Assembly (NCBI GenBank): GCA_029289265.1
Contig: JARFTX010000010.1
Span: 1-64,000 of the forward strand
Source: Gammaproteobacteria bacterium
Lineage (GTDB): Bacteria > Pseudomonadota > Gammaproteobacteria > Burkholderiales > Rhodocyclaceae
Reading direction: 5' to 3'
DNA length: 64,000 nucleotides
A program made the translations under genes and the position numbers. Under the pieces are notes generated by a model. The model was not told the DNA's origin. It did not search any database and worked only from the letters and a program-made list of their open reading frames with translations. Below are positions 1 through 64,000 of this stretch, one piece after another (the stretch's first letter is position 1; each line of letters begins with the position of its first letter).

Positions 1-198
1 ACCCGCGGGCGCCGCCGTGGCAGTCGCCGCCTGGGCGGCGAGCGCAACCAGCAGCGACGCCGCGAGCGGCGACGCGCCGCGCCGCGCACGTCGCAGCGCG
101 CTCCCGATGCCGCGTGCGCCCGCTCGCACCAAGGCCGGCCAAGACCGGCGCCGATGCGCGATGCACGCGCCGCGGCAGAAAATGAGGTTCCGATTCAT
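1..198 (-). CDS. N-terminus of an exported protein, possibly a TolC/CzcC-type outer-membrane factor (cut by window edge)
   Basis: The frame is open from an ATG at 198 to the left window edge, 66 codons. A strong GGAGG lies 9 nt upstream of this ATG; an alternative in-frame ATG at 204 is only 3 nt from it, so 198 is preferred. The encoded start has a long basic n-region, then an Ala/Leu-rich hydrophobic stretch ending in AAQAATATAAPAG, which looks like a signal peptide. It lies 144 bp downstream of, and on the same strand as, a small Cys-rich exported protein of a kind often seen before czcCBA-like efflux genes. The outer-membrane-factor assignment is inferred only from that context; the body of the gene is off-window. 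Confidence 0.4.
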   Translation of the reverse strand, partial: MNRNLIFCRGACIAHRRRSWPALVRAGARGIGSALRRARRGASPLAASLLVALAAQAATATAAPAG

Positions 199-342
199 GT
201 GCATCCACCTCCGCAGTGTCGTCGTTCGCGGGAGCGGCCACGGCGCCTTCTCCGGCACCTGGCGCCGCTCGGCGAACCGGTGCTCGCCGCCGCGACGCGA
301 AGGGCGTGCGCGGGTGCGGCGAATCCGTTGCCGGGGAGACGA

Positions 343-696
343 CTAGCTGCGGGGCGGGCGCCAGAAGGCAGCCGGATCGGTCGCGGGGATGCGCGCGGTC
401 GCGCCGGGATCGGGCGGCGGGGCATCGGCCGCCGACGGTCCGGCGCCGATTGCCGGCGCGAGCACGCCGACCGTGCGGCAGGTGCCGCCGACGCTGCAGG
501 CGGCCGTGCACGCGTCGGCGCCGCCGGCGCCGCTCATGCCCATGTCCGGACAGCAGGCGTCGCCATCCGGCGCAGTCCCGGCCGCGCGCCCGGCCGCCTG
601 CGATGCACAGTCGTCCTGCGCCATCGGCGGCACATACCCATAGGCGGGCAGCGTGAGGCACAGCATCGCAATCAGGATCAGGCGCAGCAGGCGCAT
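343..696 (-). CDS. Small exported Cys-rich protein, possibly linked to metal efflux
   Basis: A 117-residue protein starting at MRLLRLILIA. Residues 1-20 form a clear signal peptide ending near LPAYG. The mature part carries clustered cysteines (DACCPDMGM, DACTAACS) and ends FWRPPRS. Small secreted proteins with Cys/Met clusters and an RPPR-type C-terminus are common directly upstream of heavy-metal RND efflux operons, and the truncated gene on its 3' side would fit such an operon. The same frame is open further upstream, but the signal peptide fixes this start. A role as a periplasmic metal-binding accessory is inference; I do not recognise a named family with certainty. Confidence 0.5.
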   Translation of the reverse strand: MRLLRLILIAMLCLTLPAYGYVPPMAQDDCASQAAGRAAGTAPDGDACCPDMGMSGAGGADACTAACSVGGTCRTVGVLAPAIGAGPSAADAPPPDPGATARIPATDPAAFWRPPRS

Positions 697-1127
697 GAAA
701 AGGGACGGGCGTTGCGTGGCTCTTGAAGGAACCCATCTCGGGCGTCGGTCGCCCGGGTAGCGCCGTGGCCGTGCAAATCGCCCGAATTCAGGTGGTCGGC
801 GATGCCCGGGTGACTGCCGCGTCCCTTCGAAGTTCCCGCCAACTCCTCGCAGACCGACGAACGGCCGATCGTTCGGTCGTCCGGCTTCGTCGAACGGAGC
901 GCTGCAGAGGGCGGCGGTTCGATTCGGGGGCGATCGGTATACCCAATATTGGGCACACAAACCCACTTTACAATTGTGGCCTTCTACCCATATTGGTGCC
1001 GGGTTATAGTCGCCTCTTCGCGCCCGGCCGTTACCCCCAGTTACACTTGCCGGCCGCCGCTGTCGCATTGCGCGGATCACGCCGGGGATCCGCCGCTGCG
1101 GTGTCGACGGCCTGGGTTCTCCACCCG
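697..1127. other. 431-bp intergenic region between divergent genes, with a palindrome
   Basis: No convincing gene is seen here. The right half is AT-richer than its surroundings, as expected for promoters of the two divergent genes. It holds a perfect 12-bp palindrome (942-953), a degenerate second copy near 985-998, and the short inverted sequence CCAC...GTGG between them. Open frames crossing this region are extensions of the flanking genes upstream of their signal-peptide or membrane-anchor starts. Confidence 0.5.
942..953. promoter_or_regulatory. Palindromic candidate operator upstream of the haem-motif GGDEF/EAL gene
   Basis: CCCAATATTGGG is a perfect 12-bp palindrome. A related sequence, ACCCATATTGGTG (986-998), follows about 44 bp (four helical turns) away, sharing the CCA-ATATTGG core. 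Both lie 130-185 bp upstream of the ATG at 1128 and about 250-300 bp upstream of the divergent small exported protein. The regulator is unknown. Confidence 0.35.
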
Positions 1128-3701
1128 ATGACTTCGATCAAGACCATCCGCGGACTCCTGCTCACCGCCGCAGTGGTGTTCTCCGTCGCCCTGGTCGCGG
1201 CGACCCATTACGTCGTCTCGGGCCTGTTCGAGCGCGCCGTGCGCGAGGAGGCGATGCGCGACGCGACCACCTTTGCCGAGATGACCTTCGAGTCGATGTT
1301 CCAGCTGATGCGCACCGGCTGGACGCGCGAGCAACTCGACGAGTTCGTCGCCGCGATCCGCCGTTCGGTCGGCAAGACGCAGCACCAGATCGACATCTAT
1401 CGCGCGCCGCGGGTGGCCGAGCTGTTCGGCGAGATCGCGCAGCATGAGATGGACGACGCGATCCTGCAGGCGATCGCCGACGGCGAGAGCCGGCGCTTCG
1501 ATACCGGGCCGCAGGTGCGCTTCGTGCACGTGCTGCGCGCCGAGGCCGAGTGCCGCCAGTGCCACGTCAATGCCGCCGCCGGCGACGTGCTCGGCGTGAT
1601 CGACGTGCGCCAGGACATCACGCCGCTGCTCGAAGGCGGACGCAGCCAGTTCCTGTTCGCCGCCGCCCCCATCATCCCGGTCGCGTTCGTCGCGACCCTG
1701 CTGATGGTGTTCTACATCCGCCGCCGGCTCGACCGCGCGATTCGCACGCTCACCGGCAATATCCGCAGCGTCAATCGCATCGCCGATCTGCGCAGCCTCG
1801 AGAACACCTCGCTCGATTTCGGCTTCGAGGAATTCAGCCCGGTCGCGCGCGAGGTCCGCCAGCTCACCGAGCGGGTGCGCTCGATCGCGGTCGACAAGGA
1901 GATGCTCGAGTTCGAGATCCGCCTGCTCGAGAAATTCATCCTGACGTCCGACGTCGTCAAGGACTGGCGCGAGTATGTCAATCGCCTGCTGATCGACATC
2001 GACGACGTGCTACCCGCCTATGCACTGTTCTCGATCTTCAAGATCGGCGACGACACCTTCGACCTCGAAGTGTTCTGGCGCTACGCGCCGTCGGACAAGT
2101 CGCGCAACCTGTTCGAGGATACGATCAAGGAGCAGCTCGGCCGCAACCCCTATTTCGCCGGCGGCTACGCCGTCAAGGTCGAGCACAACGTCGCCGACAA
2201 CTCACGCGAGACGCCCGACCTGGTGCGCGCCGACATCGAGGTGCAGACCAAGTCGCTGCTGGTCGAGGCGCCCAAGATCGGCGGCATCGTCGGCATCGGC
2301 ATGCAGGCCCAGGCGAGCATCGACCCGACCCGCTGGCTGGTGGTCGAGAGCATTCTGTCGACGCTGCTCAACGTGGTCGGCTCGGTCAAGGCGATCGACA
2401 AGTACACCAAGGATCTGGAGTACTACGCGACCCGCGATCCGCTCACCAACCTCTACAACCAGCGCGTGTTCTGGGAGCTGCTCGACAGCGAGGCGATCCG
2501 CTCGAACCGGCACGCCTACAAGTTCGGCCTGATGGTGATCGACGCCGACAACTTCAAGACGGTGAACGACAGCTACGGCCACGCCTTCGGCGACATCCTG
2601 CTGCAGGAAGTCGCGGCCAAGATCCGCAGCGCGATCCGCGACGACGACCTGCTCGCGCGCTACGGCGGCGACGAGTTCGTCGTGATCCTGCCCGAGACCG
2701 ATCTCGCCGGCACGGTCGAGGTCGCCGAGCGCATCCTCGAACAGGCCGCAACGCTCGCGCTCGAGGCTCCGGACGGCGCCCGCGTGACCGGCTCGCTGTC
2801 GCTGGGGCTGGCCGTCTACCCCGACCACGCGGTCGAGACCAAGGATCTCTTCCTGTTCGCCGACAGCATGATGTACCGGGCCAAAGCCGACGGCAAAGGC
2901 CGCTTCGCGATACCCACCGAGGCGGACGTCGTCGAGGTTTTCCGCGAGCTGAGCGAGAAGAGCATGCTGATCGTCGCCGCGGTCGAGGCGCGCGGCGTAA
3001 TCCCCTACTACCAGCCCATCATCGACCCGCGCTCGGGCCGCGTCGAAGCGCTGGAGGTGCTCTCGCGCATCCGCCTCGAGGACGGCACGCTGATGGTCGC
3101 CGACGCCTACGTCGCCATCGCCGAGAAGATGGGGCTGATGCACAAGCTCGACTACATCCTGATGGAGCGTGCCCTCGAGGCCGCCGGCCGTGCCGACTAC
3201 GACGGGCTGCTGTTCCTCAACATGTCGCCGCGCGCGCTGGTGCTGAACGACTTCGTCCAGGAGACGCGCCGCATCGCGGCGAGCGCCGGGATCGACCCCT
3301 CGCGTATCGTCTTCGAGATCACCGAGCGCGAGACCATCAAGAACATGGCGCTGCTCGAGCGCTTCATCAACACGCTGCGTAACGAGGGCTTCCGCCTGGC
3401 GATCGACGACTTCGGCTCGGGCTTCTCGTCCTTCCACTACGTCAAGCGCTTCCCGATCGACTTCCTCAAGATCGAGGGCGACTTCATCCTCGGCATGAAG
3501 CACAACGACAAGGACCGCGCGCTGGTGCGCAGCATCGTCACGCTGTCGCGCGAACTCGGCATCCGCACCGTCGCCGAGTACGTCGAGGACGACGAGGTGC
3601 TGGAGAAGGTGGTCGAGCAGTCGATCGACCTAGCCCAGGGCTACTACATCCGCCGCCCGTCGGCGTCGATCGAAGAGTCGCTCGACGTGCGGGTGCGCTG
3701 A
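1128..3701 (+). CDS. Membrane sensor with periplasmic CxxCH motif, GAF-like region, GGDEF and EAL domains
   Basis: 857 residues from the ATG that opens MTSIKTIRGLLL; the frame is open upstream but only this start places the first membrane segment (about 8-28) at the N-terminus. A second membrane segment is near 175-198. The periplasmic loop carries C142-R-Q-C-H146, a covalent haem-attachment motif, in a DUF3365/Tll0287-like setting. A cytosolic GAF-like region follows (about 265-400), then GGDEF (GGDEF at 513-517) and EAL (EAL at 640-642, with DDFGSG and AEYVE further on). The signature residues of both c-di-GMP domains look intact, so it could synthesise, degrade or switch. Expected role: inner-membrane redox or gas sensor controlling c-di-GMP. 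The haem binding is inferred from the motif. Confidence 0.88.
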   Translation: MTSIKTIRGLLLTAAVVFSVALVAATHYVVSGLFERAVREEAMRDATTFAEMTFESMFQLMRTGWTREQLDEFVAAIRRSVGKTQHQIDIYRAPRVAELFGEIAQHEMDDAILQAIADGESRRFDTGPQVRFVHVLRAEAECRQCHVNAAAGDVLGVIDVRQDITPLLEGGRSQFLFAAAPIIPVAFVATLLMVFYIRRRLDRAIRTLTGNIRSVNRIADLRSLENTSLDFGFEEFSPVAREVRQLTERVRSIAVDKEMLEFEIRLLEKFILTSDVVKDWREYVNRLLIDIDDVLPAYALFSIFKIGDDTFDLEVFWRYAPSDKSRNLFEDTIKEQLGRNPYFAGGYAVKVEHNVADNSRETPDLVRADIEVQTKSLLVEAPKIGGIVGIGMQAQASIDPTRWLVVESILSTLLNVVGSVKAIDKYTKDLEYYATRDPLTNLYNQRVFWELLDSEAIRSNRHAYKFGLMVIDADNFKTVNDSYGHAFGDILLQEVAAKIRSAIRDDDLLARYGGDEFVVILPETDLAGTVEVAERILEQAATLALEAPDGARVTGSLSLGLAVYPDHAVETKDLFLFADSMMYRAKADGKGRFAIPTEADVVEVFRELSEKSMLIVAAVEARGVIPYYQPIIDPRSGRVEALEVLSRIRLEDGTLMVADAYVAIAEKMGLMHKLDYILMERALEAAGRADYDGLLFLNMSPRALVLNDFVQETRRIAASAGIDPSRIVFEITERETIKNMALLERFINTLRNEGFRLAIDDFGSGFSSFHYVKRFPIDFLKIEGDFILGMKHNDKDRALVRSIVTLSRELGIRTVAEYVEDDEVLEKVVEQSIDLAQGYYIRRPSASIEESLDVRVR

Positions 3702-3798
3702 GCAACCGATCCCCCTTCGACTCGACCGGCTGGTCGCCAGGACGCACCAACCGCTGCAGCCTGGCACTCTCAGGCATACGCTGTTACAAATACGCTTG

Positions 3799-3830
3799 GC
3801 CGATTTGCGCTTTCTGCGCCGCAAATCGGC
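3799..3830. repeat. Perfect 11-bp inverted repeat (hairpin) before the OmpA lipoprotein gene
   Basis: GCCGATTTGCG (3799-3809) and CGCAAATCGGC (3820-3830) are exact reverse complements around a 10-nt loop. No U-tract follows on either strand, so a simple intrinsic terminator is unlikely. It sits 97 bp after the upstream stop and 36 bp before the next start; it could be an operator or a 5' leader stem. Confidence 0.5.
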
Positions 3831-3866
3831 AAAATGACGTGATCGAGAGTTCGACGGGGGCACAAT

Positions 3867-4517
3867 ATGAACAATGTCGTCGTTTTTTCAGCCGTTGCCG
3901 TGCTCGTCATGGCCGGCTGCGCAACCAACCCCTACCAGGGCGACACCGCCAAGACCGCCACCGGCGCGACGGTGGGCGCCGTTGCCGGCGCGGTATTGGG
4001 CCGCGCGGTCTCGGGTCGCGACGACCGGACCAAGGGCACGATCATCGGCGCGGCGGTCGGTGCGACGGTAGGCGGGCTGATCGGCCGGCAGATGGACCAG
4101 CAGGAGATCGAGCTGCGCCGCCAGATGGAAGGCACGGGCGTGGAGGTGATGCGCGAGGGCGACACGATCCGCCTGCAGGCGCCCGAGAACATTACCTTCG
4201 ACACCAACCGCGCCGACGTCAAGCCGCAGTTCCGGCCGGTGCTCGACCAGCTCGCGCACAGCATCGCCCAGTATCCCGGCACGGTCGTGCGGGTCGAAGG
4301 CCACACCGACTCGACCGGCGCGGCGAGCTACAACCAGACGCTCTCCGAGAACCGCGCCGAGAGCGTGCGCAGCTATTTGATCCAGCGCGGCGTCGAAGCG
4401 AACCGCATCGACGCGGTCGGCTACGGCTTCAGCCGCCCGATCGCCGACAACAGCACCGCCGCCGGCCGGGCGCAGAACCGCCGCGTCGAGGTGTTGATCA
4501 TCCCGGCCCAATCCTGA
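3867..4517 (+). CDS. OmpA-family lipoprotein with glycine-zipper region (YiaD-like)
   Basis: 216 residues. Residues 1-18 are a lipoprotein signal ending in a lipobox (VMAGC, Cys at 18). Residues about 35-75 form a glycine-zipper segment rich in GAxVGAVAGAVLG repeats that may insert in the membrane. The C-terminal half is an OmpA/MotB peptidoglycan-binding domain with ITFDTNRADVKP, VEGHTDSTGAASYN, LSENRAESV and the closing GRAQNRRVEV motif. It probably tethers the outer membrane to peptidoglycan. It appears to be a single-gene unit followed by a strong terminator. The family is well conserved; the exact function of this member is not established. Confidence 0.9.
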   Translation: MNNVVVFSAVAVLVMAGCATNPYQGDTAKTATGATVGAVAGAVLGRAVSGRDDRTKGTIIGAAVGATVGGLIGRQMDQQEIELRRQMEGTGVEVMREGDTIRLQAPENITFDTNRADVKPQFRPVLDQLAHSIAQYPGTVVRVEGHTDSTGAASYNQTLSENRAESVRSYLIQRGVEANRIDAVGYGFSRPIADNSTAAGRAQNRRVEVLIIPAQS

Positions 4518-4538
4518 CGCACTGAAGCTGTCTCCTCG

Positions 4539-4577
4539 CCCCGGTTCGCGCACCCCCCGCGCGGGCCGGGGTCTTTT
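4539..4577 (+). terminator. Rho-independent terminator after the OmpA lipoprotein gene
   Basis: A 13-bp GC-rich stem (4539-4551 with 4559-4571, including two G-U pairs) around a 7-nt loop ACCCCCC is followed directly by TCTTTT. It lies 21 bp after the stop codon. Confidence 0.8.
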
Positions 4578-4807
4578 CGTTTACGCGTCATGTGCTGCGG
4601 TCTCGACCGTAGCGGAGGCGATCCGGCGTGGCGGATGCCCGCGCGCCGGTCGAGCGCACCGAAGTTCCGCTGGTGCGGTCTGGACCGACGCAGGCGTCGC
4701 CGCGCGTTCGCCCGCGGCGCCGCGATCCTCGCTGCGACCGTGATCGCCCCTTCCGCATGCCGCAGCCGCGGGTTACCCTTCACGCATTTCACCCGCCGGC
4801 GCCCGCG

Positions 4808-6103
4808 ATGTCGCTCTTCGAAGAACACCCGCTACGACGCACGCTCAACGACGAGGTGCACGCCCGTCCGCCGGTTCCGCTCGATTCGCCCGAGTTCGTC
4901 ACCTATCTCGCCTTCCTGCACGACGACGGCAGCGCCGGGCGCGAGCCCGTGCATCTCGAGCAGCTCGCCGCGCAGCTCGGCCTGCCGGTGCCGGAGACCG
5001 AGACGGGCCACGTCTTTCTCGACGCCGGCGCGTTTCGCCTGAAGTGGGAGCGGCACAACGAGTTCTCGAGCTACACCTTCTTCCGCCGCGCCGACGGGGA
5101 CGACGCGGCCGATGCCGACGCGCTGCTCGCGGTGCCGGCCGCCTGGCGCAAGCACATTCCCGGCCGCCTGATGGTCGCGACCCACGTCGAGGTGCGCCCC
5201 GCCGCGCAGCGCCCGCCCGAAGCCGAGCTCGCCCGCGTCGCCGCCGAGTCCGCGCCGGTCGTCGCCTCCAAGGTGGCCGAGGGCGGCGCCTGGGTGTTCA
5301 CCGACTTTCGCATCGTCGACGGTTTCTCGCGCTTCCTCGTCCTCGATTCGACCCTCACCCCGCGCCAGGCCGGGCGCAGCGTGCAGCGCCTGCTCGAGAT
5401 CGAGACCTATCGCGTCATCGCGCTGCTCGCCTTTCCGGTCGCCAAGGGCGTGGGGCGGATGCTGTCGCGGGCCGAGGACGAGCTCGCCGACCTGATGGAG
5501 ACGATGGGCACCGCCGTCTCGCCCGACGACGACCGCGCCGTGCTCGGGCGGCTCACGCGGCTTGCCGCCGAGGTCGAGCAATCGGTGGCGAAGACGACCT
5601 TCCGCTTCGGCGCCGCGGCGGCGTACTACCGGCTGGTGCAACAGCGCATCGAGGAGCTGCGCGAGATCCGCATCGCCGGCTTTCCGACCATCCGCGAGTT
5701 CATGGAGCGGCGCCTCGCCCCGGCGATCGCGACCTGCGCGACGATTGGCCGCCGCCAGGAGGACCTGTCGGGACGCATCGCGCGTAACTCGCAACTCCTG
5801 CGCACACGGGTCGACATCGAGCTCGAGCGCCACAACCAGCAGCTTCTCGCCCAGATGAACCGGCGCGCCAAGCTGCAGCTGCGCCTGCAGGAGACGGTCG
5901 AGGGCCTGTCCATCGTCGCCATCACCTACTACGGCTCGCAGCTCGTGCACTACCTCGCCAAGGGCGCCAAGGACTCCCTCGCGCCGGTGACGCCCGAACT
6001 GGCCACGGCCGTATCCATCCCGGTCATCGCTACCCTGGTCGCGCTGGGGCTCTTCCGCATGCGCCGCAAGATCGCGGCCGAGTCCGCCGGAGTCGAGCAC
6101 TGA
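4808..6103 (+). CDS. DUF3422 family membrane-anchored protein
   Basis: 431 residues from the ATG opening MSLFEEHPLRRTLNDEVHARPP. The motif LNDEVHARPP near the N-terminus and the overall length match the DUF3422 (COG4949) family of predicted membrane-anchored proteins found in proteobacteria. The middle is helical and charged, with a probable coiled-coil (about 300-360), and the C-terminus has one or two hydrophobic segments (about 375-420) ending in a basic tail, so it is likely an inner-membrane protein with a large cytoplasmic part. No biochemical role is known to me. It stands alone between the OmpA lipoprotein gene and purC. Confidence 0.85.
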   Translation: MSLFEEHPLRRTLNDEVHARPPVPLDSPEFVTYLAFLHDDGSAGREPVHLEQLAAQLGLPVPETETGHVFLDAGAFRLKWERHNEFSSYTFFRRADGDDAADADALLAVPAAWRKHIPGRLMVATHVEVRPAAQRPPEAELARVAAESAPVVASKVAEGGAWVFTDFRIVDGFSRFLVLDSTLTPRQAGRSVQRLLEIETYRVIALLAFPVAKGVGRMLSRAEDELADLMETMGTAVSPDDDRAVLGRLTRLAAEVEQSVAKTTFRFGAAAAYYRLVQQRIEELREIRIAGFPTIREFMERRLAPAIATCATIGRRQEDLSGRIARNSQLLRTRVDIELERHNQQLLAQMNRRAKLQLRLQETVEGLSIVAITYYGSQLVHYLAKGAKDSLAPVTPELATAVSIPVIATLVALGLFRMRRKIAAESAGVEH

Positions 6104-6115
6104 GCGCGGCTCGCC

Positions 6116-6121
6116 TATAAT
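6116..6121 (+). promoter_or_regulatory. Candidate -10 element for purC
   Basis: A consensus TATAAT lies 13 bp after the DUF3422 stop and 26 bp before the purC GTG. No good -35 is visible, so this is a suggestion from position and sequence only. Confidence 0.35.
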
Positions 6122-6147
6122 CTGCGTTTTTCCTCGAGACTCCACCC

Positions 6148-7083
6148 GTGGCCACGCCGCTCTTCGAATCCTCCATCCGGAGCCTGCCGCTCCTCGGTCG
6201 CGGCAAGGTTCGCGACATCTACGCCGTCGACGCCGACAAGCTCTTGATCGTCACCAGCGACCGGCTCTCCGCCTTCGACGTGGTGCTCCCCGATCCGATC
6301 CCGGACAAGGGCCGCGTGCTGACCGCGCTGGCGAACTTCTGGTTCGCGCGGCTTGCCCACGTCGTGCCCAACCAGCTCACCGGCATCGACCCCGAGACGG
6401 TGGTCGCCCCCGACGAGCGCGATCAGGTGCGCGGCCGCGCACTGGTGGTGAAGCGGCTCGCGCCGCTGCCGATCGAGGCGGTGGTGCGCGGCTACGTGAT
6501 CGGCTCGGGCTGGAAGGACTACCAGTCGACCGGCGCCATCTGCGGCATCGCGCTGCCGGCGGGCCTCGCCCAGGCCGCGAAGCTGCCGGCGCCGATCTTC
6601 ACCCCGGCGAGCAAGGCCGAGGTCGGCGACCACGACGAGAACATCTCGTTCGAGGAAGCGCAGGCGCGCTGCGCCGCCGTCCTCGCGGCGCGGCTCGAAG
6701 GCACCGGCGTCGACGGCGCGACGCTCGCCGCCCAGGCGCGCGACGCGGCGCTCGCGCTCTACAGCGAGGCTGCCGACTACGCGAGGACGCGCGGCATCAT
6801 CATCGCCGACACCAAGTTCGAGTTCGGGGTCGACGGCGCCGGCAGGCTTCACCTCATCGACGAGGCGCTCACCCCCGACTCGTCGCGCTTCTGGCCGGCC
6901 GACGACTACCGCGAGGGCATCAGCCCGCCGAGCTACGACAAGCAATACGTGCGCGACTACCTCGAGACGCTCGACTGGAACAAGAAGGCCCCGGGCCCGC
7001 GCCTGCCGGCCGAGGTCATCGAGCGCACCGCCGCCAAGTACCGCGAGGCCTACGAGCGGCTCACGGGCGAGCGGCTGGCCTGA
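6148..7083 (+). CDS. purC: Phosphoribosylaminoimidazole-succinocarboxamide (SAICAR) synthase
   Basis: 311 residues, GTG start (MATPLFESS). It catalyses ATP-dependent joining of aspartate to CAIR in purine biosynthesis, in the cytosol. The opening [13 protein letters not shown], then [22 protein letters not shown] and the late segment DTKFEFGVD...[14 protein letters not shown], are hallmark SAICAR synthase blocks. Length agrees with the roughly 300-residue type, not the shorter 240-residue type of E. coli. Two further purine genes, purH and purD, lie elsewhere in the window, unlinked to this one. Confidence 0.97.
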
Positions 7084-7100
7084 CGGATCCGCCCCGACGC

Positions 7101-7118
7101 GGGGGCGATTCCGCCCCC
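7101..7118 (+). repeat. GC-rich hairpin after purC
   Basis: GGGGGCG (7101-7107) and CGCCCCC (7112-7118) pair around ATTC, 18 bp after the purC stop. There is no T-run, so it may slow or stop transcription only weakly. The rest of the 177-bp gap up to the MFS gene shows nothing else I can name. Confidence 0.35.
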
Positions 7119-7260
7119 AAGACGCGCTCGCCGCGCCGCTCGCTCACGGCCCGATGCGCCCGCGGGCGCGGCAATTCGAGACAAGCGCTCCGCCAGGCGC
7201 GACGGGGCTGCACACACGAAGACCGCGCGCGACGACGACGCGGCGACGGGAGGAGACTGC

Positions 7261-8547
7261 GTGACGCAACGTGATTCGGCACGGATGATCGGCTTTGCGG
7301 TCGTATTGGCCGCCTATGTGCTGTCCTTCTTCCACCGCTTCGCGCCGGCGGGCATCGCCGGCGACCTGGCGGCCGCCTTCCAGACCAGTGCCGCCTCGCT
7401 GGGCGCGCTCGCGGCGACCTACTTCTACGTCTACACCGTGATGCAGGTGCCGACCGGCATCCTGGTCGACACCATCGGGCCGAGGCGCATCATGGTCACG
7501 GGCTGCCTGATCGCCGCGGCCGGGAGCCTGCTGTTCGGGCTCGCGCCGGACCTGAACGTTGCGATGCTCGGCCGCACGCTGATCGGGCTGGGCGTGTCGG
7601 TGGTCTTCATCGCAATGCTCAAGCTGATCGCGCTGTGGGTCGACGAACGCCGCTTCGCGACCATGGTCGGCGTCGCGATGCTGATCGGCAACGCCGGCTC
7701 GGTGCTCGCCGGCACGCCGCTCGCGGCGGTGGCCGGGGTCGTGTCGTGGCGCTCGGTGTTCCTCGGCACCGCCGTGCTTTCGCTGCTGCTCGCCGTGGCG
7801 AGCTGGGCCTTCATCCGAGAAGGCACGGGCAGCAGCGGGCCGCGGCTGCGCTTCGACCGCACCTCGGTCCTGGGCGGCCTCGGGCAGGTGCTGAAGAATC
7901 GCGACACCTGGCCGCCAGTGATCGTCAACTTCGGCCTCGCCGGCAGCTTCTTCGGCTTCGGCGGCCTGTGGGCGACTCCCTATCTGATGCAGATCCACGG
8001 GCTGGAGCGCGTCGTCGCGGCCAACCACCTGTCGCTGTATTTCGCCGGCTTCGCGCTCGGTTGTCTCGCGATCGGGACGCTCTCCGACCGGCTCGGCCGG
8101 CGCAAGCCGGTGCTCGCCGCCGCCGGCCTGCTCAATTGCGCGCTGTGGGCGCTGTGGCTGTCGGCGGTGACGATGCCGCTCGCCCTGAGCTACGCGCTGT
8201 TCCTGGTCATGGGGCTCGCCACGGCGAGCTTCTCGCTCACCTGGGCGTGCGCCAAGGAACTCAATCCCCCCCACCTCTCGGGCATGAGCACCAGCGTCAC
8301 CAACATGGGCGGCTTTCTCGCCGGCGCGCTGCTGCAGCCGGCGGTGGGACTCGTCATGGACCTCGGCTGGGACGGCACGCTCGCGGGCGGGGTGCGCCAG
8401 TACGCGCCCGAGGTCTTCCTGCTCGGCATGAGCCTGCTCGCCGCCTCGGCGTTACTCGGCACCGTGGCGGCCTTCTTCATGCGCGAGACGGGCTGCCGCA
8501 ACATCTGGACACCGCCAGCCGGGGCCTCCACTACCCGTACGTCCTGA
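7261..8547 (+). CDS. Major facilitator superfamily transporter
   Basis: 428 residues, GTG start preceded by GGAGG at a good distance. About twelve hydrophobic segments are visible, with the MFS-type loop after segment 2 (GILVDTIGPRRIMVTG, a degenerate DRxGRR motif) and a second such loop after segment 8 (LSDRLGRRKPVL). The N-terminal half resembles the organic-anion/phthalate and nitrate-type MFS groups. The substrate cannot be read from the sequence and neighbours give no clue. Confidence 0.85.
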   Translation: MTQRDSARMIGFAVVLAAYVLSFFHRFAPAGIAGDLAAAFQTSAASLGALAATYFYVYTVMQVPTGILVDTIGPRRIMVTGCLIAAAGSLLFGLAPDLNVAMLGRTLIGLGVSVVFIAMLKLIALWVDERRFATMVGVAMLIGNAGSVLAGTPLAAVAGVVSWRSVFLGTAVLSLLLAVASWAFIREGTGSSGPRLRFDRTSVLGGLGQVLKNRDTWPPVIVNFGLAGSFFGFGGLWATPYLMQIHGLERVVAANHLSLYFAGFALGCLAIGTLSDRLGRRKPVLAAAGLLNCALWALWLSAVTMPLALSYALFLVMGLATASFSLTWACAKELNPPHLSGMSTSVTNMGGFLAGALLQPAVGLVMDLGWDGTLAGGVRQYAPEVFLLGMSLLAASALLGTVAAFFMRETGCRNIWTPPAGASTTRTS

Positions 8548-8657
8548 GCGGAGAACTTGTAACGCGTATCGATCTCAAAGCTAGCGTGGACGGGAGACCG
8601 TCTTCTATACCGATAAGTGCAGCGCCTGTTCCATCCCGACCGAGAGAGGTGACGCCC

Positions 8658-9428
8658 ATGGACATGCCCTTACACACACTGGATCGACACTTCAACCTGC
8701 CGCACATCCGCCACATCGACACCGCCCGGCCGCTGCAATGGCTGCGCATGGGGTGGGAAGACCTGCGCGACAACGTCGTCGCGAGCCTCGCCTACGGCGT
8801 GTTCTTCGGCGCCCTCGGCTATCTGATCCTGATGTTCGCGGCGCCCCGCCCGTATCTGATCACGGCCGCGATCTCGGGCTTTCTGCTGATCGGCCCGATC
8901 GTCGCCGCGGGCCTCTACGAGATCTCGCGCCAGCACACCGCGGGGCGGCGCGCGACGCTGCGCTCGTCGCTGCGCGGGGTGTTCGACAACCGCGATTCGC
9001 TGTTCACCATCGGCGTGGTACTGGTGATGGTGATGATCGCGTGGGAGCGGCTCTCGGCCATCCTCTTCGCGCTGCTGATTCCCGGCGATCTGCCGAGCGT
9101 CGACGTGCTGCGCGAGGTGTTCCTGTCCACCAGCCACATGAGCTTCGTCGCAACCTACATGATCGTCGGCGGTGCGATCGCCTGCGTCGTGTTCGCGCTG
9201 ACCGCGGTCGCCGTGCCGATGCTGATGGACCGCGACACCGACACGGTCACCGCGATGATGACCAGCCTGCGCGCGGTCGTCGCCAACCTGCCGGCGATGC
9301 TGCTGTGGGCGGCGCTGATCGTCGCGCTGATGGCGGTCGGCTTTGCGACGATGATGATCGGCATGGTGGTGCTGCTGCCGCTGCTCGGCCACGCGACCTG
9401 GCACGCCTACCGCGACCTCGTCGATTGA
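8658..9428 (+). CDS. DUF2189 family integral membrane protein
   Basis: 256 residues, starting after GAGAGGTG. The N-terminus is soluble and contains RHIDTARPLQWLRMGWEDL, typical of the DUF2189 (COG5473) family; six hydrophobic segments follow, with a D-R-D-T-D-T loop late in the protein. Function is not known. A 110-bp gap separates it from the MFS gene, so co-transcription is possible but not evident. Confidence 0.8.
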   Translation: MDMPLHTLDRHFNLPHIRHIDTARPLQWLRMGWEDLRDNVVASLAYGVFFGALGYLILMFAAPRPYLITAAISGFLLIGPIVAAGLYEISRQHTAGRRATLRSSLRGVFDNRDSLFTIGVVLVMVMIAWERLSAILFALLIPGDLPSVDVLREVFLSTSHMSFVATYMIVGGAIACVVFALTAVAVPMLMDRDTDTVTAMMTSLRAVVANLPAMLLWAALIVALMAVGFATMMIGMVVLLPLLGHATWHAYRDLVD

Positions 9429-9487
9429 CGCCGGCAATCGGAGCGATTCTGCATCGCCCGCGACGTACGGGTTAGAATCCAGCAAGC

Positions 9488-9512
9488 ATTCCGCCGGCTC
9501 TGCCGGCGGAAT
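9488..9512 (+). repeat. Perfect 11-bp hairpin in the presumed prlC leader
   Basis: ATTCCGCCGGC (9488-9498) pairs exactly with GCCGGCGGAAT (9502-9512) around TCT. No T-tract follows. A TAGAAT -10-like box at 9473-9478 would place the transcript start just before it, putting the stem in the 5' leader of prlC, 32 bp before the ATG. Alternatively it is a weak terminator for the upstream DUF2189 gene. Confidence 0.5.
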
Positions 9513-9544
9513 CGCGTCCACCCTCCGATCACCCCGAGCGACGC

Positions 9545-11602
9545 ATGGACAACCCACTTCTCGAATTTTCCGGACTGCCGCGCTTCGACGCGATCCGCCC
9601 CGAGCACGTCGAACCCGCGGTGCGCGAGCTCATCGCCGAGAACCGCGCGCTGATCGAGCGCCTGGTCGCCGACCCGGTGCCGCCCACCTGGGACGGCTTC
9701 GTCGCCCCGCTCACCGAGGCCGGCGAGCGGCTCGGCCGCGCCTGGGGCCTGGTCGGCCACATGCACAGCGTCATGGACGTGCCCGCCTGGCGCGAGGCCT
9801 ACAACCGCATGTTGCCCGAGGTGTCGAGCTTCTACGCCGAGGTCGGCCAGAACCTCGCGCTCTTCGAGAAGTACAAGGCGCTGCACGACGGTCCCGAATA
9901 TGCGCGCCTCGCCCCGGTGCGCCAGCGCATCCTCGACCACGAGCTGCGCGACTTTCGGCTTGCCGGCGCCGAGCTGCCGGAGGCGGTCAAGCCGCGCTTC
10001 AAGGCGATCCAGGAGGAGCTCTCGGCGCTCGCCGCGAAGTTCTCCGAGAACGTGCTCGACGCGACCAACGCCCACGCCGAGTGGATCGCCGACGAGGCGC
10101 AGCTCGCCGGCCTGCCCGTGGACGTGCGCGAGACCGCGCGCGCCGCCGCCGAGCGCGACGGCCGGCCCGGCTGGAAGCTCACGCTGCAGATGCCGAGCTA
10201 CCTGCCGGTGATGCAGTACGCCGAGGACCGCGCGCTGCGCGCACGCATGTACCGCGCCTACGCGACGCGCGCCTCGGAGTGCGGCCCGGCCGAGCTCGAC
10301 AACGGCCCGCTGATAGGCCGCATCCTGGCGCTGCGCGCCGAGGAGGCGAAGCTCCTGGGTTACGCCGACTACGCCGAGGTGTCGCTGGTCGCGAAGATGG
10401 CCGAGTCGGCCGACGAGGTGCTCGCCTTCCTGCGCGAGCTCGCGGCCAAGGCCAAGCCCTTCGCCGAGCAGGATCTCGCCGAGCTGCGCGCCTTCGCGCG
10501 CGTCGAGCTCGGCCTCGAAAACCTCGAACCCTGGGACGTCGCCTTCGCCTCCGAGAAGCTGCGCCAGCGCCGCTACGCCTTCTCCGAGCAGGAGGTGAAG
10601 CAGTACTTCCCCGAGCCGCGCGTGCTCGAAGGCCTCTTCAACCTGATCCGCAGCCTCTACCGCGTCGACATCGTCGCCGAGGACGCGCCGCGCTGGGACG
10701 CGAGCGCCCACTTCTTCCGCATCGAGCGCGACGGCGCGACCATCGGCCACTTCTACCTCGACCTGCACGCGCGCGAGACCAAGCGCGGCGGCGCCTGGAT
10801 GGACTCGGCGCGCAGCCGCCAGCTCACCGCGCGCGGGGTGCAGACGCCGGTCGCCTATCTGGTCTGCAACTTCCCCGGCCCGGTCGGCGGACGGCCCGCG
10901 ACCTTCACCCACGACGACGTGCTCACCCTCTTCCACGAGTGCGGCCACGGCCTGCACCACCTGCTCACCCAGGTCGATGAGCTCGCGCTCTCCGGCATCC
11001 ACGGCGTCGAGTGGGACGCGGTCGAGCTGCCCAGCCAGTTCATGGAAAACTTCTGCTGGGAGTGGGACGTGATCTCGGCGATGAGCGCCCACGTCGACAC
11101 CGGCGCGCCGCTGCCGCGCGAACTCTTCGACAAGATGATCGCGGCGAAGAACTTCCAGAGCGGCATGCAGACGGTGCGCCAGCTCGAGTTCGCGATGTTC
11201 GACCTGCGCCTGCACAGCGAGATCGATGCCTCCGCCGGGCCGGTGCCGATGGAGCAGGTGCTGGCGCTGCTCGACGAGGTCCGGCGCGAGGTCGCGGTGA
11301 TCGTGCCGCCCGCCTGGCACCGCTTCCCCAACAGCTTCTCGCACATCTTCGCCGGCGGCTACGCCGCGGGCTACTACAGCTACAAGTGGGCCGAGGTGCT
11401 CTCGGCCGACGCCTTCGAAGCCTTCGAGGAGGCCGGCGCCGGCAAGGGGTCACTGCTCGATCCGGTGACCGGGGAGCGCTTCTGGCGCGAGATCCTGGCG
11501 GTCGGCGGCAGCCGCCCGGCGATCGAGTCGTTCAAGGCCTTCCGCGGCCGCGAGCCGCGGGTCGACGCGCTGCTGCGCCACAACGGGATGGTGACCGCAT
11601 GA
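9545..11602 (+). CDS. prlC: Oligopeptidase A (M3 family zinc metallopeptidase)
   Basis: 685 residues, the usual length for OpdA/PrlC. The zinc site is FHECGHGLHHLL with H464, E465 and H468, followed by the conserved ligand region with VEWDAVELPSQFMENFCWE. It degrades short peptides, including signal peptides, in the cytosol. The gene overlaps the next one by ATGA, so the two are translationally coupled. Confidence 0.96.
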   Translation: MDNPLLEFSGLPRFDAIRPEHVEPAVRELIAENRALIERLVADPVPPTWDGFVAPLTEAGERLGRAWGLVGHMHSVMDVPAWREAYNRMLPEVSSFYAEVGQNLALFEKYKALHDGPEYARLAPVRQRILDHELRDFRLAGAELPEAVKPRFKAIQEELSALAAKFSENVLDATNAHAEWIADEAQLAGLPVDVRETARAAAERDGRPGWKLTLQMPSYLPVMQYAEDRALRARMYRAYATRASECGPAELDNGPLIGRILALRAEEAKLLGYADYAEVSLVAKMAESADEVLAFLRELAAKAKPFAEQDLAELRAFARVELGLENLEPWDVAFASEKLRQRRYAFSEQEVKQYFPEPRVLEGLFNLIRSLYRVDIVAEDAPRWDASAHFFRIERDGATIGHFYLDLHARETKRGGAWMDSARSRQLTARGVQTPVAYLVCNFPGPVGGRPATFTHDDVLTLFHECGHGLHHLLTQVDELALSGIHGVEWDAVELPSQFMENFCWEWDVISAMSAHVDTGAPLPRELFDKMIAAKNFQSGMQTVRQLEFAMFDLRLHSEIDASAGPVPMEQVLALLDEVRREVAVIVPPAWHRFPNSFSHIFAGGYAAGYYSYKWAEVLSADAFEAFEEAGAGKGSLLDPVTGERFWREILAVGGSRPAIESFKAFRGREPRVDALLRHNGMVTA

Positions 11603-12090
11603 ACCGCATTCTGACCTTCGTCCTCGCTGCGGCCTTCGCCGCCCTGCCGCCGGCCGCGGTTGCGGCCGACAAGGTGTACGAGTGGGTCGACGCCACGGGC
11701 CGCGTGAACTACTCCGACCTGCCACCCCCGCCGGGCACCGCCTCGCGCCTGGTCGAGCGCCGCATCGCCGCGGGGGCGCCCGACCCCGCCCTGCCCTACA
11801 CCCTGCGCAAGCTCGCCGCCGACTTCCCGGTGCATCTCTACACCGCCGGGAACTGTGGCGACCCGTGCGAGCGCGCGCGCGGCCTGCTCGAGACGCGCGG
11901 CGTCCCGTTCGCCGAGACCCGGATCGCAACCGAAGACGACGTGGCCGCCTACCGCCGCGTCTTCGGCGAGCCCGACGAGGTGCCGGCCGCGACCGTCGGC
12001 TCGCAGCGCCTGCGCGGCTTCGAGGCGGGAAACTGGAACGCCGTGCTCGACCGCGTCGGCTACCCGCGCGAGCCGCTGCCGATGCGCTGA
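11599..12090 (+). CDS. Exported DUF4124 / glutaredoxin-like protein
   Basis: 163 residues. Residues 1-23 are a signal peptide (cleavage near AVAA-D). Residues 24-45 carry the DUF4124 signature KVYEWVDATGRVNYSD. The C-terminal part (about 76-150) is a glutaredoxin/thioredoxin-like fold: VHLYTAGNCGDPCERARGLL with cysteines 86 and 90 spaced CxxxC, then a VPAATVGSQRLRGF segment like the cis-Pro and GSH-binding region. It probably acts on thiols in the periplasm. The ATG overlaps the prlC stop, so it is co-translated with the peptidase. Confidence 0.8.
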   Translation: MNRILTFVLAAAFAALPPAAVAADKVYEWVDATGRVNYSDLPPPPGTASRLVERRIAAGAPDPALPYTLRKLAADFPVHLYTAGNCGDPCERARGLLETRGVPFAETRIATEDDVAAYRRVFGEPDEVPAATVGSQRLRGFEAGNWNAVLDRVGYPREPLPMR

Positions 12091-12129
12091 AACCCCTCGC
12101 GTCGCCTGCCCACATCCCGTAGCGGATCG

Positions 12130-12146
12130 GCCCGGTCGAGCCGGGC
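12130..12146. terminator. Weak hairpin between convergent genes
   Basis: GCCCGG (12130-12135) and CCGGGC (12141-12146) around TCGAG sit in the 59-bp gap between the convergent DUF4124 gene and cbbO. No T-tract is present on either side, so terminator function is uncertain. Confidence 0.3.
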
Positions 12147-12149
12147 GAG

Positions 12150-14480
12150 CTAACGCGTCAGGCTCGCGAACAGCGTCGGCAGCTTCTCCGGCAGGCGTTC
12201 GACGCGGTCGACGATGGTGTAGTGGCGCGCGCCGAAGATGCGCTCGACGTAGCGGTCGGCGTGTGGGTCGAGCGTCAGGCAATAGGTCGTGACGCCGTCG
12301 CGGCGCAGTTCCTCGACCGCCTTCCTGGCGTCCTGGCGCAGGTACTGCGGGTCGCGCTCGTCGATGTCGGCGGGTTCGCCGTCGGTGACGACCAGCAACA
12401 GGCGGTGGCGCTCGCCGCGCTGGCGCAGGTGGCGGCCGGCGTGGCGCAGCGCGGCGCCCATGCGCGTGGAGAGCCCCCCGCCCATGCCGGCAAGCCGCGC
12501 CTTGGCGTCCGCGTCGAAGCGCTCGCCGAAATCCTTGAAGCGGTAGTAGCGCACGTCGTGACGGCCGTCGGAGGCAAAGCCGTGGATCGCGAAGGCGTCG
12601 CCGATGCCGGCGATCGCGGTCGCGACCAGGGTGCAGGCGTCGCGCGTGAGCTCGATCACCGTGCGCTCGCCGCCGCGCACCTTCTCGTTGGTCGACTCCG
12701 ACAGGTCGAGCAGGATCACCACGGCGAGGTCGCGTCGATTGACGACGTATCGCATCGTGATGCGGGTGTCGGGGTGGCGGCCGATGCGCGCCGCGACCAT
12801 CGCGTCGACGGCGGCGTTGAGATCGAGCTCGTCGCCGTCCTCGAGCTTGCGCTGCCGCGTCACCCCCTGCGGGCGCAGACGGTCCACGATGCGGCGGATG
12901 CGATGCGAGACGCCCTTGTGGGCGGCGAGCACGGCGTCGACGGTGGCCGGATCGCCGCGCCGGGCGCGATGCTCGTACACCGTGGCCCAGTCGGGGCGGT
13001 GCAGCTGCACCTGGGCGTCCCACTCCGGATAGTGGAAGGGATCCGAGATCGGCTCGCGGCCCTCGCGCGCGTTGTACGAGACGCCCTCGTCCTCGTAGGG
13101 AAAGAGCTCGGTCGGCAGCGTCCAGATCTCCTGGGCGTCGTCGCCGGCGGTCTCGACGTCGACCTCGTTCACGAACTCCATGAGCCCCACCTTGCGCCGC
13201 ACCTGGCGTTCGCGCGCCGGCAGCCACACACTGGCATCGGCCCAGTCGAGCGCGTCGCGCGACCAGACGAAGCGATTGTCGTCGCGATGGACCAAACGCA
13301 GCCCCTCCAGCAGGCGCAGGCTCGGCACGGCGCGGCGCGCTGCGAGCAGCGCGAAGAGCTCGAGGCCGAGCTCCCAGGCGAAGCGCGAATCGCGTGCGCG
13401 CGTCGCCACGCCGGCGTGAAAGCGCGCCGCGAAGGCGTCGAGCTCGGCGTCGCCGACGCGCGCCGCGGGCTCGAGCAGCGCCAGCGCGAGGCGCTCGAGC
13501 AGCGCCACCGTCTCGTGCTCCGCCGGCTGCCCCTGCGCGGCGGCGACGAGCGCCACCCACAGTCGGCGCAGGCCGGGAAAGTCGCGCACCGCGCACCACT
13601 CGACGCGTGCATCCTCGACGAAGCCGACGAAGAAGCGCTGCGCCGGCGCGAGCGCCTCGGCCGATTGCGGCCCCGTCGTGTAAACGAGGTGCGCGGCGAG
13701 GTGCGCCGCCATCGCCCGATAGACCTCGATGCCGGCGACCGCGCCGCAGTCATCGACGGCGTCCGGCAGAAATAGCGCCCGCGCCTCGACGAAGGGCCGC
13801 GCCGCACCATCGCCGGCGGCGTGCGGGCGCAGGAAGAAGTCGCGCGCCCACAGGGCGCGCAGGTAGAAATTGAGGCGGCGCTGGCTGTCCACGAAGAGCG
13901 TGCCGCGCCGCTCCTGCTGCAGCACGGCGCGGCTGTCCTCGGTGGCGAGCCCGAAGTAGGCGGCCTGGCGCGGCAGGTCGCGGCGGTAGGCCTCCGCACC
14001 GAAGTCCACCCAGCGCCGCAGCCCCGACAACGTGAGCTTGCCGAGCAGCTCGTCGACCACGCCGAGCATCGGCCGCAGGCCGCGCGGCGCGCGCGCGGCG
14101 AGCCGGTGCAGCAATTGCAGATAGGCGCGCACCAGCTCCGCGTCGCCAAGGCGGCGCGCCGCGGTCGGCAGCGTCGCGAACACCAGCGCGAGCACTTCGC
14201 CCGAAGTCATCGAGGCGAGCTTCATCACCGACACGACCGCCTCGCGCACGATGTCGTCGCCGCACTCGCGCGCGACCTGCGGCATCTCCTCGAGATAGGT
14301 CGACAACAGCCCCGGCCCCTTGCCCAGGCCGGCGAGCGCGCGGGCGCCGTCCAGGTAATCGCGCAGCCCCTCGGGCGAGAGCGTACGCGCCGCCTCGTGC
14401 ACCAGCGCATCGAGGGTGTGGGCGAGCGGCGGCGCGGCTGCGACGAGCGCTTCGCGATAATCGTCGAGTTCGATGCCCAT
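12150..14480 (-). CDS. cbbO: CbbO, RuBisCO activase adaptor with VWA domain
   Basis: 776 residues from the ATG opening MGIELDDYREAL, which has GGAG 7 nt upstream; a TTG two codons earlier is less likely. CbbO pairs with the AAA+ protein CbbQ to remove inhibitory sugar phosphates from RuBisCO. The C-terminal third is a von Willebrand A domain with an intact MIDAS motif D-L-S-E-S beginning at residue 592 and VVTDGEPADID later. The N-terminal two thirds are the helical CbbO-specific region. It is last in cbbLSQO, 198 bp after cbbQ; that gap shows no convincing gene. Confidence 0.93.
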   Translation of the reverse strand: MGIELDDYREALVAAAPPLAHTLDALVHEAARTLSPEGLRDYLDGARALAGLGKGPGLLSTYLEEMPQVARECGDDIVREAVVSVMKLASMTSGEVLALVFATLPTAARRLGDAELVRAYLQLLHRLAARAPRGLRPMLGVVDELLGKLTLSGLRRWVDFGAEAYRRDLPRQAAYFGLATEDSRAVLQQERRGTLFVDSQRRLNFYLRALWARDFFLRPHAAGDGAARPFVEARALFLPDAVDDCGAVAGIEVYRAMAAHLAAHLVYTTGPQSAEALAPAQRFFVGFVEDARVEWCAVRDFPGLRRLWVALVAAAQGQPAEHETVALLERLALALLEPAARVGDAELDAFAARFHAGVATRARDSRFAWELGLELFALLAARRAVPSLRLLEGLRLVHRDDNRFVWSRDALDWADASVWLPARERQVRRKVGLMEFVNEVDVETAGDDAQEIWTLPTELFPYEDEGVSYNAREGREPISDPFHYPEWDAQVQLHRPDWATVYEHRARRGDPATVDAVLAAHKGVSHRIRRIVDRLRPQGVTRQRKLEDGDELDLNAAVDAMVAARIGRHPDTRITMRYVVNRRDLAVVILLDLSESTNEKVRGGERTVIELTRDACTLVATAIAGIGDAFAIHGFASDGRHDVRYYRFKDFGERFDADAKARLAGMGGGLSTRMGAALRHAGRHLRQRGERHRLLLVVTDGEPADIDERDPQYLRQDARKAVEELRRDGVTTYCLTLDPHADRYVERIFGARHYTIVDRVERLPEKLPTLFASLTR

Positions 14481-14678
14481 GGCCAACTCCGTGGTGACGT
14501 GAAACGCGCAGCGGGTGCCTCGTCACCCGCCGCGCCCGGTGCTGCCGCCGCGACGCCCGGCCGTCCAGGCGCGCGGCGGCGCCCAAGACGGCCGATGCCC
14601 TGGCCGTCCTGTAGTCCCCGGCGCTACGGGCACGCAGCGGCGCCATCATCCCGCGCCCCCGGTACGCCGCCCCCGCCT

Positions 14679-15488
14679 TCAGCCGAAGAAGGTCTCGACC
14701 GCCGCGTCGAGCGTGTCGCGCATGTCGGGGTCGTCGGTGAGCGGGCGCACCAGCGCCATGCGGCAGGCCGCGCGCGGCGCGATGCCCTTGACGATGAGCT
14801 GCGCCGCGTAGATCAGGAGCCGCGTCGAGATGCCCTCGTCGAGGCCATGACCCTTGAGGTTGCGGCTGCGCTGGGCGACCTGGACGAGCTTCGCCGCGCG
14901 GCCGGCGTCGAGCCCCGACTCGTGCGCGACGACCTCGGCCTCGATCTCGGCCTCGGGATAATCGAAGTCGATCGCGCCGAAGCGCTGCTTGGTCGACTGC
15001 TTGAGATCCTTCATCAGGCTCTGGTAGCCCGGGTTGTACGAGATCACGAGCTGGAAGTCGGGGTGGGCGGCGACCAGCTCGCCCTTCTTCTCGAGCGGCA
15101 GGTTGCGGCGGTGGTCGGTGAGCGGGTGGATCACCACGGTGGTGTCCTGGCGCGCCTCGACGATCTCGTCGAGATAGAGGATCGCGCCGACGCGCGCCGC
15201 GGTCGCGAGCGGTCCGTCCTGCCAGCGGGTGCCGTTGATGTCGAGCAGGAAGCGCCCGACCAGATCGGCCGCGGTCATGTCCTCGTTGCAGGCGACCGAG
15301 ATCAGCGGACGCCCCAGCCGCCACGCCATGTACTCGACGAAGCGCGACTTGCCGCAGCCGGTCGGGCCCTTCAGCATCACCGGCATGCGCACCGCGTAGG
15401 CCGCCTCGTAGAGCGCGACCTCGTCGGCGACCGGTCGGTAGTACGGCTCCTGCCGCAGCAGGTATTGTTCGCGGGTGACGTCGTTCAT
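14679..15488 (-). CDS. cbbQ: CbbQ, AAA+ RuBisCO activase ATPase (MoxR/NirQ family)
   Basis: 269 residues. Walker A is GPTGCGKS (41-48) and Walker B is ILYLDEI near residue 100; the NirQ/NorQ/CbbQ type opening [13 protein letters not shown] is present. CbbQ hexamers, with one CbbO, remodel inhibited RuBisCO using ATP. It begins 18 bp after the cbbS stop, so it is in the same operon. The near relatives NorQ and NirQ serve nitric oxide reductase, but the location here decides in favour of CbbQ. Confidence 0.95.
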
Positions 15489-15506
15489 GGTGCGAGTCCT
15501 CGGGCC

Positions 15507-15866
15507 CTAACGCTCGATCGGGGCGCGATGCACCAGCATGTTCGCGCCCTGGGTCTGGCGGATGTTGTCGTAGCCGATCAGGCGCACATGGTGGCCGGGG
15601 TTGGCGCGCTTGCAGGCGTCGATCTCGGCGAGGATGCGCTCGACCTCGGTCTCGCCGAACATCGGCAGCTTCCACATGTACCAGTAGTGGCTGGACGCGT
15701 TCTCCGGCTCGGTGTGCTCGATCGCCGGGTTCCAGCCTTTTTCGACGATATAGCGGATCTGCTTGTGGATCTGGTCGGCGTCCATCTGCGGCAGGTAGGA
15801 AAAGGTGCCGAGCTTGCGGCTGGCCGGGTCCGACAGGCGGGACGGGTAGTCATGCACTTCGCTCAT
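15507..15866 (-). CDS. cbbS: RuBisCO form I small subunit
   Basis: 119 residues. The start [26 protein letters not shown], then [24 protein letters not shown] and the closing HVRLIGYDN region are typical of form IA small subunits. Eight copies cap the L8 core of the CO2-fixing enzyme. It lies 67 bp downstream of cbbL and 18 bp upstream of cbbQ, in one operon. Confidence 0.97.
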
Positions 15867-15933
15867 GGGGTGCTCCTCTTGGATTCGGGCGCGCACGCGG
15901 CGCCATGGGTTCGGGGCGGGCTTGCGCCGCGGC

Positions 15934-17355
15934 TCAGCGGTGGGCCATGTCGAGCTTGTCGACGGTGTCGAACTCGAACTTGATCTCCTTCCAGGTCTCC
16001 ATCGCGACCTTGAGCTCGGGGCTCGAGCGGGCCGCCGCGACCAGGATGTCCTTGCCCTCCTTCTCCACCTCGCGGCCCTCGTTGCGCGCCTGCACGCAGG
16101 CTTCCAGCGCGACGCGGTTCGCCGCGGCGCCAGCGGCGTTGCCCCAGGGGTGGCCAAGCGTGCCCCCGCCGAACTGCAGCACCGAGTCGTCGCCGAAGAT
16201 CGACACCAGCGCCGGCATGTGCCAGACGTGGATGCCGCCCGAGGCGACCGGCAGCACGCCGGGCATCTGGCCCCAGTCCTGATCGAAGAAGATGCCGCGG
16301 GCGCGGTCCTCCTTGACGTAACGGTCGCGCATCAGGTCGATCCAGCCGAGCGTCGCGGCGCGGTCGCCCTCGAGCTTGCCGACCACGGTGCCCGAGTGCA
16401 GGTGGTCGCCGCCCATCAGTCGCAGCATCTTGGCGAGCACGCGGAAATTGATGCCGTGGCGCGGATTGCGGTCGATCACGCCGTGCATCGCGCGATGCAC
16501 GTGCAGCAGCAGGCCGTTCTTGCGGCACCACTTGGAGAGGCTGGTGTGTCCTGCCCAGCCGATGGTGAGGTAGTCCGACATGATGATCGGCGAGCCCAAC
16601 TGCTTCGCAAATTCGGCTCGCTCGTAGACGTCCTCCATCGTCGGCGCGGTGACGTTGAGGTAGTGGCCCTTGCGTTCGCCCGTCTCGGCTTCGGCCTTCT
16701 CGATCGCCTCGTGGCAGAACTGGAAGCGGTCGCGCCAGCGCATGAAGGGCTGGCTGTTCACGTTCTCGTCGTCCTTGGTGAAGTCGAGCCCGCCGCGCAG
16801 GCACTCGTAGACGGCGCGCCCGTAGTTTTTCGCCGACAGGCCCAGCTTGGGCTTGATGGTGCAGCCCAGCATCGGCCGGCCGTACTTGTCGAGCTTGTCG
16901 CGCTCGACCTGGATGCCGTGCGGCGGCCCCGGGCAGGTGGTGACGAACCACAGCGGAAAGCGCACGTCCTCGAGCCGCAGGCTGCGCACCGCCTTGAAAC
17001 CGAAGACGTTGCCGACCAGCGAGGTGAACACGTTCACCACCGAGCCTTCCTCGAACAACCCCATCGGATAGGCGATGAAGGCGTAGAAGGCCTCGTCGTC
17101 GCCGGGCACGTCCTCGATCGCGTAGGCGCGGCCCTTGTAGTACTCGAGATCGGTGAGGAGATCGGTCCACACCGTTGTCCAGGTCGCCGTCGAGGACTCT
17201 GCGGCGACCGCCGCGGCCGCCTCCTCGCGCGGCACGCCGGGTTGCGGCACCACCTTGAACACCGCCAGGATGTCGCTGTCGCGCGGGGTGTAGCCCGGCT
17301 CCCAGTAAGTCTCGCGGTACTCCTTGACGCCCGCGTTGTAGGTCTTGCCTGCCAT
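15934..17355 (-). CDS. cbbL: RuBisCO form I (IA, non-carboxysomal) large subunit
   Basis: 473 residues, start [13 protein letters not shown] with GGAGG upstream. It carboxylates ribulose-1,5-bisphosphate in the Calvin cycle. Catalytic residues are in place by alignment to spinach numbering minus 7: K168 and K170 (TIKPK), carbamylated K194 with D196/E197 (FTKDDEN), H287 (HVHRAMH), H320, and loop-6 K327 (VGKLEGDR). The sequence is of the green-like IA type and sits with cbbQ and cbbO, without carboxysome genes, the arrangement called IAq. One stretch, residues 260-270, departs from the usual HDYLTGGFTAN pattern: it reads [11 protein letters not shown]. cbbR is divergent upstream. Confidence 0.97.
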
Positions 17356-17446
17356 GTCGCCTCCTCCGATGCGTGGTCGAGCGGCCGATGCCGTTGAACG
17401 CATCATGCAGGAGACCTAACATCAATAAAAGTCACGTTTTTCTATA

Positions 17447-17469
17447 CTATGCATAGATTAATATCTATG
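17447..17469. promoter_or_regulatory. Candidate CbbR operator: two overlapping palindromes
   Basis: The 128-bp cbbL-cbbR gap holds CTATGCATAG (17447-17456, a perfect palindrome) overlapping CATAGAT-TAAT-ATCTATG (17452-17469, 7-bp arms). LysR-type regulators bind dyads in exactly this position, between their own gene and a divergent target, and the second dyad sits 15 bp upstream of the cbbR ATG. The AT-rich sequence around it contrasts with the GC-rich genes. Binding by CbbR is inferred. Confidence 0.6.
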
Positions 17470-17483
17470 TTTAGGCCACGACC

Positions 17484-18368
17484 ATGCGCCACACCACCTT
17501 CCGCCAATTGGAGATCTTCGAGGCCATCGCCCGGCACGGCAGCTTCACACGCGCGGCCGACACCCTTTATCTGACTCAGCCGACGGTGTCGATGCAGATG
17601 CGCAAGCTCACCGACGCGGTCGGCGCACCGCTGGTGGAACAGATCGGCAAGAAGATCGTGCTGACCGACGCCGGGCACGACCTTGCGCTCACCGCACGCG
17701 AGATCTTCCGCATCCTGGACCGCTTCGAGATGACGGTCGCCGAGCGCCAGGGCCTCGCGCGCGGGCGGCTGCGGCTGGTTGCGATCACCACGGCGTCGTA
17801 TTTCGCGCCGCGCCTGCTGGGCGAGTTCAGCCGCCGCTACCCCGGGATCGAGGTGTCGCTGCGCGTCAGCAACCGCGAGCAGGTGCTGGCGAGCATCGCC
17901 GAGAACCTCGACGACCTCTACCTGCTCGGCCAACCGCCGGAGGAGATCGACGTCGTCGCCACCGCCTTCATGGACAATCCGCTGGTGGTGATCGCCGCCC
18001 CGGACCATCCGCTCGCCGGAACGCGGGCAATTTCGCTCGCGCGGCTCGCCGCCGAGCCGTGGCTTGCGCGCGAGGAGGGCTCGGGTACGCGCAAGGCGAT
18101 CGAGCGCCTGTTCGCCGGCCTGGGAATCGGGATCGTGCCCAGGCTCGAACTGGGCAGCACCGAGGCGATCAAGCAGGCCGTGCTCGCCGGGTTGGGTATC
18201 TCGGCGGTGTCAACGCAGGCGCTCAACCTGCACCCGCCGGGGCAGTTCGCGATCCTCGAAGCCGAGGGTTTTCCGATCGTGCGCCACTGGTATGCGGTGA
18301 GCCCGTCCGGGCGCACGCCGTCGCCGGCAGCACGGGCCTTCATGGATTTCCTGCTGGAACCGCGCTGA
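17484..18368 (+). CDS. cbbR: LysR-family regulator of the cbb operon
   Basis: 294 residues. The N-terminal winged helix-turn-helix (about 1-60: TFRQLEIFEAIARHGSFTRAA then LYLTQPTVSMQMRKL) is characteristic of CbbR-type LysR proteins. The remainder is a periplasmic-binding-protein-like effector domain. It is divergent from cbbLSQO, the standard arrangement, and presumably activates that operon in response to a Calvin-cycle metabolite. Confidence 0.93.
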   Translation: MRHTTFRQLEIFEAIARHGSFTRAADTLYLTQPTVSMQMRKLTDAVGAPLVEQIGKKIVLTDAGHDLALTAREIFRILDRFEMTVAERQGLARGRLRLVAITTASYFAPRLLGEFSRRYPGIEVSLRVSNREQVLASIAENLDDLYLLGQPPEEIDVVATAFMDNPLVVIAAPDHPLAGTRAISLARLAAEPWLAREEGSGTRKAIERLFAGLGIGIVPRLELGSTEAIKQAVLAGLGISAVSTQALNLHPPGQFAILEAEGFPIVRHWYAVSPSGRTPSPAARAFMDFLLEPR

Positions 18369-18446
18369 CGCGGCCGAAGCCGGCGTCTTCCTCGGCACGC
18401 CCCCTGCCGGCTCGGGGTGAAGCGACGCCGGGACAGCGTCACGCCG

Positions 18447-18632
18447 TCAGTGCGGCGGCTGTGGTGCCCGATCCAGGATGCGGCGCTGCACGTGCAGAGG
18501 CACACCATACTCGAGCATGTTCATCCCCGCGTTGGCCCGGTCGCCACCGTGCAGCAGATATTCGACGATGCGATCGACATACTGGCGCATGGCCCAGTCG
18601 ACCCGCTGCTCCATCCCGTCCTGCGGATCCAT
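18447..18632 (-). CDS. Small conserved-looking hypothetical protein
   Basis: 61 residues from ATG 18632, with a G-rich GGTGG upstream. The frame extends further upstream, but that part is rich in Cys and Arg and not protein-like, whereas this part (MDPQDGMEQRVDWAMRQY..., then GGDRANAGMNMLEYGVPL) has balanced composition and predicted amphipathic helices. It lies 78 bp from the cbbR stop on the opposite strand. I do not assign a function. Confidence 0.5.
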   Translation of the reverse strand: MDPQDGMEQRVDWAMRQYVDRIVEYLLHGGDRANAGMNMLEYGVPLHVQRRILDRAPQPPH

Positions 18633-19020
18633 GTCCCACCCCCCGTATTGCACTGGCACGCGGTGCGGCGGGCCACACCAGCGGTACCGAGCAGGCGGTC
18701 GTTTCGATCGAGCCAGACAACCGTCCCATGCAAAACACATGCCCACCGGCAGATTTCTTGTTCGAGTATTTTTCCCGTCATGTGAAATCCAGCACAGTTC
18801 GTGCCAGATCGGAAAATCGCCCGTAAGTACATGAACCTGCACACACTCGAGCAGCGCACAAAGGGGCCGACGGGTTGCATGTGTAAAGTTTTCCGACAGT
18901 CGCGCGATGGGGCCAAGAGGGCAGCCCAATGGACGAGCGCTCCTGCGCGGAGCGCAGACCGCCCAATCGGAATTGAGTTACGCTGCGAGATCGACCACCG
19001 CAGACGCTACCCGCATTGAC
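18633..19020. other. 388-bp intergenic region upstream of xth
   Basis: No convincing gene. The stretch 18740-18900 is less GC-rich than the window average and probably contains promoters for the small minus-strand gene and for xth. It includes the 17-bp motif at 18883-18899. Confidence 0.45.
18883..18899. promoter_or_regulatory. 17-bp motif TGTAAA-N4-TCCGACA, copy 1
   Basis: The sequence is TGTAAAGTTTTCCGACA. It matches TGTAAAAAAATCCGACA at 54529-54545 at 13 of 17 positions, with all differences in the central four bases plus none in the flanks. It has TGT...ACA ends. It lies 121 bp before the xth start. It may be a binding site for a shared regulator. Confidence 0.4.
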
Positions 19021-19782
19021 ATGAAGATCGCCACCTGGAACGTCAATTCCCTCAAGATCCGCCTGCCGCAGGTACTCGACTGGCTCGCGGAGCACCGGCC
19101 CGATGCGCTGTGCCTGCAGGAGCTCAAACAGGAGGACAAGGCCTTTCCATTCGAGGAACTGGGCGCGGCCGGCTATCGGGCCGTCGTGAATGGTCAGAAG
19201 ACATACAACGGCGTCGCGATCCTGGCGCCCACCGAACCCGAGCAGCCGACCCGCGGTATCCCCGGCTTCGAAGACGAGCAGAGGCGCCTGATCGCAGCCA
19301 CCGTCGGGGGCGTGCGCATCGTCTGTGGTTACTTTCCCAACGGCCAGGCGGTCGGCTCCGAGAAGTTCGCCTACAAGCTGCGCTGGCTCGACGCGCTCGC
19401 GGCCTGGCTCGCCGGAGAATTGCGCACCCACGAGCGCCTGGTGCTCACCGGCGACTTCAACGTTGCGCCCGAGGACCGCGATGCCCACCCCGGCTGGACC
19501 GACGAAATCCACGTCTCCGCGCCCGAGCGCGCCGCCTTCCGCAAGCTCACCGAACTCGGCCTCGTGGACGCCTTCCGCCTGTTCGATCAGCCCGACGGCA
19601 GCTACTCATGGTGGGACTACCGCCAGGGGGCGTTTCGCCGCAACTTCGGCCTGCGCATCGACCACGTCCTGGTTTCGCCCGCGCTACGCGATCACTGCCG
19701 CGCCTGCACCATCGACAAGGCGCCGCGCAAGCTCGAACGCCCCTCGGACCATGCCCCTGTCGTCGTCGAGCTCGATCTGTAG
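19021..19782 (+). CDS. xth: Exodeoxyribonuclease III
   Basis: 253 residues starting [18 protein letters not shown]. It is an AP endonuclease and 3'-5' exonuclease acting in base-excision repair. Motifs of the EEP nuclease fold are intact: [38 protein letters not shown] and the catalytic RIDHVLVSP and SDHAPVV ends. It lies 31 bp before the Crp-type regulator on the same strand. Confidence 0.95.
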
Positions 19783-19813
19783 AATATTCACCGAGCAAGG
19801 ACCGGGAGCCGCC

Positions 19814-20491
19814 ATGTCCGCCACGCCGCATCAGACCGACCGACTCGCCGAACGTTATCCGATGGTCGCCGCGCTGCCGCCGTCGGCCCGCGAGCGCCTG
19901 CTCGGCGGCGCGCGCTGGGTGCGTGTGCCTGCCGGGAGCCTGCTTTTCGACGACCTCCAGGCCTGCGAGGGCTTCCCGTTCGTGATCGAGGGCTCGGTGC
20001 GAGTCCTGAAGTGCGCCCCCAACGGGCGGGAGCTGCCGCTCTACCGCGTCGCGCCGGGCGAAACCTGCATCATCTCGTCGTCGTGCCTGCTCGGCCACGA
20101 GGACTACAACGCGCGCGGCATCGCCGAATCGGACACGGAGCTGATGCTGCTCGCGCGCCCGGTTTTCGACGAGCTGCTCGCCGAGCCGGCCTTCCGCGAC
20201 TTCGTCTTCCATCTCTTCGCCGAGCGCATCGGGATCCTGATGCAGTTGATCGAGGAGGTCGCCTTCCAGCGCCTCGACCAGCGCCTCGCCGCCCTGCTGC
20301 TCGGCAAAGGCCGGGTGCTGCACGTCACCCACCAGCAGCTCGCCGACGAGCTGGGCAGTGTGCGCGAGTTCGTCAGCCGACTGCTCAAGGGCTTCGCCGC
20401 CCAGGGGCTGGTGCGGCTTTCGCGCGAGCAGATCGAGATCCTCGATCCGGCCGGCCTGCGCAAGCTGGCGAGCGAAGGGCGCCACGAGTAG
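19814..20491 (+). CDS. Crp/Fnr family transcriptional regulator
   Basis: 225 residues, GGGAG before the ATG. A cupin-type effector domain (about 15-130) is followed by a dimer helix (QLIEEVAFQRLDQRLAALLL) and a winged HTH (HQQLADELGSVREFVSRLL). Four cysteines, at 51, 67, 85 and 91, all fall in the effector domain. They do not match the N-terminal cluster of FNR, so the signal is unknown; a thiol- or sulfur-sensing role is possible. A 16-bp dyad and a DUF2892 gene follow immediately, so these are likely its operator and target. Confidence 0.88.
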   Translation: MSATPHQTDRLAERYPMVAALPPSARERLLGGARWVRVPAGSLLFDDLQACEGFPFVIEGSVRVLKCAPNGRELPLYRVAPGETCIISSSCLLGHEDYNARGIAESDTELMLLARPVFDELLAEPAFRDFVFHLFAERIGILMQLIEEVAFQRLDQRLAALLLGKGRVLHVTHQQLADELGSVREFVSRLLKGFAAQGLVRLSREQIEILDPAGLRKLASEGRHE

Positions 20492-20526
20492 GCGCATTGG
20501 GCCCGGCGACCCCGCCCAATGCGCTA

Positions 20527-20542
20527 TGTAACCCAGGTTACA
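20527..20542 (+). promoter_or_regulatory. Candidate operator TGTAACC-N2-GGTTACA
   Basis: A perfect dyad with 7-bp arms around CA lies 36 bp after the Crp/Fnr-type gene and 68 bp before the DUF2892 start. Its size and symmetry fit a Crp/Fnr dimer site. It differs from the FNR consensus (TTGAT-N4-ATCAA), consistent with a distinct subfamily. Confidence 0.55.
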
Positions 20543-20610
20543 GACCGTGCGCCGCCGACTTGCTGAAATACGTTCACCGCACCCCGATCAATATTCAACG
20601 GAGAACGCAC

Positions 20611-20805
20611 ATGAAAACGAACGTCGGTTCCATCGACAAGATTTTGCGCATCGTCGCCGGCCTGGTCCTGATCGCCCTGGCGATCATGGGCATCGGCGCC
20701 CCCTGGACCTGGATCGGCGTCGTGCCGCTCGCCACCGGCCTGCTCGGCTGGTGCCCGGCCTACACGCTGCTCGGCGTCAATACCTGCCCGGCCAAGCGCG
20801 CCTGA
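20611..20805 (+). CDS. DUF2892 small membrane protein (YgaP-like)
   Basis: 64 residues. Two hydrophobic segments (about 12-29 and 35-52) separated by a short turn, with N-terminal VGSIDKILRIVAGLVLI and a C-terminal GWCPAYTLLGVNTCP motif, are characteristic of DUF2892, the membrane part of YgaP-type rhodaneses. AACGGAG lies before the ATG. In other bacteria such proteins accompany sulfurtransferases; here no rhodanese domain is present. Probably under control of the adjacent Crp/Fnr regulator. Confidence 0.85.
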   Translation: MKTNVGSIDKILRIVAGLVLIALAIMGIGAPWTWIGVVPLATGLLGWCPAYTLLGVNTCPAKRA

Positions 20806-20811
20806 CGACTC

Positions 20812-20870
20812 TGCCGGCCAACGGCCGGCACCACGAGTTTCGGGCGGCCTCGGGCCGCCCGATTCTATTT
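20812..20870. terminator. Tandem hairpins between convergent DUF2892 gene and rsmA
   Basis: Hairpin 1 is TGCCGGCC / GGCCGGCA around AAC (20812-20830). Hairpin 2 is CGGGCGGCC / GGCCGCCCG around TCG (20841-20861), followed on the plus strand by ATTCTATTT. Hairpin 2 with this T-rich tail is a plausible plus-strand terminator and sits 3 bp past the rsmA stop, so it may serve both convergent transcripts. Confidence 0.65.
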
Positions 20871-21662
20871 GGGTCCGCTGCCCTGCCCCGCGCCGGCGGC
20901 GACCCGATTGGCGATGGCGACGAAGTCGGCGAGCGCGAGCCGTTCGCCGCGCAGACCGGCATCGATGCCGAGCGCCGCAAGCCCCGCCTCGTCGATGAAC
21001 TCTCGCAGGGTGTTGCGCAGAGTCTTGCGCCGCTGGCCGAACGCCGCGGCGACGACGCACCCCAGCAGCGCCTCGTCGCGCGCCTCCAGCACCTCTGCCG
21101 GCCGCGGCTCCATGCGCACGATGCTCGAGGTGACCTGAGGTGCAGGGCGGAAGGCCTCGGGCGGGACGTCGAACAGGTGCGCCATGCGAAAGCGGTACTG
21201 CAGCATCACCGAGAGGCGCCCGTAGTCCGCGCTGCCGGGCTCGGCGACCATGCGCATCACGACCTCCTTTTGCAGCATGAAGGTCAGGTCACGCAGCCGC
21301 GAGGCGTAATCCGCAAGGTGAAAGAGCAGCGGTGTCGAGATGTTGTAGGGCAGATTGCCGACCACGCGCAGCGGCGCACCCAGCGTGCCGAAGTCGAAAT
21401 CGAGCGCGTCGCCCTCGTGGATTGTGAGCCGCGCCGCGTCGTGACGGCGGCGCAGGCGGGCGATCAGGTCGCGGTCGATCTCGACCACGTGCAGATGGTC
21501 GACGCGCTCGAGCAGCGGCTCGGTGAGCGCGCCCAGGCCGGGTCCGATCTCCACCAGCACGTCGCCGGGCCGGGGTCGCACCGCATCGACGATCCGGCCG
21601 ATGATGTCCTGATCGACCAGGAAGTTCTGCCCGAAACGCTTGCGGGCGCGATGACCGCTCAT
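20865..21662 (-). CDS. rsmA: 16S rRNA dimethyladenosine transferase
   Basis: 265 residues. It dimethylates two adjacent adenosines near the 3' end of 16S rRNA during 30S maturation. Motifs: [10 protein letters not shown] at the start, SAM-binding [15 protein letters not shown], and the catalytic [10 protein letters not shown]. The ATG overlaps the pdxA stop (ATGA), so it is coupled in the lptD-surA-pdxA-rsmA series. Also known as ksgA. Confidence 0.97.
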
Positions 21663-22666
21663 GAGAGCGCCCCTGCCCGCACGTCTGCCATTGCAATCGC
21701 CAGCTCGACCGCTGCAATCAGGCTGCCCGGATCGGCCCGGCCGGTGCCGGCAAGGTCGAGCGCGGTGCCGTGGTCGACCGAGGTGCGCACGATCGGCAGC
21801 CCCAGCGTGACATTGACCCCGCCGCCGAAGCTCGCGTGCTTGAGCACGGGCAGGCCCTGGTCGTGATACATCGCAAGCACCGCATCGCCACGCGCCAGCG
21901 TGTGCGGCACGAACAGGGTGTCGGCCGGCAGCGGACCGACGAGGTCCATGCCTTCGCCGCGCAACCGATCCAACACCGGGGCGATGACCTCGATTTCCTC
22001 GCGGCCCATGTGGCCGCCCTCGCCGGCATGCGGATTGAGCCCGGCCACCAGGATGCGCGGTACGGCAAGGCCGAAGCGCGCGACCAGGTCGCGATGCAGG
22101 ATGCGCAGAGTCTCGTCGAGCATCGCCTCGGTGATCGCCGCCGGCACCCGTGCGAGCGGCAGATGGGTCGTCGCCAGCGCGACCCGCAGCCCGCCGCCCA
22201 CCAGCATCATCACCACGCGCGGCGTGCCGGTGCGCTCGGCGAGATACTCGGTGTGGCCACTGAAGGCGATGCCTGCGTCGTTGATGACGCCCTTGTGCAC
22301 GGGCGCTGTCACCATGGCGGCGAACTCGCCGCGCCGGCAGCCGTCGATGGCCCGATCGAGCAGGGCAAGCACGTACGGCGCGTTGGACGGGTCGAGGATA
22401 CCGGCCTGTGCCGGCGCACACAGGCCGACGTGCAGGACTTCCAGCACGCCTGTTCGCGGCATCGACTCGGGCGCCCACTCGACCACCGTGACAGTGGGCT
22501 GCCGTCCGGCGAGGCGCGCACGGATCAGGCCGATGTCGCCGAGCACGACCAGTCTTGCCGGCCAGGTGCGCCCGGCGAGCGCACTGCACAACTCCGGACC
22601 GACGCCCGCCGGCTCGCCGCTGGTGATCGCCAGGACGGGGACGTTGCCGGCCACGAAGCGAGTCAC
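21659..22666 (-). CDS. pdxA: 4-hydroxythreonine-4-phosphate dehydrogenase
   Basis: 335 residues with a GTG start that overlaps the surA stop (GTGA). It oxidises 4-phosphohydroxy-L-threonine for pyridoxal phosphate synthesis. Motifs: [37 protein letters not shown], the metal-binding [10 protein letters not shown], and [21 protein letters not shown]. Upstream in-frame codons exist, but the coupled GTG fits the operon best. Confidence 0.96.
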
Positions 22667-23976
22667 TCCCGCTCGAGCCGGAACTCGACGTAGGTGCTGT
22701 CGCGCATCTCGCGCAGCCACTCCTCGTAGGCCTCGTCGGCCTTGCGCTGGCGCAGCGCGCCGCGCGCGACGTTGCGCCGGCGCTCGTCCGAGACGTCCTC
22801 GGCGCGCCGCTCCATCACCTGGATGAGATGCCAGCCGAAGGGCGAGCGCACCGGCTCGCTGACCTCGCCAGGCGCGAGCGCATCCATCGCCCGCTCGAAC
22901 TGCGGCACGGTGTCGCCCGGATACAGCCAGCCGAGATCGCCGCCCTTGGCGCCCGAAAGGTCGACCGAGTGCACGCGCGCCAGTTCGGCGAAGTCCTCGC
23001 CGTGCACGACGCGCTCACGCAGCGCGAGCAGGCGGCTCTGCGCCTCGCCGTCGGAGAGCACTTCGGAGGTGCGCAGCAGGATGTGGCGCGCCCGCGTCTG
23101 CTCGACCTGCTCTGCGCCAGCCAGCTCGCCGCCGCGTGCGGCCACCAGCTTGACGATGTGGAGTCCCGCCGCGCTGCGCATCACCGGCGACACCTGCCCC
23201 GCCTGGAGTGTGCGCACCGCTTCGGCGAAGAGGCCCGGCAGGCGGTCCTGGGTGCGCCAGCCGATCGAGCCGCCTTCGAGCGCATCGGGGGCGTCCGACA
23301 GCGCGGCGGCGACCTGGCCGAAGTCCTCGCCGGCCTGAAGGCGGCGCACGGCCTCCTGGGCGCGCGCGTTGATCCGATCGACATCCTGCTGGGTGGGCGA
23401 CTCGGGCGCGCGGATCAGGATGTGCGCGAGCAGGAACTCGCGCCCCGAGAACGCATCCGGGTTGTTCGCGAGGAACATGTCGACCTCGGCGTCGGTGACC
23501 GTGACCCGGCTGTCGACCTCGCGCTCGCGCAGGCGGCTCAGCAGGATCTCGGTGCGGATCTCGTCGCGGAAGCGCGTCCAGGGGATGCCGTCCTGATCGA
23601 GCGCGGCGCGCAGTTCCGCTTCGGACAAGTCGTTGTTCTCGGCGATGCGCGCGATGGCGCGTTCGAGGGTCGCCTCGTCGACCCGGAGGCCGGTCTCATT
23701 GGCGAGCTGGATCTGTGCGCGCTCGAGGATCAGGCGCTCGAGGATCTGCCGCTCCAGCACGTCCTCGGGCGGCAACTGGATGCCCTGGCGCTCGAGCTGG
23801 GCGACGATCTGGCGCATGCGGTTGCGCAACTCGACCTCGGTGACGACCTGATTGTTCACGACGGCGATGACGCGGTCGACGGCGACCGACTGCTGCGCCT
23901 GGAGCGGCTCGGAAAAGAGGACCACCATCGCCACAGCGGCGGCGGCCATCAGGCTGGGTGCGGAAATCATGGGCAT
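22663..23976 (-). CDS. surA: Periplasmic chaperone / peptidyl-prolyl isomerase SurA
   Basis: 437 residues. Signal peptide at 1-27 (ending LQAQQ). A SurA N-terminal domain follows ([21 protein letters not shown]), then two parvulin domains (about 175-275 and 285-385; the second contains [19 protein letters not shown] and [10 protein letters not shown]). It escorts outer-membrane proteins, including LptD, across the periplasm. It lies 101 bp after lptD on the same strand. Confidence 0.96.
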
Positions 23977-24077
23977 GGAGTGCGAACTCGATTATGGGCT
24001 GGGTAGGTTTGCAATGGGCGCCTTGCCCCGGGCCTCGCGAACGGATCGGCGGTCTGCGGCGATCATGTCACAGCGGC

Positions 24078-26537
24078 TCAATTACCGCCGAAGATCCGGT
24101 CCGAGATGGTACCGCTGATCTTGCCATAGCCCGGCACACTGCGCCTGAGCAGATTGACCGGATTCGACCCCAGGCTGGCCAGACCACTCAACTCGAGTTG
24201 CACGAAGAGCGCATTGGTCACGTCGTCGGGATTGGTCGCGAAACGGTGCGCCGCGGTGCGGAAGACCCAGCAACCGCCATCGTACTCCACCCCGGCGACC
24301 GCCTCGGTGATGCGTCCTTCCTTGATCGAGCGGTTGATCCGCCCCACGCCGAACCAGCGGCCGCCGAGCGGCCACTGCGCCGAGAGATCGAGGTCGCGCA
24401 GACCGTCGCGCGCGTCCTGCACCGCGTCGCGGGCATAGCGATAACCGAGGTTGAGCACCTTGGCGTGCCCCGGGCGGTAGCTCAGGTAGAAGTTGAAGCG
24501 CTCGGCGAGACCGTCTTCGGGGTTGTACTGGAGGCTCGTATCGAGCGTCGTCGTCGCGGTGACGCGGCCGGCGAGCGCTGCGAGGATGTCGGTGCTGTTG
24601 CTCAGACTGAGCGTCTCGCCGGGAAGCGCGACGCGGCGGTCGGAGAAGTAGTAGCGCTGGCCGATGGTGCCGCGCAGGCGCTCGATGCCGGTCGCCGACT
24701 CGACCAGGCGCGAAGTGACCGCCACCGTGACCTGGTTGGAATCGGCGATGCGGTCCGAGCCGGAATAGCGGTTCTCGGAGAAGATCTGCGCAAAGCCGAA
24801 GTCGTAGCGGGCGCTGTCGAAGACCGGCACGTCGTCCTGGCGGCGGTGCGGCACGCGCACGTAGAAGAGGCGCGGCTCGAGCGACTGCTCGTAGTCGCCG
24901 CCGAAGAGGCTCAGAGGCCGGTCGAAGAACAGGCCCCCGTCGACCGACAGGATCGGCACGGTGCGCTGGATATCCTCACGCCCGTCGGCGATGAACGGGC
25001 GATCCAGGTCATAGCGGGTCACGTGCAGGCCGATCTTGGGCACGATGAAGTACCCTGCCTGACGGTACGGCAGCGACAACTGCGGATAGGCGACCAGGCG
25101 ATTGCCGGTGATGCGCTGTGCGTCGGGATGGTCGAAGCGGGCGAACTCGCCCGCGAAGGCGAATACCCCGCCGGCCGGAAGATCGCGCCGCGCCGCGTTC
25201 AGCGCAAGCTGCGGCAGGCGGCGATACGGCGCCACGCCGGAAAGGGTCTGATAGCTCTGCGCCAGCGCCGAGGCGGTCCACCACCCGCCTCCCGAGTAAC
25301 CGAGCCGCCCCTCGCGCAGCAGATTGGTCTGCACGGCCACCGCGACACGCGAGCTGAGGTCCTCGAAATAGGTGCGATCCGACACCGCGTTCACATCGAG
25401 CGACGCATGCAGCCCCGGTGCGAGGCGGTGCTGATGCTGCAGCGAACCGAGCGAGCGGCGTTCGCGCGTGACTTGGTCGCGCGGCATCCATTCGAGCCGG
25501 CTCTCGCCGCGATACGAGGCCGTGAGGTAGCGAAACTCGCCGCCGAATTGCAGCCCGCGCCGCGCCATCAGCCGCGGCGAGAGGGTCGCATCGTAGTTCG
25601 GCGCGATGTTCCAGTAGTACGGAAGCGAGACGTCCACGCCGGTCCGGTTGGCAATGCCCGCGGTGGGGGTGAGAAAGCCCGACTTGCGCTGCGCGACCAG
25701 CGGGAAGTCGGTCCACGGCCACCAGAAGATCGGCACATCCTTGAAGACGATGGAACTGCCATGGGCGGTGCCAACCTCGCGGTCGTAGTCGAGACGCAGA
25801 TCGTCGGCCTTGATGTACCAGTCAGGATCGGGCGCCTCGCAAGTCGTCCAGGTCGCGCGCCGCAGCCGATACTGGTTCTCCCCTTCGAGCAGCATCACCT
25901 CGGCCTCGCCGCTGCCGGTGACCTCGCGCGGCGCATCCGGCGTCTCGGGCGCGGTCGGGCGGGTGAGCGCATAGCGCGGCGTCTCGACCTCGCCCGTCCA
26001 CTCGTGCACGATCAAGCGCGCGCGCGGTCCGGTCACTTCCGTCCCGTCCTTGAGGAGCCTCACGTTGCCGTCGGCGAGGACCTCGTCGGTGAGCTCCCGG
26101 TAGGTCAGGCGATCGGCCGAGACCCGGATGTCGTCGCGCTGCAGTTCGGCTTCGCCGTCCGCGACCAGTTCGAGCGCACGCGTACCGAAGATGCGCAGGG
26201 CCCGCAGTTCGGTCGCCCCGGGGGCCGGCGTGGGCAGGTCGGTGGCCTCGCGGGGGCCGGCTCCGACAGCGGGATTCGCCGACGCGGCCGGAGCGCCCCC
26301 GTACGCCTGATCCGCCGCAGGGGTCGGCCCCCCAGCCGGCGCACGCACTTCCGATGCAGCCGCAGGCGCCTCCGACGCGACCGCGGGCACCCCCGGACGC
26401 GGGGCGATCAGATCGGGCGAGACCACCAGCGGCGCGTCCGCGGCGAAAAGCGGACCCGACATGCAGCAAAGCAAGAGCGGCAAGCGCCTGAGGCGGGTTC
26501 TCAATCCCGATGCGTGCAACCGAGTGCTCCCTGACAT
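24078..26537 (-). CDS. lptD: LPS-assembly outer-membrane protein LptD
   Basis: 819 residues from ATG 26537 (a GTG at 26549 is also possible). Signal peptide about 1-33, then a proline/alanine-rich spacer, an OstA-like periplasmic domain (about 120-260; VADGEAELQRDDIRVSADRLTY) and a long C-terminal beta-barrel. The conserved WWPWTDFPL and paired cysteines are present. It inserts lipopolysaccharide in the outer leaflet with LptE. It heads lptD-surA-pdxA-rsmA and is divergent from amgK-murU, an arrangement known from pseudomonads. Confidence 0.95.
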   Translation of the reverse strand: MSGSTRLHASGLRTRLRRLPLLLCCMSGPLFAADAPLVVSPDLIAPRPGVPAVASEAPAAASEVRAPAGGPTPAADQAYGGAPAASANPAVGAGPREATDLPTPAPGATELRALRIFGTRALELVADGEAELQRDDIRVSADRLTYRELTDEVLADGNVRLLKDGTEVTGPRARLIVHEWTGEVETPRYALTRPTAPETPDAPREVTGSGEAEVMLLEGENQYRLRRATWTTCEAPDPDWYIKADDLRLDYDREVGTAHGSSIVFKDVPIFWWPWTDFPLVAQRKSGFLTPTAGIANRTGVDVSLPYYWNIAPNYDATLSPRLMARRGLQFGGEFRYLTASYRGESRLEWMPRDQVTRERRSLGSLQHQHRLAPGLHASLDVNAVSDRTYFEDLSSRVAVAVQTNLLREGRLGYSGGGWWTASALAQSYQTLSGVAPYRRLPQLALNAARRDLPAGGVFAFAGEFARFDHPDAQRITGNRLVAYPQLSLPYRQAGYFIVPKIGLHVTRYDLDRPFIADGREDIQRTVPILSVDGGLFFDRPLSLFGGDYEQSLEPRLFYVRVPHRRQDDVPVFDSARYDFGFAQIFSENRYSGSDRIADSNQVTVAVTSRLVESATGIERLRGTIGQRYYFSDRRVALPGETLSLSNSTDILAALAGRVTATTTLDTSLQYNPEDGLAERFNFYLSYRPGHAKVLNLGYRYARDAVQDARDGLRDLDLSAQWPLGGRWFGVGRINRSIKEGRITEAVAGVEYDGGCWVFRTAAHRFATNPDDVTNALFVQLELSGLASLGSNPVNLLRRSVPGYGKISGTISDRIFGGN

Positions 26538-26620
26538 TGCGGCCGCCACGCAGCGGAGGGCGATGGCGCCGGCGCATTTGGTAAACTCGCGAATTTTACA
26601 CGAAGGCTGCGGAGCACCCC

Positions 26621-27625
26621 GTGCAAAGACTTGCAGAACTCGAACAGTGGCTGTGCGTACAGAAGCCGGGCCGGAATCTCACCATCGAACCGGCGTCGGC
26701 CGACGCGAGCTTTCGCCGCTACTTCCGGGTGCGTCCCGACGACGGCGGTCCGAGCCTGATCGCGATGGACGCTCCGCCCGCGCAGGAGGACTGCCGGCCG
26801 TGGCTGAGGATTGCGGCGCTGTTCCAGACCGCGGGCGTGCATGTGCCCGAAGTGATCGCCGCAGACCCCGAGCGCGGATTCGTCCTGATGTCGGACCTCG
26901 GCGATACCACCTATCTCGCCGCGCTCGACGCGGACAATGCCTCCGGCCTCTACGCCGATGCGCTCGGCAGCCTGATCGCGATCCAGCGCACGAGCCGGCC
27001 CGGCGTACTTCCCGAATATTCGCGCGAACTGTTGCTGCGCGAAATGATGCTCTTCCCCGAGTGGTATGTCGCCCGCCACCGCGGCGTCACGCTCAGCGAC
27101 GCGCAGCGCACGACGCTGCTCACGGCCTTCGACCGGATCCTCGACGTGAACCTCGCCGAGCCGCAGGTCTTCGTCCATCGCGACTACCACTCGCGCAACC
27201 TCATGCACCTGCCCGACGCCGTCAACCCCGGCGTCATCGACTTCCAGGACGCGGTGTACGGCCCGATCAGCTACGACCTGGTCTCGCTCTTCAAGGACGC
27301 CTACATCCGCTGGGACGAGGCGTTCACACTCGACCTCCTGGTGCGCTACTGGGAAGCGGCGCGCGCACTCGGCCTGCCGGTCCGGGCCGACTTCGCCGAC
27401 TTCCACCGCGACTACGACTGGATGGGTGTGCAGCGCCACCTCAAGGTGCTCGGCATCTTCGCCCGCCTCTATCATCGCGACGGCAAGGCGGGCTATCTCG
27501 ACGACCTGCCGCTCGTCATGGAGCACCTGCGCCGCACCTGCCAGCGCTACCGCGAGCTCACCCCGCTCGCGCGCCTGCTCGACGCGATCGACCCCCAGCC
27601 GATCGAGGTCGGCTACACCTTTTAG
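26621..27625 (+). CDS. amgK: N-acetylmuramate/N-acetylglucosamine anomeric kinase
   Basis: 334 residues, GTG start with GGAG 6 nt upstream. An aminoglycoside-phosphotransferase-type kinase: nucleotide loop SFRRYFRV, Brenner motif [11 protein letters not shown] and metal motif [16 protein letters not shown]. AmgK phosphorylates MurNAc at C1 in the peptidoglycan recycling route that bypasses de novo UDP-GlcNAc synthesis. The next gene is murU, its pathway partner, 10 bp away. A TAAACT -10-like box lies near 26582. Confidence 0.93.
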
Positions 27626-27635
27626 GCCTGATGCA

Positions 27636-28319
27636 ATGAAGGCGATGATCCTCGCGGCGGGCCGGGGCGAGCGCATGCGCCCGCTCACCGACGCCTGCCC
27701 CAAGCCGCTGCTCGAGGTGGGGGGAAAACCGCTCATCGTCTGGCACATCGAGCGTCTGCGCGCTGCCGGCGTCACCGAGTTGGTCGTCAACCACGCCCAT
27801 TTGGGCTACCTGATCGAGGCGGCACTCGGCGACGGGCGTGCGCTGGGCGTGCAGATCGCCTACTCCCCTGAAGCCGAGGCGCTCGAAACCGCCGGCGGCA
27901 TCCGCCGGGCACTGCCGCTGCTGGGCGACGCACCCTTCATCGTCGTCAATGGCGACATCCACTGCGACGCGGATCTCGCGGCGCTGGCCGAGAACGGAAT
28001 GCGGCTCGCCGACGATGGCGATCTCGCCCACCTGCTGCTCGTACCCAACCCCGAGCATCATCCGCAGGGCGACTTCGCGCTCGACGGCGGGCGGGTCACG
28101 GAAGACCGGGGCGAGCGACTCACCTTCGCGGGGTTGGGCGTCTACCACCCGGCCCTGTTCGCGGAACTTCCCGACGGCGCGCGGGCCCCGCTCGGCCCGC
28201 TGCTGAGACAGGCGATGCGTGACGGGCGCGTCAGCGGGGCGCGGCATCCGGGCGATTGGGTCGACGTCGGCACGCCGGAGCGGCTCGCGGCGCTGGACGC
28301 GCGGCTGCGCGCCCGCTGA
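27636..28319 (+). CDS. murU: N-acetylmuramate-1-phosphate uridylyltransferase
   Basis: 227 residues. The N-terminus [19 protein letters not shown] is the classic nucleotidyltransferase signature, followed by [18 protein letters not shown] and the metal-binding VVNGDIHCD. MurU makes UDP-MurNAc from MurNAc-1-phosphate, which confers intrinsic fosfomycin tolerance in organisms that have it. It follows amgK by 10 bp. Sugar-1-phosphate nucleotidyltransferases are numerous, but the pairing with amgK supports this name. Confidence 0.93.
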
Positions 28320-28394
28320 CCCGGCCCGGCAGCCGAACTGCCCGCATAGCCCCGTGTCGAATGCCAACCCGCGCCGACATGACATAATCGCCCG

Positions 28395-29747
28395 ATGAGT
28401 GCCGCCCCCGCCCCCCCCGTTCCCGATCTCGCGCCCTTCAAGGCCCGCCGCGAGCGCTTGATGGCGCGCATGCTCGCGGCCGGCGGCGGCATCGCCGTCG
28501 TGCCGACTGCGCCCGAACGCGCGCGCAACCGCGATACCCACTTTCCCTATCGCTTCGACAGCTATTTCCACTACCTCACCGGCTTCGGCGAACCCGAGGC
28601 GGCGGTGGTGCTGGTGGCGGGCGAGACGCCGCGCAGCATACTTTTCTGCCGCGAGAAGGACGAGGAGCGGGAGATCTGGGACGGCTTCCGCTACGGCCCG
28701 GAAGCGGCGCGCGAGTTGTTCGGCTTCGACGAAGCCTGGACCATCGGCGATCTCGACCTGCGCCTGCCGCAGATGCTCGCCGACCAGCCGGTGCTGTGGT
28801 GCGGCTTCGGCTACGACCGCGACTGGGACGACCGCATCACCCGGGCCTTGAACGCGGTGCGCGCCAATGCGCGCGCCGGCACCGTGCCGCCGCACAGCCT
28901 GCGCGACGTGCGCGCCGAACTCGACGAGATGCGCCTCATCAAGGACGCCAGCGAACTCGCGACCATGCGCCGGGCCGCCGCGATCTCGGCCGCCGCCCAC
29001 TGCCGGGCCATGGCGGCGACCCGCCCCGGCCGCCACGAATACGAGATCGAGGCCGAGTTGCTGCACGCCTTTCGCTCGGCCGGCAGCCAGGCCCCGGCTT
29101 ATCCCTCGATCGTCGCAAGCGGACCGAACGCCTGCGTCCTGCACTACGTCGGCAACGAGCGGCGCATGGCCGACGGCGACCTGTTGCTGATCGACGCCGG
29201 CTGCGAACTCGATGGCTACGCCTCCGACATCACCCGCACCTTCCCGGTAGGCGGCCGATTCAACGGCCCGCAGCGGGACGTCTACGAGATCGTGCTCGCA
29301 GCCCAGCACGCGGCGCGCGAGGCGGTCAAACCGGGCGCGCACTGGAACGAGCCGCACGAGGCCGCGGTGAAAGTGATCGCGCAGGGCCTGATCGACCTGA
29401 AGCTCTTGCGCGGCTCGCTCGAGCACGTCCTCGAGGCGGGCGAGTACCGGCGCTTCTACATGCACCGCACCGGCCACTGGCTGGGCCGGGACGTCCACGA
29501 CGCGGGAGAGTACAAGCTGCAGGGCGAATGGCGCCCGCTCGAGGCAGGCATGGTGCTCACGGTCGAGCCGGGCTGCTACATCCGGCCCGCCGAGGGCGTG
29601 CCGGAGGCGTTCTGGAACTTCGGCGTGCGCATCGAGGACGATGCCGTCGTGACCGCGACGGGCTGCGAGTTCATCACCGATGGCGCGCCGCGCACGGTCG
29701 ATGCGATCGAGGCGCTGATGCGCGAGGCGGCCGATGCGGCGCAATGA
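28395..29747 (+). CDS. pepP: Xaa-Pro aminopeptidase P
   Basis: 450 residues. An N-terminal creatinase-like domain (PYRFDSYFHYLTGFGEPEA) precedes a pita-bread metallopeptidase domain. Metal ligands are visible in LLIDAGCELDGYASDITRTFPV, HRTGHWLGRDVHDAG and VLTVEPGCYI. It removes N-terminal residues next to proline. It overlaps the following ubiH-type gene by 14 bp, the same pairing as in E. coli pepP-ubiH. Confidence 0.95.
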   Translation: MSAAPAPPVPDLAPFKARRERLMARMLAAGGGIAVVPTAPERARNRDTHFPYRFDSYFHYLTGFGEPEAAVVLVAGETPRSILFCREKDEEREIWDGFRYGPEAARELFGFDEAWTIGDLDLRLPQMLADQPVLWCGFGYDRDWDDRITRALNAVRANARAGTVPPHSLRDVRAELDEMRLIKDASELATMRRAAAISAAAHCRAMAATRPGRHEYEIEAELLHAFRSAGSQAPAYPSIVASGPNACVLHYVGNERRMADGDLLLIDAGCELDGYASDITRTFPVGGRFNGPQRDVYEIVLAAQHAAREAVKPGAHWNEPHEAAVKVIAQGLIDLKLLRGSLEHVLEAGEYRRFYMHRTGHWLGRDVHDAGEYKLQGEWRPLEAGMVLTVEPGCYIRPAEGVPEAFWNFGVRIEDDAVVTATGCEFITDGAPRTVDAIEALMREAADAAQ

Positions 29748-30885
29748 TGCACTGATCGTCGGCGCGGGCCCGGTCGGACTGGCGCTCGCGCTCGCCCTCG
29801 AAGGCAGCGGGCTCGATATCGCGCTGGTCGATGCGCGCACCGCCCAGGCCGCCGCTCAGGATCCGCGGGTGCTCGCGCTCGCCTGGGGATCACGGCTTCT
29901 GCTCGAGCGCCTGGGCGTCTGGCAGGGCCTGCCCGTCACGCCGATCGAATCCATCCACGTCTCGCAGCAGGGCGGCTTCGGCCGCACCCTGCTCACCGCC
30001 GCCGAACACGATCTGCCGGCGCTCGGTTACGTGCTCCCGGCCGGTGCGCTTGCCCGCGTCCTGCGCGCCGCGGTCGAGGCCGCCGGCATCGAGGTCCTCG
30101 ACGAGACTGAAGTGGCCGGCGTCGAGGCCGGGCCGCAGGGGGTCGTTGCGAGCTTGGCCGGAACCGGCACTGAACGGCACGGCACCGCACTCGCCGCGCG
30201 TCTGGCCGTCCGCGCCGAAGGGCAATTGCGCGCCGACGACGCCGGCGTCTGCAGCCACGACTACGGACAGCACGCGCTCATCGGGCGCGTCGGCGTGCGC
30301 GGCGGGCATCGCAACCTCGCCTTCGAGCGCTTCGCCGCGGAAGGCCCGCTTGCACTGCTGCCGATGGAGGACGGCTATGCGCTCGTGCACGTCGTCGCGG
30401 CGGCACGCGCGGACTCCCTGCTGGCGCTCGACGACAAGGCCTATCTGGCATTGCTTCAGCAAGCCATCGGCCAAAGGGTGCGGCTCGAGTCGATCGATGC
30501 GCGCAACCGCTATCCCCTGGGCCTGCACTTCCGCCGCAATCCCACCGGCGCGCGGACCGTCTGGCTGGGCAACGCTGCCCAGACCCTGCACCCCGTCGCG
30601 GGGCAGGGCTTCAACCTGGCTCTGCGCGACGTGCACACCCTGGCGCAGACGCTTCGGGATGGCGGGGACGACCCGGGCGCGGCCACGGTCCTCGACACCT
30701 ATGCGCGTACACGCCGGCTCGACCGTTTCTCCAGCATCGGCATCACCGACGGGCTGGTGCGGCTCTTCGGCAATACGTCATCGGCACTGCGGCGGATGCG
30801 CGGCGCCGGACTGCTCGCCTGCGATCTCGCCCCGCCGCTGCGTGGCTTGCTGGCGCGTCGCATGATGTTCGGGGTGCGCGCCTAG
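29734..30885 (+). CDS. ubiH: UbiH/VisC-family FAD-dependent hydroxylase
   Basis: 383 residues. FAD-binding GxGxxG near the N-terminus (LIVGAGPVGLALALALE) and the second FAD motif GNAAQTLHPVAGQGFNLALRDV identify the UbiH/UbiF/COQ6 family, which hydroxylates the ubiquinone ring. Coupling to pepP supports UbiH, though UbiF/UbiI-type regiospecificity cannot be excluded from sequence. The 147-bp gap downstream shows nothing I can name. Confidence 0.88.
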   Translation: MRRNDALIVGAGPVGLALALALEGSGLDIALVDARTAQAAAQDPRVLALAWGSRLLLERLGVWQGLPVTPIESIHVSQQGGFGRTLLTAAEHDLPALGYVLPAGALARVLRAAVEAAGIEVLDETEVAGVEAGPQGVVASLAGTGTERHGTALAARLAVRAEGQLRADDAGVCSHDYGQHALIGRVGVRGGHRNLAFERFAAEGPLALLPMEDGYALVHVVAAARADSLLALDDKAYLALLQQAIGQRVRLESIDARNRYPLGLHFRRNPTGARTVWLGNAAQTLHPVAGQGFNLALRDVHTLAQTLRDGGDDPGAATVLDTYARTRRLDRFSSIGITDGLVRLFGNTSSALRRMRGAGLLACDLAPPLRGLLARRMMFGVRA

Positions 30886-31032
30886 TTGCCCTTGCGGCGA
30901 CGTGCGTGGAAACACCTCCGCGCGGCCATCACCCCCATCGTCGCACTATCACCTTGTTCGTAGGATCGGATATGATGCCGGCAATCGGCACGATTCCGCT
31001 TATCGATCCAACGAAACCTGCACGACGAGAAC

Positions 31033-32739
31033 ATGCCCCAGGATATGCGAATTCGCTACAAGATCACGGCCGCCGTCGGTATCGCCCTCACCACCGTTCT
31101 GGTGACGATGGCGATATTTTTCACTTGGCAGCAGGAGCGCGCCGTGCTCGAGCAGAACGAGCGCACGATGCTCAAGCTCACCGAGAGCGTCACCCAGGGA
31201 CTTCAGGCGGTGATGCTGGCCGGCACCGCCGACATCGCCGAATCCTACGCAGAGCGCCTCAAGAGCGTGCCGGAGGTGCTCGACTTTCGCATCCTGCGCA
31301 AGTCGGGCGAGGAAGCCTTCAAGGACAACCATACGGTCGAAGCGGTCAATCGACGTCGCGGCAGCGAGGACTTCATGCTGCGCGACCATGAGGAGCGCGT
31401 GCAGGTGCTGGCCGCAGACGACCCCGCCTTGCTGCGCACGATTGCCGATGCCAAGCCCGTGCCCGTCTATGAGTACGACGCGAGCGGCCATCGCGTGCTG
31501 ACCTATCTCGCGCCCATCCGCGCCATCGAATCGTGCAGCCGCTGCCACGGCACGGGCGACCCGGTGCGCGGCGTCATCAAGCTGACGACTTCGCTGCTGC
31601 CGGTCGAACGTGACATCCTCGAAGTGCGCCAGTATGCGATCGGCGGACTTGCGCTCGCCCTGATGGCGACCATGCTGCTCACCGGCTACATGCTGGGGCG
31701 CACGGTCGTCGAGCCGCTGGAAAGGGTCACCGACGCAATGGCGCGCGTCTCGGACGGCGACCTCCACCACCAGGTCCCGATTCACACGCGCGACGAACTC
31801 GGCCGCATGGCGACGAGCTTCAACCGCATGACCTCGGAGCTGCGCACGACCTACGACGGACTGCGCCGGGAGCAGGACAAGCTCACCACCATCATCCACG
31901 GCGCCGGCGAGGGAATCGTCGTCACCGACGGCAACGGCCGTATCGTGCTGGTCAATCCGGCCGCCGAACTTCTGCTCGGCAAGTCGGCGGAGCGCATCAT
32001 CGAGGAGGGCTTCGACCACCTGCTCGACGACCCCGAGGCGATGCAGCGCTGGCTCACGCAGCCCGACACGGATGGCCCCGCGACGGCCCACTACAATGGG
32101 CGCACGCTGCATGTGTACGCCTCGACCATCCTCGGCAACGACTACAACGTCGTCGGCTCTGCGGCACTGCTGCGCGACATCACCGAGGAGAAACGGCTGG
32201 AGGATGAACTGCGCCGCCTGTCGACCACCGACGGGCTCACCGGCCTCTACAATCGCCGCCACCTCGACGAGACGCTCAGCACCGAATACCACCGCGCCGC
32301 CCGCACGGGCAGCTCGCTTGCGGTCCTCATGTTCGATGTCGACCACTTCAAGAAATTCAACGACACCTACGGCCATGATCAGGGCGATCGGGTCCTGCAG
32401 GCGGTCGCCCATAATTTCCGGCTCGCGTTGCGCAAGTACGATCTGGCCTGTCGCTATGGTGGCGAGGAGTTCGTCGGCATCCTCCCCAACACCACGCTCG
32501 AAGGCGCCTTCTCGGTCGCCGAGCGGCTCCGCCACGACATCGAGGATCTCGAAATCGACGGGCTCAAGGTGACGATCAGCCTGGGCGTGGCCGCATTTCC
32601 CGAGATCATCGTCGCGACCGCCGAAGGACTCATCGAAGCCGCCGACAAGGCGCTCTATCGCTCGAAGTCGCTCGGCCGCAATTGCAGCACGCGGGCCGGA
32701 ACCGACCCCGAGGATCAACCAGAAGGCGCGTTTTCCTGA
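31033..32739 (+). CDS. Membrane sensor diguanylate cyclase with periplasmic CxxCH, HAMP, PAS and GGDEF
   Basis: 568 residues. A first membrane segment (about 10-31) and a second (about 200-222) bound a periplasmic sensor with C168-S-R-C-H172, a haem c attachment motif. HAMP (about 220-272), PAS (about 285-385, GEGIVVTDGNGRIVLVNPAAE) and GGDEF (GGEEF at 476-480) follow. GGEEF is the active form and DVDHFKKFNDTYGH is intact, so c-di-GMP synthesis is expected. The periplasmic part resembles that of the protein at 1128-3701. No partner gene is adjacent. Confidence 0.9.
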   Translation: MPQDMRIRYKITAAVGIALTTVLVTMAIFFTWQQERAVLEQNERTMLKLTESVTQGLQAVMLAGTADIAESYAERLKSVPEVLDFRILRKSGEEAFKDNHTVEAVNRRRGSEDFMLRDHEERVQVLAADDPALLRTIADAKPVPVYEYDASGHRVLTYLAPIRAIESCSRCHGTGDPVRGVIKLTTSLLPVERDILEVRQYAIGGLALALMATMLLTGYMLGRTVVEPLERVTDAMARVSDGDLHHQVPIHTRDELGRMATSFNRMTSELRTTYDGLRREQDKLTTIIHGAGEGIVVTDGNGRIVLVNPAAELLLGKSAERIIEEGFDHLLDDPEAMQRWLTQPDTDGPATAHYNGRTLHVYASTILGNDYNVVGSAALLRDITEEKRLEDELRRLSTTDGLTGLYNRRHLDETLSTEYHRAARTGSSLAVLMFDVDHFKKFNDTYGHDQGDRVLQAVAHNFRLALRKYDLACRYGGEEFVGILPNTTLEGAFSVAERLRHDIEDLEIDGLKVTISLGVAAFPEIIVATAEGLIEAADKALYRSKSLGRNCSTRAGTDPEDQPEGAFS

Positions 32740-32884
32740 CCCGACTGTGGACGGGGTTCACTGGCGGGTCGGGCATTGCAGCCCGAGCGTGACGTATTCG
32801 CCACACCCGTCCGCATTTCGGCCGCCCGGCGCCGACGCATGGGGTAAAATGGCGCCCTCCCGTGACTCCCCGATCGCAGCCCCC

Positions 32885-33907
32885 ATGCAGTTTGCCGGCT
32901 TCTCCCTGCGCAACAATCTCTTCGTCGCTCCCATGGCGGGTGTGACGGATCGTCCGTTCCGCCAGTTGTGCAAGCGGCTCGGCGCAGGTCTTGCCGTCTC
33001 CGAAATGGTCACCTCGAATTCTCTGCTCTACGGCAGCACCAAGACCCTGCGCCGCGCCGATCACACCGGCGAGGCGGCCCCGGTATCGGTGCAGATCGCC
33101 GGCGCGGACCCGCGCATGATGGCCGAGGCGGCGCGCCACAATGCCGAGCACGGCGCACAGATCATCGACATCAACATGGGTTGCCCCGCCAAGAAGGTCT
33201 GCAACGTCATGGCCGGCTCCGCGCTGATGCAGGACGAGCCGCTGGTCGCCCGCATCCTCGAAGCCGTGGTCGCAGCCGTGCCCGAGACCCCGGTCACGCT
33301 CAAGTTCCGCACCGGCTGGAACCGCCAGAACCGCAATGCACCGACGATCGCCCGGATCGCCGAGGCCTCCGGCATCCGCGCGATCGCCATCCACGGCCGC
33401 ACCCGCGCCGACCAGTACATGGGTGAAGCCGAATACGACACGATCGCCCACGTCAAGACGCTGGTCGGCATCCCGGTCATCGCCAACGGCGACATCGATT
33501 CGCCGCAGAAGGCCAAGGCCGTGCTGGACCGCACCGGCGCCGACGGGGTGATGATCGGCCGCGCCGCCCAGGGCCGCCCCTGGATCTTCCGCGAGATAGA
33601 GCACTACCTCGCCACCGGCGAGGTGCTGCCGCCGCCGCTGGTGACCGAGATCCGCGACGTCTGCCGCGAGCACCTTGCCGACCTCTATGCCTTCTACGGC
33701 GAGGAGACCGGGGTCAAGATCGCGCGCAAGCACATCGGGTGGTACACCAAGGGGCTTTCCGGCTCGGCGGCGTTCCGCCGGGCCATGAACCAGCTCTCAG
33801 ACGTCACCGCGCAGCTCGACGCCGTCGACGAATACTTCGGCCACCTGGCCGACCAGGACGCCCGCCTGCGCTACGTCGAGGACTATCCGCAGGAGCTCGC
33901 AGCATGA
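32885..33907 (+). CDS. dusB: tRNA-dihydrouridine synthase B
   Basis: 340 residues from MQFAGFSLRNNLFVAPMAGVTD. FMN-dependent reduction of tRNA uridines. Motifs: APMAGVTDRPFR, INMGCPAKKVCN with the catalytic cysteine, IHGRTRADQY, IANGDID and MIGRAAQGRPWIF. A TAAAAT -10-like box lies at 32845-32850. It overlaps fis by ATGA, the widespread dusB-fis operon. Confidence 0.96.
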   Translation: MQFAGFSLRNNLFVAPMAGVTDRPFRQLCKRLGAGLAVSEMVTSNSLLYGSTKTLRRADHTGEAAPVSVQIAGADPRMMAEAARHNAEHGAQIIDINMGCPAKKVCNVMAGSALMQDEPLVARILEAVVAAVPETPVTLKFRTGWNRQNRNAPTIARIAEASGIRAIAIHGRTRADQYMGEAEYDTIAHVKTLVGIPVIANGDIDSPQKAKAVLDRTGADGVMIGRAAQGRPWIFREIEHYLATGEVLPPPLVTEIRDVCREHLADLYAFYGEETGVKIARKHIGWYTKGLSGSAAFRRAMNQLSDVTAQLDAVDEYFGHLADQDARLRYVEDYPQELAA

Positions 33908-34140
33908 CCCGCAGCAACGAGATCGCCGACTCGGTGGAGCGCACCCTCGACCAGTATTTCCGCGACCTCGACGGCGAGAAACCGGGCGCGATCTACGACA
34001 TGGTGATCCGCAACGTCGAGCGCCCGATGCTCGAGTTCGTGCTGCGCCAGGCCAACGGCAATCAGACCGTGGCCGCCGAGATGCTGGGCATCAATCGCAA
34101 TACCCTTCGGCGCAAGCTCACCGAACACCGGCTGCTCTGA
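33904..34140 (+). CDS. fis: Nucleoid-associated regulator Fis
   Basis: 78 residues. The C-terminal HTH (about 50-78: [21 protein letters not shown]) is characteristic of Fis, and the N-terminal part forms the dimer helices. It bends DNA and modulates rRNA, recombination and nucleoid structure. Translationally coupled to dusB. Shorter than the 98-residue E. coli protein, as is usual in betaproteobacteria. Confidence 0.94.
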
Positions 34141-34198
34141 CCTCGCGCATGCGGCCGCAGGCGGCCGCCTTCCGAACTACCGACCTCACCTGCCCACG

Positions 34199-35785
34199 AT
34201 GAACGTCTCCCAAGCCCTGATCAGCGTCTCCGACAAGCGAGGCATCCTCGAATTCGCCCAGGCTCTCGCCGAACTGGGCGTCAAGCTGCTCTCCACGGGC
34301 GGGACCGCCGCGCTGCTGCGCAAGGCCGGCCTGCCGGTGACCGACGTCTCCGAGCACACCGGCTTCCCCGAAATGCTCGATGGGCGCGTCAAGACGCTGC
34401 ACCCGAAGGTCCATGGCGGGATCCTCGCCCGGCGAGACCTGCCGGCGCACATGCAAACCCTCGCCGAGCACGGCATCGACCGCATCGACCTGGTCGTCGT
34501 GAACCTCTACCCGTTCGAGCAGACAGTCGCCCGCGCCGACTGCACGCTCGCCGAGGCGATCGAGAACATCGACATCGGCGGACCGGCAATGGTCCGCGCC
34601 GCGGCGAAGAATCACGGCGACGAATCCGGCGGGGTGGGCGTCGTCACGGACCCGGACGACTACGACCGAGTGCTCGCCGAACTTCGCGAGCGCGGCGGCA
34701 GCCTCGGCTATGGAACACGCTTCGCCCTGGCGGTCAAGGCCTATACCCACACGGCGCGCTACGACGGCGCGATCGCCAACTATCTGAGTGCGATCGCCCC
34801 GGACGGCTCGCACGCCGCTTATCCGCAGCGCCTGCAACTCGCCTTCGACAAGGTTCAGGACTTGCGCTACGGCGAGAATCCGCACCAGAGCGCCGCTTTC
34901 TACCGCGAACCGCAGGCGCCCGAAGGCTCGATCGCCCGCTATGTGCAACTGCAGGGCAAGGAACTCTCGTACAACAACATCGCCGATGCCGACGCGGCCT
35001 GGGAGTGCGTCAAGGCCTTCGAGCGCGATGCCGCCGCACCGGTCGCCTGCGTCATCGTCAAACATGCCAATCCATGCGGCGTCGCGCTCGGCGCAAGCCC
35101 CGAGCAAGCCTACCGCAAGGCCTTCTCGACCGACCCGACCTCGGCCTTCGGCGGCATCATCGCCTTCAACCGCGAGGTCGACCTGGCCGCCGCTCAGGCG
35201 GTGAGCGCCCAGTTCCTCGAAGTGCTGATCGCGCCGGCCTACAGCGACGAGGCCCTCGCGCTGCTGCGCACCAAGCAGAACGTGCGCGTGCTCGCCTGTC
35301 CGCTCGGGGCACCTCCTGGTGCGCGTGACTACAAGCGCGTCGGCGGAGGCCTGCTGGTGCAGGGCGCCGACGAGGCGACCGCGGATCGCGACGCACTCAA
35401 GGTCGTCACCCGCCGCGCGCCGACGGACACCGAACTGCGTGACCTGCTGTTCGCGTGGCGCGTCGCCAAGTACGTCAAATCCAATGCCATCGTCTATTGC
35501 CGCGACGCCATGACGGTAGGCGTCGGCGCCGGCCAGATGAGCCGCGTCGATTCGGCGCGCATCGCCGCGATCAAGGCCGAGAACGCACAGCTCACGGTCA
35601 AGGGCTCGGTGGTCGCCTCCGACGCTTTCTTCCCATTCCGCGACGGTCTCGACGTGCTGGCCGAGGCGGGCGCCACCGCGGTCATCCAGCCGGGCGGCTC
35701 GATGCGCGACAGCGAGGTCATCGCCGCAGCCGACGAACACGGCATCGCGATGGTGCTCACCGGTTTCCGCCATTTCCGGCACTGA
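34199..35785 (+). CDS. purH: Bifunctional AICAR transformylase / IMP cyclohydrolase
   Basis: 528 residues, the usual length. N-terminal MGS-like IMP cyclohydrolase domain (about 1-195: [46 protein letters not shown]) and C-terminal transformylase domain (about 200-528: [33 protein letters not shown]). It performs the last two steps to IMP. purD follows 19 bp later. Confidence 0.97.
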
Positions 35786-35804
35786 TCAGGGTTCGGACGC
35801 ACAC

Positions 35805-37082
35805 ATGAAAGTTCTGGTAATCGGCTCGGGCGGCCGCGAACACGCGCTCGCCTGGAAGCTCGCCCAATCGCCCAAGATCACCCGGGTGCTGGTCGCCCCC
35901 GGCAACGCCGGCACCGCGCGCGAACCGCTGGTCGAGAACGTCCCCATCACGGCGATCGACGAACTGGTCGAATTCGCCCGGGCTGAGGGCGTTCAGTTCA
36001 CCGTGGTCGGCCCCGAGGCGCCGCTCGCCGCAGGAGTCGTCGATGCCTTCCGCGCCGCCGGCCTGCCGATTTTCGGCCCGACCCGGGCCGCCGCCCAGCT
36101 CGAGAGTTCGAAGGACTACGCCAAGCGCTTCATGGCGCGCCATGGCATCCCGACCGCGGCCTACGAGACCTTTGCCGATGCCGCGCTCGCCCATGCCTAT
36201 ATCGATGCGCAGGGCGCGCCCATCGTCATCAAGGCCGACGGGCTCGCCGCCGGAAAGGGCGTCGTCGTCGCAATGACGACCGACGAGGCCCACGCCGCCG
36301 TCGACATGATGCTGCTCGACAATCGCATGGGAGACGCCGGAGCCCGCGTCGTCATCGAGGAGTTCATGCAGGGCGAGGAGGCAAGCTTCATCGTCATGGC
36401 CGACGGTCGCAATGCGCTCGCGCTGGCGACCAGCCAGGACCACAAGCGGCTCCTGGACGGCGACCTGGGCCCCAACACCGGCGGCATGGGCGCCTACTCG
36501 CCGGCGCCGGTGGTCACCCCCGAGGTCCATGCGCGCGTGATGCGCGAGATCATCCTGCCGACGCTGGCCGGCATGAACGCGGACGGCCATCCGTACTCGG
36601 GCTTTCTCTACGCCGGCCTGATGATCGATGCCGCCGGTCAGCCGCGCGTGGTCGAATTCAACTGCCGACTCGGCGACCCCGAGACCCAGCCGATCATGAT
36701 GCGGCTGAAGACCGATCTCGCCGACCTCGTCGAGGCGGCGCTGGCCGGACGGCTCGACCAGGCCGAAGCCGAGTGGGACCGCCGCGTCGCCCTGGGCGTC
36801 GTGCTCGCCGCACAGGGCTATCCCGACGCGCCCCGCAAGGGCGATCCGATCCTCGGCCTGCCCGCATCAGCGACGCCCGACACCCACGTCTTCCACGCCG
36901 GCACCGCCGGGCGCGACGCACAGGTGGTGACGGCCGGTGGGCGCGTGCTGTGCGTGACCGCGCTGGGGGACAACGTGCGCAACGCCCAGAAGAACGCCTA
37001 CGAAGTCGCCGATGCGATCCACTTCGATGGCCGCCAATACCGCCGCGACATCGGCCACCGCGCCGTCGCGCGCAAGAGCTGA
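35805..37082 (+). CDS. purD: Phosphoribosylamine-glycine ligase
   Basis: 425 residues. An ATP-grasp enzyme joining glycine to phosphoribosylamine in purine synthesis. Motifs: [58 protein letters not shown] and [12 protein letters not shown]. It forms a two-gene unit with purH. The 163-bp gap before hemF begins with a 7-bp GGCCGGC hairpin lacking a T-tract and shows nothing else clear. Confidence 0.97.
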
Positions 37083-37245
37083 GGGCCGGCCCAGCCGGCC
37101 ACGGCCGTGAAATCGACCTGCGGCTGATCGGCGGAACAGGAATGCTGTCGGGAGTTCCCGACGCAATCAACGCAGCGACCTGGCGGCGCGGACCAGCACC
37201 CGCGCTGTCGATCGGCACCCCACCCCATGGATGGAGCGCGACACG

Positions 37246-38160
37246 ATGAGCATCGACACTCAAGCGGTCAAGGCGTACCTGCTCGACCTTCAGAGCCGCA
37301 TCGTCGACCGGCTGGAAGCTTTCGACGGCGAATCCTTCCGCACCGATAGCTGGGACCGCGAGGGCGGCGGCGGAGGCATCACCCGGGTGCTCGAGGAGGG
37401 ACGCTTCTTCGAGCGCGGCGGCGTGAACTTCTCCCATGTCAAGGGTGATGCGATGCCGGCCTCGGCCACCGCCCAGCGCCCCGAACTCGCCGGACGCGGT
37501 TTCGAGGCAATGGGCGTGTCGCTGGTGCTGCACCCGCGCAATCCCTACTGCCCGACCGCGCACATGAACGTCCGCTGCTTCGTCGCAACCGCAGCCGACT
37601 CGAATCCGGTCTGGTGGTTCGGCGGCGGCATGGACCTCACGCCCTACTACCCCTTCGAGGAGGACGTGGTTCACTTCCATGCGATCTGCCGGGAAGCGGT
37701 CCTGCCCTTCGGCGGCGAAACCGAGTACCGCCGGCTCAAGGAATGGTGCGACCGCTACTTCTTTCTCAAGCACCGCAATGAACCGCGCGGCGTCGGCGGC
37801 CTATTCTTCGACGATCTCGGCGCGCAGGGCGAACTCCGCTTCGAGGACGCCTTCGGACTCACGCGCAATGTCGGAGATGCCTTTCTGCCCGCGTACGTGC
37901 CGATTCTCGAGCGGCGCCGCGAAGTGCCCTATGGCGTACGCGAGCGCGACTTCCAGGCCTACCGCCGGGGTCGCTACGTCGAATTCAATCTGGTCTTCGA
38001 TCGCGGCACGCTCTTCGGCCTGCAATCGGGCGGGCGAACCGAGTCGATCCTGATGTCATTGCCGCCGCTCGTGAAGTGGCGCTACGACTGGGCGCCCGAG
38101 CCCGGCTCACCGGAAGCCCGACTCTACGAAACCTTCCTGAAGCCACGGGACTGGGTCTGA
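37246..38160 (+). CDS. hemF: Oxygen-dependent coproporphyrinogen III oxidase
   Basis: 304 residues from the second ATG (MSIDTQAVK), which has GGAG 9 nt upstream; an ATG five codons earlier contains that ribosome site and is less likely. Converts coproporphyrinogen III to protoporphyrinogen IX using O2. Motifs: [43 protein letters not shown] and the C-terminal [17 protein letters not shown]. Several other haem genes lie nearby, convergent with it. The use of O2 implies aerobic growth capacity. Confidence 0.96.
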
Positions 38161-38170
38161 GCGTTCGCCC

Positions 38171-38187
38171 GCGCAGCGACGCTGCGC
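38171..38187. repeat. Small hairpin between convergent hemF and hemY
   Basis: GCGCAGC (38171-38177) and GCTGCGC (38181-38187) around GAC sit in the 77-bp gap between the convergent genes. No T-tract is seen, so a terminator role is only possible. Confidence 0.3.
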
Positions 38188-38237
38188 CCCACTGATCCAT
38201 CTGTCGCCGATCGGGCTTTCGGCCTGCGATCGCGCTG

Positions 38238-39416
38238 TCAGGCTGCGGCGAACTTGGCCGCGGCGCGGTAGTGCCCGGCCGCCTCGCGCGGCTGTTCGAG
38301 CTTTTCCATGAGCTCGGCGAGCGCGTAATGCACCTGTGCCGACGGTTCCAGGGCGAGAGACCGTTCGAGACAACTGCGGGCCTTGCCCCAGATGTTCGCC
38401 TGCATGCACAGGCGGCCGAGCGAATAGAGCAGCCCCGCATCGTCCGGATGCTGAGCAAGCCAGGCTTCGGCGCGCGACAGTGCATCCTTCGCCTCCTCGC
38501 CCTCGCCGGCACAGAGCACGTAGCGGCGCGCGAGCTCGCTGCTCCATTCCCGATCCAGCAGTCGCTCCACCGCCCGGCGCGCAATCGCGCCCTGCCTCGC
38601 CGCCGCGAGCAGCGGCACGACTTTCGCAACGAAGGCGGGATCACCCAGATCTTCCTTGAGCAAGCCGCGCCACACGGCCGCCTGCTTGTCCGGCTCGCCC
38701 ACCAGCGTCTCAAGGCGTCCGAGCTGCGCCCGTTGCCGCAACGACTTCAATTCCTCGGCCGGGAGCGAATGCGCGGAGGCCAGTTGTTGCACGAGCTCGG
38801 CCGCCTCATCCCAGCGCCCGCCCGCCGCGGCGACTTCCAGCGCCATGCGCAGCGCGGGACCGCTTTCGTGCCCCGCGTCGCGCAGCAGCTTGAGCGGCCG
38901 GGCGGCATGTTCGAAGCGTGACGCGTCGATCTCCAGTTCGGCCTCGGTCAGCAGTCCAGCCACCCGACCTTCGTCGGTGCTCCCGGCGCGCTCGATCCAC
39001 TGCCGGTAGTGACGCTCGTCGTTGAGCGCGCGCGCGGCGCGCGCTGCAACCAGCGCCGCGAGCGGTGAATTGCCCCCGGCCGACCAGGCGGTGCGGGCGT
39101 GCTTGAGCGACTCGCCGAAGCGCCCCTCGAACAGCGCACGCAGCGCCAGATTCATCGATTCGGAAGCGCGCTGCTGTTGCCGGCGGGCACGGTAGGCGGC
39201 GACGCGGCCGGGCAGGTCGAGCGTCCTCGACACCAGCCGCAGCAACAGATGCAGGGTCAGGAAGCCGAGCAGCAACGCGACGATGATCAGATTGAGAGAT
39301 GCCTGGGCCCGCCACGGCGGCATGACCAGCAACACATAGCCTTCGTTCTGGCTCGCCAGCATCGCGACGCCTGCCGCCAGGGCGAAGATCGCGATCAGCC
39401 AGAGCAGCGCGCGCAT
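38238..39416 (-). CDS. hemY: HemY-type haem-biosynthesis membrane protein with TPR-like repeats
   Basis: 392 residues. Two N-terminal membrane segments (about 3-22 and 40-62) with the HemY_N signature (EGYVLLVMPPWRAQASLNLIIVALLL), then a cytoplasmic helical-repeat region with TPR-like units near the end (AGLLYSLGRLCMQANIWGKARSCLERSLAL). Found in hemCDXY operons of proteobacteria; it is not the protoporphyrinogen oxidase that carries the same name in Bacillus. Exact role unsettled. It starts 11 bp after hemX. Confidence 0.88.
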   Translation of the reverse strand: MRALLWLIAIFALAAGVAMLASQNEGYVLLVMPPWRAQASLNLIIVALLLGFLTLHLLLRLVSRTLDLPGRVAAYRARRQQQRASESMNLALRALFEGRFGESLKHARTAWSAGGNSPLAALVAARAARALNDERHYRQWIERAGSTDEGRVAGLLTEAELEIDASRFEHAARPLKLLRDAGHESGPALRMALEVAAAGGRWDEAAELVQQLASAHSLPAEELKSLRQRAQLGRLETLVGEPDKQAAVWRGLLKEDLGDPAFVAKVVPLLAAARQGAIARRAVERLLDREWSSELARRYVLCAGEGEEAKDALSRAEAWLAQHPDDAGLLYSLGRLCMQANIWGKARSCLERSLALEPSAQVHYALAELMEKLEQPREAAGHYRAAAKFAAA

Positions 39417-39427
39417 CGTCCCGAACC

Positions 39428-40735
39428 TCAGCGCGCACCGGCAGCAGCCGGCGCCTCGTCGCGCGGCGCCGCGCGCCCGGGCCCGCGCGCCTGCAGCACA
39501 CGTAGCGCGGCAAAGCTCTCGGCGAGCGACGGCTGCTCGACCTTGACCTGTGTTTCGGCGAGTTCGCCCAGATCGGTCACGACGCGCTGCACTTGCTCGT
39601 CGCGCATGTCGAAATAGCGCTCGATCCAGCCCTTTGCCTGCGCCAGGTCGGCAGCATAGGTCCGACCGTCGCGGGCGAGCAGGGCGAGCCGCGCCGTGAG
39701 CAGCCGGATCTTGACGTTCTCGCGCAAATAGGTGCTTTGGGACGGCGACAGCAGCACCGGGTCGGCGCGGTCGAGCCGCTCCAGGCGAACCAGCGACTTG
39801 ACCTCGTTCCAGATGTCGCTGCCCAGCCCCTTGACGAAGGCGAGCGCCCCGGCTTCGCCGAAGAACCCTCCCGACGTCCCGTCGGAAGCGGCCGCAGCCT
39901 CCTGCGCCAGCGCGACCTCGTAGGCGAGCGGGAGCGAATCGACCCGCTCCAGCAGGATCTCCAGGCGCAGGGCGAGGCCCGAGACATCGACCTGGGGCTG
40001 CGCCTTGAGGTCATCGATATCCTTGATCAAGGCCCGCCGCAACACCTGCAGATGACCTTGCTCGGGCATCGACAGGCGCACCTCGGCACCCTGCAGGGCA
40101 ATCAGGGCCGCCTCGACGTTGCCGGCGAGCTGCAACTGCTGCGCGGCGATGTTGATGGCCCGCTCGACCTCCGCCAGCACTTGATCGCCGCGCGAGCGGA
40201 AAAACTCCTGGTAGAGCGCATCGAGCGCCGCGGCCTGCCCTTCCGAAGCCGCAATCTGCGACTCGAGCGCGCCGATCTTGCCCTGAATGGCTGCGATCGA
40301 ATCCTGGTGCTGGCGGACCAGCGCGCGCGCCTCGGCGACCGAACTTTCACCCGTCGCCAGCCTCTGAGCGAGCTCCTGCCGAGCCTGCGCCACGTCCCCG
40401 CGCAACTGCTGGACATACCAGCCGATCACCGCAACCGCGACGAGGGCGATCACGGAAAGGATCAGGGGGAGTGCTCGGCGCGCGCCGCCGCCTGAACCGC
40501 TGCCGACGGCGACGCTCGCCGCAGCCGTGCCCGACGACGCCCCTTCGACAGGAGCGCCTTCGCCTTGGGCGTCTCCGCCGGCCGTGGCCGACTCGGTACG
40601 GTCGTCGCCGACAGCTTCCGATGGCGGCAGACTCTCGACGTCCGCCGCCTTCGACTCCGGCGTTTCGGACGCGCTGGCGCGCTCCGCGCCTTCGGGCGCG
40701 GGCGGCTGGGTGAGGGCGGGGATTTCTTTCTTCAT
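39428..40735 (-). CDS. hemX: HemX family membrane protein of the hem operon
   Basis: 435 residues. A low-complexity Pro/Glu/Ser cytoplasmic tail (1-85), a membrane segment (about 88-108), a periplasmic coiled coil (about 110-180, rich in heptads of Ala/Gln/Leu) and a conserved C-terminal domain (IWNEVKSLVRLERLD..., YLRENVKIRLLTARLALLARD). HemX proteins were once called uroporphyrin-III methyltransferases, but no methyltransferase motif is visible. It follows hemD by 10 bp and precedes hemY. Confidence 0.88.
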   Translation of the reverse strand: MKKEIPALTQPPAPEGAERASASETPESKAADVESLPPSEAVGDDRTESATAGGDAQGEGAPVEGASSGTAAASVAVGSGSGGGARRALPLILSVIALVAVAVIGWYVQQLRGDVAQARQELAQRLATGESSVAEARALVRQHQDSIAAIQGKIGALESQIAASEGQAAALDALYQEFFRSRGDQVLAEVERAINIAAQQLQLAGNVEAALIALQGAEVRLSMPEQGHLQVLRRALIKDIDDLKAQPQVDVSGLALRLEILLERVDSLPLAYEVALAQEAAAASDGTSGGFFGEAGALAFVKGLGSDIWNEVKSLVRLERLDRADPVLLSPSQSTYLRENVKIRLLTARLALLARDGRTYAADLAQAKGWIERYFDMRDEQVQRVVTDLGELAETQVKVEQPSLAESFAALRVLQARGPGRAAPRDEAPAAAGAR

Positions 40736-40745
40736 GTTGGCCAGT

Positions 40746-41528
40746 TTAACCGAGTCTTGCGGGAATATGCGACTCGAGAGCCTGGAGCAAGCCGGCGTCG
40801 CCGGGGGCGGTCTCCACCACCTGCTCGAAGCCCGCATCGCGGGCCAAACGGGCGATGCGCGGGTGCGGCGCGAACACCGCTACGGCACGCAGCGCCGCGA
40901 GTCCCTCGGCTCCGACGATCTCGACCAGATTGCCCACCGCCTCGCTGCTCGTCAGGGTGATCGCATCCAGTCGCCCCGCACGGGCCGGCTCCACGAGAGC
41001 GCGAGCGTCGGCATCCGGTCGATAGCGGCGGTAGCAGGTCACGTACTCGACCTGAGCACCGCGGGCGGTGAGGGTCTCGCCGAGCAGGTCGCGGCCGCCG
41101 TCGCCGCGAAACACGATGACCCGACGGCCGGCGATGGCATCGGCCTGGAATGCTGGCAGCGCCAGCACCGCTTCGCTGTCGAAGCCGGTTTGCGGCGCGA
41201 TGACGTCGGTGAAACCGAATGCCCGAAGGGCCTTCTCACTGCCCTTTCCGACGGTGGCCACGACGAGCCTTGCCGGCCAGTGGTGCCGCGCGAGGATGGC
41301 GCCGAGCGCCCGCTCAACCGCGTTGGGGCTGACGAAGAAGGCGAGGTCGAACTGGTCGAGCCGCCCAGCCACCGCGTCGAGCGCGGCTGGATCGGGCGCG
41401 GGACCGATCGCGAGCAGCGGGAAGCGCACCGCGATGCCGCCGCGCGCCTCGATCGCCTCGCACAGGGCCTCGGCCTGGCCTGCCGGCCGGGTCACGACGA
41501 TGTGCCGGCCAGCCAGTGTCGCCGCCAC
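40746..41528 (-). CDS. hemD: Uroporphyrinogen III synthase
   Basis: 260 residues, GTG start (MAATLAGRHIVVTRPAGQAEAL). It closes and inverts ring D of hydroxymethylbilane. The family is weakly conserved, but the opening VTRPAGQA, FVSPNAVERAL, the ATVGKGSEKALRAFG segment and the late LTSSEAVGNL are typical. It lies 18 bp after hemC, with which it acts in sequence. Confidence 0.93.
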   Translation of the reverse strand: MAATLAGRHIVVTRPAGQAEALCEAIEARGGIAVRFPLLAIGPAPDPAALDAVAGRLDQFDLAFFVSPNAVERALGAILARHHWPARLVVATVGKGSEKALRAFGFTDVIAPQTGFDSEAVLALPAFQADAIAGRRVIVFRGDGGRDLLGETLTARGAQVEYVTCYRRYRPDADARALVEPARAGRLDAITLTSSEAVGNLVEIVGAEGLAALRAVAVFAPHPRIARLARDAGFEQVVETAPGDAGLLQALESHIPARLG

Positions 41529-41546
41529 GCCGATGGCCCTCTCCGG

Positions 41547-42494
41547 TCAGCCGAGTTCGGCGAGGATCGCCTCGGCGCCGCGCTCGCGCAAGTCCTCGGC
41601 GAGCGCCAGGCCGAGCGCCTCGGCCTCTTCCGGACGCCCTTCCCGCTCGGCGCTCGCCATGCGACTGCCGTCGGGCAGCGCGACGAAGCCGCGCAGCCGG
41701 AGCTTGCCGTCGTGCAGCTCACCGTAGGCGCCGAGCGGCACCTCGCAGCTGCCGGCGAGCGCGCGCGACACGGCGCGCTCGGCGAGCACGCAGGCGGCGG
41801 TTCCCGCATCGTGCAGCGGGGCGAGCCAGGCCGCGACCTCGGGCCGGTCGGCCAGACACTCGATGCCGAGCGCGCCCTGACCGGCGGCCGGCAGCGAGTC
41901 CTCGGCGGAGAGCACTCCGCGGATGCGCTCACCCAGGCCCAGGCGCTTGAGGCCCGCGGCGGCGAGGATGATCGCGTCGTACTGGCCCTCGTCGAGCTTG
42001 CGCAGGCGCGTGTCGAGGTTGCCGCGCAGGCTGGTCACCGCGAGATAGGGATAGCGTGCGTGCAACTGGGACTCGCGGCGCAGCGACGAAGTGCCCACGA
42101 CGGCCCCCGGCGGCATGTCGGCGAGGCTCGCATAGCGGCTCGAGACGAAGGCGTCGAGCGGCACCTCGCGCTCGCAGATGCACGCGAGCGCAAACGGCGC
42201 TTCGAGCCGCATCGGCACATCCTTCATCGAATGCACGGCGATGTCGGCGCGGCGATCGAGCAGCGCCGTCTCGAGCTCCTTGACGAACAGCCCCTTGCCG
42301 CCGACCTTGGCGAGCGGACGGTCGAGAATCTGGTCGCCGCGCGTGGTCATGCCCAGAAGTTCGACGCGACAGCCGGGATACAATGCCTCGAGACGAGCCT
42401 TGATGTGCTCGGCCTGCCACAGGGCGAGGCGGCTTTCACGGGTGGCGATGACGATTCGTTCGGGCGGCTGGACACCGGTGTTCGGAAGGCTCAC
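41547..42494 (-). CDS. hemC: Porphobilinogen deaminase
   Basis: 315 residues, GTG start. Motifs: [67 protein letters not shown] and the dipyrromethane-bearing cysteine in [14 protein letters not shown]. It assembles four porphobilinogens into hydroxymethylbilane. First gene of hemCDXY, divergent from ppc across a 199-bp gap that must hold both promoters. Confidence 0.97.
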
Positions 42495-42693
42495 GGCTTG
42501 TGGACTCGCTTGGAAGTTGCGGTAGGCGGCTGCGGCACTGCAGCATCGGGGTTTGCGCCAATGGCGCGGATGCCGGGTCGGATTCTAGCATGTCCCCCAA
42601 ACCGGTATGCCCCCAAGCCGGCGACACCCCAGCCGGCGCCCCCAGCACCACGGACGGCGCGACGCCATCACGAACGGATATTCGGACAGGACC

Positions 42694-45441
42694 ATGACCC
42701 AGGACAAGGACGCGCCGCTGCGCGAAGACATCCGCAAGCTCGGGCGCGTGCTCGGCGACACCATCCGCGAGCAGCAGGGCGAAGCGACCTACGACCTGAT
42801 CGAGCGCATCCGCCAGACCTCGGTGCGCTTTCGCCGCGACGAGGATCACGGTGCGCGCGTCGAGCTCGAAGGGCTGCTCGACGCGCTCTCGCGCGAGCAG
42901 ACCATCCAGGTCGTGCGCGCCTTCAGCTACTTCTCGCACCTCGCCAACATTGCCGAGGACCAGCACCACATCCGCCGCACCCGCGCCCACCTGATCTCGG
43001 GCTCGGCGCCGCGCGAGGGCAGCTTCGCCCGGGCGCTCGCCGATGCACAGGCGGGCGGCCACAGCGCCGCCGAACTCGTTGCCTTCTTCGACCGCGCCCT
43101 GGTGGCGCCCGTGCTCACCGCCCACCCGACCGAAGTGCAGCGCAAGAGCATTCTCAACTGCCAGGCCGACATCGCCCATTTGCTCGACGAATGCGACCGC
43201 GTCGCGCTCACCCCGGACGAGCGCGAAGAGCGCGACGAAGCGCTGCGCCGGGCGGTGCTGACGCTGTGGCAGACGCGCATGCTGCGCCCGGCGCGGCTGT
43301 CCGTGCTCGACGAGGTGGCGAACGGCCTGTCCTACTTCGACGCGACCTTTCTGCGTGAGCTGCCGCGACTCTACGCAAGCATCGAGGACCAGCTCGCCGG
43401 CCGCGACGCGGCGCTGGGCGCGCTCGAGCTGCCCCCGTTTCTTCGCGTCGGCAGCTGGATAGGCGGGGATCGCGACGGCAATCCCTTCGTCACGGCCGAC
43501 GTGCTGCGGCGCGCGCTGTCGATGCAGGCGGCCTGCGCGCTCGGCTTCTACCTGGAGGAACTGCACGCGCTGGGCGGGCGATTGTCGCTCGCGCTCGGGC
43601 TGATCAGCGGCTCGGATGCGCTCCTCCAGCTCGCCGCCCGCTCGCCCGACCACTCCGCGCACCGCAACGACGAACCCTACCGCCGCGCGATCTCCGGCAT
43701 CTACTCGCGGCTTGCCGCGACCTATCGCGAACTGCTCGACGCCGACCCGCCGCGCCGCGCGGTCGCGCCTGCCGAGCCCTATGCCCACCCGCGTGAGCTG
43801 GCGGACGATCTCGACACGCTGCACCGATCGCTGGTCGCCAACGGCTCGGCCGCGCTCGCGCGCGGGCGCCTGCGGCGGCTGCGCCGCGCAGTGCGGGTGT
43901 TCGGCTTTCACCTCGCGCCGATCGACCTGCGCCAGAACTCCGACGTCCATGAGCGCGTCGTCGCAGAATTGCTCGCGACCGCCGACCCGACGATCGACTA
44001 TTCAGCACTCGACGAGGCCGGGCGCGTCGAGTTGCTCGCCCGCGAACTCGCCACGCCGCGCCCGCTCGGCTCGGCACACCTGCGCTACAGCGACGAGACC
44101 GAATCCGAGCTGGCGATCTTTCGTGCCGCACGCGAGGCGCACCGTCGCTTCGGCCCGGCCGCGCTGCCGAACTGCATCGTCTCCAAGACCGACGACGTCT
44201 CGGATCTGCTCGAACTCGCGCTGCTGCTGAAGGAGGCGGGCCTGCTGCGTCCGCACGAGGCGGCGCTCGACGTGAACATCATCCCGCTGTTCGAGACCAT
44301 CGACGACCTGCGCAACGCGCCCGCCGTGATGGATCGCCTGTTCGCCCTGCCCTGCTACCGCAAATGGCTCGCCGCCCGCAGCGACACCCAGGAGGTGATG
44401 CTGGGCTACTCGGACAGCAACAAGGACGGCGGCTTCCTGACCTCGGGCTGGGAGCTCTACAAGGCAGAAATCGGGCTGGTCGAGACCTTTGCCCGCCACG
44501 GCGTCGCGCTGCGCCTGTTCCACGGCCGCGGCGGCTCGGTGGGCCGCGGCGGCGGGCCGAGCTACCAGGCCATCCTCGCCCAGCCGCCGGGCGCGGTGCA
44601 GGGCCAGATCCGGCTCACCGAGCAGGGCGAGGTGATCGCCGCCAAATACGGCAACCCCGAGGTCGGCCGACGCAACCTCGAGGTGCTGGTGGCCGCGACG
44701 CTGGAGGCGAGCCTCCTCGCCGGCGCGGCGCCTGCGCCGCGGCCGCACTTCATCGAGACCATGCAGGCGCTCTCGGATGCCGCCTTCGCCGCCTACCGCG
44801 GCCTCGTCTACGAAACCGAGGGCTTCGAGCGCTATTTCTGGGAATCCACCGTGATCTCGGAGATCGCCGAGCTCAACATCGGCTCGCGCCCGGCTTCGCG
44901 CAAGAAAGGCACGCGCATCGAGGACTTGCGCGCCATCCCCTGGGTGTTCAGCTGGTCGCAGTGCCGGCTGATGCTGCCCGGCTGGTACGGGTTCGGCTCG
45001 GCAGTGCAGGCCTATCTCGCGAAGCATCCGGCCGACGGCCTGACGGCCCTGCAGCAGATGCACCGCGAATGGTCGTTCTTCGGCACGCTGCTCTCCAACA
45101 TGGACATGGTGCTGGCGAAATCCGACCTCGCGATCGCCTCGCGCTACGCGGGCCTGGTCAAGGATGCGAAGCTGCGCGAGGCGATCTTCGGGCGCATCCG
45201 TGCCGAGTGGCAGGCGACCGTCGAGGCGCTGCTGGCGATCACCGGCCAGCGCGAACTGCTCGACGGCAACCCGCTGCTCAAGCGCTCGATCCAGAACCGC
45301 TTCCCCTATCTCGACCCGCTGAACCATGTCCAGGTGGAGCTGCTGCGGCGCCACCGCGAGGACCACGCCGACGAGCGGGTGCGCCTGGGCATTCACATCT
45401 CGATCAACGGGATCGCCGCGGGACTGCGCAACAGCGGCTGA
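42694..45441 (+). CDS. ppc: Phosphoenolpyruvate carboxylase
   Basis: 915 residues from [17 protein letters not shown]. Anaplerotic carboxylation of PEP to oxaloacetate. Signature motifs are intact: [45 protein letters not shown] and [17 protein letters not shown]. The C-terminus ends in N-S-G as in most family members. It separates the algR-type gene from hemC, which are neighbours in pseudomonads. Confidence 0.97.
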
Positions 45442-45542
45442 GGGCTGGCGCCGAGTCGGTGGCGAGATCCTCGCGAACGAGGCCGGGCGAGCCGTGCAGC
45501 AACCGGCCCGTCCAAGGGATAGCGTCGCAGGACCCGGGGGTG

Positions 45543-46316
45543 TCAGAGCTTGAGCACCTGCTTCACCGCCGGCCACTGCCGGCGGCTGATCGGCAGACGC
45601 TCGGGCACCGCCTCGAGCAGGATCTCCCAGTGCCCCTCGCCGTCGCCCTCGCTCACCCGCTCGATGCCCTTGATGGCGGCGACCGCGACCAGGCAGCTGC
45701 GATGCACGCGCAGGAAACGGCCGGCGAACTCCTCCTCGAGCTGGACCAGCGCCTCGTCGAGCACATACTCGCGCGCCGCGCAGCGCGCCGTCACATACTT
45801 GAGCTCGGCCTTGAGGTAGAGAACGTCGGCCACCGGCACGAGCAGGATGCGGCCGCGCTCGCTCACGCTGAAGTGTTGGCGCGCCGCCGGTGCAAGCGCG
45901 GCGAGCACGGCATCGTCGGGCGGCCGGACGAAGCGGCGCGCCTTGCCGAGCGCCTCCGCGAGCCGAGCCGCCCGCACCGGCTTGAGCAGATAGTCGACCG
46001 CCGCGACCTCGAAGGCCTGCACCGCGTACTCGTCATAGGCCGTGGTGAATACCACCGCAGGCGGTTGCGGCAGTCGGGCGAGGTGGCGCGCGAGTTCGAC
46101 GCCGTCCATCGCCGGCATGCGGATGTCGGCGAGCACGACGTCGGCCGGGCTGTCCTCGATCAGGCGCAAGGCCTCGATGCCGTTGCCGGCCATGCCGACC
46201 AGGGTGCACGGCTGCGCCTGCGCAACGTCGCCGAGCAACTCGCGCAGGCGCGCCCGCGCCGGCGCCTCGTCGTCGACCACCAGCACCCGCAGCGGCGCCT
46301 CCACCCGCCCGCTCAC
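45543..46316 (-). CDS. algR: LytTR-type response regulator (AlgR-like)
   Basis: 257 residues, GTG start that overlaps the upstream kinase stop (GTGA). Receiver domain about 8-125 with VVDDE, phosphoacceptor in [13 protein letters not shown], and the K of LLKPV; DNA-binding LytTR domain about 150-250 ([24 protein letters not shown]). AlgR controls alginate and twitching motility in pseudomonads; the position next to argH and near hemC matches that locus. The targets here are unknown, though pilT/pilU are also in the window. Confidence 0.87.
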
Positions 46317-47338
46317 TGGCCCGAGCTCCGGTACGGCAGCCGGATGCGCACGCGGTAGCGCCCGTTGGTCGCGACGATGTCGAGGCCGGCTTCCAGATCG
46401 AAGAACAGCATGAGTCGCTCCCTGATGTTGTCGAGAGCCATCCGGTTGCCGGCCTCGTGGCGCTCGGCATCGGCAATCGGATTTTCGACTTCGAGGCGCA
46501 GCTCCTGGCCGCGGCGGTAAAGGCGCACGACGATCTCGCCCGCCTCGGCGGCGGGCTCGATGCCATGGTATACGGCATTTTCCAGCAGCGGTTGCAGCAG
46601 CAGCGGCGGCACCAGCGCATCGCGCGGACAGTGTGCCGTCTCCCAGCGCACCTGCAGGCGCTCGCCCAGGCGCAGGCGCTCGAGCTCCAGATAGCCCTCG
46701 CACAGCGCCAGCTCCTGAGCAAGCGGCACCAGCTCGCGGTTTTCGCGCATCAGTACGCGAAAGAGGTCTGCGAGTTCCTCGAGCGCATGCTCGGCGCGGC
46801 GCGGATCGGTGCGGATCACGCCCAGCACGCCGTTCAGGCTGTTGAACAGGAAATGTGGCCGGATGCGGGCGGTGAGCGCCATCAATCGTGCCTCGGTGAG
46901 CGCCGTCGACAAGAGCCGCGTGCGGTAATCGAAGTAGATCAGCGCGATCGCCGTCGCCGCGAAGGCCCAGGTGAGCCAACGGCCGATGTGCACGGTCGCC
47001 TCGCCCCCCGAGGCAGCCAGGACCGGATGCACGGCCCAGGCGATCGTGCCGACCAGAGCGAACACCACAGCCGTCGCGACCAAACGGCGCTGACGTGCGA
47101 GCCACGGCTGGGCGAGGTAGAGCCCGAGCGCGGCGAGAAACAGCGGCAGCTCGACCCAGGCCGCCATCACCAGCATCTCGCGGATATGGCCGTCGACGGT
47201 GTCGGTGCGGATCACCGCGGTGCCGGCCGCGAGCACGTTCACCAGCAGCAGCAGGCGCAACAGCACGCCGAGATTGCGGAAATTGGGCAACCCCCCGGGC
47301 GCCGCGGGCGGCGGAGACTTTTGTTTTATACTCTGCAT
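46313..47338 (-). CDS. algZ: LytS/AlgZ-like membrane histidine kinase
   Basis: 341 residues. Four hydrophobic segments in the first 140 residues, then a His_kinase domain with [17 protein letters not shown] (the phospho-histidine is the H) and an HATPase part with [19 protein letters not shown] and ALDNIRERL. It presumably phosphorylates the coupled LytTR regulator. Its ATG region overlaps a likely argH promoter on the other strand. Also called fimS in pseudomonads. Confidence 0.86.
47327..47332 (+). promoter_or_regulatory. Candidate -10 element for argH
   Basis: TATACT within a TTGTTTTATACTC run lies about 97 bp upstream of the argH ATG and overlaps the first codons of the divergent kinase gene. 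It is the only AT-rich promoter-like stretch in the gap. The -35 is not clear. Confidence 0.35.
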
Positions 47339-47428
47339 CGCTCAGGCGGGGCCACGCGACCGCCGCTCGTCCTCCCAGAATGCAAGCCGGACTGCGACCG
47401 GCTGCCCCACTTCCCTGCTGCAGGCATT

Positions 47429-48823
47429 ATGACAGACACCTCCGCATCGCAACCGGCCAAGGCCTGGTCGGGCCGCTTCTCAGAACCTGTGTCCGATCTG
47501 GTCAAACGTTATACCGCCTCGGTGACTTTCGACCAGCGCATGGCGCTCCAGGATATCCGCGGATCGCTCGCCCACGCGAAGATGCTCGCCCGCCAGGGCA
47601 TCATCGGCGCAGCCGACCTGGCCGACATCGAGCGCGGCATGGCGCAGATCGCCGGCGAGATCGAGCGTGGCGAGTTTCACTGGAACCTCGACGACGAGGA
47701 CGTGCATCTCAACATCGAGAAGCGGCTCACCGCGCTGGTCGGTGCGGCGGGCAAGCGCCTGCACACCGGGCGCAGCCGCAACGACCAGGTTGCGACCGAC
47801 ATCCGCCTGTGGCTGCGCGACGCGATCGACCAGATCCTCGCGCTGATCGGCGAGTTCCAGGAGCGGCTGCTCGATCTCGCCGAGCAGCACGCAGCGACGC
47901 CGATGCCGGGTTTCACGCACCTGCAGGTCGCCCAGCCGGTGACCTTCGGCCACCACCTGATGGCCTACTACGAGATGACGCGGCGCGACGCCGAGCGCTT
48001 CGCCGACGCCCGTCGGCGAGTGAATCGCCTGCCCCTCGGCTCGGCCGCGCTCGCCGGCACCAGCTACCCGATCGACCGTGAGTTCGTCGCGCGCGAGCTG
48101 GGTTTCGACGAGATCTGCGCGAACTCGCTCGACGCGGTGAGCGACCGCGACTTCGCGATCGAATTCTGCGCCGCCTCGGCGCTGCTGATGACGCACCTGT
48201 CGCGCCTCTCCGAGGAGCTCATCCTGTGGATGAGCCCGCGCGTGGGCTTCATCGACCTCGCCGACCGCTTCTGCACCGGCTCGAGCATCATGCCGCAGAA
48301 GCGCAACCCCGACGTGCCCGAGCTGGTGCGCGGCAAGACCGGGCGCGTCAATGGCAGCCTGGTCGCGCTGCTCACGCTGATGAAGGGCCAGCCGCTTGCC
48401 TACAACAAGGACAATCAGGAAGACAAGGAGCCGCTGTTCGACACCGCCGACACGGTGATCGACACGCTGCGCATCTATGCGGACATGGTCGGCGGCATCC
48501 GCGTCAAGGCCGACGCGATGCGCGCCGCGCTCGCGCAGGGCTACGCGACCGCGACCGACCTCGCCGACTATCTGGTGAAGAAGGGCCTGCCGTTCCGCGA
48601 TGCCCACGAAGCCGTCGCCCTCGCGGTGCGCGCGGCCGAGGACTCGGGGCGCGACCTGCCGGAACTCGCTCTCGACGAGCTGCGCAAGTTCTCCACGCTG
48701 ATCGAGGCGGACATCTTCGACGTTCTGACGGTCGAAGGTTCGTTGGCCTCGCGCAACCACGCGGGCGGCACCGCGCCCGATCAGGTGCGGGCTGCGGTCG
48801 CCGCCGCGCGCGCGCGCCGCTGA
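47429..48823 (+). CDS. argH: Argininosuccinate lyase
   Basis: 464 residues. Last step of arginine synthesis, splitting argininosuccinate to arginine and fumarate. Motifs: [50 protein letters not shown] and the fumarase-superfamily signature [12 protein letters not shown] with the catalytic serine. Divergent from the algZ-type kinase gene, a common layout in proteobacteria. Confidence 0.97.
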
Positions 48824-48909
48824 CACGCGGGCCGCGTCGTCACAGGCGGCGCAGCCGCACTTTAGAGGCACGAGAAAGGGACGGACGGCTGACGAATCGA
48901 GGAGGTTCG

Positions 48910-50190
<1,281 letters not shown>

Positions 50191-50256
50191 GCCTGACCCG
50201 GTGGATGTCCCTGCCTCATTGTGACACCACGTCCTTCAGGGTCAGGAGGTAGCCCA

Positions 50257-51165
50257 GTGAGCGACGACCCCGTGCTCGACACGCTTTCCAGGGCCCTGCG
50301 CGCCGCCTGCGGCGACGGCTTCGCCGTTCAGGGTTGCGAGCCGGCGCGAGGGGGCTGCATCCACGACGCCTTCGTCGTCCGCGGCGACGACACGCGCTTC
50401 TTCGTCAAGATGAACAGCGCCGACGCCCTGCCGATGTTCGAGGCCGAGGCCGACGGGCTTGCTGCGATCGCCGCGAGCGGCGCCTTTCGCACGCCGCAGG
50501 TCGTCGGCTCGGGCGCAGACGAGGTCCACGCCTGGCTGATCCTCGAGCACATCGACCTGCGCCCGCTCGGCGCGGCCGGCGAGGGCACCCGCTTCGCCGA
50601 GGCCCTGGCCGCCCTGCACCAGGCCGAGGGCCCGGAGTTCGGCTGGCACCGCGACAACTTCATCGGCAGTACGCCGCAGCAGAACGCCCCGGAGGCGAAC
50701 TGGGCGCATTTCTTCGTCAACCGCCGACTGCGCCCGCAGTTCGAGCTGGCGCGACGAGCCGGCCTCGACAACGCGGCGTTCAATCAGGCCCAGCGGATGA
50801 TGACGCGAGTTCCGGCCCTGTTTCTCGACTACCGGCCAAGGCCCGCGCTGCTGCACGGCGACCTGTGGCACGGCAATGCGGCCGTGGATGCGGCCGGCAC
50901 CCCGGTCGTGTTCGATCCCGCCTGCCACTATGGCGACCGCGAATCCGACCTGGCGATGAGCGAACTCTTCGGCGGCTTTCCGTCCGCCTTCTACCTCACC
51001 TACCGCAAGCTCGCGCCGCTCGACGCCGACTACGAGCTGCGCAAGCCGCTCTACAGCCTGTACCACCTCCTCAACCACCTCAACCTGTTCGGTAGAGGCT
51101 ACCTGCGCGAAGTCTTGCGGCTCACCGCCAAGCTCGCCGACGCGCTGTCCTCGCGCGGTCTTTGA
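50257..51165 (+). CDS. Fructosamine kinase family protein
   Basis: 302 residues, GTG start with a strong AGGAGGT. The family phosphorylates ketoamines on glycated proteins or sugars as a repair step. Visible motifs: GGCIHDAFVV and FFVKMN near the ATP site, GWHRDNFIGSTPQ, LLHGDLWHGNAAVD (Brenner motif) and VFDPACHYGDRESDLAMSELFGGF. It likely shares a transcript with the upstream protein kinase. The 149-bp gap downstream shows no gene. Confidence 0.9.
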   Translation: MSDDPVLDTLSRALRAACGDGFAVQGCEPARGGCIHDAFVVRGDDTRFFVKMNSADALPMFEAEADGLAAIAASGAFRTPQVVGSGADEVHAWLILEHIDLRPLGAAGEGTRFAEALAALHQAEGPEFGWHRDNFIGSTPQQNAPEANWAHFFVNRRLRPQFELARRAGLDNAAFNQAQRMMTRVPALFLDYRPRPALLHGDLWHGNAAVDAAGTPVVFDPACHYGDRESDLAMSELFGGFPSAFYLTYRKLAPLDADYELRKPLYSLYHLLNHLNLFGRGYLREVLRLTAKLADALSSRGL

Positions 51166-51314
51166 GGCGCCGGCGAGGCCGGCCCCGCCCCCCCGTCCGT
51201 CGTGAGGGCGACTACGCCGACTTGGTCCGACGCTCCGTCGGGGGTGCGTGCGAATGCGCCGACCTGCCGCGATCGCGGCCTCGCTGTAGCGAACACCCTG
51301 CAAGCCGTCTCTGT

Positions 51315-52403
51315 TCACTCGCTGCGCAGCGCCTTGTGAGCGAGGTGATAGACGAGCAGCGGCAACGGCATGCGTAGCCAGTGGCTGCGCACGAACGCAA
51401 GCCAGCGGGCGAAGCGCGTCGCCCGGCTTGCGCACGAGGGATGATCGGGCAGCAGCACACGCTCGAGCATCCACCGGCGCGGTCCGGCCAGGACCGGCGT
51501 CCCCAACGCGGCGCGCAGGCCCAATCGGGCCTCTTCCGGCACCGCCGTCCCGTACACGCGCCGGGACTGCTCCATCGCATCGAGCAGCGGCCGGGCCAGA
51601 CCCATCTCCATCGCCCGCACCTGTATGCGCGGCCAGAAACCGGCGTCCACGCCGAACTCGCCGAACAGGGTGTGCAGGTCGTAGAGGTCGCGCAGTCCCT
51701 TGTGGAACTCGTTGAAGAACAGGTGGCAGGCGGAGTGGATCACCATGTCCTCGGGCGCGAGCACCGCGTACATGCCCGCTCCCCGTTGGCCTGCCGGCAC
51801 GGCGCGCGCGAGCAGCGCGGCGGCGTCGGGCACGATCCCCGAGGTGGGGGGAACGATGGTGTGGTGCACGTCGATGAGGGTGCAGCGGTCCTTGTGCTGC
51901 ATGGGCGGCAGCTCGTGCATCCACTTGCGGTAGTAGCGCTGGTCGTAGCGGTTGAGTCCCTCCGGAATCCAGCCGCCGCCCATCAGCGCGTCCTCGACGC
52001 GACCGAGCGCGTGGGACGGCACGAGGATGTCGACATCGTTGAAGGTACGGCCGAGGGCAGCGCGACGGCCGCTCATGCAATAGGCGGCGCCCTTGAGCAA
52101 CACCACCGGCACCTCGAGCGGCCCGAGGGCGGCGGCGATGTGGTCGAGCTCCCAGAGCACGGCCTCGCGGTGGCGTTGCGACAGCCGCCTGGCGATGTCC
52201 AGGTGCCGGCGCGCCTCGGGCGGCGCCGAATCGAGCCGTCCGGCCGCATCGAGGCGTTCGTGCAACTGGCCGAGCAAGTCCGCGCCACGCGCCTCGCCGA
52301 TCAGCCGCTCCCAGCGTTTGAGATCGAAGCTGCGCACCTCGTCGGGCTCGCGCAGGGTCGCGGCAAGCAGGCTGTCCTGGCGCGGCGCCGCCACCCGGCT
52401 CAC
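51315..52403 (-). CDS. Nucleotidyltransferase family protein of the HPr-rel-A type cassette
   Basis: 362 residues, GTG start overlapping the stop of the kinase gene (GTGA). The N-terminal half is helical; a nucleotidyltransferase core contains LLKGAAYCMSGRRA and TFNDVDILVPS with D123 and D125 as likely metal ligands, as in the NTP_transf_5 group (uncharacterised nucleotidyltransferases). A histidine-rich segment (IDVHHTIVP, IHSACHLFFNEFHKGL) follows. Expected to transfer a nucleotide or act on a nucleotide-linked substrate. Last gene of the four-gene cassette. Confidence 0.8.
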   Translation of the reverse strand: MSRVAAPRQDSLLAATLREPDEVRSFDLKRWERLIGEARGADLLGQLHERLDAAGRLDSAPPEARRHLDIARRLSQRHREAVLWELDHIAAALGPLEVPVVLLKGAAYCMSGRRAALGRTFNDVDILVPSHALGRVEDALMGGGWIPEGLNRYDQRYYRKWMHELPPMQHKDRCTLIDVHHTIVPPTSGIVPDAAALLARAVPAGQRGAGMYAVLAPEDMVIHSACHLFFNEFHKGLRDLYDLHTLFGEFGVDAGFWPRIQVRAMEMGLARPLLDAMEQSRRVYGTAVPEEARLGLRAALGTPVLAGPRRWMLERVLLPDHPSCASRATRFARWLAFVRSHWLRMPLPLLVYHLAHKALRSE

Positions 52404-53314
52404 CGCGGCTCGCCTCGCGCGAGACGGTCGAGGAGCGGCACCACCTGGTCGAGATGGCCGTAGCGCACGCGCCGGATCTCGCACCGATCCACGAGCCCCG
52501 CCAGCGCATCGAATGCGTCGCCCCCCAGGAAGGCGTAGTTGAATGCGTGGCGGACCATCTCCATGAAGGCGTGCGCCTTGCCTTCCGTCTCGACCTCGAG
52601 TGCGGCGCCCTCCGAGTACTTGGGAAACACCAGCCAGGCCGGCATCGCCGGCTCGCCCCGGCGCAGCACGCTGTCACGCGGCGGACGCACGTGGGCAACC
52701 GCGCCCTTGGTGGTATCGGGGCAGACCTCGCCGACCTCGAGCCCGCCGAGTGCGCGGATCACCTCGATCGACCGGTTCTTCAGGCTGATCGGGCGCGCGA
52801 CCGGGACCACCCGACCGTCATCGAGCCGGACCAATCCCAGCTCGTCCGACAACAGTCGCCAGCCGGCGTGCACCAGGCCGGCACACAGCGTGCTCTTGCC
52901 CGAGCCCGGATCGGCGGCCAGAAGCAGCGCGCTGCCATCGCGCTCGAGCACCGCCGCATGCAGGATGAGGTGGTCGTGGGCGTGGGTGGACACCACCCAG
53001 TTCAGGCCCCACTCGAGCATGGCGAAGGCCTGGTGGCGCGGCAGCGGCTTGAACGGGATGCGCCCGTCGCACGAGAAGATGACTTGCGGCCGCAGGATGC
53101 GCCTGAGCACCGACGGCGGTTCGACCCGGACCTCGAAGTCGACGAAAGCGTCCGATTCGATTGCGTCGAAATCGGCATAGAGACGATGCAGTCCGCTGGA
53201 GACCTGGCTGATCGGCGACTTCACCCGCACGACGAAGGGGCCGCAAGGCAGGACGACGCCGGGTCCTGCGAGCTGATCCGCGAACCGGCGCGACGCGATG
53301 GCCGAGACCTTCAC
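52400..53314 (-). CDS. HprK-related kinase A
   Basis: 304 residues, GTG start overlapping the PqqD-like gene stop. The core matches HPr kinase/phosphorylase: ILHAAVLERDGSALLLAADPGSGKSTLCAGL, with the P-loop around K140, then LLSDELGLVRLDDG and ISLKNRSIEVI. Unlike true HprK there is no phosphotransferase-system HPr gene nearby, and the N-terminus (VVLPCGPFVVRVKSPI) is of the related-kinase type. NCBI family naming places such proteins with a PqqD-like protein in an HPr-rel-A system. The substrate is not known to me. Confidence 0.83.
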   Translation of the reverse strand: MKVSAIASRRFADQLAGPGVVLPCGPFVVRVKSPISQVSSGLHRLYADFDAIESDAFVDFEVRVEPPSVLRRILRPQVIFSCDGRIPFKPLPRHQAFAMLEWGLNWVVSTHAHDHLILHAAVLERDGSALLLAADPGSGKSTLCAGLVHAGWRLLSDELGLVRLDDGRVVPVARPISLKNRSIEVIRALGGLEVGEVCPDTTKGAVAHVRPPRDSVLRRGEPAMPAWLVFPKYSEGAALEVETEGKAHAFMEMVRHAFNYAFLGGDAFDALAGLVDRCEIRRVRYGHLDQVVPLLDRLARGEPR

Positions 53315-53541
53315 GCGACTCGCTCTAGGGCCCCGATAAGGACCAGATGCTCGATGATCGGCTCGGCGTCCGCGAGAAGATCGGCCCGATCGGCCGAGCA
53401 GCCCGCATCCGCAGCGCAGGCTTCGAGCATTGCGGCGCATTCCGCGGGAAGCAGCGAGGTCTGCGCCGAACTCGGTGCAAACACGACGCAACCATCATCC
53501 CAGGCACGCCATCGCACCTCACGCCTGAACGAGTGGGTCAC
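53311..53541 (-). CDS. PqqD-like small protein of the HPr-rel-A system
   Basis: 76 residues from GTG 53541; a longer frame upstream is Arg/Ser-rich and not preferred. The sequence REVRWRAWDDGCVVFAPSSAQTSLL followed by an acidic helical part resembles PqqD-type RiPP recognition elements, which bind leader peptides and present them to modifying enzymes. Its stop overlaps the GTG of the HprK-like gene, so the two are translationally coupled. Ribosome site is weak (AGAAG). Confidence 0.75.
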   Translation of the reverse strand: MTHSFRREVRWRAWDDGCVVFAPSSAQTSLLPAECAAMLEACAADAGCSADRADLLADAEPIIEHLVLIGALERVA

Positions 53542-53616
53542 GCTTCTACTGCTGCGCCGTGCGTCGCCCGTGTGTCCGTACTGCGAACAATGCCGTCCCG
53601 GACCGACGTCCAACGC

Positions 53617-54336
53617 TCAGTATTGCTGCGTCCAGTCGTCACTGTTGCGCGAGATCCCGTTGAAGCACCACAGCCCCCCGCCCTGATCGTAGACATCGAC
53701 CTCTTCCTTGAAGCGGGTCAGGTTCGAGCAGCCGCCCACCACGAGGTCGTTGGCAAACGCCGTCTGGAAGGCCGAAATCACGAGGTGCGGCGCGTTGTGC
53801 ATGGAGGGGTAGCGCGAGCCGTAGTAGGTCGCATTGAGCAGCGCGGCGACGGCATGAAATACGATCGCATGAAGCGGGCCGCACTGGCCGGTCAGAAAAG
53901 TGTCGGAGACCGGAATCGAGCCGGCGCCCGGCCCGAGGGATCCCAGGCTGCGGTCCTTGCCGGGCCGGAAGAACACGGTAGCCTTCTTGCCGCCCTTGGC
54001 GCCAAAGAAAACCTGATTGAAGGACGCGCTGGGGCCGTACTGCGGAATGTACTCGGTCCACTTCACGAGTCCATGCGGGCTGCGCCACCAGAATCCCGGA
54101 CTGCAACCGCACATTGCCGGCTCGCCATGCCGTGAAAGCGCCGCGGACGCGGTCTCGGATCCGCACTGGCCGATTCCCGCTCCGAGCGCAGAGCGTCCCG
54201 GCAGGGTCATGAGTACACCCGCGCCCGCAAGGCCAGCGGTCGTGAGCCGGCGCCGAGCGTGGTCGGTTTGCCCTTGCGCCGCCGGGTCATCCGGCTGCGT
54301 TCGGGCGTCGCGGTCCTCGCGTACGTCGTCGCTCAT
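53617..54336 (-). CDS. Tat-type exported Cys-rich protein with a GYWK-like domain, heading the HPr-rel-A cassette
   Basis: 239 residues. An unusually long acidic n-region precedes R28-R-R-L-T-T-A-G and a hydrophobic core (34-46), suggesting a twin-arginine signal cleaved near ALGA (50-53). The mature part opens with cysteines 58, 76 and 78; C76-G-C-S-P-G-F-W83 followed by HGLVKWTEY, a later DTFLTG, and FHAVAALLNATYYG resembles the extracellular domain seen in proteins with TPGYWKNH...HAVAALLNA motifs. Further cysteines lie at GQCGP, GGCSN and LWCFNG. It precedes the PqqD-like gene by 75 bp and is the obvious candidate target of the cassette. That role is inferred. Confidence 0.65.
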   Translation of the reverse strand: MSDDVREDRDARTQPDDPAAQGQTDHARRRLTTAGLAGAGVLMTLPGRSALGAGIGQCGSETASAALSRHGEPAMCGCSPGFWWRSPHGLVKWTEYIPQYGPSASFNQVFFGAKGGKKATVFFRPGKDRSLGSLGPGAGSIPVSDTFLTGQCGPLHAIVFHAVAALLNATYYGSRYPSMHNAPHLVISAFQTAFANDLVVGGCSNLTRFKEEVDVYDQGGGLWCFNGISRNSDDWTQQY

Positions 54337-54660
54337 GAAAACACTCCGATTCTACAAGCCTACGATGGAAAGCCTAGCACTCGGCCGTGATGCCGTGCGT
54401 GCGATTGTACACGGTCCAGGCCACATTCCATGCACTCGAGAAATCCCAAGCAACTATCACGCCGGAAGATTCATGGCGTTGATAAATTGGCGAATTCATT
54501 GACGCACCCACGCCAACGGTCGCCGCACTGTAAAAAAATCCGACATCTGGCGCGAAGCCGACCGACCGCGCGCATCACGCCGCTGGCATTCGTGCTATGT
54601 TGCCGGAAACGGCCTGGAGGGTGCGGCGCCCGCCGACCCGCGGCCCAGAGGAGGACCGAC
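54337..54660. other. 324-bp divergent intergenic region
   Basis: Separates the exported Cys-rich protein (minus strand) from a small membrane protein (plus strand). The middle part, about 54430-54550, is AT-richer than the rest of the window and must hold both promoters. It contains the 17-bp motif at 54529-54545. No gene is convincing here. Confidence 0.5.
54529..54545. promoter_or_regulatory. 17-bp motif TGTAAA-N4-TCCGACA, copy 2
   Basis: TGTAAAAAAATCCGACA has the same flanks as the copy at 18883-18899 and sits 115 bp before the plus-strand small membrane gene and 192 bp before the minus-strand exported-protein gene. Both copies lie in AT-richer intergenic DNA about 120 bp from a plus-strand start. 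Confidence 0.4.
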
Positions 54661-54867
54661 ATGAATCACCGCACCCTGAACCGAGTGGGCTCCGCCCTGG
54701 GTATCGGCGGAATAGCAATCTGCGCCGCCAGCACGCTTGGTCGCGCCGGCGGCATTTACTACGTATTGGGCTACGAGGTCGGCACGATCTTCGGCGCGGG
54801 CGTGGCGCTGATTGCGGTCGCCTGTCTCGTCAAGCTCGAGGTGCTGGTGTCCCGCGGTGGCGGCTGA
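54661..54867 (+). CDS. Small two-helix membrane protein, function unknown
   Basis: 68 residues, start MNHRTLNRVGSALGIGG with GAGGAGG 8 nt upstream. Two hydrophobic segments (about 9-26 and 37-58) are separated by GRAGGIYYVLGYEVG. The frame is open further upstream but that part is Arg-rich and not protein-like. It is convergent with grxD. I do not recognise the family. Confidence 0.6.
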   Translation: MNHRTLNRVGSALGIGGIAICAASTLGRAGGIYYVLGYEVGTIFGAGVALIAVACLVKLEVLVSRGGG

Positions 54868-54899
54868 TTCGATCTTCCCGCGCCGCCGCCACGGTCGGC

Positions 54900-55232
54900 T
54901 CAGCTCGATGCGGCGATCACACCGGCCTTGGCGAGCATATCCTGCAACTCGCCCGTCTCGTACATTTCCTTGACGATGTCACAGCCGCCGACGAATTCGC
55001 CCTGGATGTAGAGCTGCGGAATCGTCGGCCAGTTGGCGTATTCCTTGATGCCGCTGCGGACGGCCTCGTCCTCGAGGACGTTGATCGCGGCGACCTCGGT
55101 GAGGCCGCAGTTCCTGAGCACCTGGACTACCGCAGCCGAGAAGCCGCACTGAGGAAACTGCGGGGTGCCCTTCATGTAGAGCACGACGGGATGGGAGGAA
55201 ACCTGCTCGCGAATGACGCTCTGAATGTCCAT
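54900..55232 (-). CDS. grxD: Monothiol glutaredoxin
   Basis: 110 residues. The monothiol active site is C29-G-F-S in KGTPQFPQCGFS, with WPTIPQLYI and GGCDIVKEMYETGEL forming the GSH site. Such proteins carry [2Fe-2S] clusters and hand them to other proteins. It is the last gene in a minus-strand run; 92 bp separate it from the acyl-CoA synthetase gene. Confidence 0.96.
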   Translation of the reverse strand: MDIQSVIREQVSSHPVVLYMKGTPQFPQCGFSAAVVQVLRNCGLTEVAAINVLEDEAVRSGIKEYANWPTIPQLYIQGEFVGGCDIVKEMYETGELQDMLAKAGVIAASS

Positions 55233-55324
55233 GGATCGGTCCAGAAACTGAGTGAATTAGTCGGACAAGTCTAGGGGCGGCCGGCCAGGCCGTCAAGCAG
55301 CGGCCGGGAAAGCCGGCGTGCCGT

Positions 55325-56986
55325 TCAACCATTGCGCTCGCGCGCGCGCTCCTCCTCACGCAGCCGCAGGATCCGGCGTTGGACCTTGCCGGTGGTCGTC
55401 ATCGGCAACTCGTCGATGAACTCGATCTCCTTCGGATACTCGTAGGGCGCGAGCTGGCCACGCACATGTGTCTGCAGCGCCTCGACCAGTTCGGGCGAGG
55501 GCACATGGCCGGCCGTGAGCACGACGTAGGCCTTGACCACTGCGCCGCGCTCGGGGTCGGGCTTGGGCACGACGGCGGCGTTGGCGACGGCGGGGTGGCG
55601 CACCAGGCAGTTCTCGACCTCGGACGGGCCGATGCGGTAACCGGCCGCCTTGAACATGTCGTCGGCGCGCCCCTTGTACCAGAGGTAGCCGTCCTCGTCG
55701 CACACGGCCAGATCGCCGGTGCGGCACCAGTCGCCGGTGAACTTGCGAGCGGTTCCCGCGGGATTGCGCCAATAGCCCAAGAAGAACACGGGATCGGGGT
55801 CGCCCTGGCGGTCGAAGCGGTTAACCGCGACCTCGCCCAGTTCGCCTGCCGGCACGACCTGCCCATCGTCGTCGATCACGGCGACACGATGGCCTGGATA
55901 GGGACGCCCCATGGAGCCGGCCCGCGCGGGCCAGTCGTCGGTGCTGTTGCCCACGATGTAATTGATCTCGGTCTGCCCGAACATCTCGTTCACGGTGACG
56001 CCCAGGGCCTCGCGGCACCACGCGAAGACCGTATCGCCGACCGCCTCGCCGGCACTCATGATCGCGCGCAGGCGCAGATCGAATCGCTCGCGCGGACGGG
56101 GGAAGGCCTTCATCATCGCCTTGAGCGCGGTCGGAAACAGAAAGGTGTTGGTCACCCCATGGCGCGACATCAAGTCGAAGGCCTTCTCGGCCGAGAAGCG
56201 GCCGCGGTAGCCGACCAGTGGCTGGCCGTAATAGAGCACCGGCAGCAGCACGTCCATCAGCCCGCCGGTCCACGCCCAGTCCGCGGGGGACCAGAATACG
56301 TCGCCGTCGCGCGGGAAACCGTTCTGGCTGGCAGCAAAGCCGGGAAGATTGCCAAGCAGCGCCTGATGCGGCATCAGCGCGCCTTTGGGTGGCCCGGTCG
56401 TGCCGCTGGTGTAGATCAGCACGGCGGGATCGACTGCGAGGGTCTTTTCCGGCGGGAAGCGATCGGCCTCGCAAGCCATCAGCACCGCCCAGTCCACGAC
56501 CTCGGAGCCCCCGGCGACGAGATCGACACCGATGAGCGCGTGCAACTCCGGGCACCGTTCGCGCACCGCCTGCAGCGCCTCCAGTGCGCTGCCCTCGGCA
56601 ATCGCCGCGACCGCCTCGCTATTCTGCAACCGGTACTCGAGCGCATCGGGACCGAACAGGATCGACATGGGCATCGCGACCGCGCCCATCCGATACAACG
56701 CCATGTGCGCGACGGCGGTCTCGAAACGCTGGGGCAGCAGGATCGCGACGCGGTCTCCCCGCTTGATTCCGAGCTCGCGCAGACCCCCGGCCAGCCGCTC
56801 GGCGGCCGACAACAGATCGGAGTAGCTGTAGCGCGCACACCCGCCGCGCTCGTCTTCGATGATGAGGGCGGTGCGGGCAGGGTCACCTGCCCAGCGCTGA
56901 CAACATACCTCGAAGATGCTGAAGCGCTCCGGCACCTGCCAGCGAAACCCGCGGTGAATCTCCTCGTAACGGTCGATCGCCGCCAT
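55325..56986 (-). CDS. AMP-dependent acyl-CoA synthetase
   Basis: 553 residues from MAAIDRYEEIHRGF, with AGGAGGAG upstream. ANL superfamily: phosphate loop YTSGTTGPPKGALMPH, SAGEAVGD, the FGQTEINYIVGN motif, the GDLAVCDEDGYLWYKGRADDMFKAAGYRI hinge and the catalytic lysine in TTTGKVQRR. It activates a carboxylic acid to its CoA ester via an adenylate. The WSPADWAWTGG motif resembles medium-chain/acetyl-type enzymes. The substrate cannot be fixed from sequence. Confidence 0.9.
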   Translation of the reverse strand: MAAIDRYEEIHRGFRWQVPERFSIFEVCCQRWAGDPARTALIIEDERGGCARYSYSDLLSAAERLAGGLRELGIKRGDRVAILLPQRFETAVAHMALYRMGAVAMPMSILFGPDALEYRLQNSEAVAAIAEGSALEALQAVRERCPELHALIGVDLVAGGSEVVDWAVLMACEADRFPPEKTLAVDPAVLIYTSGTTGPPKGALMPHQALLGNLPGFAASQNGFPRDGDVFWSPADWAWTGGLMDVLLPVLYYGQPLVGYRGRFSAEKAFDLMSRHGVTNTFLFPTALKAMMKAFPRPRERFDLRLRAIMSAGEAVGDTVFAWCREALGVTVNEMFGQTEINYIVGNSTDDWPARAGSMGRPYPGHRVAVIDDDGQVVPAGELGEVAVNRFDRQGDPDPVFFLGYWRNPAGTARKFTGDWCRTGDLAVCDEDGYLWYKGRADDMFKAAGYRIGPSEVENCLVRHPAVANAAVVPKPDPERGAVVKAYVVLTAGHVPSPELVEALQTHVRGQLAPYEYPKEIEFIDELPMTTTGKVQRRILRLREEERARERNG

Positions 56987-57109
56987 AGTCCTCTCCTCCT
57001 CCCGGTCGTTCGCCAAGTTCGGTGAGCGAAGCCTAGCACGCGGGCGCATGCGCCGCCGCACGGGAAAGCCCGGCACGGTCGCCGGGCGCTTGCGCACGCG
57101 GGCCTCAGG

Positions 57110-57694
57110 TCACGACGCGCCGAAGAGCAGCGGCATGAAGTTGCCGCGCAGCCCCGCCAGCACGATCAGACCGATCTGCAGCAGCAGCAGCGCGACCAGC
57201 GGCGACAGGTCGATGTTCGCGACCAGCGGGATGACGCGGCGGAACGGCCGCAGAAAGGGCTCGGCGAGCCCGTGGAAGATCGGTGCCGCGGGCGCGTGGG
57301 GGCTGACCCAGGACAGCACGGCCGAAACCAGGATGACCGCGAAGATCAGGTAGATCGCCATCCGCGCAAGCTCGACCAGACCGACCCCCCACAGGCCCAG
57401 CAATACGCCCGCGGGCCCGCCGTCCATCTGAGCGCCGCGCAGCGACAGCTCGATGAAGACGTGGGCTGTCTGAAAGGCCCAGGCGGGCAGCAGGCTCGCC
57501 AGATCGAGACCGAACAGGCCGGGGATCGCGCGCCGCAGCGGGCGGACGATCCAGTCCGTGGTCGCCAAAACGAACTGGCCGATCTGATTGCGAAAAGACA
57601 CGCGCTGCACCTGCATGAAGAAGCGCGCGAGCAGCAGCAGCGTGATGAAACCGAAGGCGACGTTGAGGATGAGGAGCAGGATGCCGGTAGCCAT
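57110..57694 (-). CDS. yggT: YggT family integral membrane protein
   Basis: 194 residues with two copies of the YggT unit: ARFFMQVQRVSFRNQIGQFVLATTDWIVRPLRRAIPG and later WVSPHAPAAPIFHGLAEPFLRPFRRVIPL. About four membrane segments. Function is not settled; the gene almost always follows proC and yggS, as here (6 bp from proC). In some bacteria it is linked to osmotic tolerance or cell division. Confidence 0.92.
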   Translation of the reverse strand: MATGILLLILNVAFGFITLLLLARFFMQVQRVSFRNQIGQFVLATTDWIVRPLRRAIPGLFGLDLASLLPAWAFQTAHVFIELSLRGAQMDGGPAGVLLGLWGVGLVELARMAIYLIFAVILVSAVLSWVSPHAPAAPIFHGLAEPFLRPFRRVIPLVANIDLSPLVALLLLQIGLIVLAGLRGNFMPLLFGAS

Positions 57695-57700
57695 GGCGCG

Positions 57701-58525
57701 TCAATCCCGCCCGAGTTCGTCGCCGAGCGCGCATCCGCGCGCCTCGGCGGCGGCGACGGCACGCACGATGGCATCGAAGAAGCCCGCCTCGCGCAGGCTC
57801 GCGAGCGCCGCCTCGGTGGTGCCGCCCTTGGAGGTGACGCGCTCGCGGAGCACCGCCGGTGAGTCGTCCGAACCGGCGGCGAGTCGGGCCGCCCCGAGCA
57901 CCGTGTCGACCGCCAGCCGCCGCGCGGAGGCTGGCTCGAAACCGAGCGCTGCGCCCGCCGCCTCGAGCGCCTCGATGAAGTGGAAGACATAGGCCGGACC
58001 GCTGCCGGACACGGCCGTGACCGCGTCCATCTTCGCCTCGTCGCCGATCCAGACCACGCCGCCGACCGCGCCGAGGATGCGCTCGGCGGCCGCGCGCCCT
58101 GCGGCGTCGACTGCGGGGTCGGCGAACACTCCGCTCACGCCGGCTCCAATCAATGCGGGCGTGTTCGGCATCGCCCGCACCAGACGCCGGTAACCTCCCG
58201 CCCAACGCGCAATGTCGGCGCTGCGCAGGCCGGCCGCGATGCTGAGGAGCAGTTGCCCGGAGAGCCGCTGCGCGAGTGGCGCGAGCGCGGCCCGCATCTG
58301 CTGCGGCTTGACCGCGAGCACCAGCACGTCGCAGTCGAGCAGCGCCTCGTCGACTGCGCCGACCGCACGCACGCCGAAACGCCCCGCCAGGCGCTCGCGG
58401 CACGCATCGGACGGATCCACGACCTGCACGTCGCCCGCCGCGAAACCGCGCTCCAGCATTCCGCCGATCAGCGCGGTAGCCATGTTGCCGCCGCCGATGA
58501 AGGAAACCCGCAACCCTTCGCTCAC
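57701..58525 (-). CDS. proC: Pyrroline-5-carboxylate reductase
   Basis: 274 residues, GTG start overlapping the yggS stop (GTGA). Last step of proline synthesis. NAD(P)-binding FIGGGNMATALIGGML, VLAVKPQQM, RAMPNTPALIGAGVSG, and the C-terminal SGSGPAYVFHFIEAL and VTSKGGTTEAAL are diagnostic. Confidence 0.97.
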   Translation of the reverse strand: MSEGLRVSFIGGGNMATALIGGMLERGFAAGDVQVVDPSDACRERLAGRFGVRAVGAVDEALLDCDVLVLAVKPQQMRAALAPLAQRLSGQLLLSIAAGLRSADIARWAGGYRRLVRAMPNTPALIGAGVSGVFADPAVDAAGRAAAERILGAVGGVVWIGDEAKMDAVTAVSGSGPAYVFHFIEALEAAGAALGFEPASARRLAVDTVLGAARLAAGSDDSPAVLRERVTSKGGTTEAALASLREAGFFDAIVRAVAAAEARGCALGDELGRD

Positions 58526-59226
58526 ACTGCCCCCTCGCTCAGTTTCGTTCTGGTTCCAAATATTGCCGTCCCGACCCGCACCAGGGTGCTCCCCTCGGCG
58601 ATGGCCGTCTCCAGGTCGTGCGACATACCCATCGACAGGGTATCCACGGCGTGACCCGCCCCGACGAGGCTTTGCAGCAGCGCCCGCATCGCCGCAAAAC
58701 GGGCACGCAGCAACGCCTCGCCACCGTCCGGCTCGGGAATGCACATCAGGCCGCGCAGGCGCAGGCGCGGCAGTGCGGCGATGGCTGCGGCCAGCCCGAT
58801 CACCTCCTCGGGCGCCACGCCGGCCTTGCTCGACTCGTCGCCGACATTGACCTGAATGCAGACATCGAGCGGCGCGCGCCCGACCGGACGCTGCGCCGAG
58901 AGCCGCTCGGCGAGCTTCGCCCGGTCGACCGAATGCACCCAGTCGAAATGTTCGGCGACGGCCCGCGTCTTGTTGCTCTGGAGCGGGCCGATGAAATGCC
59001 ATTCGAGATCGAGGTCTGCCAGCGCGGCGATCTTGGCGACGCCCTCCTGCACGTAGTTCTCGCCGAAGGCACGCTGTCCGGCCGCCGCGGCTTCGCGCAC
59101 GCACTCGGCCGGCCACGTCTTGCTCACCGCCAGCAGTGTCACCTCATCGACGCCCCGTCCGGCCACGCGCGCGGCCTCGGCGACGCGCCGGCGCACGGCT
59201 TGCAAGTTCCCGGGGATTGATGTCAT
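58522..59226 (-). CDS. yggS: PLP-binding protein of the YggS/PROSC family
   Basis: 234 residues. Alanine-racemase-like barrel with the PLP lysine in LLAVSKTWPAE, plus FGENYVQEGVAKI, EWHFIGPLQSNK, GLMCIPEP and LSMGMSHDLETAIAEGSTLVRVGTAIFG. It buffers pyridoxal phosphate and amino-acid pools. It heads yggS-proC-yggT and is divergent from pilT across 102 bp. A TATACT box on the minus strand (59261-59266) is a possible -10. Confidence 0.96.
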   Translation of the reverse strand: MTSIPGNLQAVRRRVAEAARVAGRGVDEVTLLAVSKTWPAECVREAAAAGQRAFGENYVQEGVAKIAALADLDLEWHFIGPLQSNKTRAVAEHFDWVHSVDRAKLAERLSAQRPVGRAPLDVCIQVNVGDESSKAGVAPEEVIGLAAAIAALPRLRLRGLMCIPEPDGGEALLRARFAAMRALLQSLVGAGHAVDTLSMGMSHDLETAIAEGSTLVRVGTAIFGTRTKLSEGAV

Positions 59227-59328
59227 ATAACGGCAGCTCTGCGCCCACAGCGGCGAAATCAGTATAGCATCGCGGTCACGACCGCCCTCCCTGCATCCGA
59301 ATCTTCCTCACGCCGTCGCCGACTTCCC

Positions 59329-60372
59329 ATGGACATCACCGAACTGCTCGCCTTCTCCGTCAAGAACAAGGCTTCCGACCTGCACCTCTCCGCCGGCCTG
59401 CCGCCGATGATCCGGGTGCATGGCGACGTGCGGCGCATCAACCTGCCGCCGATGGAGCACAAGGACGTGCACGCGATGGCCTACGACATCATGAACGATT
59501 CGCAGCGCAAGCAGTTCGAGGAAGAGCTGGAGTGCGACTTCTCGTTCGCGATTCCCAACCTCGCTCGATTCCGGGTCAACGCCTTCAACCAGAACCGCGG
59601 CGCCTCGGCGGTATTCCGGACGATTCCGGCCAAGGTACTCACCCTCGAAGAGCTCAACGCACCCAAGATCTTCAAGGAAATCGCCAACCAGCCACGCGGC
59701 ATCGTGCTGGTCACCGGGCCGACCGGCTCGGGCAAGTCGACGACGCTCGCGGCGATGATCGACTACATCAACGAGAACGAGTACGGCCACATCCTGACGA
59801 TCGAGGACCCGATCGAGTTCGTGCATGAATCCAAGCGCTGCCTGATCAACCAGCGCGAGGTGCACCGCGACACACTGTCCTTCAACAACGCACTGCGCTC
59901 GGCGCTGCGCGAAGACCCGGACGTCATCCTCGTCGGCGAAATGCGCGACCTGGAGACGATCCGCCTCGCGCTCACCGGCGCCGAGACCGGCCACCTGGTG
60001 TTCGGCACGCTGCACACCTCGTCGGCCGCCAAGACCATCGACCGGATCATCGACGTCTTTCCCGCCGAGGAGAAGGACATGGTGCGCTCGATGCTTTCGG
60101 AATCGCTGCGCGCGGTCATCGCCCAAACCCTGCTCAAGACCAAGGACGGCTCGGGGCGCGTTGCGGCGCACGAGGTCATGATCGGCACGCCGGCAATCCG
60201 CAACCTGATCCGCGAGAACAAGATCGCCCAGATGTATTCGGCGATCCAGACCGGCCAGAATGTGGGCATGCAGACGCTGGATCAGAATCTCGCCGAGCTC
60301 GTCCGGCGCAACGTCGTCTCGGTGGGCGAGGCGCGCGTGCGCGCCCAGAACAAGGACAATTTCCTGGGTTGA
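59329..60372 (+). CDS. pilT: Twitching motility ATPase PilT
   Basis: 347 residues. The hexameric motor that retracts type IV pili. Walker A GPTGSGKSTTL, Asp box TIEDPIEFVH, Walker B VILVGEMRDLETI and His box TGHLVFGTLHTSSA are intact, and the AIRNLIRENKIAQMYS retraction motif is present. Next to pilU, 32 bp downstream. Confidence 0.97.
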   Translation: MDITELLAFSVKNKASDLHLSAGLPPMIRVHGDVRRINLPPMEHKDVHAMAYDIMNDSQRKQFEEELECDFSFAIPNLARFRVNAFNQNRGASAVFRTIPAKVLTLEELNAPKIFKEIANQPRGIVLVTGPTGSGKSTTLAAMIDYINENEYGHILTIEDPIEFVHESKRCLINQREVHRDTLSFNNALRSALREDPDVILVGEMRDLETIRLALTGAETGHLVFGTLHTSSAAKTIDRIIDVFPAEEKDMVRSMLSESLRAVIAQTLLKTKDGSGRVAAHEVMIGTPAIRNLIRENKIAQMYSAIQTGQNVGMQTLDQNLAELVRRNVVSVGEARVRAQNKDNFLG

Positions 60373-60404
60373 AGTGCTGGCCCGACCGCACTGGAGTCTG
60401 AATC

Positions 60405-61538
60405 ATGGAACGCGACCAGGCCATCAAGTTCATGCACGATCTGCTGCGGCTGATGGTGCAGAAGAACGGCTCGGATCTCTTCATCACCGCCGGCTTTCCG
60501 CCCGCGATCAAGATCGACGGGCGCATCGTCCCGCAGTCGAACCAGCTCCTGACGCCGCAGCACACCGCCGAACTCGCCCGCTCGGTCATGAACGACCGTC
60601 AGGCGGCCGAGTTCGAGGCGACCAAGGAGTGCAACTTCGCGATCTCGCCGGCCGGCATCGGCCGCTTCCGCGCCAACGCCTATATCCAGCAGGGCCGCGT
60701 CGGCGTCGTATTGCGCACGATCGCGCAGAAGATCCCGACCTTCGACGACCTTCGCCTGCCTTCGGTGCTGCGCGATGTCGCGATGACCAAACGCGGCCTG
60801 GTGATCTTCGTCGGCGGCACCGGCACCGGCAAGACGACCTCGCTCGCGGCGATGGTCGATTTCCGCAACGAGCGCTCCTACGGCCACATCATCACGGTCG
60901 AGGACCCGATCGAGTTCGTGCATCAGCACAAGAACTGCATCGTCACGCAGCGCGAGATCGGCATCGACACCGACTCGTGGGAATCGGCCCTGAAGAACAC
61001 GCTGCGCCAGGCCCCGGACGTGATCCTGATGGGCGAGATCCGCGAGCGCGAGACCATGGACTATGCCATCGCGTTCGCCGAGACCGGCCATTTGTGCCTC
61101 GCGACGCTGCACGCCAACAGCACCAACCAGGCGATCGACCGCATCATCAACTTCTTCCCCGAGGAGCGGCGCCAGCAGTTGCTGATGGATTTGTCGCTCA
61201 ACCTGCGGGCGATGATCTCGCAGCGCCTGCTGCCGCTCAAGGAGCGCAAGGGGCGTGTGCCGGCGGTCGAGATCATGCTCAATTCACCGCTGATCTCGGA
61301 CCTGATCTTCAAGGGCGAGGTGCCGGGCATCAAGGAAGTGATGAAGCGCTCGCGCGAGCTCGGCATGCAGACCTTCGACCAGAGCCTGTTCGACCTCTAC
61401 GAGGAAGAGCTGATCACTTACGAGGACGCGTTGCGCAACGCCGATTCGGTGAACGACCTGCGCCTGCAGATCAAGCTCCACAGCAAGCACGGCGAGAAGG
61501 ACTTCGCGGCCGGCTCGCAAAACCTCGGGCTGGTCTGA
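60405..61538 (+). CDS. pilU: PilU, PilT-like retraction ATPase
   Basis: 377 residues. Same motor fold as PilT: Walker A VGGTGTGKTTSL, TVEDPIEFVHQHKN, VILMGEIRERETMD and HLCLATLHANST. PilU works with PilT to boost retraction force. The gene follows pilT and ends before a terminator. Confidence 0.97.
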   Translation: MERDQAIKFMHDLLRLMVQKNGSDLFITAGFPPAIKIDGRIVPQSNQLLTPQHTAELARSVMNDRQAAEFEATKECNFAISPAGIGRFRANAYIQQGRVGVVLRTIAQKIPTFDDLRLPSVLRDVAMTKRGLVIFVGGTGTGKTTSLAAMVDFRNERSYGHIITVEDPIEFVHQHKNCIVTQREIGIDTDSWESALKNTLRQAPDVILMGEIRERETMDYAIAFAETGHLCLATLHANSTNQAIDRIINFFPEERRQQLLMDLSLNLRAMISQRLLPLKERKGRVPAVEIMLNSPLISDLIFKGEVPGIKEVMKRSRELGMQTFDQSLFDLYEEELITYEDALRNADSVNDLRLQIKLHSKHGEKDFAAGSQNLGLV

Positions 61539-61556
61539 CCCGAACCCGCGACGATT

Positions 61557-61585
61557 CGACCCGCCTCAGCGCGGCGGGTCGTTTT
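61557..61585 (+). terminator. Rho-independent terminator after pilU
   Basis: A 9-bp stem CGACCCGCC / GGCGGGTCG (61557-61565 with 61573-61581) around TCAGCGC is followed by TTTTC. It lies 18 bp after the pilU stop and touches the stop of the convergent RNA methyltransferase gene. Confidence 0.8.
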
Positions 61586-62736
61586 CAGGTGGCCGCGTCG
61601 CGCAGTTTTCCTGCAAACACGCGGTACTCATAGAGCCGGCAGTCGAGCGCGCCGTTGTAGAGCGGGGTGCGCTTGCTCGCCTTCAGACCAAAGAGCTTGG
61701 GCAGCTCCGTGTCGGCACTGAGAAAATAGCAGCGCCAGCCCGCCCAATGCTGCTTGAGCGCATCCCCCAGCCGCGGATAGAGGGCCGCCAGCTCGTCGGC
61801 TTCACCGATGCGCACGCCGTAGGGCGGATTCGTCACCAACACGCCACTGGGCGCGGGCGCCTCGAGTTCGAGGAAGTCGGCTCGCGCGAGCGTTACGCAG
61901 TCGGCAAGCCCGGCCGCCTCCAGGTTGACGCGGGCTCGGCGCACTTGGTCGGCGACGATGTCCGACCCGTGAATGGCGAGCGGACGCGGCTCGAGTCGGC
62001 GCCCCTCGGCCTCGCGCCGAAGCCCCGCCCAGGCAGCGCGATCGAAGTTCTTCAGACGCTCGAAGCCGAATCCGCGCCCCAGCCCCGGCGCCACCTGCAG
62101 CGCGATCTGTGCCGCCTCGATGAGGAAGGTGCCGCTTCCGCACATCGGATCCACCAGCGGTTCCTCCGGTTTCCAGCCCGTGAGCCGGAGGATGCCGGCC
62201 GCGACGTTCTCCTTGAGCGGCGCCTCGACCGCGGCGCGCTTGAAGCCGCGCTTGTAGAGCGGATCGCCGGAGGTGTCCACATAGAGCGCAGCCGTGTCGC
62301 GGGTGAGAAAGGCGTGGATGCGTACCGCCGGGTTCGCCGTATCGACGCTCGGACGACGACCGATCACCGTGCGGAAGTGGTCGCACACCGCATCCTTGAC
62401 GCGCAGCGTGACGAACTCCAGGCTCTTCACCGGTGCATTGCGCGCCGTGACATAAATGCGAATCGTCTCGTCGGGGGTGAACCATTTGGCCCAGGTCGGG
62501 CCGTAGGCCAGGCGGTAGATGTCCTCCTCGGTTCGGTAGCGACCTTGTGCGACACGCCACATGACGCGGGTGGCGATGCGGCTTTCGAGGTTGGCGCGAT
62601 AACAAACCGACCAGTCACCGGAGAAGCCGACTCCGCCGTGAGTCGTTTCGATGTGAGCCGCGCCGAAGGCGGCGAGTTCTTCCGCGAGCATCGGCTCGAG
62701 TCCGCGCGGACAGGGGGAGAAGAACGATTCGGACAT
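61585..62736 (-). CDS. THUMP-domain RNA (guanine-N2) methyltransferase, RlmL-like
   Basis: 383 residues. A ferredoxin-like and THUMP RNA-binding part (about 1-160) precedes a SAM-methyltransferase with DPMCGSGTFLIEAAQIA and the catalytic NPPYGVRIG. This matches the N-terminal (RlmL, 23S rRNA m2G2445) half of the E. coli RlmKL fusion; the RlmK half is absent here. The exact RNA target is inferred. It follows hemJ on the minus strand. Confidence 0.88.
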   Translation of the reverse strand: MSESFFSPCPRGLEPMLAEELAAFGAAHIETTHGGVGFSGDWSVCYRANLESRIATRVMWRVAQGRYRTEEDIYRLAYGPTWAKWFTPDETIRIYVTARNAPVKSLEFVTLRVKDAVCDHFRTVIGRRPSVDTANPAVRIHAFLTRDTAALYVDTSGDPLYKRGFKRAAVEAPLKENVAAGILRLTGWKPEEPLVDPMCGSGTFLIEAAQIALQVAPGLGRGFGFERLKNFDRAAWAGLRREAEGRRLEPRPLAIHGSDIVADQVRRARVNLEAAGLADCVTLARADFLELEAPAPSGVLVTNPPYGVRIGEADELAALYPRLGDALKQHWAGWRCYFLSADTELPKLFGLKASKRTPLYNGALDCRLYEYRVFAGKLRDAAT

Positions 62737-62799
62737 GAGGGGAGCGAGATCCAGAGGAAACAGGGGGACGATCGAGCGCGCCGGGTCGGCGCGCCCCGA

Positions 62800-63213
62800 T
62801 CAGAACGGCTTGAGCACGACGAGGAAAGTCACGGCGACCAGCACCAGCACCGGCACCTCGTTGAACACGCGATACCAGAGATGGCTGCGCGTATTACGAC
62901 CGGCCGCGAAATCGCGCATCAGCTTGCCACAGTAGAGGTGATAGGCGATCAGCAAGAGCACCAGCGCCGTCTTGGCATGGAGCCATCCGCCGGTGAGCTG
63001 GTAGCGGTACCACAGCCATAGGCCGATGCCGACCGCGAGGATGCCCAGCGGTGTCATGAAGCGGTAGAGCTTGTACTCCATCAGCGCCAGCCGCTCGCGG
63101 GTCGCTGCATCCTCGACCATCGCGTGATTGACGAACAGCCGTGGCAGATAGAACAGGCCGGCGAACCAGCTCACGACGAAGATGATATGCAAAGCCTTGA
63201 GCGTCAGGTACAT
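62800..63213 (-). CDS. hemJ: HemJ-type protoporphyrinogen IX oxidase
   Basis: 137 residues with four membrane segments. The opening YLTLKALHIIFVVSWFAGLFYLPRLFV holds the conserved His9, and the later LHAKTALVLLLIAYHLYCGKLMRDF matches the HemJ (TIGR00701) pattern. It oxidises protoporphyrinogen IX, the step after HemF. AGGAGAG precedes the ATG. Confidence 0.92.
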   Translation of the reverse strand: MYLTLKALHIIFVVSWFAGLFYLPRLFVNHAMVEDAATRERLALMEYKLYRFMTPLGILAVGIGLWLWYRYQLTGGWLHAKTALVLLLIAYHLYCGKLMRDFAAGRNTRSHLWYRVFNEVPVLVLVAVTFLVVLKPF

Positions 63214-63252
63214 CCGAGAAACTCTCCTGTTAGGTCGTTAGGTGGATCTGGA

Positions 63253-64000
63253 TCATGCCGCGGCGGTGCCGTCCAGCACGGGCTGGGCGGCAAGTGCCGC
63301 GGCGTAGCCTTCGCGCACGCTCGGATAGCGCAGCCGCACACGCAGCTCACGCGTCAACCGAACATTGGAGATCTGCCGCGACTCGGACATGAACGACAAG
63401 GCCATCGGCGACAGGCGCGCGCTCAGAGCCTCGCGGGCAAGTCTTGGGGGACATGGCAGGCCGAGGCGGTCGGCGGCGAACTCGAAGTACTCGCCCATCT
63501 TCATGCGTGTCTCATCAACGGTATTCCAGACCCTGCCACCCTGCGCACGAAACAATGCCGCGCACGCGATGCGAGCCAGGTCTTCGGCATGAATGTGATT
63601 GGTATGGACGTCGTCCTCGTCGGCCAGGATCGGATCGCCCCGGCGCAGCCGCTCCCACGGCAAGCGGTCGGCTGCGTAGATGCCGGGTGCGCGCAGAATT
63701 CCGACACGCACGCAGTTGCGCACGCCGAAGCGCCGCAACCGGGTCTCGGCATCGACGCGACGCTGCGCCCGTGCAGACATCGGCCGCGCCGGCCGCGTCT
63801 CGTCGATCCAGGCGCCCTGGCAATCGCCGTAAACCCCTGTAGTGCTTATGTATATGAGCTGCTGTGGTAGACTCCTGCGAGTTGCCAGCGCCGCGAGGAG
63901 CCGCGCAGTTCGCGGGTCGCCGGCTCCGCTCGGTGGGGGCGGAGCGAAATGCATGACGGCGTGTGCAATCCCTGCAAGCCTGTGCAAGGATTTCCGATCG
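63253..64000 (-). CDS. SDR / NAD-dependent epimerase-like protein, N-terminus off-window
   Basis: The frame is open to the right window edge, about 248 residues. The visible part has QLIYISTTGVYGDCQGAWIDE and then an R-A-P-G-I-Y core with HTNHIHAEDLARI, typical of the extended short-chain dehydrogenase family (YeeZ-like). The nucleotide-binding GxxGxxG end lies beyond 64000, so the real start is unseen; in-frame TTG at 63987 is not the start, since DRKS and family-like residues precede it. The substrate is unknown. It precedes hemJ by 39 bp. Confidence 0.8.
   Translation of the reverse strand, partial: DRKSLHRLAGIAHAVMHFAPPPPSGAGDPRTARLLAALATRRSLPQQLIYISTTGVYGDCQGAWIDETRPARPMSARAQRRVDAETRLRRFGVRNCVRVGILRAPGIYAADRLPWERLRRGDPILADEDDVHTNHIHAEDLARIACAALFRAQGGRVWNTVDETRMKMGEYFEFAADRLGLPCPPRLAREALSARLSPMALSFMSESRQISNVRLTRELRVRLRYPSVREGYAAALAAQPVLDGTAAA

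Follow-up and report, generated by a model that had tools for sequence, protein, structure and literature searches.

A four-gene cassette encoding an HprK-related kinase, a nucleotidyltransferase, a PqqD-like protein and a candidate exported substrate in a Rhodocyclaceae bacterium

Organization and distribution of the four-gene cassette

The DNA analyzed, referred to below as the window, is a stretch of 64,000 nucleotides from a gammaproteobacterium of the Rhodocyclaceae (assembly GCA_029289265.1, contig JARFTX010000010.1, positions 1 to 64,000 of the forward strand). All four genes that a first-pass annotation had placed together in this window are present on one strand (Table 1). The same annotation described the genes as chained by three successive GTGA overlaps or a short gap. 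GTGA coupling was found at two junctions linking the last three genes, 53311–53314 (PqqD-like and HprK-like genes) and 52400–52403 (HprK-like and nucleotidyltransferase genes), whereas the third junction is a gap of 3 or 75 bases between the exported protein gene and the PqqD-like gene, depending on the start codon of the latter.

Table 1. Features of the cassette, with positions in the window
Feature	Coordinates	Strand	Remarks
Exported substrate protein	53617..54336	-	ATG start, 239 aa; candidate substrate
PqqD-like protein / putative RRE	53311..53541	-	76 aa from GTG; longest ORF (TTG) 53311-53613
HprK-related kinase A	52400..53314	-	GTG start, 304 aa; TIGR04352 match
NTP_transf_5 nucleotidyltransferase	51315..52403	-	GTG start, 362 aa; PF14907 match
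Twin-arginine leader (RRRLTTAGLAGAGVLMTLPGRSALGA) of exported protein	54178..54258	-	leader profile A1; common to other cassettes
Serine motif S60-x3-S64-x3-S68, candidate modification sites	54133..54159	-	behind predicted signal cleavage site

The naming of the HprK-like protein as an HprK-related kinase A was confirmed by a TIGR04352 (HprK_rel_A) score of 374.7 bits against a cut-off of 200, and the kinase profile also matched the HprK structure 1jb1 (E 7e-4). His119, Lys140 of the P-loop and Asp157 are intact in the window kinase, and the same His, Lys and Asp occur in 131 of 131 aligned sequences. The nucleotidyltransferase matched PF14907 (NTP_transf_5) with 159.8 bits (gathering cut-off 31.2, E 1e-46) and carries Lys104-Gly105, Asp123-x-Asp125 and Asp178, all of which are present in each of the 124 sequences aligned; we take Asp123, Asp125 and Asp178 to be the acidic triad. 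A search of solved structures with the nucleotidyltransferase profile returned no usable relative.

The PqqD-like protein of the window is, judged by its sequence, degenerate, scoring 26.2 bits against TIGR04353 (E 1.2e-5) and thus falling below the cut-off of 35. Each of the 31 proteins in alignment A3, which consists of 30 proteins picked from the high scorers plus the trimmed window copy, matched TIGR04353 at E≤0.01. By profile, a PqqD protein is missing from 13 of 131 loci, six of which have a small ORF in its place by eye, only that of L046 being clear. The family profile gave weak matches to the lasso RREs TfuB1 (E 0.0068) and TbiB1 (E 0.03), and it also matched designed repeat proteins, one of which ranked first. 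An AF2 model of the window protein showed an E-E-E-H-E-H arrangement at low confidence (mean pLDDT 62). A fold search with this model yielded nothing significant at E≤0.001, and TbiB1 stood at rank 27 (E 1.3), so the assignment as an RRE rests on sequence.

A survey for the four-gene order in other genomes, which the first-pass annotation had proposed, showed that the order recurs in more than 100 other loci, more than expected by chance. A kinase above the cut-off was encoded by 44 of the 150 relatives. In the class and phylum samples the counts were 41 of 369 and 61 of 398 genomes; these three samples overlap. None of the 14 controls had such a kinase. Removal of L212, which lies on the same contig as L049, reduced 132 loci to 131 distinct ones; kinase pieces of genome G668 at contig edges are not among the loci analyzed.

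A shared leader on a variable exported protein

Using a leader HMM, the leader was found on a partner gene in 122 of the 131 distinct HprK loci, in 119 of them at most 700 bases upstream of the kinase match. Positive counts of the leader and domain profiles are partly circular, since most of the sequences behind these profiles came from cassettes. An exported partner that escaped the leader profile was recognized by eye in two further loci, and neither leader nor substrate was found in seven (L183, at a contig edge, L204, L205, L225, L227, L230 and L232). With a leader-bearing partner at this frequency, the enzymes are not widespread on their own. The profile was derived from 119 candidate segments, and L070, L085, L092, L216, L225 and L232 were not recovered as upstream matches. 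The leader was also present in 6 loci outside the profile seeds. A further 12 loci had been left out of the first locus sample and belong to the same groups as in training; 11 of these held-out loci have the leader, and the twelfth ends at a contig end.

The leader consensus is RRRLxxxxxxxxPVxxTLxSxPALA, with the RR pair invariant in the 37 leaders of profile A1. The window leader scored 40.5 bits against A1, being itself one of these 37 rows, and no second match at E≤0.01 was found in the source genome, which encodes TatC. Across the 150 relatives, 65 leader matches were obtained, 40 of them at cassettes when positions were compared by eye; the 35 best (≥26.2 bits) all lie at cassettes, and the top match elsewhere scored 25.7 bits.

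Behind this one leader the mature part is hypervariable, with a core of about 9 to 242 residues. The cleavage site was set by a simple rule that misplaces it in a few proteins (L172, L084, L163), so mature lengths and the +2/+3 positions discussed below are approximate. The window protein contains six Cys after the leader together with CGCSPGFWW and AALLNA motifs. No Pfam or NCBIfam family was found for this protein, nor for the mature domain in 42 members scanned, and the mature-domain profile identified no usable relative among solved structures. An AlphaFold model of the mature domain from 7 sequences had a mean pLDDT of 36.5 and was discarded. A short natural-product peptide was rejected as the general product, cores of ≤18 residues being seen in only two measured substrates (L176, L228), and a lipoprotein was rejected because, by eye, only a few substrates have a lipobox-like stretch followed immediately by Cys.

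Homologs of the window protein adjoin HprK in 13 of 13 other matching genomes (101 searched). In the 369 class genomes, 31 of 38 matches to the type-1 domain, the type of the window protein, lie beside the kinase; the exported protein is thus not found mostly elsewhere. Of the other seven matches, one is an additional, unlinked substrate in a genome that has a cassette. The remaining six lack the serine motif; five of them visibly have no leader and one (L235) is cut by a contig edge. The globular domain is also present in long surface-type proteins.

An exosortase was detected in 42 of the 44 genomes with the kinase and in 30 of 106 others, in related genomes and uncorrected for phylogeny; that of the source genome sits on a different contig from the cassette. 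XrtA/PEP-CTERM-type neighbors occur near 38 of the 131 loci, and an asparagine-synthase-type neighbor from another locus proved to be the XrtA amidotransferase TIGR03108. These associations would suit a reading in which the kinase and nucleotidyltransferase have a different target, through which they control exopolysaccharide or exosortase functions, with the exported protein as a co-transcribed passenger. However, the partner gene accompanies nearly every locus, whereas XrtA-type neighbors are found in a minority and none was seen in the window region 48000 to 58500. One leader and its serines would also hardly be retained on a passenger while the remaining protein varies, and we regard this reading as very improbable.

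Serine conservation behind the leader

In 42 aligned type-1 relatives (alignment A2), Ser64 and Ser68 are the only invariant columns and Ser60 is present in at least 90%, but invariance is limited to the chosen 42 of 63 type-1 mature parts, because all 8 proteins without the SxxxSxxxS motif fall among the 21 left out of A2. Two further type-1 loci, L070 and L092, are absent from this list. Overall, the motif occurs in 55 of the 63 type-1 proteins, including 13 of the 21 outside the alignment, and in 6 of 58 non-type-1 proteins. After dereplication of these 58 to 51, Ser was found at +2/+3 in 34 substrates versus 10.2 in shuffles, with 0 of 5000 shuffles reaching 34; part of this excess could reflect signal peptidase preference, as the baseline was shuffles and not ordinary Tat signals. 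L216 is counted among the 122 leader-bearing loci and lies outside the serine statistics (wrong anchor).

The six non-cassette copies of the domain provide a natural control. In none of them do the 45 residues preceding the PGYW-type motif contain SxxxSxxxS, and their domain matches start at profile position 19–25, behind the serine motif, compared with 2–5 in all 31 cassette copies.

These serines bear on an explanation by export quality control, in which the PqqD-like protein would be a Tat signal-peptide chaperone that holds the precursor, and the kinase and nucleotidyltransferase would regulate or energize this step, leaving the cargo unmodified. Among substrate features the leader is indeed the most general one, and twin-arginine-binding Tat chaperones of redox enzymes are an established class according to excerpts of PMC3712460 and PMC3316669. 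However, quality control leaves unexplained why SxxxSxxxS is kept in otherwise divergent type-1 proteins, why Ser recurs at +2/+3 and why the motif is absent from the non-cassette domain copies, and we consider it unlikely.

Relation to known systems and proposed modification

The first-pass annotation knew of no established biochemistry for such a set, yet related biochemistry exists in the HprK-like kinases of lasso peptides, in PsmN and in LPP RiPPs. As excerpted from PMC9266682, lasso-peptide HprK-like kinases of the paeninodin/pseudomycoidin type (PadeK, ThcoK, SyanK) phosphorylate serine, and PsmN, which may be a nucleotidyl- or a hexosyltransferase, puts a hexose on the phosphoserine. 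On the basis of that excerpt, the cassette resembles these pathways in its nucleotidyltransferase, its discrete putative RRE and a kinase carrying the His-Lys-Asp part of the His-Lys-Asp-Asp motif. It differs in that the lasso target is at the C-terminus whereas the serines proposed here are near the mature N-terminus, and in that Asp157 is followed by Glu in 131 of 131 kinase sequences. A lasso peptide product was rejected, as neither a B2 protease nor a macrolactam synthetase/cyclase was seen by eye beside the window cassette.

The linear polyphosphorylated peptides (LPP; lppAKBSDN) reported from Bacillota in 2026 likewise combine a discrete RRE, an HprK-like kinase and an NTP transferase, as given in the parts of PMC13381572 consulted here. 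There, LppK phosphorylates core Ser3, next to the leader, LppN, the NTP transferase, had no detectable effect in a heterologous host, and the clusters were first noticed inside capsular polysaccharide loci. The cassette shares this enzyme set, though the window's own PqqD-like component is a weak one, as well as a precursor whose N-terminus is conserved while its C-terminus varies and a target serine, here a proposed one, just behind the leader. The LPP leader contains a YxxPxVLxHQxIxFETxxS motif, whereas the cassette leader has no such motif and is of the twin-arginine type; searches of the main text of PMC13381572 found no mention of Pseudomonadota, Proteobacteria, Gram-negative, twin-arginine or Tat. 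In LPP clusters a dedicated SipW-like peptidase removes the leader, and an MsbA-like exporter is encoded as well. Neither was recognized by eye among the ORFs of window positions 48000 to 58500 or among recurrent neighbor clusters (nine representatives tested), and leader and export signal therefore appear to be one segment.

In NCBIfam, "HPr-rel-A" already names two families, TIGR04352 and TIGR04353; the window kinase is a member of the first, and the PqqD family is named as the peptide chaperone of the system, while the exported substrate lies outside its families. Among open-licence PMC papers, none using these family names was found, and none describing the cassette system was among the matches listed, although one may exist elsewhere. 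Bufferins combine a Sec signal with an oxidative iron enzyme, and we know of no kinase in these systems. Together with other RiPPs that have signal peptides, they are like the cassette in the RRE-associated modification of precursors with an export signal, as presented in abstracts and in a DUF2063/DUF2282 passage of PMC12710340.

One further explanation is that the nucleotidyltransferase would AMPylate or UMPylate the exported protein directly, with the kinase only supplying or removing phosphate elsewhere. The intact catalytic residues of the nucleotidyltransferase and the two possible activities of PsmN agree with it. However, in the excerpted accounts the kinase is the primary modifier in both studied relatives and PsmN acts on an already phosphorylated serine, which makes direct nucleotidylation improbable.

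The reading that we favor, at a probability of roughly 60%, is RRE-guided serine phosphorylation, with tailoring by the nucleotidyltransferase, of a Tat-exported surface protein, akin to the phosphorylating part of the lasso and LPP pathways. The exported precursor would be synthesized first and bound by the PqqD-like RRE at its leader, which would double as the twin-arginine signal peptide. The HprK-like kinase would then phosphorylate, perhaps polyphosphorylate, serines just behind the cleavage site, namely Ser60, Ser64 and Ser68 in the window protein and those at +2/+3 in others, and the NTP_transf_5 enzyme would then decorate the phosphoserine with a nucleotide or a hexose. Export of the modified protein through Tat and removal of the leader by general signal peptidase would expose the modified N-terminus. 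The first-pass annotation had proposed a modification system acting on the co-encoded exported protein; the comparison bears out its linkage to partner and leader, and phosphorylation and nucleotidylation, like every step of the chemistry, are what we infer.

The association with exosortase genomes and the presence of the globular domain in long surface-type proteins make it probable that the product belongs to the surface or matrix and is linked to exopolysaccharide. A broader proposal, which we hold to be doubtful, is a Pseudomonadota-wide class in which one N-terminal element would be both RiPP leader and Tat signal, and the kinase and nucleotidyltransferase would build a serine-phosphate-sugar (or nucleotide) link at the new N-terminus, coupling the protein to the exopolysaccharide of exosortase-A/EPS loci.

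With this analysis, gene families known here only by name are matched to a likely substrate, to a recognition element and to sites that may be modified, and the system is therefore testable in one co-expression experiment. If the favored reading is true, RRE-guided serine phosphorylation would reach beyond small Bacillota peptides to exported proteins of Pseudomonadota, and a single segment may serve as both leader peptide and export signal. It would also offer a lead on how proteins may be joined to exosortase-type exopolysaccharide.

Cassette genes and their distribution

All four genes of the first-pass annotation were located, on the minus strand, and GTGA overlaps join the PqqD-like, kinase and nucleotidyltransferase (NTase) genes, although the exported-protein gene, also counted as chained, stands outside them. 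For the PqqD-like gene, whose product is the putative RRE and scored below its family cut-off, we judge the GTG start more likely than the TTG.

Cassette and flanking features in the window
Feature	Position	Strand	Details
Exported protein	53617-54336	minus	ATG start, GGAG ahead; no family found in family search
PqqD-like gene	53311 up to 53613 (TTG) or 53541 (GTG)	minus	26.2 bits; family cut-off 35
HprK-related kinase A	52400-53314	minus	374.7 bits; cut-off 200
NTP_transf_5 NTase	51315-52403	minus	159.8 bits; cut-off 31.2
Ser/Thr-kinase-like gene (by eye) and fructosamine kinase gene	48226-51165		flank the cassette

Profile searches found the kinase family TIGR04352 above cut-off in 44/150 relatives, 41/369 class genomes and 61/398 phylum genomes, these samples overlapping, and in 0/14 control genomes. 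The 132 kinase loci collected (the window + 7 + 44 + 80) became 131 after removal of one duplicate. A PqqD-like protein was found by profile search in 118 of the 131, and small ORFs in the PqqD position were seen by eye, clear in L046 and weak in L048, L049, L051, L076 and L214. The NTase was present in 124 loci (E ≤ 1e-20). An ORF bearing the common leader, the N-terminal twin-arginine-type segment, was identified by profile search just upstream of the kinase on the same strand in 119/131 loci, the criterion being an exported-type ORF ending 80-700 bases before the kinase match. The proposed co-occurrence of an exported partner with the enzymes is supported by the neighbourhood survey, and the system is real and widespread.

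The kinase residues H119, K140 and D157 are kept in 131/131 aligned sequences, and NTase residues K104-G105, D123-x-D125 and D178 in 124/124. Against solved structures, the kinase profile matched HPr kinase (1jb1, E 7e-4) and the PqqD profile the lasso RREs TfuB1 (E 0.0068) and TbiB1 (0.03), with a designed repeat protein ranked top. TIGR04353, the PqqD-like family, matches 31/31 members of the PqqD-like alignment, members chosen mostly among high scorers. A structure model of the window's PqqD-like protein (mean pLDDT 62) gave no fold match at E ≤ 0.001; TbiB1 ranked 27th at E 1.3.

Two loci, L096 and L097, hold sub-cut-off kinase homologues with an NTP_transf_5-like gene (by eye) upstream rather than downstream, and in L097 a PqqD-like ORF lies between the two; this arrangement is possibly a sister system.

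Leader and exported partner

The leader profile was drawn from 119 candidate segments, and six of the 119 leader-bearing loci are non-seed matches (L046, L176, L201, L202, L221, L228). Further matches lay more distantly upstream (L181, L216) or downstream (L085); L092 has a similar leader by eye, the mature part alone remains at a contig edge in L070 (by eye), and neither profile nor eye found a leader or substrate in L183 (at a contig edge), L204, L205, L225, L227, L230 and L232. Among 12 held-out loci fetched later, which belong to groups represented in the training set, 11 gave a leader match and the twelfth is truncated by the contig end. L243, a member of this set, has its substrate and PqqD-like genes (4234-4737, minus strand) oriented against the kinase.

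All 37 aligned leaders share RR, mostly as RRR(L/F), followed by a hydrophobic core; P-V and T-L are frequent, and the end is often S-R-P-(A/V)-(L/W)-(A/G). The leader resembles a Tat signal; the source genome does encode TatC. Across 150 whole genomes the 28-position profile gave 65 matches at E ≤ 0.01, of which 40 were at cassettes, as sorted by eye against kinase match positions. The top 35 (26.2 bits or more) were all at cassettes, and the 25 non-cassette matches reached 25.7 bits at most; since the profile was built partly from the same loci, the low score of the latter is the telling side. Judged by sequence, the leader is distinguishable from other matches. The mature part, everything behind the predicted cleavage site, spans about 9 to 242 residues (median 153). 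It shrinks to about 9-13 in L176, according to where cleavage is assumed, and to about 18-22 in L228. The comparative evidence for the exported protein as the putative substrate is strong.

The serine motif and its natural control

Type-1 substrates, those related to the window protein, number 63, of which 42 were aligned and 21 left out. Mean column identity across the 42 mature proteins is 16%, and S64 and S68 (window numbering) are the sole invariant columns; a third serine, S60, occurs in 90% or more, giving the motif CxxSxxxSGNxS. The pattern SxxxSxxxS occurs in 55/63 type-1 proteins overall and in 13/21 outside the alignment, and is therefore frequent, not universal. It occurs in 6/58 non-type-1 substrates, and 34 of 51 dereplicated non-type-1 substrates carry serine as the second or third residue (+2/+3) of the predicted mature part (10.2 on average in shuffles; 0/5000 reach 34). 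One genome has two cassettes on separate contigs (L084, L095) with differing substrates, one type 1 and the other not.

A profile of the type-1 domain, built from cassette copies, gave 38 matches in the 369 class genomes. Thirty-one lie within 3 kb of a kinase and all start at profile position 2-5; seven lie elsewhere, six of them starting at position 19-25. SxxxSxxxS is present in 0/6 of these non-cassette copies within 45 residues ahead of the PGYW-type motif; five have an apparent Sec-type signal at the start, without the leader, and the sixth, L235, is truncated by a contig edge. The class-wide TIGR04352 search found no kinase in four of the six genomes. These copies, compared as predicted proteins, are a natural control for the serine motif, subject to the profile's origin in cassette copies. 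In L234-L238 and L240 the CSPGYW/AALLNA domain makes up the C-terminal region of different proteins, most of them longer, that lack the serine motif, and no Pfam or NCBIfam model for it was found among 42 cassette members scanned. The seventh copy, L239 (G444:C20, 2405-3601, minus strand), encodes a substrate with the leader and SGMMSGNVS, not linked to a kinase; the cassette of that genome sits on another contig, and L239 is a second substrate as expected for recognition in trans.

Genomic context and probable chemistry

Exosortase (PF09721) was found in 42/44 kinase genomes versus 30/106 others among the 150 relatives (Fisher p 2.8e-15, descent uncorrected), and XrtA/PEP-CTERM-type neighbour clusters occur in the fetched stretch of 38/131 loci, called from one representative per cluster (TIGR03108, TIGR02917, TIGR03087, TIGR03088, TIGR03013). 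A tie of the cassette to exopolysaccharide is suggestive. In the source genome the exosortase is on a different contig, and the cassette's neighbours are of housekeeping type: fructosamine kinase and grx4 (family search), argH and the Ser/Thr-kinase-like gene (by eye). Eighteen of the 131 loci, including the window, have three or more of these neighbours in common, which suggests a preferred chromosomal place.

Literature searches found no paper on the HPr-rel-A system after which TIGR04352 and TIGR04353 are named. The first-pass view that no biochemistry is established needs amending: serine phosphorylation by related enzymes is known from lasso peptides and from LPP, the linear polyphosphorylated peptides of Bacillota. 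PMC9266682 credits three kinases of lasso-peptide pathways (PadeK, ThcoK, SyanK) with the phosphorylation or polyphosphorylation of serine; for PsmN it gives either the addition of hexose to phosphoserine or nucleotidylation of the latter. The motif given there is His-Lys-Asp-Asp, whereas our kinase has E158 in place of the second Asp, a Glu found in all 131 aligned sequences. PMC13381572 describes LPP RiPPs, discovered inside polysaccharide loci, as precursor, RRE, HprK-like kinase, NTP transferase, SipW-like peptidase and exporter, with LppK polyphosphorylating core Ser3. The window-type system resembles both sets in mode of working. Inspection of the window region by eye and of the recurrent neighbour clusters recognised no peptidase or exporter of the LPP kind, and the leader lacks the LPP motif, so the system is not classed as LPP. 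Support for the chemistry comes from analogy with these pathways. Most likely the system phosphorylates serines of a protein exported through Tat, with an RRE as guide and the NTase for tailoring.
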